Of a stretch of DNA of 46,317 nucleotides, positions 1-46,317 are shown piece after piece. The DNA comes from a virus. The notes beneath the pieces are model-generated. The model saw nothing but the letters and a program-made list of their open reading frames with translations. It searched no databases and had not been told where the DNA came from. A program made the translations under genes and the position numbers. Where the stretch lies: positions 1 through 46,317 of IMG/VR virus record IMGVR_UViG_3300000117_000049. One strand, 5' to 3'. Position 1 is the stretch's first letter; each line of letters opens with the position of its first letter.

Positions 1-3000
1 TTCAAATTTAACAAGGTTAGATATTGTAAGATCACCATTTACGTGAAGCTTAGATGTAGGAGTAGAAGTGCCAATACCAACATTAGAACCTGTAGTGCCT
101 TCTGAACCACCATTAATGTAGAACTGAGAACCCGGAATACGGAAGGATTTATTACCATTATCACCAAAAGTAATCTCGTTACTCATATTGGAATCAGAAG
201 CTTCGGCATCATAACCAATAATAATATTTTGAGTACCAGAGTCTAAGTCTCTACCTGCACGAAAACCAATAACAGTGTTATTATTTTGCCCCGGCTCAAG
301 ATTATCAAGCGCATTAGCACCAATAGCAATGTTACCTGTATAATCACCAAGACTAGCACCTGCTAGTGCGCTTCTGCCGACAGCAACATTGTAAGAACCT
401 TCTTCATTGTTGATAAGGGTGTATGGTCCAATAGCAACGTTACTTTGACCTGTAGTAGTATTGCCTAGTGGGGATTGACTACCAATAGCAGTGTTGAACG
501 GACCAGAGGTAAGCTTATTGAGGGCGGTAATTCCGAGAGCAGTGTTAAAGTTTCCAGTAACAATCCCACTACCCATCACTCCCTGACCAATAGCAGTATT
601 ATAACTGCCAGTAGTTGCGTTAGCCATTGCCCCCTGACCAATAGCAGTATTTCTTTCACCTGAAGTGTTGTCTTCTAGAGCAGACCTACCAAAAGCAGTG
701 TTTCTTAGTGTGCTAGAGTTGGCACTAATAAGAGCATTAAAACCTACTGCTGTACTAAATGCATCGTCGCCATTACCATTATTGACTTGAAGGGTATTGA
801 TAGTGCCTGAGACTACAGCATTGCCATTAACGTCAAGTTGTTCTGTAGGAGTAGTAGTGTTAATACCAACATTAGAACCTACAGTGCCTTCTGAGCCACC
901 ATTAATGTAGAACTGAGAACCCGGAATACGGAAGGATTTATCATCCCCATCGCCTAAAGTTATTTCATGACTAACAGTAGCAGTAGACGCTTGGCTACCA
1001 TATCCAATTAGGGTGTTTACAGAACCTGTAGTTAAGTTGTCCCCAGCATCTCCGCCAATAGCTACGTTGTCATTTGCTCCATCTAACAGGGTTAAAGCAG
1101 TTCGACCTATGCCTATGTTGTCATCACCAGTAGTTTTTGTTCTAAGTGCATCCAGACCAATAGCGATGTTGTTGCCACCGGAGGTGTTAGACCTAAGAGC
1201 ATCTTCTCCCAATCCAACATTATTATTGCCAGTGTTAGCCCGTAGAGCAGTTCGGCCGATAGCAATATTAAAACTGCCATCTGTGGCGACGGTCATTGAT
1301 TGGTCGCCAATAGCAGTGTTATAAGACCCCGGATTAGCAGATTTAAGTGTGCTTGTACCAAGGGCTACATTGCCAACACCAGTAGAGGCATTCAGGGCAT
1401 TTAGACCAACCCCAATATTGTTGGTGCCTTCAGCGTTAAGCATTGAAGAATGACCAATGGCGATGTTGTTGCCACCCGAATCGTTAGTCCTTAGCGCCCT
1501 ATAACCAATAGCAGTGTTTCTTATACCTATAGTGTTGTTTTCTAGGGCAGACCTACCAAAAGCAGTGTTTTCTGCGCCAGAAGTGTTGTCGGCTAATGCG
1601 AGCCTACCTACAATAGTGTTGGTAGCTACGTCACCGCCACCATGACCTATATCTAAGTCATTAATAGTGCCTGAGACTACAGCATCGCCTACTACATGAA
1701 GCTTTTTAGAAGGAGAGGTGGTACCAATACCAAAGTCACCAGTAGACGTTAAGGCTGCTCTATCCAGGTTGCCAGATCTAAACTTCAGGTCATCTCCTGT
1801 AGCACCAACAGCAACATAACCTTCATCAGTTGTACTGGCATCAGAGATACTAAGATAAGCATTACCACCAGCAGATCTATCAAACCTACCTACAATATAG
1901 TCAGTTGTTTCAGTATGAAGAATTCTTGCTGGAGAAGACGTACCGATACCAACATTAGAACCAGTCGTGCCTTCTGAACCCCCATTGATGTAAAAGGAAG
2001 AACCCGGAATACGGAAGGACTTATTACCAGTATCACCTAAAGTAATCTCGTTACTCATATTGGAATCAGATGCTTCGGCATCAAAACCAATAATAGTATT
2101 TCCAGTGCCAGAGTCTAAGTCTCTACCTGCACGATACCCGATAGCCGTGTTACCATTTTGCCCCGGATTAAGGCCCTCAAGAGCATAATAACCAATAGCG
2201 ACGTTGTTATTAACAGCACCACTAGAAGATAGAGCTAGGGCAGTAGACCCAACAGCAACATTGTTAGCACCAGTGGTGTTTTTACTTAACGCAGACCTAC
2301 CAACGGCAGTATTGTGAGAACCAGTGGTATTCTGCGCCATGCTACTCCTACCAATAGCCATGTTGTTAGCGCCACTAGTAACGACTTTAAGACTATCAGC
2401 ACCAAGAGCAGCGTTATTTGATCCAGTAACAATCCCAGCACCCATTGAGTTCTGACCAATAGCAGTATTATAACCACCAGTAGTTGCGTTAGACATTGCC
2501 GTAGATCCAACAGCCGTGTTGCTACTGCCGTTCTCCAAGGACTCAAGAGCATTAGCGCCAAGAGCAGCGTTATTTAATCCAGTAACAATCCCAACACCCA
2601 TTGAGTTCTGACCAATAGCAGTATTATAAGCACCAGTAGTTGCGTTAGCCAGCGCCCCATCACCAACAGCAGTATTTCTTCGACCTGAAGTGTTGTCTTC
2701 GAGGGCATTAGCGCCAATAGCAGTGTTTCTTAGTGCACCAGAGTTGACATTAACAAGGGCATCAACACCCACTGCTGTGCTAAATGCATCGTCGCCATTA
2801 CCATTATTAACTTGAAGGGTATTGATAGTACCAACTTCAATATTATTGGTTGTTGTATTACCATTAGTCGTAATAAAGTCAAGAGTATAAGCTGTTGCAG
2901 AGGAATCAATCTGACCTTGAACCGCTGCTGAGTCATGAGTGTCAAAGGTATCAATATAAGACTGAGTTACACGTGCATCGATATCAGAGTCTACTCTAAT

Positions 3001-5307
3001 CTTAGTATAGTATTTGTTACTATCACCTTCTACTAGATCGTTTGTAGTATATGGATCAAGAGTGATAACTGTAGTGAATGTTGCTACACCAGTACTAATA
3101 CTAAGTGAGCCTGTTGCACTATCAAAGTCTAAAGCATCAATGTCCGCATCTGCAAGACCAAATGAAACAGAACTAATTCCAACACTATCAACTTGCCCAT
3201 AACTATCAACAGTGATGACAGGAATTTCTGTAGTAGACCCATATACCCCTGCAACAACACCACTAGTAGCAGCAGAAATTGTAATAGTTCTGCCAGAAGC
3301 AGTTGTGTCAATTCCTACGCCACCTACAATTGCAAGAGAAGAATCCAGCAGATTTACTGACCCTGTTCCAGTATCTGCTGCTGTGTTCATCGTTGTACTG
3401 ATTGCAACTTGACCAATACTATCTACAAAACCAGATGCATCTACAGTGACTACAGGAATTTCTGTTACAGAACCATATGCACCTGCTGTTACACCTGAAG
3501 GTGAAGTTCTAGTAAGGTTGGTAAACGTTGCTGAATCAGGAGTAGTATGACCTATAGTAGTTCCGTCAATAGTTCCACCATTAATATCTACACTTGCTAG
3601 AGTAGCAGTTCCAGTAACATCTAATTTTGTAATAGTTGCAGAGTCAAGAACAAGATTATCAACCTCATCACCAACAGTAATAACAGTTTCACCAATCTGA
3701 ATAGTATTACTAATTGTAGCTGTAGTGATAACATCAATAAACCCAGATGCATCTACTGTTACTACAGGAACAACTGTTGTAGAACCATATGTTCCTGCTG
3801 TTACTCCTGCTGGTGAAGTTCTAGCAAGATTAGTAAATGTGCCGGAATCAGGAGTAGTATGACCAATAGCAGTACCATCAATAAACCCACCATCAACATT
3901 AACATTACCAGATGTAAGATTAGTAACAGTAACATTACCAATTGTTCCACCTTCAATCTTATCACCTGAGATTTGATTATCAGCAAGAGTTAATGTTCCA
4001 GCAGAAACATTTAAAGTATTACCAACGCCTAGTGTAATATCTGCACTATCAATAGTGCCACCATTAATATCAACACTTGCTGCTGTAAGGTTCGTCGTAG
4101 TGATAGAGTCTGCACTAACTGTGCCAGATAAAGTCTCAGCAGTTACGGACATGGCATTAAATGGAGCAAGAACAAATGATGGTCGTGTTCTATCAATAAC
4201 ATTCGATCTAGGAGAAGAGTCTAAGGCAGAGTCTTGATATTGTGCAAAGACATAATATTCATCATTTGATGCATCTCTAAAGATACCTGTATGCTGTCTA
4301 CCACCTAAAGCAACATCATAGTAGTGGCCGATAAAACCGATATCAACTTCGTCACTAGATTCATTAGAGTCTGCAAGGTGAATCAAAGGATCAGTAATGG
4401 AAAGTGTTTCAACATCAACAGTAGTGGTTGTGCCAGTAACAGTAAAGTCTCCATTGACTTCTACATTACCACCTACATTCAAAGCACCACCGATACCTAC
4501 GCCACCTGTAACAACTAACGCCCCATTTGCAGAGTTAGTAGATGCCGTGTTATTAGCAACATTCAAGGATGTGCCATCATAGGTTAGATTAGCATCATCT
4601 TCAAGTTCACCAGCAGTTCCAGCAATAACAACTCTATTATCTGTCAAATCTGTAACACTAGCACTTGCTAATGTAGCTGAACCAGAAGTAGAAATAGTTG
4701 TGAATGAAGCAGAATCTGGTGTAGTATGTCCAATAGTAGTGCCATCAATCGTGCCACCATTGATATCAACAGTTGTTACCGTGCCACCATCTATAATTGT
4801 AGCACCACTAAAATCTACAGTTCCAGCTGAGGTGATATTTGTAAATGTTGCGGAGTCACCAGTAATGCCAAAGATACGCAAATCGGAATCTAATGTCAGA
4901 GGGTCGGAAACAATACCAGAACCATTAAAATTACTATCAGTAATAGTAGGATTGGTTAGTGCTAAGGTTAGTGCTAAATCAGTAGCTCCAGTAATAGCAG
5001 AGTCAAGATTATCAAGGACATCAGCAAGTGTAGTGCCAACAGCATTTGATAATCCAGAAGGATCAATCTCAAATGTAGATTCATCTCCACTTACACTATC
5101 CGCACTTACAAGAAAACCTTTATTCAGTTTTAAAAATAAACGTCCACCATTGGTAAGAGAAGCAAGAATATAACGGTCAGAATCTGGATTACCAAAGTTT
5201 GGTTCAGCATTATCTAAACTTAGAAACGTACTTCTTTTAGAATCTAAAGTATTACCACTTTTAGTTTTAATTCGACCACTGAGAAGTCTTGATTCACCTT
5301 TAGCCAT
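1..5307 (-). CDS. Giant tail fibre with YadA-head-like repeats (C-terminus cut by window edge)
   Basis: An open frame runs leftward from the ATG at 5307 (protein start MAKGESRLLSGRIKTKSG) to base 1 without a stop, so at least 1769 codons are present and the C-terminus lies outside the window. The N-terminal half is low-complexity beta-rich fibre sequence with recurring motifs such as VDINGGTIDGTTIGHTTPDS and TSP(A/S)GVTAG(T/A)YGS. From about residue 838 there are three blocks of repeats of the type N-x-A-(I/V/L)-G-x-x-(A/S)-(L/M), roughly a dozen per block. Each block ends in a near-identical SFRIPGS-x-FYINGGSEGT segment followed by SNVGI(G/N)T-x-(S/T)P. NxAIG repeats resemble the left-handed beta-roll of YadA-type trimeric adhesin heads; that structural reading is inference. 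The gene overlaps its upstream neighbour by 8 bases. Likely role: host-receptor binding at the distal end of the particle. Confidence 0.85.
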   Translation of the reverse strand, partial: MAKGESRLLSGRIKTKSGNTLDSKRSTFLSLDNAEPNFGNPDSDRYILASLTNGGRLFLKLNKGFLVSADSVSGDESTFEIDPSGLSNAVGTTLADVLDNLDSAITGATDLALTLALTNPTITDSNFNGSGIVSDPLTLDSDLRIFGITGDSATFTNITSAGTVDFSGATIIDGGTVTTVDINGGTIDGTTIGHTTPDSASFTTISTSGSATLASASVTDLTDNRVVIAGTAGELEDDANLTYDGTSLNVANNTASTNSANGALVVTGGVGIGGALNVGGNVEVNGDFTVTGTTTTVDVETLSITDPLIHLADSNESSDEVDIGFIGHYYDVALGGRQHTGIFRDASNDEYYVFAQYQDSALDSSPRSNVIDRTRPSFVLAPFNAMSVTAETLSGTVSADSITTTNLTAASVDINGGTIDSADITLGVGNTLNVSAGTLTLADNQISGDKIEGGTIGNVTVTNLTSGNVNVDGGFIDGTAIGHTTPDSGTFTNLARTSPAGVTAGTYGSTTVVPVVTVDASGFIDVITTATISNTIQIGETVITVGDEVDNLVLDSATITKLDVTGTATLASVDINGGTIDGTTIGHTTPDSATFTNLTRTSPSGVTAGAYGSVTEIPVVTVDASGFVDSIGQVAISTTMNTAADTGTGSVNLLDSSLAIVGGVGIDTTASGRTITISAATSGVVAGVYGSTTEIPVITVDSYGQVDSVGISSVSFGLADADIDALDFDSATGSLSISTGVATFTTVITLDPYTTNDLVEGDSNKYYTKIRVDSDIDARVTQSYIDTFDTHDSAAVQGQIDSSATAYTLDFITTNGNTTTNNIEVGTINTLQVNNGNGDDAFSTAVGVDALVNVNSGALRNTAIGANALEDNTSGRRNTAVGDGALANATTGAYNTAIGQNSMGVGIVTGLNNAALGANALESLENGSSNTAVGSTAMSNATTGGYNTAIGQNSMGAGIVTGSNNAALGADSLKVVTSGANNMAIGRSSMAQNTTGSHNTAVGRSALSKNTTGANNVAVGSTALALSSSGAVNNNVAIGYYALEGLNPGQNGNTAIGYRAGRDLDSGTGNTIIGFDAEASDSNMSNEITLGDTGNKSFRIPGSSFYINGGSEGTTGSNVGIGTSSPARILHTETTDYIVGRFDRSAGGNAYLSISDASTTDEGYVAVGATGDDLKFRSGNLDRAALTSTGDFGIGTTSPSKKLHVVGDAVVSGTINDLDIGHGGGDVATNTIVGRLALADNTSGAENTAFGRSALENNTIGIRNTAIGYRALRTNDSGGNNIAIGHSSMLNAEGTNNIGVGLNALNASTGVGNVALGTSTLKSANPGSYNTAIGDQSMTVATDGSFNIAIGRTALRANTGNNNVGLGEDALRSNTSGGNNIAIGLDALRTKTTGDDNIGIGRTALTLLDGANDNVAIGGDAGDNLTTGSVNTLIGYGSQASTATVSHEITLGDGDDKSFRIPGSQFYINGGSEGTVGSNVGINTTTPTEQLDVNGNAVVSGTINTLQVNNGNGDDAFSTAVGFNALISANSSTLRNTAFGRSALEDNTSGERNTAIGQGAMANATTGSYNTAIGQGVMGSGIVTGNFNTALGITALNKLTSGPFNTAIGSQSPLGNTTTGQSNVAIGPYTLINNEEGSYNVAVGRSALAGASLGDYTGNIAIGANALDNLEPGQNNNTVIGFRAGRDLDSGTQNIIIGYDAEASDSNMSNEITFGDNGNKSFRIPGSQFYINGGSEGTTGSNVGIGTSTPTSKLHVNGDLTISNLVKFE
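204..757 (-). repeat. Fibre repeat block 3 (N-x-A-I-G repeats)
   Basis: This is the third block, from STAVGFNAL to NIIIGYDAE, with about 11 copies of the core. Its downstream flank (about 87-296) is nearly identical in DNA to the flank of block 1 (about 1952-2160), which points to internal duplication of the gene. Confidence 0.8.
991..1620 (-). repeat. Fibre repeat block 2 (N-x-A-I-G repeats)
   Basis: This is the second in-frame repeat block, from NTIVGRLAL to NTLIGYGSQ, with about 13 copies of the core. It is more diverged from blocks 1 and 3 than they are from each other. It is followed by its own SFRIPGSQFYINGGSEGT segment near 875-945. Confidence 0.75.
2074..2793 (-). repeat. Fibre repeat block 1 (N-x-A-I-G repeats)
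   Basis: This is the first of three in-frame repeat blocks of the giant fibre gene. It starts at STAVGVDAL and runs to NTIIGFDAE, with about 14 copies of the N-x-A-(I/V/L)-G core spaced roughly 15 to 18 residues apart. Its upstream end is closely similar in DNA to block 3 (731-826 compared with 2740-2833). Confidence 0.8.
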
Positions 5308-5635
5308 TGAGCGACTCCAGTATACCCATTACTAATTTTAATTTGTTATCTTTATTAGAAACCATTTTAAGAATACCGTTTGAAGAAACTACAAGTTTTC
5401 CCATAGTTCCATTTGCAGCATCATTAGCGGGAATATCAAACTGATACAGAAGTTCAACTGCACTAGCAGAAGCAGAATCTTGATATGTAAATGTCAATGT
5501 AGCATCTGAGTCAGAAGCATTGGCAATTTGAGTTGACAGTACAATCCCAGTGTAACTTGATGGTGCAGTGTAGATCGTTTGATTACTAGTGTCAATAGTC
5601 TTTGTTACGGTTTTGAATACGTTTAGTTCAGCCAT
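5300..5635 (-). CDS. Small virion-associated protein, unknown
   Basis: This 111-aa protein (start MAELNVFKTVTKTIDTSNQ) sits between the two large fibre genes. It ends 8 bases inside the start of the giant fibre and begins 2 bases after the 815-aa fibre gene, so the three are probably one transcript. It has no membrane segment. The middle is a beta-rich stretch with threonine, serine and a DSDATLTF motif, like a small beta-sandwich. Proteins of this size and position occur beside fibre genes in marine T4-like phages. A role as fibre connector or decoration is inference from position only. Confidence 0.75.
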   Translation of the reverse strand: MAELNVFKTVTKTIDTSNQTIYTAPSSYTGIVLSTQIANASDSDATLTFTYQDSASASAVELLYQFDIPANDAANGTMGKLVVSSNGILKMVSNKDNKLKLVMGILESLNG

Positions 5636-5637
5636 GT

Positions 5638-8085
5638 TTAGTCCTCAAGTGCGATAGAGAATGGAGTTACACGGGCAAAGAGACTGCGATCAAATGCTTG
5701 TCCCTCAATAGTGCCTGTCGATCTTTGAATAAGGAAGTCTTCACCAACTCTGAAATCACCTTTTTGATCAGTACTGGTTACAAAACATAGACCGCCTCTG
5801 TCAGAGTCTTGCACAACTTCATCAGATTGGGTAGGAATACCACCACGATAAGGGAATGCAGTTCTTACATCTGTTCCTGTTCCAATCCACTCGAATGTAT
5901 GACCAGAAGAAGATAATGCACTTCTTTGGTGGAAAGTAGCAGAGTCGTTATCAGGTAAGTCTATGTCAGGTCTTTCCTGTAACTTAATAGTGCCAGTGCC
6001 TGCTGCGGAATCCCAAGATGCAGAGTCTACTGTATAGTATAAAGGATCAGATGCAAATTTAACTGCATCCGAAATATTTGGTCTTTGTGGTAGATTCTTA
6101 AGAGTGATTAGATTGTCAATTTGGTCCTGATTAGTATCTACAGAAGCTTCATATAACTTTGGAGTTACACCAGTTGCTTTCAATCCAATATTACCAAAAG
6201 AACTGTTAGAGTTTGTAATAGAAGCAAATCCACCATTCTCTGCCAAGAATCCTACGTCACAATATACTGTAAAGACTGATACCAACTGACAGTATCCTCT
6301 ATTAAGAAGATATACACCCTTACCACCTTGGTTGATCTGTGTAAAGGAGTCTACTACAATAGAACGAATGCCACCTACTTTAGAACCATCATTACGAATA
6401 CCATCACCACCTTGTGCTGGTTTAGTAGCATCAACAGCATCTGGATAGACATATGTTCCATCATCATTTCTAGATAAGTCTGGTCCAGTAATAGATGTGC
6501 AGTTACGGATATATGGAGAGTTTACAATAATATTAGAAGCAGAGTCTCCTGCTGGATTCCATGCAATAACAGCAGCTGGTTGTAAATGGTCCCTAAATGT
6601 AATATCTGCAATGTATCCATTATTATTTACATAGAACATATCAGAAGTTTTATTCTTAGGACGAACACTAGTATTCTTCAGGTTGTCACCAATAATAGAT
6701 ACGTTCTTTGGAACTTCTACTGGATTGTTAATAGTGTAATCACCAGTCTTCAAGTAAATCGTAGATGCAATCTCAGGAGCGTCAAGAATATCTACATATC
6801 TGTCACCAATACCAAACAATAATGGATATTCACTATCTACTAAATCAATAACATCATCAATAATAGTAGTCTTGTTTGTAGCAATAGCATCAAACGAAGT
6901 CTTTAATGCTGCTGAGTCAAGACCCGCACTACTAAAGGTAACTCTACTATCTAAGTCAGGTGTAATTCTAGAAGCAGGTAATGACGAAACACCATTTTTA
7001 ATTACATTACCAATCATAGTAGTAGACGCAGAAAGTTCATCAATCTTTATCTGTCTAGGAGAAAGTCCAGTAAAATCTTGTGTGGTGGTATAACTCCCCC
7101 CCGGACCAGACAACACCACTGCACTGTCCTTTAGAACCCCTTCTAGGACCACTGCCATTCTATCATAGGCAGCAGCAGTTTCTGTCTTTTGGTAGGCAGG
7201 AATCTGTGCGCCATTATGGAAGAAGAAGTTAGCATTATCATAGGCACCAGCATTACCAAGATAGGTTGCATCATAAGCAAGTGCTTCTACAGCAAATCTA
7301 ATGTCTCTTTTACATTTTGCACTATCATAAGAAATATTATAGGTTGCTTTTACAAACTCGTTTACTTCTTCAGAAATAAAGACTTTGTTGTTTAAGAGTT
7401 TAACTTTTGACCTAGATGCATCATCTTCTGTTTGAGAAGAGTCATAGTAGGTAGAAGCATTTGTAGGAGTAGGATATTGTGCAGCTGCTAGGGCATCAGC
7501 ATTATCTTTACCATTTTGAATAATGTCTTTGACTTCATCAAAATATGCATCTGATCTAGAAAGAGAAGTAGCATCACCACTAATAGCAGAAAGATCATTT
7601 ACAAGGTCTTTGGTTGCATCAATACTGAATAATACTTCAGTAATACCTTTAGTATATGATCCTGCTCTACCTTGGAATACTTGGTTAAACTTTGTTCCAA
7701 GTGCCACATCATACTTTGCAGCATCAATATAAAGACCTAAATCTCTACGGGTTTTATTTTCTAATACAGAACCTTCTGCACCATCAGAATCAAGTCCAGC
7801 AGCACCTCTGCGTTCTGCTGCTACTGCTAGTGCTTTATCGAGTGTAAGGAATGCACGGTCAATACTTGTTCCATTATTACTATCATTACCGCTTTTGGAA
7901 ACATAGAAAACGTTCTCAGCAACTGCTGCACCGCCTAGTTCAACAATAGACAGTTCACCGTCTTTATCTCTCTTAAAGAACATTTTACCATCATGTGTAT
8001 TGATGGCTACCTCGCCTAAATCTAACTGTGATGTACTCGGCTTATTACCAGATACAGCACTGCGGCGTAACTTAATAGTTGACAT
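5638..8085 (-). CDS. Tail fibre protein with Mtd-like N-terminus and parallel beta-helix
   Basis: The protein has 815 aa. The N-terminus (residues 1-55; IKLRRSAVSGNKPS, then LDLGEVAINTHDGKMFFK) resembles the short intertwined N-terminal domain of phage receptor-binding proteins such as the major tropism determinant. Around residues 440-640 the pattern IYLKTGDYTINNPVEVP, NVSIIGDNL, YIADITFRDH is typical of a right-handed parallel beta-helix with pectate-lyase-like rungs. The C-terminal part (from about residue 772, GGLCFVTSTDQKGDFRVGE) looks like a conserved terminal domain found in marine T4-like fibres. A late promoter lies 89 bases upstream of the ATG. Role: adhesion or baseplate-attached fibre. 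No catalytic triad for a lyase could be assigned. Confidence 0.85.
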   Translation of the reverse strand: MSTIKLRRSAVSGNKPSTSQLDLGEVAINTHDGKMFFKRDKDGELSIVELGGAAVAENVFYVSKSGNDSNNGTSIDRAFLTLDKALAVAAERRGAAGLDSDGAEGSVLENKTRRDLGLYIDAAKYDVALGTKFNQVFQGRAGSYTKGITEVLFSIDATKDLVNDLSAISGDATSLSRSDAYFDEVKDIIQNGKDNADALAAAQYPTPTNASTYYDSSQTEDDASRSKVKLLNNKVFISEEVNEFVKATYNISYDSAKCKRDIRFAVEALAYDATYLGNAGAYDNANFFFHNGAQIPAYQKTETAAAYDRMAVVLEGVLKDSAVVLSGPGGSYTTTQDFTGLSPRQIKIDELSASTTMIGNVIKNGVSSLPASRITPDLDSRVTFSSAGLDSAALKTSFDAIATNKTTIIDDVIDLVDSEYPLLFGIGDRYVDILDAPEIASTIYLKTGDYTINNPVEVPKNVSIIGDNLKNTSVRPKNKTSDMFYVNNNGYIADITFRDHLQPAAVIAWNPAGDSASNIIVNSPYIRNCTSITGPDLSRNDDGTYVYPDAVDATKPAQGGDGIRNDGSKVGGIRSIVVDSFTQINQGGKGVYLLNRGYCQLVSVFTVYCDVGFLAENGGFASITNSNSSFGNIGLKATGVTPKLYEASVDTNQDQIDNLITLKNLPQRPNISDAVKFASDPLYYTVDSASWDSAAGTGTIKLQERPDIDLPDNDSATFHQRSALSSSGHTFEWIGTGTDVRTAFPYRGGIPTQSDEVVQDSDRGGLCFVTSTDQKGDFRVGEDFLIQRSTGTIEGQAFDRSLFARVTPFSIALED

Positions 8086-8173
8086 TACGTCTCCAACCCT
8101 ACATTCGACTTATATAAGTCTAAATTTTTTATATTAGAGTGACGATAACTATATGAGCGCCGTCACTTTTATT

Positions 8174-8181
8174 TATTTATA
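8174..8181 (-). promoter_or_regulatory. T4-type late promoter (TATAAATA)
   Basis: The plus strand reads tatttata, giving a perfect TATAAATA on the minus strand directly after the stop of the 205-aa gene and 89 bases upstream of the 815-aa fibre ATG. The surrounding 16 bases (8171-8186) are identical to those around the late promoter at 17654-17661. Confidence 0.8.
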
Positions 8182-8799
8182 TCAAAAACTTCCGCCGTCA
8201 ATTGTATTCATAGTAACTAATCCTGCAACTACATTAAATTCGTTACTATCAAACTGTGCTACACCAACACTATCAACGGATGCTATTGGAACTTCAAAGT
8301 CGATAGTCCCATCACCGTCTTGATATGTTACAGTAATATTTGTTTCTGTATTACCAGAAACCATAGCGCCGATAATATCTTGAATAGATTCATCTTTAAG
8401 ACTTGCCTGACCACTACTAAAGACAAAATCATCGCTATCTAAGAACTGAGATAACGCACTATCAGTAAATGTAATTCCACTAATAACAGCAGAATCAACT
8501 GAAAGAGTAGTTATAGTTGAGTTTGAAAGAGTAGTCTGGCCAGTAACGTTTAGATCACCAAATGTAACAGAGTTGGAAGTACTGTCACCACGACTAGTTA
8601 CAGTATCTAGAGTACTGGTATTTTCAAAAGTAAATGTACGTTCAGCAGAATCAATAGTAATCAGTATATCAGAACTATCAAGGAGGTTTAACTGACCAGA
8701 TAATTCGTTAAGAGTTCTTACACCAGCATTAGGAATACCTGTTAGAATTCTTCTAACCAGAACCGGAGATTTTTTGGTGATTATTACTCTATTAGTCAT
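8182..8799 (-). CDS. Fibre-like virion protein, unknown
   Basis: The protein has 205 aa (start MTNRVIITKKSPVLVRRILTG). The N-terminal basic segment is followed by a beta-rich fibre-like body with DSSDILITIDSAERTF, LNVTGQTTLSNSTITTLSV and a terminal IDGGSF. The sequence style matches the N-terminal shaft of the giant fibre (LSVDSAVISGITFTDSA), suggesting a short fibre or fibre adaptor. It starts 10 bases after the stop of the 114-aa gene and ends directly at a late promoter. No enzymatic motif is visible. Function is inferred from style and location only. Confidence 0.75.
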   Translation of the reverse strand: MTNRVIITKKSPVLVRRILTGIPNAGVRTLNELSGQLNLLDSSDILITIDSAERTFTFENTSTLDTVTSRGDSTSNSVTFGDLNVTGQTTLSNSTITTLSVDSAVISGITFTDSALSQFLDSDDFVFSSGQASLKDESIQDIIGAMVSGNTETNITVTYQDGDGTIDFEVPIASVDSVGVAQFDSNEFNVVAGLVTMNTIDGGSF

Positions 8800-8809
8800 T
8801 ATCAGTCTC

Positions 8810-9154
8810 TTAAACTATGGAAGTTGCCGAAGGATAAATTTCTAGTTTTCCTTCTAAGACTTTTACAGAAGAATTGTCTTTCAATAAAAATACATCATAT
8901 ACATATCTACCAGACTTAATATCATCAGATACAGTTCCATCTAAAGCTAGATCAACTGCGTTAACTGGATCGCCGGGAAAGGTAACAGTAAAATTATAAG
9001 CATCAGAGTCCCTAGTAGCGTAAGTCTTTTTGAAAGTAGCTTTACCTGTATATCCTGAAGATACATTCCATAAAGACCTATCACTGTCAAGCAACTCTAG
9101 ACGAAATACTATATCATCTCCTTGATGTAATTCTAAATCGGCATATACTGGCAT
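8810..9154 (-). CDS. Small beta-sandwich baseplate/fibre-region protein
   Basis: The protein has 114 aa (start MPVYADLELHQGDDIVFRLEL). The pattern of an N-terminal DLELHQGDDIVFRLEL strand, a central SGYTGKATFKKTYA, and a terminal SGRYVYDVFLL strand resembles small phage proteins with an N-terminal domain like that of siphophage upper baseplate proteins (BppU-like). This is a similarity seen by eye and not proven. A late promoter (9190-9197) lies 36 bases upstream of the ATG. It is probably co-transcribed with the 205-aa gene downstream. Confidence 0.75.
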   Translation of the reverse strand: MPVYADLELHQGDDIVFRLELLDSDRSLWNVSSGYTGKATFKKTYATRDSDAYNFTVTFPGDPVNAVDLALDGTVSDDIKSGRYVYDVFLLKDNSSVKVLEGKLEIYPSATSIV

Positions 9155-9189
9155 GATTCTCTTCTTATGAACAGTTGAGTGGTTAGTCT

Positions 9190-9197
9190 TATTTATA
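9190..9197 (-). promoter_or_regulatory. T4-type late promoter (TATAAATA)
   Basis: The plus strand reads tatttata, a perfect late -10 element on the minus strand, 36 bases upstream of the 114-aa gene. It overlaps the last codons of the 74-aa gene. Confidence 0.75.
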
Positions 9198-9417
9198 TTG
9201 ATTTTTGTTCTAGTAGTTCACCAATCAGTTTTTTCAATTCAGAGAGTTCTGATTTCAATTCAAGAACAGTCTCTCTTTCTTCTTGCTGTTCTTTCATTAA
9301 TTGCTTTCTGCGTTTAGCAGCTGCTAGACCATTTTTATCAATATTGAGGATAACTCCTGTAGACTTATCTTTAATAAGATTGGAGTTACCCTCAACTTTT
9401 ACATAATCATCATTCAT
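9193..9417 (-). CDS. Small coiled-coil virion-region protein
   Basis: The protein has 74 aa (start MNDDYVKVEGNSNLIKDKS). The N-terminal VEGNSNLIKDKSTGVILN motif is followed by a charged helix (residues 30-72, AAAKRRKQLMKEQQ, then LELKSELSELKKLIGEL) with heptad leucines, so it is a likely coiled coil. It follows the 1737-aa gene by 3 bases and its end contains the next late promoter. Short proteins with this N-terminal motif accompany the large DUF4815-type gene in marine T4-like phages as far as I recall. Function unknown. Confidence 0.75.
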   Translation of the reverse strand: MNDDYVKVEGNSNLIKDKSTGVILNIDKNGLAAAKRRKQLMKEQQEERETVLELKSELSELKKLIGELLEQKSI

Positions 9418-9420
9418 TCA

Positions 9421-12400
9421 TTATGTTCCCAGAGCAATTGCTCTCAGGTCTTTAATGCGAGGCACCCTAGAGGTGTTAGTTGACCTAAATACAATCTTTA
9501 ATTGGAAGGTAGTGAACGGTGTTAATGTACCACCCAGACCACCAATAGTGTAAGCATACTCTCTAAAGATATCTCTGTTATCATCAGTACCGATACTAGT
9601 ATCCAAGCTTGCCTGAACATAGTTGACTGTATTGATATCATCATCAGAACCAATTGGAAGTGTTCTGTAGTATAGATCAACGAAAGAACCAGAAGGTCTA
9701 TTGGCAGACAAGAGAACTTTTAGACCAACAGCAGGTTCAATAATATTGATTGGAATAGTAACATGCTTAGACATAGCAGAACCAGAACCACTATTGGTTT
9801 CTGCAATGTATTCAATAGGGTTGTTCGTCGTAATATTATCAGCACCGAGAGCAGAGTCTTGATTATCGATAATATTACTTACAGTTGACATAGACAATGA
9901 AGCAAGGTCAATGACAGGTGATACATAGGTATCACCAGTTGCTAGAGACGAAGTATACTTGACAGACTTTCTGCCTGCGTCAGCACTGGTAAACTCCGCT
10001 TCTTCAATTCTACTGTTAGCAACAACTCTTGGAGAGTTAAATCTAATCAATCTAAATGGTTCGATATCAATTTCTTCACCAGCAGCATCTAAAGTGCCGT
10101 AAGCAGTATTAGATACGTTATTAGCAGTAACCAGAGAAGCACCTGTAGTGAGATTTGCTGTGGTCCCAACAGTTGTTCCGTTGTATGGTAAAGTCAGTCT
10201 CATATTAGGGACCATTTCATCCATTAGAATATTTACTTCTGAGTTGACACTGCTACCACCAGTAATAATAGTTTGAGTTGCAGCAGAGTCTGCTTTGAAC
10301 TGGAAACTCTCACCATCTACTTTTGTGATTGTTCTTTCTCCCAGCAGGGACGTTCCTAAGATACCCCCATATCTAGTAGAAGAATCTACACCAGTAATTT
10401 GAACTGTATCATTGACAACAAAACCAGAGTTCATTGCAAAAATACGCACATCACTATCACCAGACGTTGTGGAAATAGGATCAACAGGGAGTCTAGCATC
10501 ATCAATGGCAAAGTTTTCAAAGATAGCAGTGCCACTAGAAGCAAAGTCAGCTCTGTTAACCTTAAACATCATATCCCTAAACTGGTTAGGTGTCCAAGTC
10601 ACAGTGTTCTGTGACGAAAAGAATGATCCCAGTGTAGGCTGCGAAGTAACTCTTCTATTGGTGTCATTTACCACAAACTCGGTTAGGTCAGCAACATAGA
10701 CATTATATGCTTGTGTGTTTGCTAGTAATACTAACGCATAGGAAGTATTACCTTCAAGGTAAATAGGCGTATCAAATGTAAAGGTGGTTGAGTTACTTCT
10801 AATTTGTGATATAGTTACTGTATCAGTAAATGGTGTAACATTAACATCAATTGGATTCAGTGTAACCTGACTACCCGGTAGGATTTCATCCTGAGAAGGG
10901 ACACCGCTACGCAGTGGTCTCAATTCCAAAGTGATTGGTGTATTGTCATTAGGGTCATTAGTGCCAACAGCATCAACAGAGTTAGGTGTAGTCGCAAAGT
11001 AAACTTCTACACTAGTGATAAATCCACCATTATCATTCTGGAATTGGAATGACTGAGCAATAGGGTCTCTTCTTCTAGTTCGAGGTGGTCTTGGTTGTAC
11101 AAACTCTAGACCTAAGAGTTCAGCATTCAATCCAGATGCTCTATATTCAGCAGATGCACCAGAAAGACTAGCTAAGGATGCTGTGCTAAAGTCTGCTTTA
11201 CTAGACACTTCAGTATCAAGCAGAGAAACATCTCTAGAACCAGTTTCAAACTTCAAAGAACTATTATTAGGAATAAAGAAGGAACCAATAATAGTGCCAT
11301 TCGCATCAGAAGTCAACTGAGAACTTCCATCAGGGTGAGACGTTTGGTTTTGATCCCTACCACTAGTTAGAACATCAATACCACTTGAGTCAGCAAAGAA
11401 CTTAAATCCTGCTGCTTCTTCTCTGACAAAGTTCGGAATAGGGGTTCTATCAAAGTATAGGAAGTGTTCTCTGTTAGGAGCAAGGCCTTGCGCTCTGAAG
11501 AATACTTTTCTGGAACGGATGAACGGGATTAGATTTACACCTGTTACAAACCTTCCAGCAGCCAGTTCAGACAATCTTCTCTGAGTAGTCCTTAGTCGGG
11601 TAGTTACAGTTGTAGAACCTACATTGAAACCGGGACGCAGATCAAGACCTTCAAATCCTGTACCCTCAAGTGGCGTAAGTTCAGACTGCGTAGGTCTGAT
11701 GAAACTATTTCTAATACGGTTGCGAATAGTATCTGCATTCTGACCTTCTTGCAACTGAATACGTCTACGTCTTCTCTCAACAGTAATCCACTGATCTACG
11801 GTAGGAGAAAGGTCTAACATACCCTCATAGATAATTACGTCATAGGGATTTACGTTCTCAATCCCTGTAGCAAGGTTTTGATTAATCTCTGCTGTCTCAC
11901 TATAGGAAAGCATCAGAGCATCCCCACGTTGCACTACATTACTAGAAGTGCCGTTGAAACTAGTAGTTCCGGGTTTAAACTCCATTCTTACATTATCTTG
12001 AGTGATGAATGGGTTGATAGTATTCTCATCAAGGTCAATAGACGCAAGGTAACCATCACCTGTAATATCAGAGAACTTGAAGTCTTTGAAGTTGTCTGCA
12101 AAGAAACCATTCTTGAAACGATTGTTGCCGTTTGCATCCAGAACTTCCAAAGTAGAAGTCTCAAGTTCCAAGAGACTGAGCGTAACTGCTTCTTCAATAT
12201 TATCAATTCTCTTTACAATATTACCAATATCCCGCATTGTGTATCTGCGGTTATCAACGTAATTAATAGAAAGATCATTAGCATCATCAGTGTAGGGGTT
12301 CAGAGTAAAGTTTACAAGCTCTAGTGCATTGTCAGGAACAACTGGTTTAAGTGGAGACTCAGCAGGTTTACCTTCAATATAAACAATTTCGCCTTCTGTA

Positions 12401-14634
12401 TTAGCAACCAAAACATCCCTTCTGGACTGATAGTAGTTAACATTTGCTGTAATTACATCAGTATTAGCAGGAAGAGCATGGACAAAGGCACCAACACCAC
12501 TAAAAGTTCCATCAGTGTGCTTGGCACTTCTGAAGTCCAGAACATTTCTTAGTTCTACCTCAGTGCCATTGTTCTGACGATACTTTGGGATATCTTCATA
12601 CTCAACTTGACCAGAATAGGAGTTTACAGAGAAGAAGTCGCCTGTAGTAGCATGCTCGAACCACTTATAATAGACAGTAGTAGTCGTAGGAATAGACAAA
12701 CCACTATTCAGAATAACTCTACCAAAATCATAAAAGTTATCTCTCTGTCCATTATCAGTAGTAAAACTACTCAGAATACTGTTACCAGAACCATCACCAA
12801 TAGAGTCAAAACTAAAGATATCTTGTTTTGCCAGTGTAAAGAACCGAAGACCGGAACCATCACTTTCGATTGCACCAGCACCAAAGCTTTCACTTGCGCC
12901 TGTCCGAAGTGTCTTTAATCTTTCACCAGATGCATCACCTCTAGCAACAAATCCCAAAATCTCATATTGAGTATTACTACTCAATCCAGTGTATGTCACA
13001 ACGGTGCCATCAGAAGTAGTTGGAGTTTTATTTAAGATTGTTCCAGTAGGGTTTGATGCACTATCAGTAGCGATAATCCAAGATGTTAAATCAACACCAA
13101 TCTCAGGGGTTACTAACTCGTTAGTTGTTCTGATTATTTGTAGTTCACCACTAACATTAGATGTTTTCAAAAATCTTCTTTGAACAGTTAGACTGCCTAC
13201 ATCCACACCGTTATCTTTCGTAGGTCTGATACGAGGCAGATCAAAGAATACGTTATTGTTATTTGCTTCTTTGATTACAGCATTACTGTTTTCTAATACT
13301 AGATTGGCATAGTTATCTGAATCTGCTGCAATACTAACCGTGTCTCTAAAATTGTTTGAACCAGTCATATTAATATCAAAAATATGGTATCTATAGTTAG
13401 CACCATCTTCAACAACACTTCTAATTCTAGTTGTTCCTAAAATCTTAGAGTCGTGAATAGCTTCCCCAGAATCACTATAAAGATTCCATTGCTCAAACTC
13501 ATTGACATTTGGAAGACCCTTAATCGTATTAGCTACAACATAGTGACCGTATGTTGCTGAAATATTCTCATCATCTAAAACGCCACTAGTCGTTTGAGAA
13601 CGATTTACGTCAATAAATGTCTTCTGAGGTTTGGCAACTCTATACCCATCTACATATGCAGTAATAGGGTCAACGTCCAGTGTAAGTTCATCAGAATCTT
13701 TTTCTGTAAAGAACACTATAGGATCATTAACTGTGTAGTCGCCAGACTCTTCTTTAGTGCGAAGAGCTAACTCATCACCAATAATGCTGTAGGTATTTTC
13801 ATCAATAGGTTGTTGAATAACACCAGCAATAAGGTTATTAGTAACAATAAAGTTGGTGTCAGAATCTACACTAGCAGAATCATCAGTAGCAAGTGTCAAC
13901 GTAATTCTATATCTATCAGCACCCGGCGCAGTTTCATTAGGAAGAACATTCTGATTATCATACAGAGCAGTAGTGTCTTCTACAGTGACAATATCTTCAG
14001 TTATAATAAAACCAACATTTGTCGTAGGGGTATTAGAATACTTGGAGATAATGATAGTCTGTGGTTGTGTCTGAACAAACAAACCACGAATAAAGTATGC
14101 ACCATTACCAACAGATGCACGACAACCTTTACCTACTACACCAGAAGCATTTACTACTTTACCATCAGTACCACCAAGACCACTTTCATTACCATTCGTT
14201 AAAGTTCCATCACTAGAAAATCTAGGAGCAGTTGCTCCAGTTGAGAATGATCCAGCATCGATATAATCGACATATACTGTTGGAGGATCGCCACCTTCAG
14301 CGGCAATAAAGTCTATTACTCTTGCTTTAATGTCAGTTCCAGATTCAGTTAAGATATCTCCAGCATACATTACAGGTGCAGGAGAAGATACAAGTTTAAC
14401 AAACTCAATATCTGTATCTACATTAAGACCACCGGGAACAACTACCGAACCATCTTTGAAGATGTTCTTACCAAAGCGTTCCATCTGCTTTTGGATGATG
14501 GTCTGCATTTGGGTAAGTTCTCTTGCCTGAAGAGCGTTGCCAGAGTTAAATAGAATTCGTTGATAATTATCAGTTTCACTAAAATCGTCCTTATACGTGG
14601 TCGAAAAAGTGTTTTCATTTTTTGTTATTGCCAT
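9421..14634 (-). CDS. Very large virion structural protein, DUF4815-type
   Basis: The protein has 1737 aa. The N-terminus (residues about 20-75: YQRILFNSGNALQARELTQ, IIQKQMERFGKNIFKDGSVV) matches the DUF4815-type domain at the start of giant baseplate/tail proteins in T4-like cyanophages. An arginine-rich stretch near residues 985-1000 and again near 1190 (RPPRTRRRDPIAQSF) separates beta-rich modules. The C-terminal section is fibre-like. It sits between the gp8-like wedge gene and the fibre genes, where T4 carries its wedge/short-fibre genes (9-12), none of which is otherwise recognisable here. A role as peripheral baseplate or fibre-attachment protein is inference. Confidence 0.85.
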   Translation of the reverse strand: MAITKNENTFSTTYKDDFSETDNYQRILFNSGNALQARELTQMQTIIQKQMERFGKNIFKDGSVVVPGGLNVDTDIEFVKLVSSPAPVMYAGDILTESGTDIKARVIDFIAAEGGDPPTVYVDYIDAGSFSTGATAPRFSSDGTLTNGNESGLGGTDGKVVNASGVVGKGCRASVGNGAYFIRGLFVQTQPQTIIISKYSNTPTTNVGFIITEDIVTVEDTTALYDNQNVLPNETAPGADRYRITLTLATDDSASVDSDTNFIVTNNLIAGVIQQPIDENTYSIIGDELALRTKEESGDYTVNDPIVFFTEKDSDELTLDVDPITAYVDGYRVAKPQKTFIDVNRSQTTSGVLDDENISATYGHYVVANTIKGLPNVNEFEQWNLYSDSGEAIHDSKILGTTRIRSVVEDGANYRYHIFDINMTGSNNFRDTVSIAADSDNYANLVLENSNAVIKEANNNNVFFDLPRIRPTKDNGVDVGSLTVQRRFLKTSNVSGELQIIRTTNELVTPEIGVDLTSWIIATDSASNPTGTILNKTPTTSDGTVVTYTGLSSNTQYEILGFVARGDASGERLKTLRTGASESFGAGAIESDGSGLRFFTLAKQDIFSFDSIGDGSGNSILSSFTTDNGQRDNFYDFGRVILNSGLSIPTTTTVYYKWFEHATTGDFFSVNSYSGQVEYEDIPKYRQNNGTEVELRNVLDFRSAKHTDGTFSGVGAFVHALPANTDVITANVNYYQSRRDVLVANTEGEIVYIEGKPAESPLKPVVPDNALELVNFTLNPYTDDANDLSINYVDNRRYTMRDIGNIVKRIDNIEEAVTLSLLELETSTLEVLDANGNNRFKNGFFADNFKDFKFSDITGDGYLASIDLDENTINPFITQDNVRMEFKPGTTSFNGTSSNVVQRGDALMLSYSETAEINQNLATGIENVNPYDVIIYEGMLDLSPTVDQWITVERRRRRIQLQEGQNADTIRNRIRNSFIRPTQSELTPLEGTGFEGLDLRPGFNVGSTTVTTRLRTTQRRLSELAAGRFVTGVNLIPFIRSRKVFFRAQGLAPNREHFLYFDRTPIPNFVREEAAGFKFFADSSGIDVLTSGRDQNQTSHPDGSSQLTSDANGTIIGSFFIPNNSSLKFETGSRDVSLLDTEVSSKADFSTASLASLSGASAEYRASGLNAELLGLEFVQPRPPRTRRRDPIAQSFQFQNDNGGFITSVEVYFATTPNSVDAVGTNDPNDNTPITLELRPLRSGVPSQDEILPGSQVTLNPIDVNVTPFTDTVTISQIRSNSTTFTFDTPIYLEGNTSYALVLLANTQAYNVYVADLTEFVVNDTNRRVTSQPTLGSFFSSQNTVTWTPNQFRDMMFKVNRADFASSGTAIFENFAIDDARLPVDPISTTSGDSDVRIFAMNSGFVVNDTVQITGVDSSTRYGGILGTSLLGERTITKVDGESFQFKADSAATQTIITGGSSVNSEVNILMDEMVPNMRLTLPYNGTTVGTTANLTTGASLVTANNVSNTAYGTLDAAGEEIDIEPFRLIRFNSPRVVANSRIEEAEFTSADAGRKSVKYTSSLATGDTYVSPVIDLASLSMSTVSNIIDNQDSALGADNITTNNPIEYIAETNSGSGSAMSKHVTIPINIIEPAVGLKVLLSANRPSGSFVDLYYRTLPIGSDDDINTVNYVQASLDTSIGTDDNRDIFREYAYTIGGLGGTLTPFTTFQLKIVFRSTNTSRVPRIKDLRAIALGT

Positions 14635-14651
14635 CTTCTATCTAACCTTTA

Positions 14652-16046
14652 TTAGAACTGAATAGTAATTTTAATGTCTTCTGTGCCTGCTGTGGTTCTT
14701 TCTACAGCTGCTCTATTTTCTACATAAAGCAAATTACCGGAGTATGGATCAACTTCACCATCAGAATCCGAAACAAACGTGCCAAATACTGTAGTATCTT
14801 CTGCTGAATCTTTAATATCATCACCGCCATCTAAGAAAGGCACGAATCCAGTATTATCGTTTTGATGATACAGAACTGTAGCATCTGCATCAGTTCCCGT
14901 AATCTTATTAACGTATGCTTTTGCTATCACACTGGTCTGATCTTGAACCATGATGTCATCTACATCCAGACCAGTGAGACCTGTCCCACTATTTAGTGTC
15001 AAAATTTTCAAAGCACTTCCAGTAGTTGCGGTAAAATCAGAATCTGCAGCTGACCGACTAGTGGGAATTTTAGGGTTTTTCAAAATACCAACCTGCCTGA
15101 AGTCTGATCCAGTTCCTACTAAGAAATCACCGGAACCTGCCTCACCTACAATTTTAGAATTAAACATAATAGATGAAGACTTTAAATCATCTCTAGGATC
15201 GGCACCGATACCATTAGAAGAAATAATAGGTTTTACAACTGCCCCAGAACCACTACCACCAACAGTTACAGTAGCATTATCATATCCAGCGCCAAATGGA
15301 AAACCACCAGCAGAGTCATCAACATTTACTGCAACAATAGTACCACTTGCTACTGTAGCAACTGCTCTTGCATTACTACCATTACCACTTACCGTAATAG
15401 TAGGAGCAGAAGTAAACCCAGTGCCACCAGAGTTTACCAAATACCCAACAATCTGACCAGAAGAAGCAGCATCTTGAACGTCTTTTTGGGACTGCTGAAT
15501 ATTACTCAGACCAGCTGATGCAGTGATCTTCTCAACAGGGATGAAGTTTGATGTAGCAAAAGAGTTAAGTCGTGTAGCAGACTCAGTGAACAAGAATTTC
15601 CATACATAACCATCAGAGGTCTTTACAGGAGAAGTGGTAGTTCCTGTAGTGTCTGGATCAACTGTAGATGTATTAACGTTACCAGAAACGTCTCTACCTT
15701 GCCTCAAACAAATATAAACACGGTTGGACTGAGTGATAACATAATACTGACCATTGCCAGTAGAATTCTGTGTGTCTCTATAAGGCTGATAGATTGTGCC
15801 AGAAGACCAGTTGTATCTCTTAGCAACAAAACTTACCGAAGAGATTTTCTGTATAGACTGAAGATTGTTTCTGAAATCTCTTTTGGTTGTTTCCGCATCA
15901 ACAATAGTACTCGGTGCAGTGTCTGTTACATTCCATACATCAGTCTTACCAATACCCAAGTAGTAGTTATTAGAATCTGCTTGCAGATCATCTATTAATT
16001 TTTCTACTAAGAGTTGCTTAGTATCTGTAGTTACTATTGCTACCAT
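14652..16046 (-). CDS. 8: Baseplate wedge protein, gp8-like
   Basis: The protein has 464 aa; T4 gp8 has 334. The N-terminus YYLGIGKTDVWNVTDTAP corresponds to the T4 gp8 FITFGRSEPW segment. Residues 106-113 (SNRVYICL) and 145-153 (DGYVWKFLF) match the gp8 YRCL and DGYVWEYLF segments, and the C-terminus NLLYVENRAAVER with DIKITIQF matches gp8 YMENRPPI and INILFTF. Extra glycine-rich insertions (residues about 205-270) explain the greater length. gp8 is a wedge component of the T4 baseplate. It follows the 150-aa gene by 13 bases in one transcript. Confidence 0.75.
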   Translation of the reverse strand: MVAIVTTDTKQLLVEKLIDDLQADSNNYYLGIGKTDVWNVTDTAPSTIVDAETTKRDFRNNLQSIQKISSVSFVAKRYNWSSGTIYQPYRDTQNSTGNGQYYVITQSNRVYICLRQGRDVSGNVNTSTVDPDTTGTTTSPVKTSDGYVWKFLFTESATRLNSFATSNFIPVEKITASAGLSNIQQSQKDVQDAASSGQIVGYLVNSGGTGFTSAPTITVSGNGSNARAVATVASGTIVAVNVDDSAGGFPFGAGYDNATVTVGGSGSGAVVKPIISSNGIGADPRDDLKSSSIMFNSKIVGEAGSGDFLVGTGSDFRQVGILKNPKIPTSRSAADSDFTATTGSALKILTLNSGTGLTGLDVDDIMVQDQTSVIAKAYVNKITGTDADATVLYHQNDNTGFVPFLDGGDDIKDSAEDTTVFGTFVSDSDGEVDPYSGNLLYVENRAAVERTTAGTEDIKITIQF

Positions 16047-16059
16047 TTTTTATCTCTTC

Positions 16060-16512
16060 TTATGTAATTACTACGTCGGTATCAGCTGAATCTTTATGAC
16101 CAATCAGATACCAGTCTGAACCCGCCCACACTGCTTGTGTAGAACCATATTGACTTAGTGCGAAGTTTGTGCCATTACCGAAATTTGATGGAGTGACTGT
16201 TGCTACAGCAGAGTTGATATTCAAAAAGATTTTATATTCACCAGTTGATGTGCCATCACCAAGAGTTGCAGCAATTGTGCCAGACCCTTTATTAAAAATA
16301 ATAAGTGTATCAGAATCATTTACTGCTTCGCTTGCTGCTGTGATTGTTTGATTAGCATAGGCAGCATTGATACCATTACTAGCAATACTATTTCCACCAA
16401 GAGTTAGGTATAACTCAGAGAAGTTATCGTTGATCTTTTGACCACCAGAACGTAGAGTGTCACCAGTTCCGTCATTAGCATTTGTGCCGATATCTAAAGT
16501 TTGCTTTGTCAT
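16060..16512 (-). CDS. Virion protein with TGDTLR N-terminal motif
   Basis: The protein has 150 aa (start MTKQTLDIGTNANDGTGDTL). The N-terminal segment NDGTGDTLRSGGQKINDNFSE is shared almost exactly with the 356-aa protein just upstream, so the two likely use the same kind of attachment domain. The rest is a beta-rich domain ending WAGSDWYLIGHKDS, a pattern often seen at the tips of small phage fibres. A GATAAATA late-promoter variant lies 30 bases upstream. Role: small fibre or fibre tip (inference). Confidence 0.75.
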   Translation of the reverse strand: MTKQTLDIGTNANDGTGDTLRSGGQKINDNFSELYLTLGGNSIASNGINAAYANQTITAASEAVNDSDTLIIFNKGSGTIAATLGDGTSTGEYKIFLNINSAVATVTPSNFGNGTNFALSQYGSTQAVWAGSDWYLIGHKDSADTDVVIT

Positions 16513-16541
16513 ATTACCTGCTTAAAAAAATCTGTTGAATA

Positions 16542-16549
16542 TATTTATC
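16542..16549 (-). promoter_or_regulatory. Late promoter variant (GATAAATA)
   Basis: The plus strand reads tatttatc. It differs from the consensus only at the first base and sits 30 bases upstream of the 150-aa gene, the same spacing as the perfect late promoters before other genes here (29 to 36 bases). Confidence 0.55.
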
Positions 16550-16554
16550 ACACA

Positions 16555-17625
16555 TTAACTAACGTTTCCTGTTACAATTGCAAGGTCGCTACTGTCAGCA
16601 ATAATTGTGCATACTCCATATTCTGCCAACGTAACACTGACTCCACTATAATCAGAGTCTACACCTGCAACTCGCACTCCACTAGACCAAGTGTCAAAGG
16701 TAATAGTTTTTTGAGAACCAGTAGTATCAGCTATTGTGACAATATCACCAGCCGAGAAATTCGTTGCATTGATATTTACAACACTTGCACCTGCCCGCAG
16801 ACTAAAATATTTACCTGAAGACCCAGATGGAATTGTTGAAGGTGTGCTGGTGATTGTCGTAACAGCAAGTTCTCTTACGTTTGCTTGATTATCGGTTACA
16901 GTATTGAACGTAACATCACTGGTAGTAGTCAATGCTTGGTTGATACCCTTGATTGCTGCACTATCAGTAAGTTCAGTATCCATCAGAGCGGTATTAGTAG
17001 TCGCAACAGTATAACCACCAACCTGTAAAACTCCAGTGGAAGGATTAAAAGTTAGGTTAGAGCTAGATACCTGCACTCCATCATTGCCAGATGTTGCACT
17101 TCCAAAATGGACATAGTGAGTAGAGTCGGTTGATGTATCATTAGTGATAGCAACATTATTAGCGTTAGTAGCAGTTGTAGCAGTGCCTGTCAGATTGGCA
17201 GTAATAGTTCCAGCAGAGAAGTCACCATTACCGTTTCTGAGAACAATAGCATGCGGAGTATTTGAAGCAGTTGCAGAATCTAATGTGGTGCCATCTGCTG
17301 CTATATCTCTACCATCTACAAGACCAGAGACAGCAATGTCACCAGTGATAGTAGCACTATCAGACGATAGTGTACCAGAAATAGTAATATTACCGTTAGT
17401 ATCAACTAACAAACCATCTGTAGCGACAAACTTGGTTCCATCATAGCGCAAAATGGAGTTTGTAACACTAGCATTTGCCCATGTCTGATTGGTCACAGCA
17501 CTATCAAGAGTTTCAAAGTTAGTATTAATTTTTTGTGCAGCAGTTCTCAGCGTGTCGCCTGTATTATCGTTGGCGACAGTACCTCTATCGAGAACATTAC
17601 CAGTACTTAAAATTGTTAGTGCCAT
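16555..17625 (-). CDS. Fibre-like virion protein with TGDTLR motif
   Basis: The protein has 356 aa (start MALTILSTGNVLDRGTVAND). The N-terminal NDNTGDTLRTAAQKINTNFE motif is shared with the 150-aa protein downstream and is typical of phage fibre N-termini. The body (residues 60-230) is repetitive beta-rich shaft sequence with TATTATNANN and DGRDIAADGTTLDSATASN segments. The C-terminal domain (about 265-356) contains FSAGDIVTIADTTGSQKTIT and resembles the tip domain of the 150-aa protein. A perfect late promoter lies 29 bases upstream. Role: fibre or baseplate appendage (inference). Confidence 0.8.
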   Translation of the reverse strand: MALTILSTGNVLDRGTVANDNTGDTLRTAAQKINTNFETLDSAVTNQTWANASVTNSILRYDGTKFVATDGLLVDTNGNITISGTLSSDSATITGDIAVSGLVDGRDIAADGTTLDSATASNTPHAIVLRNGNGDFSAGTITANLTGTATTATNANNVAITNDTSTDSTHYVHFGSATSGNDGVQVSSSNLTFNPSTGVLQVGGYTVATTNTALMDTELTDSAAIKGINQALTTTSDVTFNTVTDNQANVRELAVTTITSTPSTIPSGSSGKYFSLRAGASVVNINATNFSAGDIVTIADTTGSQKTITFDTWSSGVRVAGVDSDYSGVSVTLAEYGVCTIIADSSDLAIVTGNVS

Positions 17626-17653
17626 TTTTAATTCCTGTAAAACCTATTGAATT

Positions 17654-17661
17654 TATTTATA
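17654..17661 (-). promoter_or_regulatory. T4-type late promoter (TATAAATA)
   Basis: A perfect TATAAATA on the minus strand, 29 bases upstream of the 356-aa fibre-like gene. Its flanks (17651-17666) are identical to 8171-8186. Confidence 0.8.
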
Positions 17662-18732
17662 TCAAACATATGGACCAATTGCTGAATCTAAACCAGAATC
17701 ATTATAGAATGGGAAGATAGCTTCATCCATAGTCTCAGTTCCACTAGAGAACCTAATGCCCGGAATAGAACCAATTGTATCAAGTGTTCCACTATCTTCA
17801 TCCAATGTAATATCAGAAGAGTCGGACATATTGTATTCGATGTCATCTGTGTTATCACTATCACTGAACCTTCTGGAATCAGGATCAAGGATATCTGCAA
17901 TAGAGATATATTGACCACTATATTCTGTTCTATTAAGAACATCAGAATCTTCAGCAGCAGTCTGGTAGATACCAAATCCAGAACTAACATTAAATCTTCT
18001 TAGAGCATCACTGTCAATAGTAGTAATCGATGTTAGACCAAATTCAGTCACTTGATCATCAGAAGAAATAATAGCAGCAGAATTAGCAAGTAAATCAGAG
18101 TCGGTAATAATTTCTGTAAGTGCTGTAGCACTCAAAGATACTACAGGTTCAAACGTGGTCTGCGCAAACAGAGCATATCCTGCTGGATGTAGATATGTTT
18201 TATAGTAATCAAACCATTGTGTTGATGGAATACTACTCTTCAGCTGAATAGAATAAATTTGATAAAAGTAAGAATCTTGAATATATTTTAAAGATTCGGC
18301 ACCAATTCTACTTTCGCCTACGATAAAAGTCTGATTTCTAGGCAAGACTTTTTCAACATCTTGTTGGAAAAAATATCTAAAATATCCGTCAATAGATACA
18401 TTAGTGCCTTTAGTTTTATAAAATACCGGAAGTTGCTTATAGGCATATCTAGGTGAAGGGAACTGGCCAGAAGAAAATCCGGGCGATCTTTCTTCAAACA
18501 ATTTATTTAACAAATCATCTGATGTAGATTCAGCGTCTCTAGCATTGAACATATTTTTCAGATCATGGGCGATACCGCCTTCATCATCCATAAACTCATA
18601 GTATTTTTTTAGAAACGTAATTAAATCAGGATATTGTTCTTTAAAGTGTTCCGGGACAACAGTATCGACTTGTGATTCATTCAAGTTTACATTTAAACGA
18701 TTATAGTCCGAAAGAGTTCTTGTATCAGCCAT
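17662..18732 (-). CDS. Conserved baseplate-region structural protein
   Basis: The protein has 356 aa (start MADTRTLSDYNRLNVNLNES). The N-terminal two thirds are mixed alpha/beta with conserved-looking stretches (VPEHFKEQYPDLITFLKKYY, LPVFYKTKGTNVSIDGYFRY, WFDYYKTYLHPAGYALFAQT). The last third is very acidic and rich in Asp-Ser pairs (DSDNTDDIEYNMSDSSD). It starts 2 bases after the gp6 stop. Proteins with this N-terminal half occur after gp6 in marine T4-like phages and are usually annotated only as structural. A baseplate wedge role is inferred from the position between gp6 and gp8. Confidence 0.75.
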   Translation of the reverse strand: MADTRTLSDYNRLNVNLNESQVDTVVPEHFKEQYPDLITFLKKYYEFMDDEGGIAHDLKNMFNARDAESTSDDLLNKLFEERSPGFSSGQFPSPRYAYKQLPVFYKTKGTNVSIDGYFRYFFQQDVEKVLPRNQTFIVGESRIGAESLKYIQDSYFYQIYSIQLKSSIPSTQWFDYYKTYLHPAGYALFAQTTFEPVVSLSATALTEIITDSDLLANSAAIISSDDQVTEFGLTSITTIDSDALRRFNVSSGFGIYQTAAEDSDVLNRTEYSGQYISIADILDPDSRRFSDSDNTDDIEYNMSDSSDITLDEDSGTLDTIGSIPGIRFSSGTETMDEAIFPFYNDSGLDSAIGPYV

Positions 18733-18734
18733 GT

Positions 18735-20630
18735 TTAACTCGTTACGCCAACTACAGAAGTCGCTTCATTATTGTCTTGAATGCCAGTAGAAGTATTTGT
18801 TCCTAATGTAATCAGAGTATTTCTAAGTGGTTTAAACGAACTATCATCAGCAGGAGTCGCAGTAATAGTCAAATAACTATTACCAGAAACAATAGAGTCT
18901 GGTAAGAACCCAACCAAATTTACTTTACCTGTTGATGGTTCATAACTACCAACGTTAGAGATAACTACATTACCTTCTCTGTCAATAGCCTGTAGAATTG
19001 TAGAATGTAATGGAGCATTTCTAATACTACAAGAAATTCCGTTGAATATAAATCTATCACTAGTAATACTTGCAGTATTCATCAATGGAGATTGAATAGC
19101 GTTCAAGAAATTGATTACATAGTCAGTTCTGACAAAGTTACCTGTATCCGGATTTGTCAATGGTGTAAATCTACCAGACATTTTAATATCAATATCCGAC
19201 CCCAAAACAGAAGGATCAGCAGCATCGATATTTGATGCTAGTTTAGACTTTCTGATAGTATCGTTGAACTTACCACTGTTAGAAGCAAAGTAAGTAGATA
19301 CAACTCCATTAAGTTTATTTTGTAATGCTTCTTTAGTGAGATTAGTTAATGATGCGTTATATTTAAAAGTTGTCGTAACATCCATATACATGAAAGTTGG
19401 ATCAACAAATTCTGCTTCTACACCAATAACAGATAGTGGATCAGTTAGGTTGTTTTTGATTAACGTCTGTAAAGCAACTTTCTGGACTGCGCTAACATCA
19501 CTTTCATATACAATAGAAATGATAGTCTTACCATACTTGGCAGGAACATTATCTTCTCCACCCCATGCATTGATAGATTTAATGCCCGGAACACCATTAG
19601 CAATAACACCTCTATAGTCGCCAGCCGATACAAGTCTGTTCTGTGCCAAATAGGAAAGTGGTGCGTTAATGCGAATAGATTCTGGAGATTCTTTATCGGA
19701 ACCAAAAGCAGATTTTGTGTTTTTTCTGATTACAGTGTTTAGTGTTCTATTACCAAATCCAGATACAGCAAGTGTGGACGATGGAGTAAAGACAGATGCT
19801 CCATTTGCGTCTAGGCCATTGGTTTTCAAATAGGTAATGCGAATAACTTCACCGTTCACAGGGTTTTTACCTGTAACACCTTCAACACCAAAGTTAAACT
19901 CCCAATAACCATTATAGGTCTCTAGAGGAAGATAAAGAGCAGTGTCTGCTGTAACACTTGTAGTAGCATTTCCACCAGAAGTAGCGTTAGCACTGAAGTA
20001 TGAAGTAAAGTTATCAGAGTTGATATTATCATAAACCTGAACACCAACTGTAGACAAATCTAGGTTTTCATCAGGAACAACATATACTTGTCTATCACCT
20101 GTAATTTCAGCAATAAATGTTTTTACGATCAATTCACCTTCATATACTCTAATGTAAGGATCACCCAAAGCATCTACAAAAGTATAAAGATTTGGTTGCA
20201 ATGGGTTTGGATATGCTGTATACTCAACCAAAGTTCTAAATGTGTAAGTAATACCATCAACAGCTGTAGTGAACTGTGTCCCTATGGGCATTGTAATAGA
20301 AGTAGGTTTATTTGAGGCAGACCCTAAGTCTACCGTAACAGTTAGTTGTGCTTGTGCAGCAGTCTTTGATCTTGGAATATAACCAAATGCAAGGGAATGA
20401 TTTACCAAAGATGTTCTGAGTTGTGCAGTAGGAAGAAATGCTTCATTCAATGCAAAGTTTGCAATTAGACCATTTAGATGCGTGTTATACGCCAATACAT
20501 CAAGGATGTTAGACAGACCAGAACCTTCAAAGTCATAGTCAGCAAACTCTGACTTAGATGCAAAGTAGGTCTTTAGAGATGTTTTGATATCATCAAAGTT
20601 AAGGTCTGATGAATTGATTGTGGTCGCCAT
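18735..20630 (-). CDS. 6: Baseplate wedge protein gp6
   Basis: The protein has 631 aa, near T4 gp6 (660). The N-terminus (DIKTSLKTYFASKSEFADYD, then LSNILDVLAYNTHLNGLIAN, FALNEAFLPTAQLRTSLVNH) is the gp6/baseplate_J family signature, followed by LAFGYIPRSKTAAQAQL. The middle has the expected RLVSAGDYRGVIANGVPGIK segment. gp6 dimers form the ring that holds the wedges around the hub in the T4 baseplate. It lies 2 bases after gp25, the order found in T4-like baseplate operons of marine phages. Confidence 0.9.
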   Translation of the reverse strand: MATTINSSDLNFDDIKTSLKTYFASKSEFADYDFEGSGLSNILDVLAYNTHLNGLIANFALNEAFLPTAQLRTSLVNHSLAFGYIPRSKTAAQAQLTVTVDLGSASNKPTSITMPIGTQFTTAVDGITYTFRTLVEYTAYPNPLQPNLYTFVDALGDPYIRVYEGELIVKTFIAEITGDRQVYVVPDENLDLSTVGVQVYDNINSDNFTSYFSANATSGGNATTSVTADTALYLPLETYNGYWEFNFGVEGVTGKNPVNGEVIRITYLKTNGLDANGASVFTPSSTLAVSGFGNRTLNTVIRKNTKSAFGSDKESPESIRINAPLSYLAQNRLVSAGDYRGVIANGVPGIKSINAWGGEDNVPAKYGKTIISIVYESDVSAVQKVALQTLIKNNLTDPLSVIGVEAEFVDPTFMYMDVTTTFKYNASLTNLTKEALQNKLNGVVSTYFASNSGKFNDTIRKSKLASNIDAADPSVLGSDIDIKMSGRFTPLTNPDTGNFVRTDYVINFLNAIQSPLMNTASITSDRFIFNGISCSIRNAPLHSTILQAIDREGNVVISNVGSYEPSTGKVNLVGFLPDSIVSGNSYLTITATPADDSSFKPLRNTLITLGTNTSTGIQDNNEATSVVGVTS

Positions 20631-20632
20631 TC

Positions 20633-21082
20633 TTATCTAATCCTTGATATTGAAGTATCTAATACTACAACTTCTTCTGTATTTACAATTTTAAATTCAA
20701 CCCTAACACCAAGATAATTTCTGTCAGGGTTATCTCTAACATCAACAGAAACTATCTGCGCTCTTGGTTCGTATAGTGCTAGTGCATCAGTAACAGCATC
20801 TTCGATCAGAAACGCATTTTCTTCATCAGTAAAGTTTTCAAATAATCTAGAACGAAGGTCTGCACCAAAGTTAGGTTGAAAAGGCTTCTCACCAAAGTTA
20901 GTCTGTAAGATAGTCTTTACAGATTGTTTAACAGCAGCTGCATCAGTCTTCTTGAAAATGTCACCAGTAGTTCTAGCAGCGAAGGTTAAATCCAAATCAC
21001 TGTACTTACGATTTCTAGTCGTTACAATAGATGGTGTCTGTAAGTTACCATCTTCTATCGAAAGTGCTTTTGTTACTGCCAT
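20633..21082 (-). CDS. 25: Baseplate wedge protein gp25
   Basis: The protein has 149 aa; T4 gp25 has 132. The core DLDLTFAARTTGDIFKKTD, then LQTNFGEKPFQPNFGADLRS, LFEN and ALYEPRAQIVSVDV contains the conserved EPR motif and G-x-x-x-F-x-P-x-F-G pattern of the gp25/GPW family. gp25 sits at the inner baseplate and is thought to help trigger sheath contraction. A late promoter lies 32 bases upstream, so gp25, gp6 and the following gene form a late unit. Confidence 0.92.
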   Translation of the reverse strand: MAVTKALSIEDGNLQTPSIVTTRNRKYSDLDLTFAARTTGDIFKKTDAAAVKQSVKTILQTNFGEKPFQPNFGADLRSRLFENFTDEENAFLIEDAVTDALALYEPRAQIVSVDVRDNPDRNYLGVRVEFKIVNTEEVVVLDTSISRIR

Positions 21083-21112
21083 CTCATACCATTTTTCTTA
21101 TTATTCTATGTT

Positions 21113-21976
21113 TTATTTATACTGAAAATAACCAAGTCCACCATTGATTGCTGTCCTAAAGTTAATATCAGTTCGAACTATTCTTTGAAATTTTCCTTCA
21201 TAATAATCATTAACTGTAGGCATTACAACAATAATCTCAGCATGATACACTTTTTCATCTTGAACAGTTGCTGTACTTGAAGGTTCTAGTGTATCATAGT
21301 GTAGAATCAACCCTTGAAAAAGATTATTGTCTTTCCAATAGTTAGCAAGTTCAAATGTAGCATAGGGGTCATTTTGACCTTTGTTGTTCAATACTTCATA
21401 AACAACAGCTCTACCTTGTGTCTGTAAGTCTCTAATATCACCAGATACTAAAGTCTCATCACTTTGTTTCTTGACCAGACCTTCAGTTACAATCAAACTA
21501 TTTTGCCCAAATGACTTATTATTTCTAAATCCCTCAATCAATGGAACATGACAATAGAATTGTTTGGCAATAGTTTTACGTTCACTAATATTCAAGTGAT
21601 TGACAGTTGCTCTAGTTCCGGGAGAGGATACAAACAAAGACAACGGAATTCCACCACCAAGTTTAGTTCCACCATTAATCTTATCAAGTTTCATTGGGTC
21701 ATAAATTGGGCTAGGCACAATGTGAGATAGTCCAATGTTTTCTTTATATCGTCTAACCGCAGAAGAATTGATTAGTGAGTTCTTAGAATACTTTACTTTT
21801 GATCTACCACCAAAATATGTTCTTAGTTTTTTTGCTATAGGAACAAAATAATCTCCACCAATAAGATTCTTGGCAAGAGCAGTTCCAATCAGAGTGCCAT
21901 CTTCTCTATTGTTAGGGTCTCTGAGAAACGATCTAATTTGTCTGGTTGTAACTGTATTTACATTTAGTTTTATCAT
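21113..21976 (-). CDS. Unknown baseplate-operon protein
   Basis: The protein has 287 aa (start MIKLNVNTVTTRQIRSFLRD). I do not recognise the family. It is mixed alpha/beta without membrane segments. The N-terminal 60 residues are basic (AKKLRTYFGGRSKVKYSKNS), the middle contains IPLSLFVSSPGTRATVNHLN and the C-terminus ends FRTAINGGLGYFQYK. It starts 2 bases after the spike gene stop and ends on the gp25 late promoter, so it belongs to the hub/wedge transcript. Baseplate component or assembly factor is inference. Confidence 0.7.
   Translation of the reverse strand: MIKLNVNTVTTRQIRSFLRDPNNREDGTLIGTALAKNLIGGDYFVPIAKKLRTYFGGRSKVKYSKNSLINSSAVRRYKENIGLSHIVPSPIYDPMKLDKINGGTKLGGGIPLSLFVSSPGTRATVNHLNISERKTIAKQFYCHVPLIEGFRNNKSFGQNSLIVTEGLVKKQSDETLVSGDIRDLQTQGRAVVYEVLNNKGQNDPYATFELANYWKDNNLFQGLILHYDTLEPSSTATVQDEKVYHAEIIVVMPTVNDYYEGKFQRIVRTDINFRTAINGGLGYFQYK
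21114..21121 (-). promoter_or_regulatory. T4-type late promoter (TATAAATA)
   Basis: A perfect TATAAATA on the minus strand, 32 bases upstream of gp25. It covers the stop codon of the 287-aa gene. Confidence 0.8.
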
Positions 21977-21978
21977 AA

Positions 21979-23043
21979 TTATTCCTCTACCTTACCGTCA
22001 CTAAACGTATCTGGTGTGTTTTTAGCAGTAGGAGTTTTAGAAGGTCCAGATGTTTTTGGTCCACCTGAAATACTATTCTTAATTAAGGTCTCATCAATAA
22101 GGGGGATACGAATACCAATATTATTAGTATTAGATTGACCTTCAGTCAGGATTGCTGCTGTGGGCATAGCAGTCTCTGCAACTTCTGCGCTATCTCCTGT
22201 TAGGGTTCTAGCAAATTCTGAAATACCTCTAACATCACCATGATAGGTCTTACCATACATCACCATATTTTGTCCTCCTATAGTGCCACTAGCACCAAGA
22301 ACAGATGTGGTTATACCAATAAGTCTATTTGCCAAAGCAGAACTTGTCATGTTCTCTTTTGCTGTAAGTGTCATATGTCTACCAGAGTAAATGTCAATAT
22401 CTTTTTCAGCAGCCATTCTTAAATAGTTCTTAGCAAAGATATAGGTGTTATTCAAAGCACCAAGAGTATAGTTACCAAAGACAATCTCTGACTTATTACC
22501 TTCTGTAGTAATAATTCTATCACCTACAAAGTTCTCAACTTTATCTTGAGCAATCTCTTCAACTTGTTTGCCTTTAGTAGTAACAGTATAGTTATCACAG
22601 GTAATATTAAAGTCACCTTCTACATTTAAGTTGAGGTTCCCTTTATAGGTAACGTCCCCATTACCATTAACAATCATTACAAAATCATCACCAACTAACT
22701 GCACCATTCTTGAAGTAGAGTTTACCAATAGAGTTGTTGTATCATCAGTTTGTCCACCGGGGTACATTTCAATACCTGTGCCGTCTTTATGGACATAGGA
22801 CAGACGTTCTCCACCCTGAGTATCATCATGCTCAACTCTATGGCCAGAAGAAGTTTCTTCTACTTTGTTATAGGGATACTTGGGTTGCCAGTCTGTTTTA
22901 ACTAGGTCTGTGCCAGCAACACCATCTGGCATAACAATTTTAGGTTCCCATTCTTCCCGTGCAGCTTTGTTAGTTGTTGCTTCACCAACATAGTCTGAAC
23001 GTGGAAACGCCTTATCCGGGTCTTTAAATCCTAAATCAGACAT
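21979..23043 (-). CDS. Central spike/needle protein, gp5 C-terminal-like
   Basis: The protein has 354 aa. Residues about 100-240 show the regular alternating polar/hydrophobic pattern of the T4 gp5C or VgrG triple-stranded beta-helix (MVQLVGDDFVMIVNGNGD, VTYKGNLNLNVEGDFNIT, DRIITTEGNKSEIVFGNY, DIDIYSGRHMTLTAKEN). The N-terminal region is hydrophilic. There is no OB-fold and no lysozyme domain, which in T4 are fused to this needle in one protein. It starts 1 base after the amidase stop. Role: membrane-puncturing needle under the hub. The C-terminal 60 residues are disordered and rich in Pro, Thr and Ser. Confidence 0.75.
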   Translation of the reverse strand: MSDLGFKDPDKAFPRSDYVGEATTNKAAREEWEPKIVMPDGVAGTDLVKTDWQPKYPYNKVEETSSGHRVEHDDTQGGERLSYVHKDGTGIEMYPGGQTDDTTTLLVNSTSRMVQLVGDDFVMIVNGNGDVTYKGNLNLNVEGDFNITCDNYTVTTKGKQVEEIAQDKVENFVGDRIITTEGNKSEIVFGNYTLGALNNTYIFAKNYLRMAAEKDIDIYSGRHMTLTAKENMTSSALANRLIGITTSVLGASGTIGGQNMVMYGKTYHGDVRGISEFARTLTGDSAEVAETAMPTAAILTEGQSNTNNIGIRIPLIDETLIKNSISGGPKTSGPSKTPTAKNTPDTFSDGKVEE

Positions 23044-23727
23044 TTACTTAAACCCTCTTGCTCTGCTTGCATCAATAAGTTCCCTAACAGTTAAAGAACC
23101 TTGAGTTATAGCATCTGCATTTCTCAAAGTGTTTCTTTTACCAAAAGAGTTCTCTACATATTTAACAACATCAAATCCGGGATCAGTTGCATTTTCATTA
23201 ATATCAGAATGTCCAAATGCTTGCCCACCCGGTAACATTACATAGAAACATTTCATGAACTTATGGAATGTATTCCACTGTACAGTAGAACAAGAGTTGA
23301 TATCTTGAATGCCGTCATTCAATCCACCTACAAAAGCAACACTAATACTATAGGGAAGATGATTAGATGATGATGTATGTTCAGGTGTAGAGTTAATGAG
23401 TTTATTAATCTGAATACGACCATCTCTCAGAATTAAGAAATGGAAGTGAATATCATCTTGGTTATATTGTGAAGAATACCATGTCAGAAGTTCATCTCGT
23501 GTAAAGTTCTGTCTATAGTCGCTAGACGTATGATATACAATAACTTCAGTAATCTGTCTTCTTGCAGAACGCAAGTATGCATCCAGTTCTTCAGCTGTTT
23601 CAATAATGTCTCCAACTTCAACCTTATCAACATCAAAGACTGGATAAACATCATTACCTAAAAAGTCTGATTGTAGAACTTTTACATTTGCATTGAAAGC
23701 ATCAGAAAAGTTTATTGTGTCTGCCAT
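23044..23727 (-). CDS. N-acetylmuramoyl-L-alanine amidase (tail-associated, amidase_2 type)
   Basis: The protein has 227 aa. The zinc amidase core reads EVIVYHTSSD (His66), DIHFHFLILRDGRIQ (93-106), then HTSSSNHLPYSISVAFVGG and FGHSDINENATDPGFDV (His173, Asp182), matching the AmpD/T7-lysozyme fold with two His and one Asp as zinc ligands. It should cleave the bond between the glycan and the peptide of peptidoglycan. It lies between the gp5 OB-fold gene and the spike gene, so it probably replaces the lysozyme domain of T4 gp5 as the tail-borne wall-cutting enzyme. There is no signal peptide, which argues against a secreted endolysin. Confidence 0.85.
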   Translation of the reverse strand: MADTINFSDAFNANVKVLQSDFLGNDVYPVFDVDKVEVGDIIETAEELDAYLRSARRQITEVIVYHTSSDYRQNFTRDELLTWYSSQYNQDDIHFHFLILRDGRIQINKLINSTPEHTSSSNHLPYSISVAFVGGLNDGIQDINSCSTVQWNTFHKFMKCFYVMLPGGQAFGHSDINENATDPGFDVVKYVENSFGKRNTLRNADAITQGSLTVRELIDASRARGFK

Positions 23728-23734
23728 TATATCC

Positions 23735-24427
23735 TCAACCTTTTGTTCTTACTGGAGCGCCACTAGCGGTTCTGACAACTTTACCTGTCTTTGTTCGCAC
23801 CACATTTGTCAAATCACCAAAAGTATCAGGTCTAGAAGCTACTGTAGGAATAAACATATCTTTCTCAAACTGTTCTTCAGATATCTTATTCAAATCATTT
23901 CCTAGAGCTTTACAGGAACCTGTTCCTGCTTCTCCACCAGCAGTGGTATTACTATATTTAATCTTTGCGCCTTTAACATATAATATTGTCGTCCCACCAA
24001 GCATCAAAGAAAGTTCGGAAGCATATGAACCCGTAGAACCACCTACTCTTGTTTCATCTTCTTCTGTGATCTTACTATTCTTAGATACAGAACTAGCATC
24101 CTCGTAAGTGCCTACTTCTGCTCTGGCAGCACCGGGTGGAATTGCTCTCAACGGTTGGTTAGAACCACCATCAAATGAATTAAGAGGTTGATTTTTATGC
24201 TCTACCTTTTCATTACCAATAACCTTTGCACCTGTTCCCGGAGGACCATAGTTGGGTTCAGACTGCACATCAAACTCATTATCATATTCAAACTGTTCGT
24301 CTGAGTTTATTTGATTGTCCAGTAGTTCTTTTATTGAATTTAGTCTATCATCTGTTATTGCATTATCTATTGCTTGTATACTACCAGTCTGCTTAGGTGC
24401 AACCTCTTGATTATATGTAGTAGACAT
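23735..24427 (-). CDS. Unknown hub-region protein
   Basis: The protein has 230 aa (start MSTTYNQEVAPKQTGSIQAI). I do not recognise it. Most of it is hydrophilic and probably flexible. A short hydrophobic patch (SYASELSLMLGGTTILYVKG) precedes a glycine-rich NTTAGGEAGTGSCKALGND segment, and the C-terminus has the near-repeat VVRTKTGKVVRTASGAPVRT. It shares its start with the stop of the 126-aa gene (TAATG) and ends 7 bases before the amidase. Position between the OB-fold and needle genes suggests a spike linker or hub component. Confidence 0.7.
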   Translation of the reverse strand: MSTTYNQEVAPKQTGSIQAIDNAITDDRLNSIKELLDNQINSDEQFEYDNEFDVQSEPNYGPPGTGAKVIGNEKVEHKNQPLNSFDGGSNQPLRAIPPGAARAEVGTYEDASSVSKNSKITEEDETRVGGSTGSYASELSLMLGGTTILYVKGAKIKYSNTTAGGEAGTGSCKALGNDLNKISEEQFEKDMFIPTVASRPDTFGDLTNVVRTKTGKVVRTASGAPVRTKG

Positions 24428-24807
24428 TACACACTATTCCTATCTAAAAGATCATATGCAGTATCTATAGTGTTTTGCAATCCAGAGGTATCTTTCAAAA
24501 TATATTCATGAATGATTTGTGCAGCTTGTTCTACTGTTTCAGTCCCTTTCAATTCACTACCTCTCATAGAAGTTTCTTCCCTCAATAAGATAAACAAAAA
24601 TTTAGTTTGAGATTCAACGTCATTTATATCCAAGTTATTGTTAAAACAAAACTTTGTATACCTCAAAAGATTATTACCTCGAAACTTGAATATTCCGAAC
24701 GCAAAGTCATCTTCTGTTCTTGCCCCCTGAATCTTTACTGGATCAGGTTTGATATCACTATACGCTGTTTTTGCGTTTTTACCCAAATTAGGATTTACTT
24801 TTGCCAT
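24427..24807 (-). CDS. Unknown hub-region protein
   Basis: The protein has 126 aa (start MAKVNPNLGKNAKTAYSDIK). The N-terminal 35 residues are basic and flexible, the remainder is helical (LRYTKFCFNNNLDINDVESQ, then FLFILLREETSMRGSELKG, VEQAAQIIHEYILKD). The helical part might be a degenerate lysozyme- or chaperone-like domain but I cannot place it. It overlaps the downstream gene by one base (TAATG), indicating translational coupling, and follows the gp5 OB-fold gene by 9 bases. Confidence 0.7.
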   Translation of the reverse strand: MAKVNPNLGKNAKTAYSDIKPDPVKIQGARTEDDFAFGIFKFRGNNLLRYTKFCFNNNLDINDVESQTKFLFILLREETSMRGSELKGTETVEQAAQIIHEYILKDTSGLQNTIDTAYDLLDRNSV

Positions 24808-24816
24808 GATAACTCC

Positions 24817-25350
24817 TTATGGCGTATAACTTGCCGCAGCAAGCGCAGCTGCTGAGATTAGAGAGAGCCCTTCTTTGGTAGCAGCTTCAAATACAATTTG
24901 CCCCTGTGACGTATTAGCATAGACTGTTCCACCGACATTATATGCTATAGATTTTCCAATAACAGACTCAATAGAAGATGGTCTAATCTTTGCTTCAGGA
25001 CTAATATCTTCACCGGGTTCTTGTTCAATCTTGCCCATCGTTCCGATAACCAGAGGGTTCTGTGAATGTTTACCATCCAAGAAGATACCAAAGACCCATG
25101 ATCCTTGTTCAATGCCTGTAGGACTTCTACCTACACCAGATACTCCTCCATAGGTCGCAGGGACCATTACTGTTGCCCATGGCAACAACTCAGTTGGAAC
25201 TTCATCTCTATAAGCGTTGTGCGCACCATATACCCTGACCCTAACTCTACCAAGTTTTTCAGGATCATTTTTATTATCTTCAACAATACCCAAAAACCAT
25301 CGGGTATCATCACCATAAAACTCTTTCTGTATGACCTTGTATAGTTCCAT
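24817..25350 (-). CDS. 5: gp5 N-terminal OB-fold hub protein (no lysozyme, no needle)
   Basis: The protein has 177 aa; T4 gp5 has 575. Residues 18-42 (WFLGIVEDNKNDPEKLG, RVRVRVYG) match the T4 gp5 OB-fold WFVGVVEDRMDPLKLGRVRVRVVG. TELLPWATVMVPATYGGVSG (53-72), GIEQGSWVFGIFLDG (79-93) and LVIGTMG (100-106) continue the match. After the OB-fold there are only about 70 residues with a hydrophobic C-terminal end (LSLISAAALAAASYTP). In T4 the OB-fold joins gp27 to the spike; here the lysozyme and needle are encoded by separate downstream genes. Confidence 0.88.
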   Translation of the reverse strand: MELYKVIQKEFYGDDTRWFLGIVEDNKNDPEKLGRVRVRVYGAHNAYRDEVPTELLPWATVMVPATYGGVSGVGRSPTGIEQGSWVFGIFLDGKHSQNPLVIGTMGKIEQEPGEDISPEAKIRPSSIESVIGKSIAYNVGGTVYANTSQGQIVFEAATKEGLSLISAAALAAASYTP

Positions 25351-25354
25351 ATCT

Positions 25355-26686
25355 TTAGTTCTGATTCAGTTGTTCAGCACCCAAGCTTGGATCAGTGCTG
25401 GTTTTGGTTGCGGTAACAGTTGCAGTCAGTCTGTTATTAAAGATAGTATACATGACTTTTTGAACAAGGTAAGTGCCTGATCTTTTCTTATCTCTTACAC
25501 TTTCTATATTAGACTTCTCTTCTGGTGGAATATCTTTTTGAATATAAACATCCATTTGCTGGCCAAGTTTATCAAAACCGAATGAAATACCCGGAACAGT
25601 AACGTTAATAGGTTGCTGATCCATAAATGCATAGATTGCTCTAGACTTTGATTTGTTAAGATGTTTATCAACACTATCCTCTTCCAAGAAAGAGAATTTA
25701 TCGTCAAAGAGTTTGCGTGTCACTACCTGTGATGTATATGTATTTTGTCCTTCATGATAAGGTCTACCAGTGGTAAATGCTGGATCATAGTTGTATGTGG
25801 TAGAACCATTAGGTTTAGGCAATGTTTCTAATGGATCAGTGAGTTGATATTTGATTTCTTCTCCACCATATTCATAGGTATCAATGAAATTATAGTATCC
25901 ACTAAACACATTCCTTGCCATTGCCAACAGAGTGTCTTCATTATTATTGATAGTATAGTTGGTAATCTTTTTACTAAGAATGTCCCAGTCTTCTTCTGAA
26001 CCGGGAGATATATTCGATGTAGTGCCAAAGATATAAGGGTCATCGGCATTAAAGGCACCTTGCCCTAGAAGGTTAGAGATATCTTTGAGTTGTAGATTGT
26101 TATCATCCATAGTAGAATAAAAGTAGAATGGAATACCATTAGCATTAGTGCAACGAGCAGCCATCCAGTTTGCTGCTTCTAGGGGTGATGTAGTAAAAGG
26201 AAATACTACTCGCATATCAGACTGTGCTGGACTGCCTTCAGGTGTTACAGAGACGCCCAATTGCTCAGAACAAATTTGGTTACAAATAGCATCTGGTTTA
26301 CCTTCATACACTTTGCTGAACCGAGTGTTGTTACTTAACAATACATGCTCTTCAATAAGTTTTACAGAAAAACCAGATTTATCATCACCAACCTTTTGGC
26401 TGAAGTCAATACCAACACAGATGAATTCTTTGTTCATAATAGGGTTTGCTTCAGAGTCTAGCACAACAATAGTAACTCTTTCCTGCCCCTGAAAGTGAAC
26501 AGCATTAGATGCATTAGCAGAGTCAATAATAATAAGACGACCTGTAATATAAGGAAGTCCAATATTCTCATACATATTTACTTCTATAGTGATAGCAGAA
26601 ATATCTTTAGTGCCATATCTACTAGAACTTACAAAGACTCTAGTTTGTGCAACATATAGAGGATGATGACGACCTGTAGTACTCAT
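25355..26686 (-). CDS. 27: Baseplate hub protein, gp27-like
   Basis: The protein has 443 aa; T4 gp27 has 391. The N-terminal half carries strand patterns of hub proteins of the gp27/gpD fold (ISAITIEVNMYENIGLPYIT, GRLIIIDSANASNAVHFQGQ, ERVTIVVLD), and the mid-region VFPFTTSPLEAANWMAARCT is typical of tail hub domains. It lies directly before the gp5 OB-fold gene, where T4 gp27 would bind gp5 as a trimer, and after gp53. Its ATG overlaps the gp53 stop (TAATG). Name by position and pattern; exact orthology not proven. Confidence 0.65.
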   Translation of the reverse strand: MSTTGRHHPLYVAQTRVFVSSSRYGTKDISAITIEVNMYENIGLPYITGRLIIIDSANASNAVHFQGQERVTIVVLDSEANPIMNKEFICVGIDFSQKVGDDKSGFSVKLIEEHVLLSNNTRFSKVYEGKPDAICNQICSEQLGVSVTPEGSPAQSDMRVVFPFTTSPLEAANWMAARCTNANGIPFYFYSTMDDNNLQLKDISNLLGQGAFNADDPYIFGTTSNISPGSEEDWDILSKKITNYTINNNEDTLLAMARNVFSGYYNFIDTYEYGGEEIKYQLTDPLETLPKPNGSTTYNYDPAFTTGRPYHEGQNTYTSQVVTRKLFDDKFSFLEEDSVDKHLNKSKSRAIYAFMDQQPINVTVPGISFGFDKLGQQMDVYIQKDIPPEEKSNIESVRDKKRSGTYLVQKVMYTIFNNRLTATVTATKTSTDPSLGAEQLNQN

Positions 26687-28488
26687 TAGTAACTACTACC
26701 CCCAGATGAAACTGAGGTAGTAGCAGATGCAACAGCAGTATTAGTAGAAGTTGCAGTGAACGATGTATCACCCAAAGCATTACCAATAGTAGCAGAAACT
26801 TCCTCTGAAGATGTTTCGGACAAGATTCTTTTGAACTGTCTATCAAACTGAGCAACTACATTAGGTCTAAGAACTTTGATAGGTCTTACCTCTTCATTAT
26901 CTTTTTCATATCTTTCTAAGAATGTTACTGGTGTAATAGATGCTGGAACAATAGCATCGTAGTTTTCAGAAATATATGTTTCAAATTCATTTTGAACAAA
27001 TACAAATGCAGAGTTGTTTGCCAGAATACCATCTTCACCTGTTGTTTTAGTATCAAGGAAAGGTGATTCGCTGATAGAACTTCCTGTGAATCCAACATTC
27101 TTGTAGACTACAAAGTTTCTTTGATTTTCAATTAGAGAGTCGTTTTCTGTAATAGTATCAAATGCCAGAGGCTCATATACCCCACTTAGAACAGTAGTCA
27201 TATCAACATTCACGTTTGATCTAAACTCAAATGCCAGATACTGTGGAGTGGTTGTATCTGCGCCGTAAAGGTTGAGTTGGTTATCTACCAGAGTGAAGGT
27301 GTGGTATACAATACTAGTAGGTGCTGTGCCGCCAATTTCTGTGATAGAGTTTACAATAGCACCTAACTGAAGTGCAACAACATTTTGGAATTCTTCTGTA
27401 AATCCAAGAACGCCTCCTAAGAAGTTTGTTTGCCAGTCATCTACAGTATATTCATCATCATTGTTGAACTGTGCTTGTAGAAGACCACCAATAGTAAGTG
27501 CAGAACCACCGGGAATAACGTTGCCTAACACTGCCTGTGTTGTCACCTCATCTAAACTGAAGTCAGTAAAGATAGATGACAGGTTAGAGATTTTTATCTT
27601 GTCGATAGTAAAGTCAGTGGCCTCTGTCCCTGCTCCATCCCAAATAATCTCATACGATACTCTTTGAATAAACGGGGCATTAGGATTGATATCAATATAT
27701 TGACCACTAGCATCTTCATAGTGATGTTTGGCATTATATTCTTCTACAGATTTATCAGTTTTAATAACCTTGTCTACTTCATTCTCTGTAGTAAGAATAG
27801 ATTCTCCACTAATAAAATTTAAATTTGTCAATACTTTAGATGTAACTTCGTAGGTAAAACCAAAAGAAAGATTACTAATAGTTGCTTTTGTATCATTTTC
27901 TGTAGTAACAATACTAAAGTTCTCTATAGGAGTTTCACTACCACTAACAGTTACTACCCACTCACTAGTATTAACAAATGTTTCCCCTGAAGTTAGTTCA
28001 ATTTCTAACTCACTATTAGTATCAGCATCACCTGTAAATACTCTGTCAGTAGGAGTCTTCTCAACAATAATCTGACCTAGATCGGGTCTTCTTCTTAAGA
28101 CCTTTCCTGTAACACCGGATGTTTGTCCAGTAATATTACTGCCTACCAGAAACTGTTCAGAAATATTTGCTCTAGTTGTAAGAGTAGTATTAGGATACTC
28201 TTCTTTTGCCTTATCACTAATACGTGACCTAAGCAAAGGCCATCCTCTTCTCTTCAATTCATCATTTAATAGGTAGAACGTCCAGTAGTAGTCAGGAGAA
28301 CCATATAAGTCGTTAGAAACTTGATCAGGTCTGTCACCGTCTCTCAGGTTATATTCTTCATAAAAAGAAATATCATCCTTGACTCTATCAATCAAATCAA
28401 TATAGGCACCAATGTCTTGAACAGAAGTGTTTATTGCTTCATTGCCAAACTTATAATTGACTGTAGGATAGTTTGTGAAATATGACAT
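26686..28488 (-). CDS. 53: Baseplate wedge protein, gp53-like, extended
   Basis: The protein has 600 aa from the ATG at 28488 (MSYFTNYPTVNYKFGNEAIN), preferred to an upstream TTG because a GAGGGTGG sequence lies about 9 bases upstream. Residues about 25-85 (DIGAYIDLIDRVKDDISFYE, then DRPDQVSNDLYGSPDYYWTF, YLLND) match T4 gp53, whose counterpart reads RPEELANAIYGNPQLYWVLL. T4 gp53 is only 196 aa. The remaining 500 residues are beta-rich and ASN/THR-rich, with a conserved-looking RPIKVLRPNVVAQFDRQFKR near the end. It connects adjacent wedges in T4. It starts one base after the gp48-like stop. Confidence 0.8.
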   Translation of the reverse strand: MSYFTNYPTVNYKFGNEAINTSVQDIGAYIDLIDRVKDDISFYEEYNLRDGDRPDQVSNDLYGSPDYYWTFYLLNDELKRRGWPLLRSRISDKAKEEYPNTTLTTRANISEQFLVGSNITGQTSGVTGKVLRRRPDLGQIIVEKTPTDRVFTGDADTNSELEIELTSGETFVNTSEWVVTVSGSETPIENFSIVTTENDTKATISNLSFGFTYEVTSKVLTNLNFISGESILTTENEVDKVIKTDKSVEEYNAKHHYEDASGQYIDINPNAPFIQRVSYEIIWDGAGTEATDFTIDKIKISNLSSIFTDFSLDEVTTQAVLGNVIPGGSALTIGGLLQAQFNNDDEYTVDDWQTNFLGGVLGFTEEFQNVVALQLGAIVNSITEIGGTAPTSIVYHTFTLVDNQLNLYGADTTTPQYLAFEFRSNVNVDMTTVLSGVYEPLAFDTITENDSLIENQRNFVVYKNVGFTGSSISESPFLDTKTTGEDGILANNSAFVFVQNEFETYISENYDAIVPASITPVTFLERYEKDNEEVRPIKVLRPNVVAQFDRQFKRILSETSSEEVSATIGNALGDTSFTATSTNTAVASATTSVSSGGSSY

Positions 28489-28489
28489 A

Positions 28490-29323
28490 TTAATAACCAC
28501 CCTCAATATCTTTTTTATCTAATGCTCTTTCTTCTTGGAAAGACATAGTTAGTTGAACTTCGTTTACCTTACCATCTTCAAAAAATGAAGAAGACCTTGG
28601 ATTCAACACTGTGTTAACACTTGTTAAGTAACAGGGTAAAAGTTTGGGAGCTTGAGACATTTTTCTGCCATCATAAAAGAATGTGATATAAAACTTGCTA
28701 GGAAATTTATATCCATACCCCGCCAATATTTTTTCGGGGTATGCGTTTTCTCTAAAGAAGTCAATAATATTCTCAATTGATTGACTTTCTTGTTCACTCT
28801 GTGGACTCATTAGAAATGAAAATGAAAAGGTTCGAACTGCAACATCTCTAAACACAGAACGTTTATGTGGGTTTGCAGTAACTGCTGTGCCAGCAGCAAC
28901 GCCAGCTCCAATAGCACCATCTCCAATACCGGGCATACCTTGAACGCCTAAACTAAAAATTGCATTTGCCGCAGGGTTATTTCCAGTGAACATATTTTTT
29001 AAGTTCTGTGTGCTACCGACCGTATCTATCACAGAAGTTGCCGCCTCTCCTGCTTGCGCAGTTAAATCAGCAACTCTTTTTCCTATGTTTTGATTTACTA
29101 TCTGCCCAGCTAGATCAGAGTATCCACCAGCAGCTTTTCTTGCTAATTCTCCAGCAATACCTAAGTTAGCATTATCATATACCAATCCATCAGAAAAATT
29201 CACTGCTTCAGGGAAATACAAGTTTGCTATACCACCAAATGACCCACTAGACCCTTTAGCCATAAACCGCACTTGGGCTTTGTATTTTTCATCCTGTTCA
29301 ATAGGAAATTTTAATCCAGCCAT
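28490..29323 (-). CDS. 48: Tail-tube cap/baseplate protein, gp48-like
   Basis: The protein has 277 aa; T4 gp48 has 364. The N-terminus (FPIEQDEKYKAQVRFMAKG) is a tube-binding strand and the middle is glycine/alanine-rich (GDGAIGAGVAAGTAVTANPH). The C-terminal half, VRTFSFSFLMSPQSEQESQS, then IENIIDFFRENAYPE and VLNPRSSSFFEDGKVNEVQL, TMSFQEERAL, follows the gp48 arrangement of FTWDLTPRS, helix, and TLEITMRE. gp48 starts tube assembly on the hub. It is the first gene of the leftward structural run; a late promoter lies 35 bases upstream. Confidence 0.7.
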   Translation of the reverse strand: MAGLKFPIEQDEKYKAQVRFMAKGSSGSFGGIANLYFPEAVNFSDGLVYDNANLGIAGELARKAAGGYSDLAGQIVNQNIGKRVADLTAQAGEAATSVIDTVGSTQNLKNMFTGNNPAANAIFSLGVQGMPGIGDGAIGAGVAAGTAVTANPHKRSVFRDVAVRTFSFSFLMSPQSEQESQSIENIIDFFRENAYPEKILAGYGYKFPSKFYITFFYDGRKMSQAPKLLPCYLTSVNTVLNPRSSSFFEDGKVNEVQLTMSFQEERALDKKDIEGGY

Positions 29324-29332
29324 TAGTAATCC

Positions 29333-29340
29333 TATAAATA
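29333..29340 (+). promoter_or_regulatory. T4-type late promoter, rightward (TATAAATA)
   Basis: A perfect TATAAATA on the plus strand, 24 bases upstream of the gp4-like gene and facing the leftward late promoter at 29358-29365 only 17 bases away. It would drive the rightward structural genes. Confidence 0.75.
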
Positions 29341-29357
29341 TTTGAATAGTTTATACT

Positions 29358-29365
29358 TATTTATA
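29358..29365 (-). promoter_or_regulatory. T4-type late promoter, leftward (TATAAATA)
   Basis: The plus strand reads tatttata. It is a perfect late -10 element on the minus strand, 35 bases upstream of the gp48-like gene. It overlaps the first base of the gp4-like start codon on the other strand. Confidence 0.8.
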
Positions 29366-29811
29366 TGGTGGTTATGAAAACTTACAAAGGTAAATACAAG
29401 TTAAAGAAACCTGAAAAATACGACGGAGACCATACACAGGTTATTTATCGTTCAGGTTGGGAAAGATTTGCATTCAAGTGGTGTGAAAATCAGGAAGACA
29501 TTAAATCATGGTCTTCTGAAGAGACTATCATACCATATATTAGTGCAGTTGACAACAAATATCATCGGTATTTTGTTGATTTGAAACTAAATATGAAGGA
29601 CGGTAGTGTTGTTCTGGTAGAGATTAAACCAGATAAGCAAACCAAACCACCAAAGAGTAAACGCAGAACAAAACGATTTATATCTGAATCACTAGAATAT
29701 GTTAAGAATGAATGCAAGTGGAAAGCAGCTAAAGAGTATTGCCTAGATAGAGGGTGGCACTTTCAGATATGGACCGAACACACACTAAAGCAAATGGGGA
29801 TGAAGTTCTAA
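29365..29811 (+). CDS. 4: Head completion protein, gp4-like (nuclease-fold)
   Basis: The protein has 148 aa, the size of T4 gp4 (150). It begins with KGKYKLKKPEKYDGDHTQVI, followed by YRSGWERFAFKWCENQE, the gp4 pattern YRS-x-WER. Then IKSWSSEETIIPYIS, HRYFVDLKLNMKDGSVVLVE and IKPDKQTKPP show a restriction-like nuclease fold (catalytic-type D, then E-I-K). In T4, gp4 with gp50 completes the packaged head before tail joining. The ATG at 29365 is used; a second ATG at 29374 is possible and neither has a clear ribosome site. It is the first gene of the rightward run. Confidence 0.8.
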   Translation: MVVMKTYKGKYKLKKPEKYDGDHTQVIYRSGWERFAFKWCENQEDIKSWSSEETIIPYISAVDNKYHRYFVDLKLNMKDGSVVLVEIKPDKQTKPPKSKRRTKRFISESLEYVKNECKWKAAKEYCLDRGWHFQIWTEHTLKQMGMKF

Positions 29812-30399
29812 ATGGCAGGACTATTTCAAAAACTAGAGTTTGAAGCCTTTCGTAAAGGGATTACTCCACGGAGTAAAGAGTCCCGTGCATGGTTTATGAA
29901 CAAGGCAAAGAACTTGAATGTCAGTAGAAGTAAACTGATGAAAGAAGACCCTATTGAACTGCGTAGTCGTCCTGCTGTGGGCAAGATGTATATGTATTTC
30001 TATGATCCTAAGCACAAAGAGACACTGCCCTACTATGACAGGTTCCCATTGATTGTAATGGTAGGTCCAGCACCTAGAGGTTTTATGGGACTGAACCTGC
30101 ACTATCTTCCTCTGGCAACTAGGGCAAAGTTTCTAGATGCACTGCTTGGCACTATAAATAATGAAAGATATGATGAATCTACTCGTTTCAGGTTGTCCTA
30201 TGATATGTTAAAACGTGCATCTAAGTTAAAAGCATTTAGACCTTGCTTGAAAAGGTATCTAAGTTCCCATGTGCGTTCTAGACTTGCTATGGTTCCTGCC
30301 CCCGAATGGGAGATTGCTACGTTCTTGCCGACAGCAGACTTTGAAAAGGCAAGCAGCAGTGAAGTATACAAAGACTCTAGAAGAAAGATGAGAGCATAA
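29812..30399 (+). CDS. Conserved T4-like phage protein of unknown role
   Basis: The protein has 195 aa (start MAGLFQKLEFEAFRKGITPR). Its ATG follows the gp4 stop with no gap. It is basic, with a well-ordered core VGKMYMYFYDPKHKETLPYY, then DRFPLIVMVGPAPRGFMGLN, LHYLP and a helix LATRAKFLDALLG. I have seen this core in structural or packaging-associated proteins of marine T4-like phages, some annotated as DNA-end protector, but I cannot confirm that name here. It lies between head-completion and tail-tube genes. Virion assembly role is inferred. Confidence 0.7.
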   Translation: MAGLFQKLEFEAFRKGITPRSKESRAWFMNKAKNLNVSRSKLMKEDPIELRSRPAVGKMYMYFYDPKHKETLPYYDRFPLIVMVGPAPRGFMGLNLHYLPLATRAKFLDALLGTINNERYDESTRFRLSYDMLKRASKLKAFRPCLKRYLSSHVRSRLAMVPAPEWEIATFLPTADFEKASSSEVYKDSRRKMRA

Positions 30400-30400
30400 C

Positions 30401-30898
30401 ATGGCAACCATTGAAGATTTAAAAGGGGCGTTTGCTGGAAAACCACCAGCACATCCAGATAGATACAAAATCATCATCCCCGGTCTGCGGCAAGGTGATG
30501 TGCTCTGCCAAGCTACAAACTTACCGGGTAGACAGATTACCACTACTGAAAGACGTATTGGTATGGTAACACAAAAGATGCCCTATGGATTTATCTTTGA
30601 TGATGTGAGTCTAACGTTCTTATTGGATGGAGAATACTCGGTCAAGAACTATTTTGAAGATTGGCACGAAAAGATTATTGGTTTTGAGACCTATGAACTA
30701 CAGTATAAAAACACCTACACCGAAAATATTGATATTCAACAACTAGATAAAGAAGATGAATCTGTGATTTATGGTGTTAAACTAAAAGGGGCTTTTCCAG
30801 TTACGATAAATCCTATCGAACTTGGTGATGGACTTGGGAACCAAATTACACAACTTAATGTGCAACTAGCATTCACTGATTGGGAACGCACTACTTAA
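30401..30898 (+). CDS. Tail-tube family protein (gp19/gp54-like)
   Basis: The protein has 165 aa, the length of T4 gp19 (163). The features DRYKIIIPGL, VLCQATNLPGRQITTTERRI, YGFIFDDVSLTFLLDGEYSV and YFEDWHEKIIGFETYELQYK are those of the tail-tube fold, with the long strand pair and the helix after it. gp54, the T4 tube initiator, shares this fold but is about twice as long. Next to gp26 and near gp48, this copy may be the tube initiator and not the major tube subunit, which in such phages normally sits beside the sheath gene, absent here. Confidence 0.75.
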   Translation: MATIEDLKGAFAGKPPAHPDRYKIIIPGLRQGDVLCQATNLPGRQITTTERRIGMVTQKMPYGFIFDDVSLTFLLDGEYSVKNYFEDWHEKIIGFETYELQYKNTYTENIDIQQLDKEDESVIYGVKLKGAFPVTINPIELGDGLGNQITQLNVQLAFTDWERTT

Positions 30899-30913
30899 TG
30901 GAGTTACTATAAC

Positions 30914-31630
30914 ATGGCTTTACCTAAACTTAATGAGTCGATTAAATATACTACTAAAATTCCTTCTACTGGCAAACAAGTAAACTTCAGACCTTACCTT
31001 GTCAAAGAAGAAAAGATTCTAATGATTGCAATGGAATCTGAAGATAAAAAATCTGCACTAGATGCAATCTCCAATACCATTCAAGCTTGTGTTGATGAAG
31101 ACATTAATGTCTACAATCTTCCTGTATTTGATATTGAATATTTGTTTACACAGATTCGATCAAAGTCTGTAGGTGAAGTTTCTACTATCAATATTTCTTG
31201 TACAGAGTGTAAGAAACAATCTGAAGTATCTATTGACTTGAGCAAGATTAAGGTCAATGTTCCTAAGACTATCAAATCTATTAAGTTAGCAGATGATATG
31301 ACTTTGAAACTAAAGTATCCTGTTCTTGCAGAAGTAACAGATACTATGATTGACAATGAAAACAATAACGTATCTCAAACTCAGCAGATTTTTGACTTGC
31401 TTGCTATTTGTTTGGATAGTCTAGAAACAGCAGAAGAACAGATTAGTTTTGCAGATGAACCTAAAGAAGAAGTAATGGCATTCTTAGAATCATTTAATAA
31501 TAAACAGTTTGAGCAGGTTCGAAAGTTTGTAGAAGATTTACCGCAGATGAAACATGATGTAAAGTTCAAGTGTGAAAGTTGTGAGCATGACAATGAAGTT
31601 ACATTAAAAGGAACTAGTGATTTTTTTTAG
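30914..31630 (+). CDS. 26: Baseplate hub assembly protein gp26 with four-cysteine zinc site
   Basis: The protein has 238 aa; T4 gp26 has 208. It begins with KYTTKIPSTGKQVNFRPYLV and KEEKILMIAMES, a pattern of the T4-like baseplate hub family. Two CxxC pairs, C96/C99 (CTECKK) and C220/C223 (CESCEH), can form one zinc site. The gene ends in GAT TTT TTT TAG, and the frame one base back continues for 62 codons, so a -1 frameshift would extend the protein (see the slippery site). In T4 the neighbouring gene is 51, another hub-assembly factor. It precedes the tape-measure gene, as tail assembly chaperones do. Confidence 0.85.
   Translation: MALPKLNESIKYTTKIPSTGKQVNFRPYLVKEEKILMIAMESEDKKSALDAISNTIQACVDEDINVYNLPVFDIEYLFTQIRSKSVGEVSTINISCTECKKQSEVSIDLSKIKVNVPKTIKSIKLADDMTLKLKYPVLAEVTDTMIDNENNNVSQTQQIFDLLAICLDSLETAEEQISFADEPKEEVMAFLESFNNKQFEQVRKFVEDLPQMKHDVKFKCESCEHDNEVTLKGTSDFF
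31621..31628 (+). promoter_or_regulatory. Probable -1 ribosomal frameshift slippery site (T8)
   Basis: A run of eight T residues ends directly at the gp26 stop (TTT TTT TAG). Slipping back by one base after TTT TTT gives TTA GTA TGC and continues in an open frame to 31812. A weak hairpin (ATAGT with ACTAT, about 31647-31666) follows. Confidence 0.6.
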
Positions 31631-31812
31631 TATGCCTCTCACATGATAGTTTAGTAAATCACTATACTACAAACTTTCAGTTGATGCAACATCATAAATA
31701 CTCATTAACAGAACTAGAAAATATGATGCCTTGGGAACGTGAAATCTACCTTACTATGCTTATACAATGGTTGAAAGAAGAAGCAGAGAAACAAAAGCAA
31801 ATGAGACAATAA
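31627..31812 (+). CDS. 51: gp51-like C-terminal extension of gp26 (frameshift product)
   Basis: This is an open frame of 61 codons plus stop, in the -1 frame relative to gp26. It reads through VCLSHDSLVNHYTTNFQL to HHKYSLTELENMMPWEREIY, LTMLIQWLKEEAEKQKQM. The only in-frame ATG with room is at 31684 and it has no ribosome site, so the frame is most simply read as a fused tail made by slippage. It occupies the place of T4 gene 51, directly before the gp29-like tape measure (TAA then ATG). A free 42-aa protein from 31684 is the alternative. Confidence 0.6.
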   Translation, partial: LVCLSHDSLVNHYTTNFQLMQHHKYSLTELENMMPWEREIYLTMLIQWLKEEAEKQKQMRQ

Positions 31813-33315
31813 ATGGCTTTAACAGATGTTATTGGCAGACTCGCAGAAGTCAATGAAGAACAGTTAGTAGAGACTAAAGATATCCGAATTGAAATGGAAT
31901 CTCTAACTGACCGAGTGACAGAACTACTTGAGTTCAACAAACAGGACAGACTTGAACGTCTAGAAAGTTTGAGAGAGGGCGCTGGTGCTTTTGAGGCACC
32001 TAGTCTTACAGGTGGTGATGCTGGTAGTGGAGCATCTGGTGGCAGCGGTAAAGGTATTTTAGGTGGTCTTGCTAGTGCTTTTATGGGGTTCTTTGGTCTT
32101 AAGGCATTCTTAGGTAGCATTGCGGCATTTAGTGGAAAACTTCTGAAATTATTTAAAGGTGTTGGTAGGTTCCTCGGACCAATTGGTTTAATCATCACTG
32201 CTATCATTGCAACCTTTGCCACAGTAGAAGGGTTTATAAAAGGATATGAAGAAGGTGGACTCTTAGGTGGATTAGAAGGTGCAGTCAAAGGATTTGTAGA
32301 TTCTATCATTGCTGCTCCATTAGACTTACTTGCTGCAACTGTTAGTCATGTCGCTCGTATGATGGGATTTACTGAAACTGCTGATGCAATTAAAAACTTT
32401 AGTTTTTCTGAAATGTTCGACAAAATTATCACAGTTGTATTTAATGTAATTGAAAATACTGTAGATTTTGTCAAAGAACTTTTTGCTGATCCAAAAGCAA
32501 AGCTAGAAGAGTTATGGACTGGTCTTAAAAATCTTCTAAAAATTAACAACTTACTTGATCTTTTCTTTTTACCAACTAATCTTGCAGTAAGATGGATTCA
32601 AAGTATATTTAACTTTGGTGATCCCGATAAACCATTCAATTTATCTACTTTCATTGAAGGGATGATTGCAGATACTGTTGCACTCTTTACCAATATCTTT
32701 CAAGGGTTGATTAATAAACTTCGTTCTATTCCTATTCTGTCTGAGTTTTTTAAGAGCGACCAAGAGAAAGCACTTGACGCTGAAATAAAGGCATTGAACG
32801 AACAGCTTAAACAACAAAATAAAGCAGCTGATCAAATACAATTTAAGGCCACAAAGTCAGCACTTGGTCCGGGGTATAAATTGCAAAGAATGGGTGATCC
32901 TGACCGAATAGCTCCGGTAAGCGGGTTCTTTATGTCTGAAGAGAAAAAAGAAGCACTTAGAGATGAAAAAAGAGTAAAAGCAGCAAAGTTAAAGGATGAA
33001 TTAGCAACCTTTACTTCAGACCAAAAACTCATAGAGTTAGCCAAATCTGTAACGGAAGAAACAATTAGAAAAGTTGAAATCCAAAGACAGCAAATTCAAA
33101 CTGGTATGGCAGTCCAACAATTAAATGCTGCTGCTGGTGCTTCTGGTGGTGGAACTACAGTAGTCTATCAAACAACTAATAACGTTTCTGGTGGTGGAGG
33201 AGGCGGTGGAGCAGCAGCTGCTGTCAATACCAGTTCATCTTCTGTTGCACCATCTAACGATTATCAAGGCAGTATGAACCCAACATGGGTTATCGGTGGT
33301 GCTGCTGGTAGATAA
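31813..33315 (+). CDS. 29: Tape-measure/baseplate hub protein, gp29-like
   Basis: The protein has 500 aa; T4 gp29 has 590. The N-terminal 50 residues are helical with coiled-coil character (DIRIEMESLTDRVTELLEFN). Then come a glycine-rich linker, hydrophobic helices at about 78-105 and 118-140 (LGPIGLIITAIIATFATVEG), further amphipathic helices, a coiled coil near 315-335 and a glycine-rich tail (NNVSGGGGGGGAAAA). Membrane-like helices in a tail protein fit a tape measure that is ejected into the cell envelope. It directly follows the gp26/51 chaperone, the normal order. The ATG follows the previous stop without a gap and a strong ribosome site is lacking, so coupling is likely. Confidence 0.82.
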   Translation: MALTDVIGRLAEVNEEQLVETKDIRIEMESLTDRVTELLEFNKQDRLERLESLREGAGAFEAPSLTGGDAGSGASGGSGKGILGGLASAFMGFFGLKAFLGSIAAFSGKLLKLFKGVGRFLGPIGLIITAIIATFATVEGFIKGYEEGGLLGGLEGAVKGFVDSIIAAPLDLLAATVSHVARMMGFTETADAIKNFSFSEMFDKIITVVFNVIENTVDFVKELFADPKAKLEELWTGLKNLLKINNLLDLFFLPTNLAVRWIQSIFNFGDPDKPFNLSTFIEGMIADTVALFTNIFQGLINKLRSIPILSEFFKSDQEKALDAEIKALNEQLKQQNKAADQIQFKATKSALGPGYKLQRMGDPDRIAPVSGFFMSEEKKEALRDEKRVKAAKLKDELATFTSDQKLIELAKSVTEETIRKVEIQRQQIQTGMAVQQLNAAAGASGGGTTVVYQTTNNVSGGGGGGGAAAAVNTSSSSVAPSNDYQGSMNPTWVIGGAAGR

Positions 33316-33352
33316 AAAAATCCCCGGCGGAAAGGAAACACCGGGGATTTTC
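33316..33352. terminator. Bidirectional intrinsic terminator
   Basis: The inverted repeat ATCCCCGG (33320-33327) and CCGGGGAT (33341-33348) is flanked by A7 on the left and T3-rich sequence on the right, giving a U-rich tail for either strand. It lies between the convergent gp29-like and gp32 genes. Confidence 0.9.
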
Positions 33353-33360
33353 TCTAACTA

Positions 33361-34263
33361 TCAGTCTTCATTTGCGAGACGTGAGAAATATGACATAGTG
33401 TCATCATCTCCATCTGCGTCTGCAATACTTGGTGCAGATACTGGTTCCACAGATTTCATAGGAGCAGTATCAGCAGTGATTGACAAATCTTCTTCCTGCT
33501 GTGGAGTAAATGTTCCACTAACACCGAGAACAGCATCCAGTCGTGCCTTCAGCTCTTCGTAAGACTTGTAGTTATTAGGGTCAGTAAACTCGCTGAGTGG
33601 ATAGACTTGACCATAAATCGTATCCAGTTTATCATCATCTGCCAGTACAGCAGGAGAAGAAAACTCGGAACGATCATAGTTGCGGTAACCATCTACTTGA
33701 CGAATCTTCAGTTTAAAGTCAGCCCCTTCCCAGAAATCAAATGGATTTACCGGATCATCATCAGGAAACTCAGGTTGCATAGATTCCATCAACTTGTCGT
33801 GAATTTTTTTACCATACTGGTAAAGGAACACCTTGCCTTCATTCTCTGGATTGCCAGAGTCAGATACAACATAGATGTTAGAAACATACTTCAGGCGACG
33901 TTTCTGGTCCCGTGCAGTCTGCTTATCTTCATCACGACCAGTATTCCACAGTTGAGAGTTTAACTCCCCTACAGGGTCTTTCTGACCAAGGGAGGTAAGT
34001 GATTTTTCAATATACCACATACCTGTAGTCTTGCCTTTAAAGCCATGGTCCCAATAACGGACCCAAGGAAGTTCTTCACCTTCTGGTGCAGGAAGGAAAC
34101 GGATAACAGCATAACCATTACCTGCCTTATCTACAGTAGGTTTCCAGATACGCTCATCTGGACCATTACGAACATCAGCTGAGGATTCATTCAACTTTGC
34201 TGCTGCATTAACGAGTTTGTCAATGGAAGAACCACGGGACTTTTTAAGATTTGCAAGTGACAT
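33361..34263 (-). CDS. 32: Single-stranded DNA-binding protein gp32
   Basis: The protein has 300 aa, near T4 gp32 (301). The basic N-terminus MSLANLKKSRGSS is the cooperativity (LAST-like) region. The core has GYAVIRFLPAPEGEELPWVR, KYVSNIYVVSDSGNPENEGK, VFLYQYGKKIHDKLMESMQP and DFWEGADFKLKIRQVDGYRN, closely following T4. The C-terminus is acidic (DADGDDDTMSYFSRL) as needed for protein contacts in the replisome. The whole protein has no cysteine, so the T4 zinc site (His, three Cys) is absent. It has its own sigma70-type promoter upstream. Confidence 0.95.
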   Translation of the reverse strand: MSLANLKKSRGSSIDKLVNAAAKLNESSADVRNGPDERIWKPTVDKAGNGYAVIRFLPAPEGEELPWVRYWDHGFKGKTTGMWYIEKSLTSLGQKDPVGELNSQLWNTGRDEDKQTARDQKRRLKYVSNIYVVSDSGNPENEGKVFLYQYGKKIHDKLMESMQPEFPDDDPVNPFDFWEGADFKLKIRQVDGYRNYDRSEFSSPAVLADDDKLDTIYGQVYPLSEFTDPNNYKSYEELKARLDAVLGVSGTFTPQQEEDLSITADTAPMKSVEPVSAPSIADADGDDDTMSYFSRLANED

Positions 34264-34312
34264 ATATTTGTATTCCTTTTGTATATTTGTATTCAGTTAT
34301 ATTAAGAAGTGT

Positions 34313-34341
34313 ATCATACTATAAAATTCACAGGTTGTCAA
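34313..34341 (-). promoter_or_regulatory. Early sigma70-type promoter of gp32
   Basis: On the minus strand TTGACA (34336-34341), 17 bases, TATGAT (34313-34318), 50 bases upstream of the gp32 ATG. Confidence 0.75.
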
Positions 34342-34532
34342 TCATTATTTTCGAAGGTGATTGAACCTTCTTCAGTCTCCATACTAGATGGAGTTCCTAC
34401 AGACAGGATATCTTTCAAACTTAATCCAGAAATCCCGCCGTCTTGTTCTACATGATCATAATCATTTGTTTGGACAGAAACATTCTCCGATTGGAGGAAG
34501 TCCGTCGTCAAAGCTTGGTTCTGTTCCTTCAT
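34338..34532 (-). CDS. Possible overlapping or frameshift-extension frame, uncertain
   Basis: After the 97-aa membrane protein stops at 34462, another frame stays open to 34338 and reads SENVSVQTNDYDHVEQDGGI, then SLKDILSVGTPSSMETEEG, which looks like a normal acidic protein end. A +1 shift at AAA TGA (34462-34467) would join it to the upstream gene. It could also start at ATG 34532, inside the upstream gene, but without a good ribosome site. A sequencing indel would look the same. Coding is plausible, the mechanism is not shown. Confidence 0.35.
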   Translation of the reverse strand: MKEQNQALTTDFLQSENVSVQTNDYDHVEQDGGISGLSLKDILSVGTPSSMETEEGSITFENND

Positions 34533-34755
34533 CCACAATCTCCGATTCTGGTTCTGTAGTTTCTTCAGGTGTGACTTGATCAACAATTGGTTCTGCATCA
34601 GTTGATGGTTGTCCAACATCTTCAATCACCTCTTCTGACTGATTAAATCTACCGAGAAGTTCATCCTGATAGACAAAAGAACATGCACCGATTCCAAGAA
34701 TAACCAGCACAAATGGAATATACATTCCGATTAGTCTTAACATAAATTTTCCCAT
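34462..34755 (-). CDS. Small membrane or lipoprotein, unknown
   Basis: The protein has 97 aa from the ATG at 34755 (start MGKFMLRLIGMYIPFVLVIL), chosen over an upstream TTG because TGAGGA lies 5 bases before it. Residues 3-25 form one membrane segment ending in IGAC, which could be a lipobox, making this either a lipoprotein or an N-in anchored protein. The rest is very acidic (EEVIEDVGQPSTDAEPIVDQ) and ends GECFCPNK. It follows gp33 and precedes gp32. Function unknown; a spanin-like role is possible but unsupported. Confidence 0.7.
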   Translation of the reverse strand: MGKFMLRLIGMYIPFVLVILGIGACSFVYQDELLGRFNQSEEVIEDVGQPSTDAEPIVDQVTPEETTEPESEIVDEGTEPSFDDGLPPIGECFCPNK

Positions 34756-34762
34756 TCGTTCC

Positions 34763-34993
34763 TCACAATGGTAGTGTGTTAATTCTTTCAAGGAAATTTA
34801 AGTTGCGTGCTTCTACTTCTAACTTATCCTTGATTGAGGTATTTATCAGCACACTAACACGTTCTGCTTCGATTTGATTTACTTTCATGATATCTACAAT
34901 AGCATCCATATAGGACTCACGTTTTTCAAAAACATATGATTCTACCATATCACAAAAACGTTTCTTAGTTAGTATTTTGTCTTCAATATTCAT
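34763..34993 (-). CDS. 33: Late transcription co-activator, gp33-like
   Basis: The protein has 76 aa; T4 gp33 has 112. Aligned by eye to T4 gp33: MVESYVFEKRESYMDAIVDI against MVEEFGMSYLEATTAF, IEAERVSVLINTSIKDKLEV against IPETQFAKFIPSGIIEKIQS, and EARNLNFLE against EAIDENLLR. gp33 bridges RNA polymerase and the sliding clamp to activate late promoters. The gene lies near gp32, as in T4. It overlaps the 60-aa gene by 11 bases. Many late promoters (TATAAATA) in this window support the assignment. The C-terminal clamp-binding tail of T4 gp33 is not obvious here. Confidence 0.75.
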   Translation of the reverse strand: MNIEDKILTKKRFCDMVESYVFEKRESYMDAIVDIMKVNQIEAERVSVLINTSIKDKLEVEARNLNFLERINTLPL

Positions 34994-35165
34994 AGTTCTT
35001 GTTGCTCACAAATTCTTGATATGCTTCATTACCAGACAGGATTTCACTAATGTCATAGGATTGAGCATACTCTAAGTCATAAGCAGCAATCTTTTCCATG
35101 CGTTTCTTCATACGGAATTGAGTGTCAAAGTGCTTCTTACGGAGTTTGGTTTTCAAAGTTGCCAT
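34983..35165 (-). CDS. Small basic protein, unknown
   Basis: The protein has 60 aa (start MATLKTKLRKKHFDTQFRMK). The N-terminal half is strongly basic and the second half acidic (EYAQSYDISEILSGNEAYQE), without membrane segments. It overlaps gp33 by 11 bases and is the first gene after paired early and late promoters (35202-35244), so it is co-expressed with gp33 and may act with it. No family recognised. Confidence 0.65.
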   Translation of the reverse strand: MATLKTKLRKKHFDTQFRMKKRMEKIAAYDLEYAQSYDISEILSGNEAYQEFVSNKNYEY

Positions 35166-35201
35166 GTTACTATATCCTTTCTCATTATTGCACTATGTAT
35201 T

Positions 35202-35230
35202 AATGTATACTATTTTTTTGTAGTTGTCAA
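35202..35230 (-). promoter_or_regulatory. Early sigma70-type promoter of the gp33 unit
   Basis: On the minus strand TTGACA (35225-35230), 17 bases, TACATT (35202-35207); TATACA with a 15-base spacer (35204-35209) is the alternative -10. Confidence 0.6.
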
Positions 35231-35236
35231 GACAAA

Positions 35237-35244
35237 TATTTATA
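35237..35244 (-). promoter_or_regulatory. T4-type late promoter in front of the gp33 unit
   Basis: TATAAATA on the minus strand, containing the stop codon TAA of the 133-aa gene and lying 6 bases upstream of the early -35 element. It would add late expression of the 60-aa, gp33 and membrane protein genes. Confidence 0.6.
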
Positions 35245-35641
35245 AACTATCTAAAGGTTGGTAATAGTCATAGACACTTTCAGCATAATGCATCTTGTCA
35301 TCATACATATCAATAATTCGGTTAATGTCATCACATCCTTTGTTTGAATGTGCTACCAGCATACCTTCATACTGCTGCATAAGAATGCCTAGTTTATATG
35401 CTTCAATGTCTTGCTGTGTAAGGTCAACACCTTCCTGTTCGGCTGTGTAAAGCATAAACGAGTCGAAGATTCCATTGAATGCTAAGACTCGATCTTTATC
35501 GGTTTCACCACACTCTAAGATTTCTGCTGCAATCAAGGTTGCTATGTCAGAAAACTCTGTAATCATATCAACCTTGTTCATCGCTTGGCTCATAGCAACA
35601 TTAGGAATCAAAGCAAACAGTGCTGCTATGAGATATTTCAT
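35240..35641 (-). CDS. Exported protein, unknown
   Basis: The protein has 133 aa. The N-terminus MKYLIAALFALIPNVAMSQA is a typical Sec signal peptide with a likely cleavage after AMS or SQA. The mature part is helical and acidic with a Cys pair (C53 region LECGETDK and NKGCDDINRI) that could form a disulfide in the periplasm. It starts 1 base after the aldolase stop. Periplasmic phage proteins of this kind can act in superinfection exclusion or lysis control, but nothing in the sequence decides this. Confidence 0.7.
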   Translation of the reverse strand: MKYLIAALFALIPNVAMSQAMNKVDMITEFSDIATLIAAEILECGETDKDRVLAFNGIFDSFMLYTAEQEGVDLTQQDIEAYKLGILMQQYEGMLVAHSNKGCDDINRIIDMYDDKMHYAESVYDYYQPLDSL

Positions 35642-35642
35642 T

Positions 35643-36434
35643 TTAACTCTCCCTAAAAACTTTGTGTATATCCCTTAGCAAGTTCTTTGCATTATCGGGT
35701 TTACGTTGAAAAATATTACGACCTACAATCATGCCGTATCCACCTCCCTCTGCAATACGTTCTGCATAAAGCCTCATATGTTGAGAATCCGTGTATTCTC
35801 CACCAGAGAAGACTACTGGAATGCCACATGCTGCTTTAACAATGTTTACAACATCCATACTATTTGCTGGCATTTTGACCTTGATAACATCAGGTTCTAA
35901 CTGTGCAGCCATATATGCAGCATGCATAAGTGTTTTGTTTGTAGTCTCTTCGTAACCAAGGCCACGGGGATAGGACCAGAGAATAGACTTTACATTATCC
36001 GGTTTATGTTCTTGAACTTTACCAAAATAATTAATCATATCATCTTGCTTAGAAGACCCCGGATAGATTGTAAACCCTACTCCGCCCATGTTAGCAGCAT
36101 GACGAGAACTAGCATAGACTGCCTGTGAAGGTTCAAGGTCTTTGTTTAGATTATTACCATGATTCAGTTTCAAAATAACATCTTTGGAAAGATGCGGATA
36201 CTTTTTACAAAGTAGATTAGCAGTGCGCTTTGGTAGTGCTGTAGCACCTACTAGACCCTCATGTAGAAGTTCTGCAATATAATCTACCTGATAATCAATA
36301 TCCAGCATTTCTGGATGTGCAGTAGCAAAGAATGCATCTACTGGACCATGCTCTACTCCTTGGTCAATAGGAAGGATAATAGTATAGTTGCCCTTCTCAC
36401 CAAAACCTTCTTCACTTAAACGCTGGTGCTTCAT
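35643..36434 (-). CDS. fbaB: Class I fructose-bisphosphate aldolase (FbaB/DhnA type), auxiliary metabolic gene
   Basis: The protein has 263 aa from the ATG at 36434 (GAGG lies about 7 bases upstream; an upstream TTG is less likely). LPIDQGVEHGP (Asp24), VILKLNHGNNL (86-96), LWSYPRGLG (Tyr155), EPDVIKVKMP (Lys185/Lys187, the Schiff-base segment) and YGMIVGRNIFQRKP (233-246) are the DhnA-type aldolase signature, with the active-site positions present. It should split fructose 1,6-bisphosphate into dihydroxyacetone phosphate and glyceraldehyde 3-phosphate. The length matches short archaeal-type enzymes and not the 350-aa E. coli FbaB. It overlaps a 52-aa gene upstream. A related DhnA-family activity (for example an aromatic-pathway aldolase) cannot be excluded. 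Confidence 0.88.
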   Translation of the reverse strand: MKHQRLSEEGFGEKGNYTIILPIDQGVEHGPVDAFFATAHPEMLDIDYQVDYIAELLHEGLVGATALPKRTANLLCKKYPHLSKDVILKLNHGNNLNKDLEPSQAVYASSRHAANMGGVGFTIYPGSSKQDDMINYFGKVQEHKPDNVKSILWSYPRGLGYEETTNKTLMHAAYMAAQLEPDVIKVKMPANSMDVVNIVKAACGIPVVFSGGEYTDSQHMRLYAERIAEGGGYGMIVGRNIFQRKPDNAKNLLRDIHKVFRES

Positions 36435-36570
36435 TCTCAACCTCTAATTGTTTAATACGATGTTGGCAATATTCTTCCAACTCTTTTAAATGTTCGATAT
36501 CTTCATGGCGTAGGATAATCTCCATCGCCCGAACAAAGTCATTAATTTGTTTAATTTCAAAATCATCCAT
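36412..36570 (-). CDS. Small acidic helical protein, unknown
   Basis: A 52-aa frame reads MDDFEIKQINDFVRAMEIIL, then RHEDIEHLKELEEYCQHRIK and ends in EVENEAPAFK. It is all-helical with a likely coiled coil. It ends 22 bases inside the aldolase gene in another frame and follows the 81-aa gene by 3 bases. The frame fills the only gap in this operon and provides the ribosome site of the aldolase gene, which supports it being real. Confidence 0.65.
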   Translation of the reverse strand: MDDFEIKQINDFVRAMEIILRHEDIEHLKELEEYCQHRIKQLEVENEAPAFK

Positions 36571-36573
36571 TAT

Positions 36574-36819
36574 TCATCCTTTAACCTTATCAATAAAAAT
36601 CTTCATAGTACGATTGTCGTCTTGAAGTATACAAAACAGCTGTTCATCTTCTTTGAGGTCTCTTACATACTCACGACCTTCATCAGAACCGATTACTTCA
36701 ATCCTGTTAATGTCTGCGTCATCTACAGATACATAACCATATCCTTGGTTGTAGGTGAGATTTCCGTCATCTAAACCAGAGAAGCGCACATCGTCGGTTA
36801 AATCAATTTCTTTGACCAT
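36574..36819 (-). CDS. Small acidic protein, unknown
   Basis: The protein has 81 aa from the ATG at 36819, which overlaps the stop of the NNPGN-domain gene (TAATG); an upstream TTG would add 6 residues. Sequence VKEIDLTDDVRFSGLDDGNL, then YGYVSVDDADINRIEVIGSD and LFCILQDDNRTMKIFIDKV suggest a small beta-barrel. No family recognised. Coupled translation with its upstream neighbour is likely. Confidence 0.65.
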   Translation of the reverse strand: MVKEIDLTDDVRFSGLDDGNLTYNQGYGYVSVDDADINRIEVIGSDEGREYVRDLKEDEQLFCILQDDNRTMKIFIDKVKG

Positions 36820-37358
36820 TAGTAACACTTTTCCCAAATCATATAACCAAAACTTACATCATCATCAGAGAAACCTTTCATGCCTTCTAGGACAGACATA
36901 TACTTGGCAAACTCGATAATGCTTTCATCATTCACATTTACTTTATACTCATCACGGTCATAACCCGTCTTCTTTGCTACAAACTTCACATACCGTTCTG
37001 TGTCATTCTCAGAAGGTGGAGCCCACTTGTAGATTGCTTCACTCAGAGAGAGGCCAGTGTAAAGACGGTCAAGAAGATCAAACATAGCTGCATATCCCCA
37101 TTCAGGAGCAGCGAACGACTCAAATCCAGACTCATTAGTAGTTTCACCATAGTAGGTCACCTTTGTCTTACGGATGTTGCCGGGATTGTTGTTCCGAGTA
37201 GGAAGGTTAGTAGAAATGTCAGTATAGTCATACTCACCAAAACTTACTTCATTACAGTCTAGTTCCTCTGACCAGACAGGGCTGATAAGACCATACACGG
37301 TCCACCCTGCAATGAATGAAAGAATAAAAATAATAATATAAACAGTCTGCTTACGCAT
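36819..37358 (-). CDS. Membrane-anchored NNPGN-domain protein (possible wall enzyme)
   Basis: The protein has 179 aa. Residues 4-27 (QTVYIIIFILSFIAGWTVYG) are one membrane segment with no clear cleavage site. The outer domain begins NLPTRNNNPGNIRKTKVTYY (52-71), followed by GFESFAAPEWGYAAMFDLLD and YKWAPPSENDTERYVKFVAK. The N-N-P-G-N-(I/L)-R and F-x-x-P-x-x-G-Y-x-A motifs mark a widespread phage domain of the lysozyme/structural P5-like type. A cell-wall function is likely but the catalytic residue is not certain. It has its own early promoter and heads the aldolase operon. Confidence 0.75.
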   Translation of the reverse strand: MRKQTVYIIIFILSFIAGWTVYGLISPVWSEELDCNEVSFGEYDYTDISTNLPTRNNNPGNIRKTKVTYYGETTNESGFESFAAPEWGYAAMFDLLDRLYTGLSLSEAIYKWAPPSENDTERYVKFVAKKTGYDRDEYKVNVNDESIIEFAKYMSVLEGMKGFSDDDVSFGYMIWEKCY

Positions 37359-37389
37359 TTCAAATAACCTAAAAAATCAAAGTATATAC

Positions 37390-37420
37390 ATTATATAGTA
37401 TATTGGCAGGGAGTTGTCAA
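37390..37420 (-). promoter_or_regulatory. Early sigma70-type promoter
   Basis: On the minus strand TTGACA (37415-37420) is followed after 17 bases by TATATA (37392-37397) or after 19 bases by TATAAT (37390-37395). It precedes the NNPGN-domain gene. Confidence 0.7.
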
Positions 37421-37438
37421 GTGCTAAAATGTAAAAAG

Positions 37439-37446
37439 TATAAATA
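37439..37446 (+). promoter_or_regulatory. T4-type late promoter of the homing endonuclease
   Basis: A perfect TATAAATA on the plus strand, 62 bases upstream of the endonuclease ATG. The leader contains a small inverted repeat GGAACTGGCATTCC and a GGAG ribosome site about 10 bases before the ATG. It lies back to back with the leftward early promoter. Confidence 0.65.
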
Positions 37447-37508
37447 AAAGTGTAGACCACGGAACTGGCATTCCTGCCTACTCTAAAAACACAACGGAGT
37501 TTTCAGCT

Positions 37509-38108
37509 ATGTTTTATATATACGCATATTTGCGCAAAGATGGCACACCTTACTATATCGGTAAGGGTAAAGGTAATAGAGCATACGATTCACACAAATG
37601 GTTGAATAAACCAAGATATAGAGATCGAATCGTGTTTATGGAGACCAACCTTAGTGAGTTGGGAGCTTTCGCCCTTGAGAGACGATATATCCGTTGGTAT
37701 GGACGCAAGGGAATAGATCAAAATGGAATCCTTCTGAATAGAGCGGAAGGCGGTGAAGGCAGTAGTGGATATAAAATGTCTGCTGAAAGGCGCAAACAGG
37801 TATCAGAACAGATGATGGGTAACAAGCACAACTTGGGTAAAACTCTCACACAAGAGCATAAGAATAAAATATCCACATCACTCAAAGACCGTGAGATAAC
37901 TTGGTGTGATAAAATATCCACATCACTCAAAGACCGAAAGATAACTTGGGGTGATAAAATATCAGAATCGCTCAAGGGTCGTAAGGGTCGTTCCCATACT
38001 AAAGAGCATATTGAGAATCTAAAGAAAAAGAAATGGTGGACAGACGGTGAAAGGAATGTTTTTCACCAAGACTGTCCACCGGGGTTTAGTAGAGGTAGAA
38101 CGCTTTAG
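37509..38108 (+). CDS. GIY-YIG homing endonuclease with NUMOD3-like repeats
   Basis: The protein has 199 aa. The GIY-YIG domain (1-65) reads FYIYAYLRKDGTPYYIGKGK, then GNRAYD (Arg24) and ALERRYIRWYG (Glu57), with the tyrosines, arginine and glutamate needed for cleavage. Residues 75-175 contain DNA-binding segments: SAERRKQVSEQMMGN, HKNKISTSLKDREITWCD and tandem copies, and TKEHIENLKKKK, like NUMOD3 modules. The end is KWWTDGERNVFHQDCPPGF. It is the only plus-strand gene in this region and is convergent with the DUF932 gene, as expected for an inserted mobile gene of the T4 seg type. Confidence 0.88.
   Translation: MFYIYAYLRKDGTPYYIGKGKGNRAYDSHKWLNKPRYRDRIVFMETNLSELGAFALERRYIRWYGRKGIDQNGILLNRAEGGEGSSGYKMSAERRKQVSEQMMGNKHNLGKTLTQEHKNKISTSLKDREITWCDKISTSLKDRKITWGDKISESLKGRKGRSHTKEHIENLKKKKWWTDGERNVFHQDCPPGFSRGRTL
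37866..37994 (+). repeat. Tandem 45-base in-frame repeat in the homing endonuclease
   Basis: Two near-identical 45-base units (37866-37910, 37911-37955) encode KISTSLKDREITWCD and KISTSLKDRKITWGD; a partial third (KISESLKGRKG) follows. They expand the DNA-binding region. Confidence 0.8.
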
Positions 38109-38116
38109 GAAGCGTT
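38099..38116. terminator. Hairpin at the convergent gene ends
   Basis: The perfect inverted repeat AACGCTT-TAGG-AAGCGTT spans the overlapping stop codons of the homing endonuclease and the DUF932 gene. There is no T-run, so it is a weak or atypical terminator or an RNA-end stabiliser. Confidence 0.45.
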
Positions 38117-39061
38117 TGCCATTTCTACTGCCAACTCCAGAGCCTTCTTTTTCATATTAGCGTTAGACCCATACCAAGAAGACTGCAACCGAGTGTCAGA
38201 ATTCCGACCAAGCGTATGATCCGCCATATATGTCGTGGTGTTGTAGAGTTGCCAGAAGGTGCCTTCTCCAAGGTTTGCACCTGCTTGAGTGTGCATCACC
38301 TCTTGTGCTTCACGGGACTTGTTAGAGTCACGGTCAGAAGCAGAAGGGAAGACTTGGTTGAAGTAGTTCAACATATCATCGGTCGTGTAAGACTTCTGGC
38401 AGAGGTATTCAGCAGCCTCTTTGTAAGTCTCCAGCTTCTTGTGTGCCATGCCTAGAGTTGCCATAGCATCTTCAGCATTGAAGGGACGTTGGTGTCCCAT
38501 GCGGACATACTGGTCAACATTCTGGTTCAAGGAAAGAGTCAGAGTGTTATTACATACAACACGGATAGGAGTAAAACGCACGTCAATAGACTTGCCGTAC
38601 TGGTGAGGGTTAGAGAACAAGAGGTAGGACTCAACAGAGTCTTCACCCTGTGCAGTCTTGATAGTAAACCCGTCATTGACCTTTGCCAATGCCCAGACCA
38701 TCTTACCATCTTTGAGGGAACCAGCAGTATGCATCTGCATATCACCAGTATCAACAAACTCACGGAAGAATTCAAATGCTTCTGCATTCTGAACAGGGTT
38801 CCAGTCCTGGCCTACAATATCCATGACTTTGTTATCAGAAGAACGAACCAGAGCAGACTTACCGGGAACTTCACCCATCTCACCAAGGTCATCCATGTAA
38901 TACATAGGTTGCTTGGTTACAGACCAATCAAGACCAGCTGCTTTCATCATACCGTCAGTAGTGATATCATCAGAGACCTGCTGACCAAGACCATGCCAAG
39001 GCAGTTCGCCTGCATAGGCCATCTGAGCAACACCGTTTACCATTTCAATTTCATGTGACAT
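38105..39061 (-). CDS. DUF932 (phage/plasmid TIGR03299-type) protein
   Basis: The protein has 318 aa. The N-terminus MAYAGELPWHGLGQQV, then VPGKSALVRSSDNKVMDIVG, the middle YGKSIDVRFTPIRVVCNNTL and C-terminal WQLYNTTTYMADHTLG are the typical DUF932 pattern. The family is frequent in phages and plasmids; its function is unknown. It has a good early promoter (39092-39120) and converges with the homing endonuclease with a 4-base overlap. Confidence 0.85.
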   Translation of the reverse strand: MSHEIEMVNGVAQMAYAGELPWHGLGQQVSDDITTDGMMKAAGLDWSVTKQPMYYMDDLGEMGEVPGKSALVRSSDNKVMDIVGQDWNPVQNAEAFEFFREFVDTGDMQMHTAGSLKDGKMVWALAKVNDGFTIKTAQGEDSVESYLLFSNPHQYGKSIDVRFTPIRVVCNNTLTLSLNQNVDQYVRMGHQRPFNAEDAMATLGMAHKKLETYKEAAEYLCQKSYTTDDMLNYFNQVFPSASDRDSNKSREAQEVMHTQAGANLGEGTFWQLYNTTTYMADHTLGRNSDTRLQSSWYGSNANMKKKALELAVEMANAS

Positions 39062-39091
39062 CTTGTATTTCCTTCTTTAAGATACTCTTAG

Positions 39092-39120
39092 ATACTACTT
39101 CATTTTAAAACGATTGTCAA
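39092..39120 (-). promoter_or_regulatory. Early sigma70-type promoter of the DUF932 gene
   Basis: On the minus strand TTGACA (39115-39120), 17 bases, TAGTAT (39092-39097). Confidence 0.75.
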
Positions 39121-39128
39121 GCACTTTT

Positions 39129-39302
39129 TTAAATTATTTTTGCTTTTTCAATCCAAATCCATTCTTGAAGTTTTTCCTCATAGGTCCGTCCAGCAGACGT
39201 GCCTTCACAGTATTCTTCAAGGAACAGAACTGCTTCTTTAGCAGTAGCAAAAACTTGCATGTCTTTGCGGGTATTCATATTAGGTTTCACTTGGATAGCC
39301 AT
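39129..39302 (-). CDS. Small protein, unknown
   Basis: A 57-aa frame reads MAIQVKPNMNTRKDMQVFAT, then AKEAVLFLEEYCEGTSAGRT and YEEKLQEWIWIEKAKII. The ATG at 39302 is preceded by a strong AAAGGAG ribosome site about 9 bases away, and it follows the 149-aa gene by 14 bases, so coding is likely. It is a small alpha/beta protein, function unknown. Confidence 0.7.
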   Translation of the reverse strand: MAIQVKPNMNTRKDMQVFATAKEAVLFLEEYCEGTSAGRTYEEKLQEWIWIEKAKII

Positions 39303-39316
39303 AGTATCGTTCTCCT

Positions 39317-39766
39317 TTATGCTGCCATACCGTAGACAGTGTAATCTTCACCAAAGATAGTCTTTTCAGGCACTTCAGCAAGAAATTCCTGAACTGCAAC
39401 CTTCAAAGAACGCCAGTTAGGAGTGCTGGTGTAGTAGGTGCCTACAAACCACTTCTCTTGTTTAGTATCCCAAACGTAAAGGTATTCTTCACCACAGCTG
39501 GCAATGAAGACATTTTCTTCAGTCTTCATCTCAACTTGACCACCCTGCTCTTTGTAAGCATTCTTCTCATCAGTAGCAGTTTCTTCTACAGTCTCTTTCA
39601 GACTAGACATATCACCGAGAGCAACAAGGTCAAGGATAGTGTCAGTGTCATTGTAATGCTCTTCAAGCATACCACCGACACACCAAAGACCGCCATCCCA
39701 ATGACAGTATGCAGCTGCAAAGTTCTTCCAATCGGTAGTGATCATAATATTAGCACGGGTAGCCAT
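39317..39766 (-). CDS. Conserved phage protein of the MATRAN type, unknown
   Basis: The protein has 149 aa from the ATG at 39766 (AAAGGAATTGCCAA before it), not the upstream TTG. MATRANIMITTDWKNFAAAY, then CHWDGGLWCVGGMLEEHYND resembles a widespread phage family that starts M-(A/S)-T-R-A-N and has a Y-x-H-x-D-G segment. Function unknown. The C-terminus ends in a hydrophobic YTVYGMAA. Its promoter lies against the terminator of the upstream gene and its leader is shared with the 74-aa gene. Confidence 0.75.
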   Translation of the reverse strand: MATRANIMITTDWKNFAAAYCHWDGGLWCVGGMLEEHYNDTDTILDLVALGDMSSLKETVEETATDEKNAYKEQGGQVEMKTEENVFIASCGEEYLYVWDTKQEKWFVGTYYTSTPNWRSLKVAVQEFLAEVPEKTIFGEDYTVYGMAA

Positions 39767-39776
39767 TTGGCAATTC

Positions 39777-39797
39777 CTTTCTTTTCTCAACTTACAT
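39777..39797 (-). repeat. Duplicated 21-base mRNA leader, copy 1
   Basis: Identical to 40426-40446. On the minus strand it contains GTAAGTTGAGAAAAGAAAG, lies 4 bases downstream of the -10 element and leads into the ribosome site. Confidence 0.8.
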
Positions 39798-39801
39798 TAT
39801 T

Positions 39802-39829
39802 AATATAAACATTCTGACGAAAAATACAA
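39802..39829 (-). promoter_or_regulatory. Early promoter joined to a terminator
   Basis: On the minus strand TTGTAT (39824-39829), 16 bases, TATATT (39802-39807). The TTG of the -35 is part of the terminator stem of the 88-aa gene. Confidence 0.6.
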
Positions 39830-39870
39830 CCCCCAAAATGAATTTTTTTCATATTATTTTGGGGGTGTTG
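39824..39870 (-). terminator. Intrinsic terminator after the 88-aa gene
   Basis: The stem CCCCCAAAAT (39830-39839 on plus) with ATTTTGGGGG (39856-39865), extended by CAA/TTG past a bulge, is followed on the minus strand by TATTTTT. Confidence 0.75.
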
Positions 39871-39878
39871 CATTTATG

Positions 39879-40145
39879 TTACGCTGCCCGCAGCAGCCGT
39901 GGCGATACCCGCCAACGAACAAGGGGAGCAGTTCGAACGCTAATGGTCTTACGGTTTATCTTCTCAACCTCACCACGCTCGATATCACCTTTCTTGGTGG
40001 TAAACTCGACCACTTGACCTACGGTAAACTTACCGATGATTTTTTGGTTAATATTCCGACGACGTGTATTGATTTCTTTAATCATTGCGTTGAGTGTATC
40101 GTTGTCAGCGCTACGGATGGAGCGAAGAGTCATTGCGTCGATCAT
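39879..40145 (-). CDS. Small basic SH3-like protein, unknown
   Basis: The protein has 88 aa. The N-terminal helix (TLRSIRSADNDTLNAMIKEI) precedes a small barrel FTVGQVVEFTTKKGDIERGE, VEKINRKTISVRT, like KOW/SH3 domains that bind nucleic acid or ribosomes; the end is arginine-rich (VRWRVSPRLLRAA). It is preceded by an AAAGG ribosome site and probably shares the transcript of the 74-aa gene. Function unknown. Confidence 0.7.
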   Translation of the reverse strand: MIDAMTLRSIRSADNDTLNAMIKEINTRRRNINQKIIGKFTVGQVVEFTTKKGDIERGEVEKINRKTISVRTAPLVRWRVSPRLLRAA

Positions 40146-40192
40146 AATATATTACCTTTCTTTATTAATGTAGTGCGATGTAGTAGGGGTGA

Positions 40193-40417
40193 CTATTCTA
40201 GCCACCATCCTTGTGCTTCGATTCGCTTTGATGCTTCGTCCCATGAGACGATTTCGGTATCGGGGTTATCAGCGATCCACTCAGGACCAGCTACCATGAC
40301 CACGCAGAAACGACCAGTCTCACCTTGGCAGACCATGCCAGCACCACGCACAGGCGCATCATAGTCGATCTGGTTCCAGTCACAACGGCGGGTAGTCATA
40401 TCAATAGCGAAGTTCAT
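40193..40417 (-). CDS. Small protein, unknown
   Basis: The protein has 74 aa (start MNFAIDMTTRRCDWNQIDYD). It has GRFCVVMVAGPEWIADNPDT and ends IEAQGWWLE, an acidic alpha/beta domain with two cysteines. It has its own promoter (40451-40479) sitting in the terminator of the gene upstream, and a leader shared with the MATRAN-type gene. Function unknown. Confidence 0.7.
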   Translation of the reverse strand: MNFAIDMTTRRCDWNQIDYDAPVRGAGMVCQGETGRFCVVMVAGPEWIADNPDTEIVSWDEASKRIEAQGWWLE

Positions 40418-40425
40418 ATCAATCT

Positions 40426-40446
40426 CTTTCTTTTCTCAACTTACAT
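40426..40446 (-). repeat. Duplicated 21-base mRNA leader, copy 2
   Basis: Identical to 39777-39797, again 4 bases downstream of a TATATT -10 element. Confidence 0.8.
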
Positions 40447-40450
40447 TTAT

Positions 40451-40479
40451 AATATAGTCACAAAAAAGGGGGCCGTCAA
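40451..40479 (-). promoter_or_regulatory. Early promoter whose -35 is a terminator loop
   Basis: On the minus strand TTGACG (40474-40479), 17 bases, TATATT (40451-40456). The six bases of the -35 form the loop of the terminator at 40462-40489. Confidence 0.7.
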
Positions 40480-40489
40480 GCCCCCTTTT
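40462..40489 (-). terminator. Intrinsic terminator after the 153-aa gene
   Basis: On the minus strand AAAAGGGGGC, loop TTGACG, GCCCCCTTTTTT: a 10-base stem followed by six T. It lies 33 bases after the stop of the upstream gene. Confidence 0.88.
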
Positions 40490-40522
40490 CACTTTTTTTT
40501 CAACTATCGTTTCGGATTTTAT

Positions 40523-40984
40523 CTAAACAGGCCATCCTGCACAATCAAACCGCCGACCATCAGTCAGAGTGCGAATATTCTTTTTATCAGTAGATTTGAT
40601 AATGTCATGACCTTGGAGAGAGATTGCTCCATCAGGTTCAATGACTTTCAGATGGTTATTCAGACCACCATACATACGAGACTGATATGCCTTCTTCTGC
40701 TGGTTCCAGTTTGACATGACAAACCGACCAGTAGGGACATCACTCAGACGAGAGTGTAGTTGATCAATAGGACCAAGCAAAGGCTCTTTCTCTGTCTCAG
40801 AAAACTTCTGTGTATCACCAGACTCTGTTACAAGTTCTTTGCCTTCGTCAACGATACACTTATCACCAAGTTCTTTGATGATCTTCTTTTTCCAGTAGTT
40901 GCGACCAGCTACACCTGCATAGGTCTTAACCTGCTCTTTGCCTTTGGCATCTTTCCACTTAATGTAGTAGGAAAACTTTTTCAT
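40523..40984 (-). CDS. Unknown early protein
   Basis: The protein has 153 aa from the ATG at 40984, chosen because AAAAAGGAT precedes it; an ATG 6 codons upstream lacks a site. KKFSYYIKWKDAKGKEQVKT and YAGVAGRNYWKKKIIKELGD form a basic N-terminal domain. Then VPTGRFVMSNWNQQKKAYQS and NNHLKVIEPDGAISLQGHDI follow. No family recognised. Early promoter at 41015-41043 and terminator at 40462 make it a single-gene unit. Confidence 0.75.
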   Translation of the reverse strand: MKKFSYYIKWKDAKGKEQVKTYAGVAGRNYWKKKIIKELGDKCIVDEGKELVTESGDTQKFSETEKEPLLGPIDQLHSRLSDVPTGRFVMSNWNQQKKAYQSRMYGGLNNHLKVIEPDGAISLQGHDIIKSTDKKNIRTLTDGRRFDCAGWPV

Positions 40985-41014
40985 AGTGATATCCTTTTTC
41001 ATTTCACATAAGAT

Positions 41015-41043
41015 AGAATATCATAATGATTTTGACTTGTCAA
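41015..41043 (-). promoter_or_regulatory. Early sigma70-type promoter
   Basis: On the minus strand TTGACA (41038-41043), 17 bases, TATTCT (41015-41020). The -35 contains the TGA stop of the last gene of the glycan cluster and is part of the inverted repeat TTGACTTGTCAA (41032-41043). Confidence 0.7.
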
Positions 41044-41654
41044 GCGTTTTTATGCACAACAATATCTACATTATCAGGTTTTGGGAATTTAATGTTATCA
41101 TGCTTATGGTGAATGACAAACTGAGTATCCTTAAATTCTTCAAAGATACCCTTGAAGATTGTTCTCCATGTATGAGACAATCTCTGTGTATTCATAGACC
41201 CTCTATCAGATGGTAGCAGGAAATCAGTTTTAGAACGAATATCAAAGTCCATAATAGAATCAAATCCATACATATGAATTTCTTCTGCACCTACCTTGTT
41301 AGCAGTCCAATGCGTAGCAAAGTGTCCACAATTAAAGTTGGTATATCCTTGACCACCTTTACCAGCATAGCCAGGAAGTTCTGTATAAAACTCTTTGATC
41401 TTAGATGAGTTTTGCATATAGAAACTAGGATTCTTTTCCATCCAAACTTTAGGTCTATAACCTAGAACCCATGTATAGGGATTAGGAAAGTCTCCATTAG
41501 TAAGAGCCTTCATCATCTTAAAATCAACCATACAAGAAACATAGACATTTGGAACTTCCATGGGTGGTAGATTACAAACAATCTTCAGTCCCTTGGCAGG
41601 TTTATACCATACACATGAATCACCATTACCAATAATATGTGCTACCTTAGCCAT
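41040..41654 (-). CDS. Rossmann-like glycan-cluster protein (DUF115/sialyltransferase-like, tentative)
   Basis: The protein has 204 aa. It begins KVAHIIGNGDSCVWYKPAKG, a nucleotide-binding-like loop (I-I-G-N-G-x-S), and later has NCGHFATHWTANKVGAEEIH and MYGFDSIMDF, matching the arrangement G-N-G-P-S, then helix, then Y-L-x-G-I-D of the CST-type sialyltransferase/DUF115 fold. This fold-level likeness is by eye and weak. It is the last gene of the cluster, 7 bases after a glycosyltransferase. Probable role in sugar transfer or sugar-nucleotide use. Confidence 0.7.
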   Translation of the reverse strand: MAKVAHIIGNGDSCVWYKPAKGLKIVCNLPPMEVPNVYVSCMVDFKMMKALTNGDFPNPYTWVLGYRPKVWMEKNPSFYMQNSSKIKEFYTELPGYAGKGGQGYTNFNCGHFATHWTANKVGAEEIHMYGFDSIMDFDIRSKTDFLLPSDRGSMNTQRLSHTWRTIFKGIFEEFKDTQFVIHHKHDNIKFPKPDNVDIVVHKNA

Positions 41655-41661
41655 ACTTCAA

Positions 41662-42354
41662 CTATCTCCAATAATCCTTAATCCAGTCTTGAGGTTCATA
41701 GGTCTTCCCAGAGTTTTTCCATCCAGTCGTAACAGTTTCTGTCATTGCCTGTGGAATACTAGGTCTACCATGAAAACAGATAATAGAAAGATCATCTGTA
41801 ATTCCCTCTGAATATACTTGATACTTATATGACTTCAATTTACCTTTGTATTTCTTTTGAATAAAGTCTCTTTGATACTTTGGAACGATATGATTTAAGT
41901 ATTCACCATCACCTCTGTATCTCTGCGACTCTCCACTAGAAGCAAATCTATTCCATAAGTGACTATTAAGTCTATAGTCCCATGACATAACACCAGATTG
42001 TAATCTACCTTTTAGTTCTGGTTGATGTTCATTTACTGATCCAAGGTCTTCAATACCCATAAACATACCATCATATTCTAGTAACCAATCAATATTACCT
42101 ACAATAAGAGTGTCAAGGTCAAGGTAGACAACTCTATTACCTAGTCTAAAGTCAGTATTGAACATTTGCATTTTGTTCCACCAACCTTCATACCCCGGAA
42201 TAAGTTTAACAGTCTTGATACCCTCTAGTTCCCGATCAGAGAAGCATACAAATTGGTGTGGAACAGTTGTATTCCGTTCTACCATAGACTTTAGATTATA
42301 AACATAATCATCAGAAAACTTATTGCCCCAAAAAACACATGCAACTGTAATCAT
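41662..42354 (-). CDS. GT-A glycosyltransferase (GT8-like)
   Basis: The protein has 230 aa. RVVYLDLDTLIVGNIDWLLE (74-93) contains the DxD metal site (D79, D81) after a strand, preceded by WWNKMQMFN. It is followed by LQSGVMSWDYRLNSHLW, and IICFHGRPSIPQA gives a histidine typical of GT8/GT32-type enzymes. It should move a sugar from a nucleotide donor; acceptor unknown. It overlaps the GT25-like gene by 4 bases, so the two are translationally coupled. Confidence 0.8.
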   Translation of the reverse strand: MITVACVFWGNKFSDDYVYNLKSMVERNTTVPHQFVCFSDRELEGIKTVKLIPGYEGWWNKMQMFNTDFRLGNRVVYLDLDTLIVGNIDWLLEYDGMFMGIEDLGSVNEHQPELKGRLQSGVMSWDYRLNSHLWNRFASSGESQRYRGDGEYLNHIVPKYQRDFIQKKYKGKLKSYKYQVYSEGITDDLSIICFHGRPSIPQAMTETVTTGWKNSGKTYEPQDWIKDYWR

Positions 42355-42998
42355 AAGATTTTATAATCCTCATTATATTGATGCTTGGCAAGACAACCTT
42401 TTTCTTCTTGAATAGTAGAGAATGTCTCTCTTACCTCAACAGGCCATGGATATAGTTCCATTAGGTTAGGAAAAAGTTCAATATTAAAAAACAGGTCAGT
42501 CGGCATTGACCAAGCTAAAGATGTATGTAAAGCATCTTTGGCACCTGAAGGTGACATTACATAGGCATGTGCGCCGGGGAAGTATGCTTTGGAAGTAAGT
42601 GGGTTCTCACCAAACTGAGCAGGATTTCGATAGTTACCATAAGAAGGTTTACCTAGAGAAATAATCTTGTCATAGAACAATGGCATTTTGATGCTATCAA
42701 CAAAGTAAGCATCATGTTCTAGAATCATCGTTTCTCTTTTATCTGCCAGACACTTTTCCCATAAACTTCTATGTGATAGGAATGCAGACATAGCATTTAC
42801 AGGTCTAGAATATGGACTATTCTCGAACCTACGAGTAGACAATCCTTTATCTTTGAAGATTTTTACTGGATCATCTTTAGGTGTAATAGCAGGCCACATC
42901 TCTACATTTACACCACGTCGTTTAGCAGACTTGATACATCGTTGGGCAGATTCTACAGACTTTGGTTCATCCATAATCGTAATAACATAAGATTGCAT
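42351..42998 (-). CDS. Glycosyltransferase family 25-like
   Basis: The protein has 215 aa from the ATG at 42998 (ACAGGAT before it) and not the TTG at 43034 that would overlap the upstream gene. MQSYVITIMDEPKSVESAQR is the GT25 N-terminal strand and helix, NAMSAFLSHRSLWEKCL (68-84) the conserved S-H-x-x-x-W helix, and MILEHDAYFV (91-100) the acidic E-x-D site. The late GAHAYVMSPSGAKDAL also fits. GT25 enzymes add sugars in LPS or glycoprotein synthesis. It is similar to the next gene upstream, likely a paralogue. Confidence 0.8.
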   Translation of the reverse strand: MQSYVITIMDEPKSVESAQRCIKSAKRRGVNVEMWPAITPKDDPVKIFKDKGLSTRRFENSPYSRPVNAMSAFLSHRSLWEKCLADKRETMILEHDAYFVDSIKMPLFYDKIISLGKPSYGNYRNPAQFGENPLTSKAYFPGAHAYVMSPSGAKDALHTSLAWSMPTDLFFNIELFPNLMELYPWPVEVRETFSTIQEEKGCLAKHQYNEDYKIL

Positions 42999-43002
42999 AA
43001 TA

Positions 43003-43692
43003 TTATCCTGTAGTAGTGGACTTCTTTTGTTCAACTCTAGTTATATATGGATAGTAAGACTTAAGGTTGAGAGGAAACAGTTGCTTACAGAGCAGAGCAT
43101 CATTAGGCCAGATACCAATACTAGACTGAAGTTCAGATGCTTTCTTTGCTGCTGCTGGTGTAATGATATAGGCACTATTACCTGCAAGACCATCAGGAAC
43201 ATTTTCATCAGGAGTGTTGACACCATCAATAGTGTTCAATCCTTTATCCCACCGAATAATGTTTTCATGGTAGACAGTGCCTCTACGAGTAGCACCACGG
43301 GGATCGTTAATCATTACAATATCACCATCCTCAATCGCATCCAAAAGTTTACCAAGTCTAAACTTACGAGTAAATACAGCATCATGCTCTAGGATCATAA
43401 TAGGTTCACCCATCTCTACACACTTATTCCAGAGATGCATATGAGACAAAGAACAAGCAATCTTCTTGCCGATATCCTTTGCCTTATATCCTGTGAGAGT
43501 TATACCTTCATAGGTACTTGACTCACCCTCTTTAGGATAAGAATAGGTGCTGTCTTTAATCTTATCAGGAGTAACAGCACGAACCATTTCAATATGAAGG
43601 TCATCATTCATCTGTCTAGCAGTCTTGAGAGTGTTCTCAGCAGACTGAACACTATACTTATCATTAAACAAGGTAATTACAAAGGCTTTCAT
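43003..43692 (-). CDS. Glycosyltransferase family 25-like (paralogue)
   Basis: The protein has 229 aa. MKAFVITLFNDKYSVQSAEN, then KIACSLSHMHLWNKCVEMGE (77-96), PIMILEHDAVFTRKF (E102, D104) and GNSAYIITPAAAKKASE repeat the GT25 pattern of the gene downstream, with LFPLNLKSYYPYI near the end. The two genes lie in tandem, 4 bases apart, and probably arose by duplication followed by divergence. It follows a methyltransferase by 1 base. Confidence 0.8.
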   Translation of the reverse strand: MKAFVITLFNDKYSVQSAENTLKTARQMNDDLHIEMVRAVTPDKIKDSTYSYPKEGESSTYEGITLTGYKAKDIGKKIACSLSHMHLWNKCVEMGEPIMILEHDAVFTRKFRLGKLLDAIEDGDIVMINDPRGATRRGTVYHENIIRWDKGLNTIDGVNTPDENVPDGLAGNSAYIITPAAAKKASELQSSIGIWPNDALLCKQLFPLNLKSYYPYITRVEQKKSTTTG

Positions 43693-43693
43693 T

Positions 43694-44269
43694 TTATTTC
43701 TTTTTCAACACTGTGTATCCAACATTAGTCGTGCCACGATCAATAACTTCCCAACGATTTTTCTTGGCAAAGTCTACTAGCGTGTTATGAAGTTGCTCAT
43801 CAACTTTATTAAAAAGTCTCATTGTGTCATGCGCAATAATATATTTGTTTACATTACTACCATGAATATCTAACTCCTGCTTCATAAACTTTGCATTATG
43901 AACAGAGTCAATAACTAGCATATCTACAGTAGCAATGGCAGGAAAAGTGCGAGAGTCAACTTCTTTCAGAACCAAGTGAATACCGTTATCCTTACAATAT
44001 TTTTTAGCAATAGGTGCCAAAAATTTATTGTACTTTTCGAAACTGATATCAACTAGCTGCACGAATTTTGGATTAGTCATCATAGCAGCAGAAGCAGTGC
44101 CGCCTTGGTGAACACCAAGTTCCATATAACTGTCACAGTCTTTCATATATTTTGTAATAGCATCATGAATTTGGCAATAGTCTTCACCATGACCTTCTTC
44201 TTGCTGACTACGAATTTCACTGTTAAACTCTTCTAGAGTTTTTACATGCCCAAGTTCAGAGTTAATCAT
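43694..44269 (-). CDS. SAM-dependent methyltransferase (class I, CmcI-like)
   Basis: The protein has 191 aa. SYMELGVHQGGTASAAM (48-64) is the E-L-G-x-x-x-G-G-(S/T) SAM-binding loop, followed by FVQLVDISFEKYNKF, and DMLVIDSVHNAKFMKQEL resembles the metal-type I-D-x-x-H segment of cephalosporin-hydroxylase/methyltransferase-24 proteins. Its ATG overlaps the upstream stop by 4 bases. In a glycosyltransferase cluster it may O-methylate sugars. Target unknown. Confidence 0.75.
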   Translation of the reverse strand: MINSELGHVKTLEEFNSEIRSQQEEGHGEDYCQIHDAITKYMKDCDSYMELGVHQGGTASAAMMTNPKFVQLVDISFEKYNKFLAPIAKKYCKDNGIHLVLKEVDSRTFPAIATVDMLVIDSVHNAKFMKQELDIHGSNVNKYIIAHDTMRLFNKVDEQLHNTLVDFAKKNRWEVIDRGTTNVGYTVLKKK

Positions 44270-44844
44270 ACTTTATTACCTTTCTTGCATACAAAGACTA
44301 AACCACCATGTTTAATGTCTCTAGTTATTTTATTAACAATTATCATACCAATATCATTTAAAATTTGTTCTATTTCTTCATTAGTAGCATCTAAAGGATC
44401 ATTAACATTTCCACCCGGAATGCTTTGACGTTGAGCATATTCGATATACATTCTACCAACAGAAGAAAGTTGATCACTCCAAGTTTTTAAAGTTGCTTCG
44501 GGGTCAATACTGTGATCTATAGAGTTAGAATACACAATATCATATTTTCCAACCCAATCTTCTTTTTGAAAATTAAAGTCATGTTCTACAGTCATAGGAT
44601 ATTCTGTAGCATTATCACTAATTTCAGTTCCCAGAACCTCTGCATGTGGGAAATACTTTTTAAAAAAACTCTGTTCAGCACCAGCTCTAGTACCATGACA
44701 TATAATCGTGGTAGCTAATGGACAGTCTTTTGCAATCTGCTGTATAGTGCTTTCTTTGGCGTAAACCCATCCTTTTTTCGATTTGTTAGTGCGTATTTGC
44801 CACTCAACATATTCATCATAATTTTTATACTCATGAATTTTCAT
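44266..44844 (-). CDS. SAM-dependent methyltransferase (type 11-like)
   Basis: The protein has 192 aa. ATTIICHGTRAGAEQSFFKK (44-63) with AEVLGTEISDNATEYPM gives strand 1, loop and acidic strand 2 of the SAM fold, and DIVYSNSIDHSIDPEATLKT (102-121) the strand 4 region of type-11 enzymes. The G-x-G loop is degenerate (HGTRAGAEQ). It overlaps the upstream glycosyltransferase by 14 bases. It may methylate a glycan precursor; target unknown. Confidence 0.75.
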   Translation of the reverse strand: MKIHEYKNYDEYVEWQIRTNKSKKGWVYAKESTIQQIAKDCPLATTIICHGTRAGAEQSFFKKYFPHAEVLGTEISDNATEYPMTVEHDFNFQKEDWVGKYDIVYSNSIDHSIDPEATLKTWSDQLSSVGRMYIEYAQRQSIPGGNVNDPLDATNEEIEQILNDIGMIIVNKITRDIKHGGLVFVCKKGNKV

Positions 44845-45646
44845 ATTTAAATCTCCATTTGCTTTGTGGAAGATTTACAATCTCATAGAGACTTTGTTCA
44901 TTCCACTTGTGACCAGTCATTTGTACATGTACAAATTTAGTATTTTTATTTCTCTCATCATTTATTTTATTAGTTATTGCTAATGGTCCCCTAACATAAT
45001 GTATCTGAGAATTCCATCCATTATCCATTTCTCTAAAATCTACGCCATAATTTGCGCACACCATTAAATGAAAATAATTTTGATCTACAGTATAAAATCT
45101 ACCTAATCCCTTATTTCTCATAAAATCAATATACTCTTGAAAAGGCATCCATTCTTTTGCTTTTTGTATTCCCTCTTTCGTGAAGACTACCATGCCAGCA
45201 TTATATACCTTTAAATTATTATCTCCGTCTCTTGGAAGATCAACACCCCAATTCTGTTTTACGACAGAAGCCCATCTTTCATCATTTTTTTTATTTATGT
45301 GGCCACCTACAGTTACTGTTGCTCTTTGTTTTCCTTGAAATGGTTCAGTACATGCGCCTATGTCACCAACATCTTCCTCAAATATATTTTCTTTTAAATT
45401 CTCTACAGGAAACACATCTAAGTCAACTGACAAAATTTTATCATACTTTAAAAACCTATCGTCCAATATTGGATTCAACCATTCAAAGTACATAGGAACA
45501 TCACATATTTTACTTGCAATGTTAGGGTTTATATCTAGTATATACTCAGCACCAATTCTTTCAGCATAAGATTTCATTAATTTACTACTAACTTTTGCTT
45601 CTTCTGAAAGATTACCAGACCAGACTTGATAAATTAGGTTTTTCAT
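44831..45646 (-). CDS. GT-A glycosyltransferase
   Basis: The protein has 271 aa. YDKILSVDLDVFPVENLKE (68-86) carries the DxD site (D75, D77). NAGMVVFTKEGIQKAKEW and YTVDQNYFHLMVCANYGVDF are the later donor/acceptor motifs of nucleotide-sugar glycosyltransferases, and FVHVQMTGHKW near the end is the typical terminal histidine segment. Codon use here and in the gene upstream looks even more AT-rich than in the tail genes. It follows the cut upstream gene by 1 base. Confidence 0.75.
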   Translation of the reverse strand: MKNLIYQVWSGNLSEEAKVSSKLMKSYAERIGAEYILDINPNIASKICDVPMYFEWLNPILDDRFLKYDKILSVDLDVFPVENLKENIFEEDVGDIGACTEPFQGKQRATVTVGGHINKKNDERWASVVKQNWGVDLPRDGDNNLKVYNAGMVVFTKEGIQKAKEWMPFQEYIDFMRNKGLGRFYTVDQNYFHLMVCANYGVDFREMDNGWNSQIHYVRGPLAITNKINDERNKNTKFVHVQMTGHKWNEQSLYEIVNLPQSKWRFKYENS

Positions 45647-45647
45647 T

Positions 45648-46317
45648 TTAAACTCTTATTTTCTCTATTAGTTTAACATCTACCACATCTTTCGGTTCAT
45701 TTCTTACCATTTTCATATTCTTTATTGCATCTAAAGAGACATATTTAAATCCATTATAATATAAATGGTAGAGTGGATTATTAACAATATCGTCAAGGGT
45801 CAATTTATAATGTGTTTCTAAATATTGGTTATGAGAGTCCGCTGGTGCATTATTATAATAGATAAAATCTAGGTCTTTGCAATCTCTTAAACCATATAGT
45901 GATAGCACAGTTGAACCAGTAATTACTGTATTGTTATCTGGTTTTATAGCGTTCATAAGTTTTCTATAGTTTGGAAATAGCACGTTTTTTCTATTATTAA
46001 TAAAATGTATGCTATTATCGTTAAATACTGTTTTTGCTATTCTAACAGTTTCCTCATGAGTATCATTGATATGGACAGAATGATTGCCAACATTAAATAA
46101 TGCTCTAACTTTACTTTTCATTTCTTTTACAGTTTCAAGATTTTTTGCATCTATTAATACAAACGTTACATTACCCTGCCCTCTGAAACATTGATTACCT
46201 TTTCTTCTTATACCTTCTTCACTCGCCCAACCATCAGAAAGATATATTTCTTTCATCAAACCAAGTTGCCCTTCAGTATTTAACACTTCAGAAGAATGGT
46301 AGACAACATTACAATAT
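45648..46317 (-). CDS. Nucleotidyltransferase-like protein, N-terminus outside window
   Basis: The frame is open to the right edge (reading YCNVVYHSSEVLNTEGQLGL at the edge), so a start inside the window, such as GTG at 46286, is probably not the true one. At least 222 codons are visible. NTVITGSTVLSLYGLRDCKD followed by LDFIYYN resembles the G-S-x-x-x-(L)-x-G-x-R-x-x-x-D-x-D site of nucleotidyltransferase folds; the D-x-D pair would bind metal. Position at the head of a glycan cluster fits sugar activation or transfer, but the fold call is tentative. Confidence 0.65.
   Translation of the reverse strand, partial: YCNVVYHSSEVLNTEGQLGLMKEIYLSDGWASEEGIRRKGNQCFRGQGNVTFVLIDAKNLETVKEMKSKVRALFNVGNHSVHINDTHEETVRIAKTVFNDNSIHFINNRKNVLFPNYRKLMNAIKPDNNTVITGSTVLSLYGLRDCKDLDFIYYNNAPADSHNQYLETHYKLTLDDIVNNPLYHLYYNGFKYVSLDAIKNMKMVRNEPKDVVDVKLIEKIRV

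Follow-up and report, generated by a model that had tools for sequence, protein, structure and literature searches.

Does gp26 of this phage end where its reading frame ends, or is it extended by a -1 frameshift into a tail resembling gp51? The question arises in the window (the whole stretch of DNA analyzed, 46,317 nucleotides of an IMG/VR virus record), which comes from an uncultured phage most closely related to marine ones. The 3' end of its gp26 gene (30914..31630, + strand; 238 aa in the 0 frame) reads GAT TTT TTT TAG, and the eight T followed by AG that the original prediction had described lie at 31621-31628, with AG next. Within that run is the slippery heptamer T_TTT_TTT (31621..31627, +), followed directly by the 0-frame stop TAG (31628..31630, +). 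We put at roughly 0.9 the probability that a single gene at this locus yields both forms of a G/GT-type tail assembly chaperone via programmed -1 frameshifting. A -1 shift joining gp26 to a gp51-like tail, which is what had been predicted, is the best-supported reading, given the conserved heptamer and frame and the match of the tail to PHROG_634.

The chaperone gene and its neighbors

The 0-frame protein matches PF12322 (T4_baseplate) at 6.3e-60 over profile positions 3-218 of 219 and PHROG_150 at 6.9e-63. These matches, which extend over the family length, place it in the T4-type baseplate hub/chaperone family as the putative short tail assembly chaperone. Upstream lies a tail tube gene (30401..30898, +; PHROG_45 tail tube, 6.7e-32). 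Downstream, with its start adjoining the tail stop, is a candidate tape-measure gene (31813..33315, +; 500 aa), proposed from weak PHROG tape-measure matches (best 7e-4) and its position after the chaperone. A location between the tail tube and the (weakly matched) tape-measure gene is that of a G/GT-type chaperone. The structure model of the window gp26 had a pLDDT of 89.7. Its fold gave no significant match in a search against the PDB, where the best chaperone match was weak (HK97 2ob9; probability 0.54-0.57, E 0.8-1.5), and a sequence search of solved structures with gp26 and T4 gp51 as queries returned no hits.

Elsewhere in the window, positions 35643-36440 (- strand) encode, in this T4-like phage, a DeoC/LacD-family aldolase (PF01791, 6e-25) with a possible role in host sugar metabolism. 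A small open reading frame at 37509-38108 (+) looks by eye like a GIY-YIG homing endonuclease (a YIGKGKGNRA motif and repeated KISTSLKDR) and had no Pfam match. At 26686-28506 (-), a gp53-like baseplate wedge N terminus (PF11246, PHROG_232) is carried on a 606-residue protein that far exceeds the matched profiles, with about 500 residues beyond the match.

The tail in the -1 frame

Positions 31627..31812 (+), in the -1 frame, encode 61 residues and a TAA stop, LVCLSHDSLVNHYTTNFQLMQHHKYSLTELENMMPWEREIYLTMLIQWLKEEAEKQKQMRQ, which appear to be the gp51-specific C-terminal extension. On its own, this tail gives an E value of 2.4e-28 against PHROG_634 ("baseplate hub assembly catalyst", or gp51), over positions 59-115 of that family. 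It also matches the C terminus of PHROG_150 at 1.7e-5, which means that some gp26 family members already hold the tail in one frame. A 62-codon frame running up to the tape-measure ATG had been proposed; the end point was correct (ATG at 31813 is the next base), and the length is 61 residues, 62 being reached only when the stop is counted. The proposal that the frame stays open back to the slip point also held: it opens just 7 bases 5' of the gp26 stop, barely upstream of the slip. Given that stops close the -1 frame at that point, the tail would be reachable only via a slip or an internal start. The openness of the frame is weak evidence, since a 61-codon open frame is expected by chance in about 1.3% of cases (P ~0.013) in random sequence of local composition. 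The strong evidence, judged from sequence comparison, is the PHROG_634 match together with the frame and T run conserved in relatives, which go well beyond chance. The slip product is predicted to be a 299-residue long form with the junction ...SDFF-LVCLSHDS..., and the predicted gp26-tail fusion peptide across the junction is SDFFLVCLSHDS.

Conservation of the slip site among relatives

An alignment of relatives had been proposed as the way to look for a conserved T run and frame, and both were found. In 80/80 first-round relatives, all drawn from viral contigs, a T6 run preceded a tail in the -1 frame. When the set was enlarged with further contigs and annotated phages to 195 loci, 174 carried T_TTT_TTN in frame where gp26 ends, with the tail in the -1 frame; the remaining 21 were one short gp26 of T4 type and 20 loci from Ackermannviridae and similar phages that have xTT_TTY. 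The search seeds were weighted towards Kyanoviridae-type phages, and viral-contig relatives were few for KVP40-type and Rhizobium-type queries. At a clustering threshold of 85% nucleotide identity, 103 of the 174 loci were non-redundant. The heptamer was TTTTTTC in 112, TTTTTTT in 49, TTTTTTG in 10, and TTTTTTA in 3 of the 174 loci (77, 20, 4, and 2 of the 103). Tails in these relatives were 56-70 aa long, and the 0-frame stop came 0-1 codons past the slip in 101/103 non-redundant relatives.

Codon usage at the site was uniform. The first Phe codon at the slip was always TTT, although TTC accounts for about 31% of Phe codons in the rest of gp26, and without exception the codon before it ended in T, compared to 19-23% C-ending Asp/Asn/Ser codons elsewhere in the gene (naive P of 4e-17 and 3e-8, respectively, not corrected for relatedness).

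Signals around the slip

A Shine-Dalgarno (SD)-like AAAAGGA (31606..31612, +) ends 8 nt 5' of the window heptamer and is probably an upstream stimulator, going by the SD core and codon bias in relatives. An SD core was present upstream of the heptamer in 98/103 non-redundant loci, and one of AAGG/GAGG type ended 8-10 nt 5' of the heptamer in 91/103. Much of this element is explained by the conserved [E/K/R]-G dipeptide encoded there: the synonymous-codon null had a mean of -5.4 kcal/mol, compared to -6.6 kcal/mol observed. Codon choice at the element is nevertheless biased towards SD beyond the amino acid constraint, with GAG and GAA in a ratio of 51:14 compared to 641:1361 elsewhere (P = 5e-14). 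Where GAA was used, the next Gly codon was GGG in 13/14 cases; GGG makes up about 5% of Gly codons elsewhere.

Downstream, RNA folding was analyzed in the window's own group and in an S-SM2-like cyanophage group. The folding z-score minimum of the scanned region fell directly after the slip in both groups, with a mean of -1.6. The cyanophage group has a hairpin starting 8-11 nt past the heptamer with a covariation score greater than those of all 500 shuffles. A candidate hairpin in the group of the window itself (alignment A1, columns 23-44) showed covariation no higher than that of shuffles, and RNAalifold returned no consensus structure for either group.

T4 encodes the short and long proteins separately

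The original prediction was right that genes 26 and 51 are separate in T4, where they are neighbors on opposite strands. One refinement is that T4 gp51 is more than the tail and consists of a gp26-like domain followed by it; T4 gp51 matches PHROG_150 at 2.6e-84 over positions 13-280 of 282 and also matches PHROG_634. A profile of the frameshift fusion covered the short form in T4 gp26, with the match stopping at the slip point, and in T4 gp51 it crossed the junction into the tail. Conversely, when the window was searched with a profile of T4-type gp51, the matches passed from gp26 in its own frame to the tail in the -1 frame, in that order, and the predicted frameshifted window product has the same two parts, a gp26-like domain and then a PHROG_634 tail. 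Structure models of the window gp26 and a T4-type gp51 suggest a closely similar order of elements, with additional C-terminal helices in gp51.

By these comparisons, T4 gp26 and gp51 are paralogues, gp26 corresponding to the short form and gp51 to the whole long form in one frame, so that T4 devotes one gene to the short chaperone and a paralogous one to the long. PF12322 was present in two copies in 4/4 T4-type genomes and in one copy in 10/10 genomes with a slippery site or, in one Ackermannviridae phage, the weaker slip site. An in-frame T6 was found in 0/14 T4-type gp26 genes searched, one of which was cut before its 3' end. The C-terminal end of T4 gp26 is still ...GLKEFFELL, with the FF codons TTC TTT.

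Alternative routes to the tail

We considered that the tail might be a separate small protein, a stand-alone gp51 made by reinitiation or from an internal start, as in most database annotations. Records do annotate distinct gp51 genes, an ATG lies within 8 codons of the slip in 64/103 non-redundant loci, and in KVP40, Rhizobium, Stenotrophomonas, and some Ackermannviridae loci an ATG in the -1 frame overlaps the gp26 stop (TAATG or TGATG). However, relatives with such overlapping starts keep T_TTT_TTN, except for the Ackermannviridae with only the weaker xTT_TTY, and no relatives were found that paired a gp51 start and ribosome site with the loss of the slippery run. With its spacing of 8-10 nt from the heptamer, the SD-like element lies about 20 nt or more upstream of the overlapping ATGs, and the tail of T4 gp51 is fused to a full gp26-like domain. 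The window tail contains no ATG, GTG, or TTG before codons 19-20 (TTG at 31681, ATG at 31684), yet across the window's group tail codons 1-18 (LSHDSLVNHY...) are conserved and third codon positions are the most variable. We rejected separate initiation as the main reading for the window given this lack of a start before codon 19 and the conservation of those codons, and we consider it improbable.

Slippage by RNA polymerase on the T8 run, with an extra mRNA base joining the frames, is less probable still. The window run is long enough in principle, but in 125/174 relatives the heptamer has only T6 followed by C, G, or A. A T6 run is too short for efficient polymerase slippage. Moreover, the T run keeps a constant phase against the reading frame (T_TTT_TTN), and there is selection for an SD-like element directed at the ribosome. 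An error of sequencing or assembly in the T homopolymer, with a single continuous frame as the true gene, has almost no probability in our estimate. In its favor, errors are common in such runs, and the window, being an IMG/VR virus record, may be a fragment, yet the identical break occurs in contigs from other metagenomes, and we rejected this explanation since the frame relation is common to 174 relatives, finished genomes of cultured phages included.

DISCUSSION

Programmed -1 frameshifting remains our preferred reading of this locus. The heptamer, the frame, and the upstream element are conserved, and the two-frame product is, by sequence, homologous to the single-frame T4 gp51; the slippage, its rate, and the chaperone role are inferred. 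Most ribosomes would terminate at the TAG at 31628 to give the 238-residue short form, gp26. A fraction would step back one base at T_TTT_TTT (31621-31627), with probable help from the SD-like AAAAGGA that ends 8 nt before the heptamer and possible help from RNA folding downstream, and would read 61 more codons in the -1 frame to give the 299-residue long form. The two forms may then act on the tape-measure protein of the adjacent gene in the manner of lambda gpG/gpGT. T4 and its nearest kin obtain the same two proteins from the paralogous genes 26 (short) and 51 (long).

In lambda, gpG is a short form, and a -1 slip near its 3' end yields the long form gpGT with a C-terminal extension, from a position between the tube and tape-measure genes. 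Lambda gpG/gpGT and its relatives are reportedly the subject of work by Xu, Hendrix, and Duda in 2004. The window shares the short form, the predicted slip and extension, and the gene position, a likeness of layout. It differs in its longer short form with paired Cys-x-x-Cys motifs, in its T_TTT_TTN heptamer, and in the 0-frame stop directly after the slip. In phage Adele (Vandenendeviridae/Andersonviridae), a -1 frameshift at a poly-T site lengthens the chaperone by the adjoining open frame, ahead of the tape measure (PMC12846349). Such a frameshift is described there and predicted here; the motif reported there is GTTTTT, and the phage families differ.

The original prediction also held that this locus would show the frameshift-chaperone logic in a T4-like phage; that reading is supported, and the logic is already in the literature on T4-like phages. 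A passage of the PRFect paper states that some T4-like phages carry short and long fused chaperone genes instead of frameshifting (PMC10885494), and one of the Adele paper mentions poly-T slippery sequences in T4-like chaperone genes (PMC12846349). Both cite Vladimirov, Gautam, and Davidson 2022 (Virology 566:9), a study, as those passages present it, of T4-like tail assembly chaperones. The phenomenon is thus apparently known in kind, given that these passages credit that study with the two-gene solution and the poly-T sites. They leave the genes unnamed, and in our reading gp26 and gp51 are the chaperones concerned. The window and T4-like proteins belong to the same family, the short form being gp26 and the long form gp51. 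The window long form would require a -1 frameshift, whereas that of T4 is a separate gene.

The frameshift arrangement was found in Kyanoviridae-type phages, phiM12, Pootjesviridae, and Menderavirus and, within Straboviridae, in KVP40 and one Chrysonvirus. The latter two differ from T4 in having the frameshift form in a single gene, with T_TTT_TTC as the site; their tail is listed as a hypothetical gene in KVP40 and carries no annotation in the Chrysonvirus. The Ackermannviridae loci (L192-L206 and L093) have only xTT_TTY at the site, and their homologous tail is likewise in the -1 frame, as read out for L093. In an unrooted gp26/gp51 tree, short T4-type, long T4-type, and frameshift proteins formed three separate sets, each on one side of a branch. 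This tree, which does not itself give the direction, is compatible with one duplication from an ancestor that used the frameshift. We see an even chance that the frameshift, maintained by a dual signal of the SD-like element together with a covarying hairpin in some groups, represents the ancestral state of the T4-superfamily chaperone, that the T4 lineage replaced it once by duplication into 26 (short) and 51 (long) and then lost the slippery run, and that KVP40-like and Chrysonvirus phages keep the frameshift.

In summary, our analysis brings genes 26 and 51, long known for hub assembly in T4, within the general scheme of short and long tail assembly chaperones. Many records split gp26 and gp51 or omit gp51 where one joined long form would be expected. 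Where annotations of cyanophages and marine phages show gp51 as a tiny orphan gene, as many do, it probably represents the C-terminal portion of a long chaperone made by frameshifting.
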